The notes beneath the pieces are model-generated. The model was not told the DNA's origin. It made no database searches and was given only the letters and a program-made list of their open reading frames with translations. A stretch of DNA of 6,525 nucleotides from Candidatus Brocadiaceae bacterium (GTDB lineage Bacteria; Planctomycetota; Brocadiia; SM23-32). The DNA is taken from positions 1 through 6,525 of the forward strand of contig PUNP01000410.1 in assembly GCA_003551785.1 (NCBI GenBank). The letters run 5' to 3'. Both the position numbers and the translations under genes were made by a program. This document shows positions 1 through 6,525 of the stretch, piece by piece. Numbering within the stretch: position 1 is the first letter of the stretch; each line of letters starts with the position of its first letter.

Positions 1-12
1 GGCACCTTCTTG

Positions 13-30
13 CCGGTAACTCTTTACCGG
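13..30. repeat. Perfect 7-bp hairpin, CCGGTAA stem
   Basis: CCGGTAA (13-19) and TTACCGG (24-30) are perfect inverted arms around a CTCT tetraloop. No T tract follows on either strand, so this is not a canonical intrinsic terminator. It lies about 230 bp past the 3' end of the nearest gene and could be part of a palindromic element cut by the window edge. Confidence 0.55.
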
Positions 31-209
31 ACATCTGGATTCCGGATCATCAGACACGTCAAGACAGAGCGATCATACGACAACGATTCAGTCTATCTGA
101 ACAGTGTTCCAGCGTCAAGACTAAAATTCGCATGATTTTAAAAAGAGCTCACGTCAGGAAACCGAAAAAAATCGGCAAAAACTGGACAAAGGCCAGGCTT
201 TTCATACAA

Positions 210-247
210 CATCCTCAATTTGTTAACGATGTACGGAACCTAAGCGC
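210..247 (+). repeat. Dispersed repeat with GTTAAC core, copy 1
   Basis: This stretch matches 5640-5678 in the same orientation. Both begin CATCCTCA, share TGTTAACGAT, and continue with CGGAA then CTAA and CGC, with a handful of substitutions and one inserted base. The core GTTAAC is itself a palindrome. The copies sit in two otherwise unrelated intergenic regions, so this is a dispersed element of unknown role. Confidence 0.5.
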
Positions 248-256
248 AAAAAAAGT

Positions 257-1264
257 TCACCTTGCACGCGGTCGGAACACAGCTTTAATTTCCACATCCC
301 GGTCAGGCACATTGACGACGGTGGAGTACAGATACGGGTTATAGACAAATTCAACATCACCGGTCCACTCGACGAATTCGAACCCTATATAGGGTCGGGC
401 TTCAATAACCGCCTGTTCTCCCTCCTTATACCTATCTTCTCCCGTTTTATCTTCAACGATACCATACTGGTCGGGCGAAGCGTAAAGCAGGAGTTTATAT
501 CGTGCTTCCTGGAACCTGGCGGTAAGGGAAAAGTCGCGTCCATCCATAATAACTTCAATTTCCGGCTCATCCGGGCTGCCTTCAATAATCACATCCGTAT
601 TTCCTTTCCATCCGGCAAATTCATAGCCTGTTTCAGGTACGGCACGGACGCGAGCGGTATCACCGATATTATAGCTTTCTTTTCCAGTCAGGTCACGGAC
701 ATCCCCCCTTCCGTCTGCGCCGAGCAGGATGGGGATATCCCGCAAAGCGGCGATAACATCGAGTTGATCCTCCAGACGGGCCTTAGCCGCAATAGCGACA
801 TCGAGTCTCTCCTGGTAAGCGGCCAGTTCAATTTGGGTCTGTATATGTGACGCCTTCTCCACTTGCAGGCGTCTTTGGGTATCCTCATGGGCGGCTATTT
901 CACGGCGCAATTCCTCTTTAGTTGCTTCATGGGCGGCAATTTCCGCTTCAAGCCGGCTGCGTACCTCGGCGAGCTCAGTACGCGCTCCTCGCAGTTCATC
1001 AAGCGCCTGCTCATACCGGGCAAAAAGCTGCTCCATTTCGCTTTCTACCTCGGCAAGCCGCTCCTTTGTATCCTCCAGCAGCGCTTCGGTCTCGCTCAAC
1101 TGATCCAAAACAGCCTGATGCTCTTCGAATTCAACCATCCCCTGGATGATAAATATTTGTATGACAACAATGAGTATCAGCGCACCGGCCGTGCAGCAGA
1201 AGACATCGACAAATGACCAGTTCAGCATCCCATCGTCATATTCTCTCGCATAATATTCTGCCAT
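257..1264 (-). CDS. Single-TM, coiled-coil, InlB-like repeat protein (putative MotB/ExbD-like partner)
   Basis: 335 residues, apparently complete. Residues 18-40 form one hydrophobic helix, starting SFVDVFCCTAGALI. The Asp at 20 sits at the membrane entrance, as does the proton-carrying Asp of MotB, TolR and ExbD. Residues 44-175 are strongly heptad-like, rich in E, A, L and R with repeated EIAAHE, and should form a long coiled coil. Two beta repeats follow, about 178-252 and 255-331. Each has the pattern Y-x-x-GE/D, then A-x-P-x-x-G-(Y/F)-x-F-x-x-W-x-G, ending in A-x-F, as in divergent InlB B-repeats (Flg_new_2 class). The predicted topology is a short cytoplasmic N-terminus with coiled coil and repeats outside the inner membrane. 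There is no OmpA-like peptidoglycan-binding domain. The upstream neighbour on the same strand encodes a MotA/TolQ/ExbB-type channel, which suggests a stator-like complex. The AAAGGA sequence is close to the ATG; another AGGA lies further upstream. Function is inferred; membrane topology and repeat calls are fairly secure. Confidence 0.85.
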   Translation of the reverse strand: MAEYYAREYDDGMLNWSFVDVFCCTAGALILIVVIQIFIIQGMVEFEEHQAVLDQLSETEALLEDTKERLAEVESEMEQLFARYEQALDELRGARTELAEVRSRLEAEIAAHEATKEELRREIAAHEDTQRRLQVEKASHIQTQIELAAYQERLDVAIAAKARLEDQLDVIAALRDIPILLGADGRGDVRDLTGKESYNIGDTARVRAVPETGYEFAGWKGNTDVIIEGSPDEPEIEVIMDGRDFSLTARFQEARYKLLLYASPDQYGIVEDKTGEDRYKEGEQAVIEARPYIGFEFVEWTGDVEFVYNPYLYSTVVNVPDRDVEIKAVFRPRAR

Positions 1265-1297
1265 ATCCTTTCGTATCCTGTAAATTTAATTATCTTT

Positions 1298-1325
1298 ATT
1301 CTATCAGCTCAAAAATGAGGCTCAA
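1298..1325 (-). promoter_or_regulatory. Candidate promoter for the coiled-coil/InlB-repeat gene
   Basis: On the minus strand a TTGAGC -35-like box (1325-1320) is separated by 16 bp from a TAGAAT -10-like box (1303-1298). This is about 34 bp before the ATG at 1264. It fits an independently transcribed gene, as expected from the 700-bp gap to its upstream neighbour. The -35 matches only 4 of 6 consensus positions. Confidence 0.35.
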
Positions 1326-1360
1326 TACTAAATCGCTAATCCGCGTGGTGCCGTTTTTTT

Positions 1361-1440
1361 CGTGACTTCGTGACTTCGTGACTTTGTGACTACGTGTCTG
1401 TCTGACTGTGTGACCTCAGGACATCGTGACTTCCTGAGTT
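1361..1440 (+). repeat. Octamer tandem array, consensus CGTGACTT, 10 units
   Basis: The first three units (1361-1384) are identical CGTGACTT. The following units drift (TGTGACTA, CGTGTCTG, TCTGACTG, TGTGACCT, CAGGACAT) while keeping an exact 8-bp register through 1440, with one more perfect CGTGACTT at 1425-1432. The period is not a multiple of three and no gene spans it. The fresh left end and decayed right end suggest slippage or recombination-driven growth from one side. Confidence 0.85.
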
Positions 1441-1580
1441 TGAGCTATACCTACCCCATTCCGCCGTTGCCGTTGCCTTACCCAAGAACTCACTTCCCGT
1501 TCCTCAGGATTCTCCGCATCCTGCCGTTAGGCGCAATCTTAAAACCCGTCTTCCCATCGTTCTCTGCAGTCGTTACATTA

Positions 1581-1679
1581 CCCGGCCACTTTCACGCTCA
1601 ATGGGGAACCCCGTCAAAAGTTTTTGCCAAGCTTTTTCCAAAAAGCGTCGTCGTTCAGTCGTTGTCTGCCGTTGTCGTT
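1581..1679 (+). repeat. Dispersed 99-bp repeat, copy 1
   Basis: Aligns without gaps to 3705-3803 (constant offset 2124) with five mismatches in 99 positions. It runs from CCCGGCCA through GGGGAACCCCGTC and AAAGTTTTTGCCAAGC to GTTGTCGTT. The central part, GGGAACCCCGTCA to AAGCTTTTTCC, is shared with the 109-bp tandem repeat at 6301-6525, so all belong to one family. The copy is in direct orientation relative to the one beyond the channel gene. Confidence 0.85.
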
Positions 1680-1765
1680 ACCCCAAGCTCTCCGCCGTTA
1701 GTCGTAATCCTTTTTCGTGTATTTTTCTTATTTCGCGGTCTGCATTCGTTGCCGTATTTTTTGCC

Positions 1766-1792
1766 GTTCTCTGTGTTCTCTGTGTTCTCTGC
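1766..1792 (+). repeat. 9-bp tandem repeat GTTCTCTGT, 3 units
   Basis: Two identical GTTCTCTGT units are followed by GTTCTCTGC. A related, degenerate CTCTGCG run occurs near 3862-3890 in the second repeat tract, at the equivalent place in the composite module. Confidence 0.6.
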
Positions 1793-1838
1793 GGTAACAG
1801 CCTTTGTCGTCGCCGTCGTCGTTGCCGTTGCCGTTGTC

Positions 1839-1878
1839 GTTTATCCCAGCATCTCAGCATTTCAACATTTCTGCATTT
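1839..1878 (+). repeat. Octamer array CNRCATYY, copy 1 (5 units)
   Basis: The in-register units are GTTTATCC, CAGCATCT, CAGCATTT, CAACATTT and CTGCATTT. The same family is seen at 3801-3848 and 4103-4198. It begins directly after a GTTGTC/GCCGTT run and ends eight bases before the GACAGGCA palindrome. Confidence 0.8.
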
Positions 1879-1886
1879 AACCCCGC

Positions 1887-1905
1887 GACAGGCAAGATGC
1901 CTGTC
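1887..1905. repeat. GACAGGCA palindrome, copy 1
   Basis: GACAGGCA, AGA loop, TGCCTGTC: a perfect 8-bp stem with a 3-nt loop. It lies about 60 bp downstream of the stop of the channel gene. The flank CATACTT and the adjacent GCG are shared with the copy at 4208-4226, so the conserved unit is longer than the palindrome. There is no T tract, so it is better described as a repeated palindrome than as an intrinsic terminator, although it would fold at the end of the transcript. Confidence 0.85.
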
Positions 1906-1967
1906 ATACTTCCTCTCCGCTCTGAGCCCTTATCTATCTGGCCGTTAATCAACAGCTTATCAACTCA

Positions 1968-3086
1968 TCATTCCGCGTTTTCCTCTTCTTTTTCTTCGAC
2001 TATTCTAACCTGCATACTGCGTCGTTTTTGCAGCTCATTCAGTGCGGGTTTGAGTTCATCGAGGCTGGAGCGTACCTCACCGAGGGTATTGACCATATTA
2101 CGAAAACTATCGGCGAATGTATTCCAGCGTTTTTCATCCTGTATTTGCTGTTTTTCGAGCATATCGGCGAGCGCATTTTCAAATTTCGACTCATAATTTT
2201 CTATATGAGCGCCGATAACCCTGGCGAGGTCGCGATGCGAGGGGGGCAGGTCTTCTTCCTCCGGGGCGGCGGCGCCTTTGACGGTACCGAGCAGGGTATC
2301 GAGGCAGAACGCATCGAAATGGTTCATCAGGTCCGCGCCGTATTTTCTGGTCATAAACAGAAACATCATAATAACGGCGACTTTAACAAGGGCGAGGAGA
2401 GTTGTTTCAAAAGCGATTCCGAGGTTAGCGGTCAGTACACCTAACTGTTCGCTCAGCGCTTCTCCCGCCCCATCGATCAGGCTGGGGAACTCGGTGACGG
2501 CCAGGCTGATACCGAGCACCGTTCCGGTGAATCCCAGCATGGGAATGACGCGGATAATAAAATGCACAAGCGCGTGTTTATCGTTTATCACCGCTCTGTC
2601 AACATCCGACTGTTCGGAAAGAGTAGCTGTCATGTCAATTATACTGCCGCGGTTCTTTAAATGGTTAAGCAAGCGATAAAACCGCCCCAGGACGATGCCG
2701 CTGGAATGTTCTTCACGGAACTTACCTTGCAGCAGGTTGATGACGTCGTCGGCGCCGGCGCGTTCGATGCTCCCGTAATGTGTCAGCTCATCAGCCGCCA
2801 ACCGAAAAATCCGCCTCTCATGCCGGATAAAGAAAAACGTGGTCAGGAGTTTGAGTAATGCCAGGAAAAAGAAGTAGGTAGTGATGTACGGTATGACCGT
2901 CCGCTCGGTGAATATGGTCTGTAAATAAGTTCCCTGCCACCAGTAATTCACAGCAAATGAATAAAAGAGAACTGTTATTAACAAAGCCAACAGGGCTATA
3001 AACATTAAAGAGGGCAGAAACGTATGCGAACTATGCTGGGCACGAAACTGATACTTTGCTTTCTTTTTTTTCTTCACGGATACCAT
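1968..3086 (-). CDS. MotA/TolQ/ExbB-type proton-channel family protein
   Basis: 372 residues, complete. A lysine-rich N-terminus (KKKKK at 5-9) precedes four predicted membrane helices: about 24-47, 63-87, 171-197 and 221-246. The last two form the MotA/TolQ/ExbB core, with the diagnostic GFTGTVLGISLAV (185-197), a linker with EALSEQLGVLTANLG, and GIAFETTLLALV (223-234), whose threonines correspond to the pore-lining region of the family. Residues 88-170 are a cytoplasmic loop. From about 255 to the end a charged region with heptad character (ENALADMLEKQQ, SLDELKPALNELQKR) forms a cytoplasmic coiled-coil tail. Such subunits assemble around a single-TM partner to convert proton or sodium flow into movement. 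The downstream co-directional gene supplies a plausible partner. GAGG lies 9 nt before the ATG, supporting this start. The family assignment is strong; substrate and cargo are unknown. The tail is longer than in TolQ or ExbB. Confidence 0.9.
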   Translation of the reverse strand: MVSVKKKKKAKYQFRAQHSSHTFLPSLMFIALLALLITVLFYSFAVNYWWQGTYLQTIFTERTVIPYITTYFFFLALLKLLTTFFFIRHERRIFRLAADELTHYGSIERAGADDVINLLQGKFREEHSSGIVLGRFYRLLNHLKNRGSIIDMTATLSEQSDVDRAVINDKHALVHFIIRVIPMLGFTGTVLGISLAVTEFPSLIDGAGEALSEQLGVLTANLGIAFETTLLALVKVAVIMMFLFMTRKYGADLMNHFDAFCLDTLLGTVKGAAAPEEEDLPPSHRDLARVIGAHIENYESKFENALADMLEKQQIQDEKRWNTFADSFRNMVNTLGEVRSSLDELKPALNELQKRRSMQVRIVEEKEEENAE

Positions 3087-3111
3087 CCTTCAATTCCTCA
3101 TTAAGATATTA

Positions 3112-3140
3112 ATTGTAAATTTCTTGTTTTTTTTTGGCAA
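3112..3140 (-). promoter_or_regulatory. Proximal promoter of the channel gene
   Basis: TTGCCA (3140-3135) and TACAAT (3117-3112) on the minus strand are separated by 17 bp, each matching 5 of 6 sigma70 consensus positions. The spacer is an A-rich run. The predicted start point is about 20 bp upstream of the ATG at 3086, giving a short leader that includes the GAGG ribosome-binding site. Confidence 0.55.
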
Positions 3141-3394
3141 AAGGGTGCTGGTTGTTGGTAAAACGACATCGAAGCTTTTTTGGAATTGAGCAATTTTTCA
3201 TCTTTCCGTCTCGGCTGTCATTTGTATGATTTGTTGGCTGTCCACCAGCAACCTGCAACGACTTTTCCGGCGTGTCCGTGTTATGAGATTATTCGAGTTC
3301 TGAGTAAGCCCTGTCTCCCGGCAACGGCAAACGGCGGTCTCAGCGTCCATAAAAAAAATAAAATGTGGTTTACAGAAGATTTAGGGTGTTGGTT

Positions 3395-3432
3395 AATAGT
3401 ATTATGATATACGTTTTGAATACTATTGTCAA
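3395..3432 (-). promoter_or_regulatory. Distal promoter with overlapping 9-bp inverted repeat (operator-like)
   Basis: On the minus strand a perfect TTGACA (3432-3427) and TATCAT (3409-3404) are spaced by 17 bp. AATAGTATT (3395-3403) and AATACTATT (3419-3427) are perfect 9-bp inverted arms. One abuts and overlaps the -35 by one base within the spacer; the other lies just downstream of the -10, over the expected start point. This is the arrangement expected for a repressor operator. There is no regulator gene in the window. It would drive a long leader into the channel gene or an unannotated small RNA. Confidence 0.5.
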
Positions 3433-3478
3433 ATGTAAGTTTTAATCGGTGAAGGATATTCAAGGTAGAAGCTGCTCC

Positions 3479-3493
3479 AACGGGCACCCCGTT
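3479..3493 (+). terminator. Small hairpin followed by TTTAATTATT, weak terminator candidate
   Basis: AACGGG, CAC loop, CCCGTT forms a 6-bp perfect stem, followed on the plus strand by TTAATTATT. No plus-strand gene leads into it, so a terminator role is doubtful. Confidence 0.2.
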
Positions 3494-3579
3494 TTAATTA
3501 TTGGTTCTTCCCGGACAGGTGCCGTCCATTCAGACACTTCTGTTTTCGCCCCGGCGGGGGGCACGGCCGAAAACCCGGC

Positions 3580-3659
3580 TCGTAGTCGACGCTTTCAAGC
3601 GTCCCGGGGAGCGCGTAACAATTTCCGGACTCCGGAGCCCTTGAAAGGGCTCACTACGA
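3580..3659. mobile_element. 80-bp nested inverted-repeat element (REPIN/MITE-like)
   Basis: Terminal arms TCGTAGT (3580-3586) and ACTACGA (3653-3659) enclose two perfect hairpins. One is GACGCTT-TC-AAGCGTC (3588-3603). The other is GAGCCCTT-GA-AAGGGCTC (3635-3652). Between them is TCCGGA repeated twice. No coding capacity. The symmetry of two palindromes in inverted arrangement is that of a REPIN or small MITE mobilised in trans; no transposase is present. Confidence 0.6.
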
Positions 3660-3683
3660 ACATTTTATTGCCTTTTCGGCCAA

Positions 3684-3803
3684 GTTCCCAAGAGTTGTTC
3701 ATTTCCCGGCCATTTTCACGACCACTGGGGAACCCCGTCAAAAGTTTTTGCTAAGCTTTTTCCAAAAAGCGTCGTCGTTCAGTCGTTGTCTGCCGTTGTC
3801 GTT
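3684..3803 (+). repeat. Dispersed repeat, copy 2 (links the 99-bp and 109-bp versions)
   Basis: The right part, 3705-3803, is the near-identical partner of 1581-1679. The left part, GTTCCCAAGAGTTGTT (3684-3699), is absent there but present in the 109-bp tandem units at the right edge. This copy therefore bridges the two variants. On the minus strand it can fold TTCCC...GGCCGGGAA-type pairs, with a G-T wobble where the tandem copies have a Watson-Crick pair. Confidence 0.8.
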
Positions 3804-3848
3804 TATCCCAGTATCCCAGCATTTCAACATCTCTGCATTTTCGCATTT
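3801..3848 (+). repeat. Octamer array CNRCATYY, copy 2 (6 units)
   Basis: In-register units run GTTTATCC, CAGTATCC, CAGCATTT, CAACATCT, CTGCATTT, TCGCATTT. It starts at the end of the 99-bp repeat, whereas the equivalent array near 1839 is separated from its repeat by about 160 bp. Confidence 0.8.
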
Positions 3849-3956
3849 CCCGCCGTTGCCTTTCCCTGCGTTCTCTGCGCCTCTGCGAGCTAACCGCCGT
3901 TTCGCCGTTGTCTTTGCCGTTACTGTCGTTACTGCTGTTTCTGCCGTTGCCGTTGC

Positions 3957-3988
3957 TTAACAACTTAACAGCTCAACAACTTAACAGT
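3957..3988 (+). repeat. Octamer array TYAACARY, 4 units
   Basis: TTAACAAC, TTAACAGC, TCAACAAC, TTAACAGT in exact 8-bp register. It follows a GCCGTT-type triplet run (about 3907-3956). A weaker relative, TCAACAGC TTATCAAC, lies at 1949-1964 next to the stop of the channel gene. Confidence 0.7.
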
Positions 3989-4011
3989 TTATTTCGCCGT
4001 AACCACATTCA

Positions 4012-4039
4012 ACTTTCCACTTTCTACTTTCTACATTCT
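4012..4039 (+). repeat. Heptamer array ACTTTCT, 4 units
   Basis: ACTTTCC, ACTTTCT, ACTTTCT, ACATTCT in 7-bp register. It is one of several short-period arrays in this tract and the only one with period 7. Confidence 0.65.
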
Positions 4040-4102
4040 TTTGCTTGCCGTTTCACCGTTGTCTCTCCCCCTCTGCTCTAAGCCCTCCGCCCCACGCCTT
4101 AA

Positions 4103-4198
4103 CGCCATCCCAGCATCCCGACATTCCAGCATCTCAGCATTTCAACATTTCAACATTTCTGCATTTCTGCATCCCGACATCCCAGTATCTTGGCATTT
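4103..4198 (+). repeat. Octamer array CNRCATYY, copy 3 (12 units)
   Basis: Twelve consecutive octamers in unbroken register. All have AT at positions 5-6, and eleven of them have CAT at positions 4-6 (CAGTATCT is the exception). Units include CGCCATCC, CAGCATCC, CGACATTC, two identical CAACATTT, CTGCATTT and CAGTATCT. It ends ten bases before the GACAGGCA palindrome at 4208. The frame is not coding; its translations are repeats of ISAFQHF or EMLKCRD type. Confidence 0.85.
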
Positions 4199-4207
4199 GC
4201 CAACGGC

Positions 4208-4226
4208 GACAGGCAAGATGCCTGTC
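4208..4226. repeat. GACAGGCA palindrome, copy 2, abutting the glycosyltransferase stop
   Basis: Identical in sequence and orientation to 1887-1905: an 8-bp perfect stem with an AGA loop. The stop codon of the minus-strand gene is at 4233-4231, only four bases away. Similarity to copy 1 continues through AAGTATGACAGG (minus strand) and into a GAGAGG/CAGAGGG segment, so the repeat appears to include the last codons of the gene. Confidence 0.85.
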
Positions 4227-4230
4227 ATAC

Positions 4231-5004
4231 TTACCCTCTGCGGAACCCTAACAGTTCCATTCCGACGCGGCAGATGAACTGAGGCCCGTCGACGAAGCAT
4301 CGACGCCAGCATTTTTTGGGTTCCTGTGCGAGGCGCCAGGCCCATTCCAGGCCGAGTTTCTGGAGCGGGACGGGAGCACGTTTGACGGTGCCGGCGAGGA
4401 AGGAGAAGATAGCGCCGATACCGCAGGCGACCGGCACATCGAGGCGGTTTTTATGCTCGGCGATCCATTTTTCCTGTTTGGGGCATCCGAGCCCGACCCA
4501 GAGCACATCCGGGTGGGCGTCGTTGATCATTTGCACATGCTGTTGGTCCTCTTCCGGGGAGAGGGAGCGGAACGGCGGCGAGTACATGCCGGCTATTTTC
4601 AGGTCCGGGTACATCACTTTCAGCCGTTCATCCAGTTTTTCGAGTGTTTGCGGTGTGTCGCCGTAGAAAAACTGGGAATACCCCTTCTCTTCACTGAGTT
4701 CGAGAACTTCTTTAACATACTCGGGCCCGCCGATACGCTTCATGTTATAACCGCGTGCTTTCGCGATGAGCGAATAAGAAATCCCGTCCGGGACCCAGAA
4801 CTCGGCGGAATTGAGAACATTTTGGTAATCGGGACTCTCCGCTCCCATCCAGATGCCGTGGAAACCGGTATTGACGATATGCGCGCAGTGGGCGCGGGGG
4901 TTGTCGATGAGGTATTCAGTGACGTCAACAGCTTCCTGTAGGTTGAGAACGGGGACACGGGCGCCGAGCACTTTAATACGCGGTATGTCGGCTGGTTCAG
5001 TCAT
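4231..5004 (-). CDS. WecG/TagA/CpsF family glycosyltransferase (GT26)
   Basis: 257 residues, full length for the family (about 240-260). Members transfer N-acetyl-mannosamine, N-acetylmannosaminuronate or a related sugar onto a lipid-linked acceptor at the cytoplasmic face of the membrane, in wall-teichoic-acid, enterobacterial common antigen or capsule/exopolysaccharide assembly. Visible family features are VNTGFHG (44-50), VPDG (71-74, Asp 73 at the proposed catalytic-base position), GGPEY (92-96), FYGD (113-116), the signature VGLGCPKQEKW (170-180), GIGAIFSFLAGTVKRAP (195-211) and QKLGLEWAWRL (215-225). The C-terminal segment needed for membrane association is present, with basic patches KKCWRR and FRRG. 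GGAGGT lies 5 nt before the ATG, so the start is secure. It stands alone: no flippase, polymerase or other glycosyltransferase is in the window, so donor and acceptor cannot be named. The final residues RRG and the stop fall in a repeated sequence. Confidence 0.95.
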   Translation of the reverse strand: MTEPADIPRIKVLGARVPVLNLQEAVDVTEYLIDNPRAHCAHIVNTGFHGIWMGAESPDYQNVLNSAEFWVPDGISYSLIAKARGYNMKRIGGPEYVKEVLELSEEKGYSQFFYGDTPQTLEKLDERLKVMYPDLKIAGMYSPPFRSLSPEEDQQHVQMINDAHPDVLWVGLGCPKQEKWIAEHKNRLDVPVACGIGAIFSFLAGTVKRAPVPLQKLGLEWAWRLAQEPKKCWRRCFVDGPQFICRVGMELLGFRRG

Positions 5005-5009
5005 GATTC

Positions 5010-5015
5010 ACCTCC
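5010..5015 (-). promoter_or_regulatory. Shine-Dalgarno of the glycosyltransferase gene
   Basis: GGAGGT on the minus strand, 5 nt upstream of the ATG (5004-5002). It is the strongest ribosome-binding site in the window and fixes the start. I could not find a convincing -35/-10 pair in the following 85 bp. Confidence 0.85.
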
Positions 5016-5133
5016 ATCGCAGAAAAAAACAAGGTAATTGAATTAACTCTTTGTCATACTTGCAGATAGAATAACTACATAACCTTAATTCGTTGGCAGA
5101 TTGGCTTTATTTTTTCCCTGGCACTCGATCTAC

Positions 5134-5214
5134 TGTAGGGGCGAATGGCTGTTCGCCCTGGAACTATCACGTGCAAAATTTCGCTGCCAGGGCGACCCGC
5201 CGGTCGCCCCTACA
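5134..5214. mobile_element. 81-bp nested inverted-repeat element, TGTAGGGGCGA ends
   Basis: Perfect 11-bp terminal arms TGTAGGGGCGA (5134-5144) and TCGCCCCTACA (5204-5214). Inside each half is a hairpin: GGGCGAA/TTCGCCC (5139-5158) and GGGCGACC-CGCC-GGTCGCCC (5190-5209). The inner edges TCGCCCTGG (5153-5161) and CCAGGGCGA (5187-5195) are also inverted. The element is a palindrome of palindromes, as in REPINs. It has no coding capacity and would need a transposase in trans. Confidence 0.7.
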
Positions 5215-5356
5215 ACTTATACCCCAATGAAGAGCCCTGCCGAAGTGTCAAAAACGTCAAAATGCAAGCGATCACGCTCAAAGAGAGCAATTTTAAATTT
5301 TTCCCCATCGTGGATCATCCGCAAAGGTGAAGGAGAGACACTTAAGATACTATGCG

Positions 5357-5401
5357 TTTTCAGAGACTGCGCTCTGAAAATGGGGTGCCTTACGGCGCAG
5401 T
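5357..5401. repeat. Overlapping, mutually exclusive hairpins
   Basis: TTTTCAGAG (5357-5365) and CTCTGAAAA (5372-5380) are a perfect 9-bp inverted pair with loop ACTGCG. The loop plus the next base, ACTGCGC (5366-5372), is itself complementary to GCGCAGT (5395-5401). Only one of the two stems can form fully at a time. No gene lies directly downstream on the plus strand, so an attenuator role is unsupported; it may be another composite palindromic element. Confidence 0.5.
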
Positions 5402-5445
5402 ACATTGCAAAGTCAAAAAAAACGGACAATATTGATATATCCGCC

Positions 5446-5492
5446 GTGTCCTGAAAGGACACTACATACCAGCCCAGGGTGTGAACCCTGGG
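5446..5492. repeat. Two adjacent perfect hairpins
   Basis: GTGTCCT-GAA-AGGACAC (5446-5462) is followed after ten bases by CCCAGGGT-GTGA-ACCCTGGG (5473-5492). Both stems are perfect (7 and 8 bp). Together with the next element they form one palindrome cluster. Confidence 0.65.
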
Positions 5493-5518
5493 AACGCAAA
5501 TGCAACCCAAAAACCGCG

Positions 5519-5620
5519 TCCTGTAGGGACGCCACATCAATGGATGTTTTTCTGCGATGTTCTGATGGTTCCGCAAACGGGATGCGCAAATAAGTGGCGG
5601 TATGTGCCGTCCTTACAGGA
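5519..5620. mobile_element. 102-bp element bounded by inverted TCCTGTARGGACG ends
   Basis: TCCTGTAGGGACG (5519-5531) is inverted at 5608-5620 as CGTCCTTACAGGA, with one difference. Similarity continues inward through CACAT on both sides. The left arm carries its own hairpin GCGTCC...GGACGC (5516-5532). The interior of about 65 bp is not coding. A T-rich run follows the right end. This is a MITE/REPIN-like structure without transposase. Confidence 0.55.
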
Positions 5621-5639
5621 TTTTTATTTTATTTCTGTA

Positions 5640-5678
5640 CATCCTCATTCTGTTAACGATATAACGGAATCTAAACGC
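5640..5678 (+). repeat. Dispersed repeat with GTTAAC core, copy 2
   Basis: Partner of 210-247: CATCCTCA, then TGTTAACGAT, then CGGAA and CTAA and CGC with a few substitutions and one extra base. It lies directly beyond the T-rich run that follows the 102-bp inverted element. Confidence 0.5.
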
Positions 5679-5740
5679 CTAAAACTTAAACTTTATTCGG
5701 ACTTACGCAACTAAGCCGAAAAGGTGCAGGCGGAATGTAT

Positions 5741-5759
5741 GACAGGCATCTTGCCTGTC
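5741..5759. repeat. GACAGGCA palindrome, copy 3 (inverted)
   Basis: GACAGGCA-TCT-TGCCTGTC, the same palindrome as at 1887 and 4208 but with the flanking GTAT on the left, so in the opposite orientation. It lies 34 bp beyond the stop of the truncated ATPase. It lacks the octamer array that accompanies the other two copies. Confidence 0.85.
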
Positions 5760-5792
5760 CGGGGCGCTTCCCTGACATGGAGAAAATCAAGC

Positions 5793-6065
5793 TCAGCGCA
5801 GGACCGGGTAGATATCGGGGAATCTTTGCACTTCATCCAATATAACCAGCCCACTGAGCGTTTTATGTGCAAGCATAGGATCGCTGAGCCGGGCCAGGTC
5901 CTCGGGATTTTCAAGGTCGAAATGGTGTGTTTGCCCCTCCCACATATCAGCCACCAACCCGGCCAGGGTAGTCTTTCCGACCTGTCTTGCTCCGATAATA
6001 CCTACAGCAGGAAACTGATCCAGGGCTTTTGTGACGAGCTTGATTTCATTATTTCTCGGTATCAT
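5793..6065 (-). pseudogene. Truncated AAA_14/DUF4143-type ATPase, N-terminal fragment
   Basis: 90 residues corresponding to the first quarter of a family normally near 380-420 residues. The MIPR start is typical. Residues 25-33, GARQVGKTT, are Walker A; residues 73-80, LVILDEVQ, are Walker B with Asp 77 and Glu 78; RFPDIYPVLR continues the family pattern and then a TGA stops it. After the stop no frame continues the expected sensor region or the DUF4143 C-terminal domain. The next recognisable sequence is a repeated palindrome 34 bp on, so the 3' part was probably lost by deletion or replacement rather than by a point mutation. These ATPases are common accessory genes of uncertain function. 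The remaining fragment has ATP-binding motifs but lacks the rest of the fold and is likely inactive. The start is supported by family alignment rather than by a normal ribosome-binding site. Confidence 0.85.
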
Positions 6066-6071
6066 ACCCTC

Positions 6072-6100
6072 ATTATACCTTGAAAACTCGGTGCGCTCAA
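6072..6100 (-). promoter_or_regulatory. Promoter of the ATPase fragment, probably giving a leaderless mRNA
   Basis: A perfect TATAAT (6077-6072) is preceded at exactly 17 bp by TTGAGC (6100-6095). The -10 ends only six bases before the ATG at 6065, so transcription would begin at or next to the start codon. GAGGGT between them is too close to serve as a normal ribosome-binding site. Confidence 0.6.
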
Positions 6101-6300
6101 CCGATTTTTCAAGAAAAGAAAGAGTTAAATTCTTATTTCGCTCAAGCTTTTCATCCGCAGATTACAGACCGCAAAAAATTTGACCAGGCTCTTTCTTTGG
6201 AGTGCGCATGCGCCCAGCACCGCTTTGTCCCACGATTAGGGCGAACTCATCTTATTCCGTGGACGTATACAATATCCAATAAAGTTTACGCCCCTGCTCC
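6101..6300. other. Short gene-free stretch with a GCGCATGCGC palindrome
   Basis: No supportable gene. At 6204-6213 lies a perfect 10-bp palindrome, GCGCATGCGC, between CTTTGGAGT and CCAGCACCGCTTTG. The flanks GTGC and GCAC are partly complementary, consistent with a further small palindromic element. The rest is AT-rich and featureless. Confidence 0.4.
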
Positions 6301-6525
6301 CGTCAAAAGTTTTTGCCAAGCTTTTTCCCGTCTTCTAATGTTTGTGCAATTACAGCGTTCCCAAGAGTTGTTACATTTCCCGGTCATTTTCACGACCAAT
6401 AGGGAACCCCGTCAGAAGTTTTTGCCAAGCTTTTTCCCGTCTTCTAATGTTTGTGCAATTACAGCGTTCCCAAGAGTTGTTACATTTCCCGGTCATTTTC
6501 ACGACCAATAGGGAACCCCGTCAGA
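6301..6525 (+). repeat. 109-bp tandem repeat, at least two full units, running off the edge
   Basis: Units at 6301-6409 and 6410-6518 differ at a single base (CAAAAG versus CAGAAG), and a third unit begins at 6519. Each contains a potential hairpin: TTCCC-GGTC, an 8-nt loop, GACC, four unpaired bases, GGGAA (6377-6406 and 6486-6515). 109 is not a multiple of three, so this is not a protein repeat. Parts recur at 1581-1679 and 3684-3803. The near identity of the units indicates a recent duplication. Confidence 0.9.

Follow-up and report, generated by a model that had tools for sequence, protein, structure and literature searches.

A probable ion-driven motor pair with an InlB-repeat tip in a Brocadiaceae contig, and its relatives in planctomycetes and verrucomicrobia

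Two genes on the reverse strand of a Candidatus Brocadiaceae contig (PUNP01000410.1; the whole stretch analyzed, 6,525 nucleotides, is referred to here as the window) raise the question of whether a channel-like protein, A, and a single-helix coiled-coil protein, B, work together, and if so as what. We consider it likely, with a probability of about 0.75, that they form an ion-driven membrane motor pair of the MotA/TolQ/Zorya kind, with a long outward arm ending in an InlB-type tip. The pair is very probably one variant within a large family of motors in planctomycetes and verrucomicrobia; we found no published description of this family. The features of the locus are collected in Table 1.

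Table 1. Features of the A and B genes and of the spacer between them (residues are those of the respective protein)
Feature	Position	Strand
B subunit (335 aa), shaft protein with a single helix	257..1264	-
Second InlB B-repeat of B, about residues 254-333	266..505	-
First InlB B-repeat of B, residues 183-253	506..718	-
Coiled-coil shaft of B, residues 42-175 (~134 residues), no proline	740..1141	-
Transmembrane helix region of B, residues 16-40, signature SFVDVFCCTAG; Asp20 codon at 1205-1207	1145..1219	-
Spacer of 703 bp with dispersed repeats, without credible gene	1265..1967	.
A subunit (372 aa), MotA/TolQ/ExbB-like channel protein with four helices and a helical tail in the cytoplasm	1968..3086	-
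Tip of the A tail, conserved as E-L-x-K-R-R-x-M-x-V-R-I (residues 351-362)	2001..2036	-
TM4 of A (residues 216-246) with Thr228 (84/86 A cores) and Thr229 (86/86)	2349..2441	-
TM3 of A (residues 173-198) with Pro182, Gly185 and Thr189, each in 86/86 A cores	2493..2570	-

The sequence-only reading had described A as a four-helix protein with a MotA/TolQ/ExbB core and a tail, and we found the reading frame, four hydrophobic helices (about residues 23-41, 63-81, 173-198, and 216-246) and both core motifs, GFTGTVLGI (185-193) and AFETTLLAL (225-233), as it had stated. Cytoplasmic ends fit the charge pattern: 7 basic and 0 acidic residues lie N-terminal to TM1, and of the two short loops one has a single basic residue and the other none. 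The score against Pfam MotA_ExbB, 22.6 bits (E 9.8e-5), lies just under the curated cut-off of 22.9. The A subunit of the closest genomic locus that we found, L001, is also below it (17.4 bits), and those of the related loci L002, L038, and L044 are above it (32.6-37 bits). When the PDB was searched with a profile of the family core, used because searches with full-length profiles were dominated by coiled-coil matches, the best solved chain was 8vvn_C, a MotA/TolQ/ExbB-family protein (E 7.9e-6) that we take to be a ZorA; ranks 2-4 were designed helical repeats, and TolQ, MotA, and ExbB chains gave E values of 0.6-2.6. Judging by its near-threshold match to Pfam MotA_ExbB and by the family core profile's match to 8vvn_C, A is probably a member of the MotA/TolQ/ExbB superfamily. 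Thr189 and Thr229 are invariant in the 86 A cores; the positions of these and of Thr228 as pore-lining residues of TM3 and TM4, and that of the TM3 Pro, are assigned from MotA/ExbB motifs. Some residues near TM3 are unusual, specifically Arg179 (Trp in 80/86 cores) and Lys170 (Ser in 73/86).

The account of B as an N-terminal helix with Asp20 followed by a coiled coil and two InlB repeats also held for the translated protein. Its sole helix spans residues 22-40, immediately preceded by Asp20, and the coil contains 0 Pro and 2 Gly and is high in Glu, Ala, and Leu. Beyond it, PF18998 (Divergent InlB B-repeat) matches in two stretches (E 2.9e-22; 78.9 bits against a cut-off of 23.6). Such repeats mark an extracytoplasmic type of domain and not adhesion as such. 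At E 1, no OmpA-, MotB-, or TolR/ExbD-type domain was among the 22 Pfam families for this protein, and an NCBIfam model named peptidoglycan-binding protein reached 22.4 bits (cut-off 305), over the helix and coil (residues 29-180).

A search of 5.8 billion proteins with full-length B retrieved only itself among the 7996 candidates listed. Relatives were found instead by sequence search with residues 1-80 of the B of L001, which is homologous to the window's B across the helix and early coil (BLASTP 3e-12). Asp20 is kept in 19/19 aligned relatives, the window included (six 553-aa proteins were left out), so the suspicion that it might not be conserved was not borne out. The SFLDV motif is present in all 24 proteins retrieved by that search, L001's B included. 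Asp is also found in 103/134 B subunits of the wider set, a count that is not independent because those B genes were picked by an Asp-or-LFPFL pattern; the independent evidence is the 19/19 and 24/24, both from sequence search.

The two families are closely linked. A signature B gene adjoins A in 74/78 selected loci, on the same strand and within 3 kb on the upstream or 4 kb on the downstream side; the background is 16 such ORFs in the remaining 1955 strand-kb of those loci. These loci are chosen high-scoring ones and not every matching genome (the searches gave 74, 83, and 24 genomes). All ORFs, called mechanically, entered the counts, and in one of the two linkage counts the LFPFL-type pattern was a little broader, accepting Met at a single position. 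No such gene was picked up in L048, L060, L070, and L131; in L048 and L060 such B genes are visible by eye despite the automated miss, and in L131 the end of the A gene lies near the contig end. Conversely, 46/47 B-helix profile matches lie downstream of an A gene, or 42/43 without the profile's own four rows (one from G001, two from G133, and one from G039). Since both families recur together, chance is implausible as the source of the pairing and was dropped, and the proposal that these genes are another ring-plus-shaft pair is strengthened by both counts. Two B genes are present in 56/78 loci, and one in the window. Between positions 1200 and 3300 we found no terminator-like site and four promoter-like ones, including two where B begins, which is not above chance (shuffles give a mean of 2.6).

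The sequence-only reading of an A/B pair of the ring-plus-shaft kind stands, with the correction that the pair is not isolated and forms one branch of a widespread family. The family occurs in at least 74/392 and at least 83/337 genomes of the two phyla searched, Planctomycetota and Verrucomicrobiota (those of L001 and L002 only), tallies that are lower bounds because a maximum of three or four candidates, respectively, was scored per genome. No viral contigs carrying A were found, and a search of plasmids gave two weak partial matches, from Microcystis and Anabaena. InlB repeats are present in 1/134 B subunits, that of the window (the set excludes two L074 sequences that nearly duplicate those of L072). 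The B tips of two related loci, L045 and L145, contain Ig-like He_PIG repeats, and the closest relatives of the window's B contain DxDxDG repeats, so the tip seems to be exchangeable within the family. In a quickly built tree, branches are long and the deep forks weak, and its joining of L045 and L145 may be false. The earlier suggestion that an OmpA- or TolR-like domain had been replaced stood only in part: the window's B lacks one, but no OmpA-type domain or TolR/ExbD match was detected among the 134 B subunits either (E 0.001). As the relatives also lack an OmpA-type domain, the InlB repeats may instead substitute for a DxDxDG-type domain.

From the observed architecture, the conserved pore and Asp residues, the genetic linkage, and the differing end pieces of the relatives, we propose that A is the ring and B the shaft of a 5:2-type ion-driven rotary motor. 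Five A subunits would encircle two B subunits at their N-terminal helices, the two B being presumably a homodimer, as there is a single B gene in both the window and L001. An ion, H+ or Na+, would pass between Thr189, Thr228, and Thr229 of A and Asp20 of B, and shaft and ring would rotate against each other. The coil, about 20 nm long as a helix, would transmit the torque across the periplasm, and the two InlB repeats would serve as the interchangeable end, docking on a partner in the envelope or at the surface. Counting against this reading are the A score below the Pfam cut-off, the unusual residues in the TM3 region, the 703-bp gap, the promoter-like sites ahead of B, the self-only result of the full-length B search, and the single B gene.

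Two of the alternatives accept the motor pair and differ over its job. The better one, possible although we doubt it, is a Zorya-like sensor, in which the shaft is anchored in the envelope by its InlB tip or otherwise, a disturbance or phage attack alters rotation, and the A tail signals to an effector. This would agree with 8vvn_C as best solved chain, with the PADLOC ZorA models, which match 6/6 A subunits scanned (best 5.3e-13, L044; the window's match is weak, 0.007), and with the conserved A tail tip, kept in P0003-P0007 although the tail is about 130-210 residues longer ahead of it. A related clade, the FQD group, encodes GAP1 conflict genes alongside in 22/30 loci (E 1e-5), with queries from L050 and L067, both within the loci counted; the group was assigned by hand and comprises 25 loci with the FQD helix and 5 with only an LLD-type helix. 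In L001, a gene for a trypsin-like protease also lies close to the B gene, on the opposite strand, and one source describes trypsins as effectors in GAP1 systems (PMC7159879). Against a sensor, no GTPase or nuclease gene was recognized in the window or in L001 (4/39 and 4/14 ORFs scanned, respectively, the others assessed by eye).

True Zorya was considered and dropped, as the ZorA match is only E 0.007, no ZorB model for the window's B is among the best 25 of the 34 matches listed, and no Zorya effector was recognized among the four window ORFs scanned. No ZorC/D/E-type gene was recognized in the 6.5-kb window, although effector genes may lie farther away. The core of ZorAB, the Zorya anti-phage motor, is nevertheless alike in its MotA/TolQ/ExbB ring, single-helix Asp shaft, and extended cytoplasmic A tail; ZorB is reported to end in a peptidoglycan-binding domain (PMC11890865), where the window's B has InlB repeats.

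A TolQR/ExbBD-type energizer of outer-membrane transport or envelope upkeep appears improbable. The superfamily is common to both and no defense gene was recognized adjoining the pair in the window, but TolQR and ExbBD have a shorter shaft and tail and an A-type subunit of three helices instead of four. The window's B has no TolR/ExbD match, and neither do the other B subunits at the thresholds given above; no TonB/TolA-like gene was recognized in the window or L001 (same 4/39 and 4/14 ORFs scanned, others by eye). Finally, it is very improbable that the two are unrelated neighbors, B being a coiled-coil surface protein anchored in the membrane and A using another partner: a repeat-filled gap of 703 bp and promoter-like sites, though not above chance, would suit this, but the B helix shares its family with that of L001's B, which lies one gene downstream of L001's A, and the converse count of 46/47 places such helices next to an A gene.

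The motor pair thus named as our preferred reading can be set beside other known systems. MotAB, the flagellar stator, likewise has a four-helix A subunit with cytoplasmic ends and an Asp-bearing B helix; the window's pair differs in its long coil and A tail, and a flagellar stator was dropped because B lacks the OmpA-like domain and no flagellar gene was recognized in the window. To our knowledge, the kind of distal domain differs from one to the next of the known motors compared here. If true, the same engine bearing different extracellular-type repeats would mean a modular output end, and many genes labeled only "MotA/TolQ/ExbB proton channel" would gain a suggested use. Because the related clade is linked to GTPase conflict systems, it also becomes possible to test whether motors other than Zorya take part in bacterial immunity.

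A joint reading, which we offer very tentatively, is that Planctomycetes and Verrucomicrobia hold a further large radiation of ion motors beside the flagellar, Tol/Ton, and Zorya ones, built from one ring-and-helix engine with swappable tips (InlB, Ig-like, DxDxDG). In one clade the engine would be built into double-GTPase/GAP1 systems, so that motor force or its stalling might be part of sensing or fighting envelope attack, and the window's pair would be tipped to grasp an extracellular-type ligand.

The AglRQS gliding motor has one A gene and two B-like genes, the arrangement of 56/78 loci here, whereas the window has one B; the comparison made here is of gene arrangement. One source gives it as unknown whether AglQ and AglS pair (PMC9389320). 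GldLM is described as the motor driving surface adhesin movement in Flavobacterium (PMC8986121); compared by description, its adhesin is a separate protein, whereas the window's repeats are built into the shaft. With InlB B-repeat (PF18998) proteins the window's B shares its two repeats, which here are joined to a motor-type helix and coil.

The sequence-only reading had described a MotA/TolQ/ExbB-like channel protein (A) and, encoded next to it, a shaft protein (B) with one helix, Asp20, a coiled coil and two InlB-like repeats; both ORFs and all of these features were found, the genes lying 703 bp apart across a spacer with dispersed repeats. Helix prediction gives A four hydrophobic helices, and A matches Pfam MotA_ExbB slightly below the curated cut-off (22.6 bits, E 9.8e-5). 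B has a single predicted helix (residues 22-40) with Asp20 immediately ahead of it, a stretch without Pro and rich in Glu, Ala, and Leu (residues 42-175), and two InlB B-repeats (Pfam, E 2.9e-22). The pair is thus genuine and belongs to a known type, and its family is large.

Features of the window, of its nearest related locus (L001), and of two loci with Ig-like tips (L045, L145)
Locus	Feature	Coordinates	Strand	Remarks
Window	A	1968-3086	minus	long ORF, 372 aa
Window	B	257-1264	minus	long ORF, 335 aa
Window	WecG/TagA/CpsF glycosyltransferase ORF	4231-5004		Pfam
Window	AAA_14 piece	5793-6065		short ORF, 90 aa; matches positions 3-81 of 129-position profile
Window	spacer repeats/arrays	1576-1679, 3700-3803, 6299-6516; 1826-1886, 3804-3848, 4090-4198
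L001	A gene	2053-3801		first in order, then HEAT-repeat protein gene
L001	HEAT-repeat protein, signal-type N-terminus	3798-6743		between A and B genes; not seen in window
L001	B gene	6830-8554		downstream of HEAT-repeat protein gene
L045	B-type protein, terminal Ig-like He_PIG repeats	7353-8495
L145	B-type protein, terminal Ig-like He_PIG repeats	6748-7806		ORF reaches contig end

Among 5.8 billion proteins, A had 16 matches, the top one being the window's own protein. Six database matches of 500 to 581 aa (P0003 to P0008) share 39 to 41% identity with A across 82 to 88% of the query, and the tail tip ELxKRRxMxVRI is common to A and P0003 to P0007, despite these being about 130 to 210 residues longer. 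A profile of A and five of its protein relatives (A2) found, at E 1e-8, 74 of 392 genomes in the phylum of G001 (the L001 genome, titled Sedimentisphaerales) and 83 of 337 in that of G002 (the L002 genome, titled Verrucomicrobia), and at E 1e-30, 24 of 397 in the class of G001. Very near relatives are scarce (1/161 genomes of G001's order at E 1e-50). Pro182, Gly185, Phe186, Thr189, Gly192, Leu222, Ala225, Phe226, and Thr229 are invariant in 86 A cores, and Thr228 is kept in 84. Against solved structures, the core-only profile A6 matched 8vvn_C, a MotA/TolQ/ExbB-family protein (E 7.9e-6) from what is probably a ZorA structure; the next related chains were TolQ (E 0.61), MotA (0.69), and ExbB (2.1), and four designed helical proteins rank in between. 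In a quick tree, limited by long branches and weak deep forks, A clusters with P0003 to P0006 and L001 (SH-aLRT 99), joined next by L037, L038, L048, L045, L145, and P0009 (SH-aLRT 95; L045 plus L145 is possibly a false join); the FQD group (30 loci, 25 of them with an FQD-type B helix) forms one side of a branch (SH-aLRT 100). Adjoining these relatives of the motor are an FGE-sulfatase domain fused to a Ser/Thr kinase (L037:6439-8535) and an HSP70 fused to a kinase (L038:13387-15909).

The linkage of the two genes was assessed in 78 loci, 76 fetched from A matches plus L001 and L002. B-type ORFs had to have one, at most two, predicted helices and a signature (hydrophobic-Asp-x6-Gly/Ser/Ala or LFPFL-type), on the same strand as A and no more than 4 kb downstream of it or 3 kb upstream. 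Such an ORF adjoins A in 39/42, 20/20, and 15/16 loci, all selected as high-scoring matches, and the remaining 1955 strand-kb of the 78 loci hold 16 signature ORFs as background. In the reverse test, 37 of the 392 genomes of G001's phylum gave matches to a 56-position B-helix profile (A8), at 47 places in total. Of these places, 46 lie within 5 kb downstream of an A2 match on the same strand; as four of the 47 are rows of A8 itself, 42 of the 43 new places are linked. The sole unlinked match, in G367, lies on a contig other than that of the A match.

The window's B matches that of L001 across the helix and early coil (BLASTP E 3e-12). A search with residues 1 to 80 of L001 B gave 24 proteins, itself included, all with SFLDV (22 by pattern script, P0032 and P0041 by alignment). 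When the window's B was aligned with 18 of them (n = 19, six 553-aa proteins omitted), Ser17, Phe18, Asp20, Val21, Cys23, Cys24, Thr25, Gly27, Ala28, and Leu29 were invariant. These L001-type relatives have 110 to 263 residues between the helix and a distal part unlike that of the window, consisting of a stretch and then DxDxDG-type acidic repeats; that of L001 had no Pfam match at E 0.01.

By helix signature, two B genes occur in 56 of the 78 loci, as the patterns were FPF+LLD in 25, FQD+LLD in 17 plus eight close variants, and SFLD+SFLD in six; single patterns were FPF (7), LLD (7), SFLD (4), and other (1), with no pattern in three. The window and L001 have one SFLD-type gene each. Among 134 B subunits (alignment A7), Pfam found InlB repeats in the window's B alone and He_PIG in two (L045, L145), so the shafts of related loci end in differing extracellular-type repeats. 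A weak, two-sequence profile of the window's InlB repeats gave no match at E 1 in 166 loci. In the FPF+LLD loci (L044, L053, L056, L117, and similar; 25 by pattern), two B genes stand in tandem; one has Ser or Ala in place of the Asp that its partner keeps, and their shaft may be heterodimeric, with only one Asp to bind the ion. Ser or Ala replaces Asp in 31/134 B rows. TssO (type VI secretion; best 2.3e-5) and DUF4407 (best 2.7e-6) each matched 4/134 subunits of A7, perhaps through the coil.

The 30 FQD-group loci frequently carry a GAP1 homologue (22), an approximately 1000-aa protein (24), and a GYF protein (11); the counts in the 48 other loci are 4, 2, and 0. The four GAP1 loci outside the group are L070, within the FQD clade, and L135 to L137 (SFLD+SFLD). 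Pfam identified GAP1-N2/GAP1-M in L050 and L061, and DO-GTPase2 above the cut-off in L050 and below it in L061. It is possible that the FQD-clade motor (L050, L061, L067, and others) is a motor component of GTPase-centred (GAP1) conflict systems; the main text of their defining paper has no TolQ, MotA, ExbB, or TolR (PMC7159879). Neither the window nor L001 showed a GAP1 gene; L001 does encode a trypsin-like protease on the opposite strand.

With the solved 5:2 motors as a model (PMC9389320, PMC11890865), the engine would consist of five A and two B, the ion being handed from the Thr ring of A to Asp20 of B. As A has a basic N-terminus and short loops poor in basic residues, its tail is predicted to lie inside, so the B coil would be outside, where it could transmit motion over some 20 nm to the InlB repeats.

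The InlB tip on B is probably a novel form. In searches of open-access literature (PMC), none of the papers listed describes the pair or family. A survey of MotAB relatives (mBio 2025, PMC12505986) describes non-flagellar relatives as structurally very varied, places B genes immediately downstream of A, and contains no mention of InlB.

Elsewhere in the window, the AAA_14 ORF is perhaps a gene remnant. The spacers hold dispersed repeats of 104 to 109 bp and 8-bp-periodic arrays, and the element GACAGGCAAGATGCCTGTC occurs three times, two of them in the same orientation.
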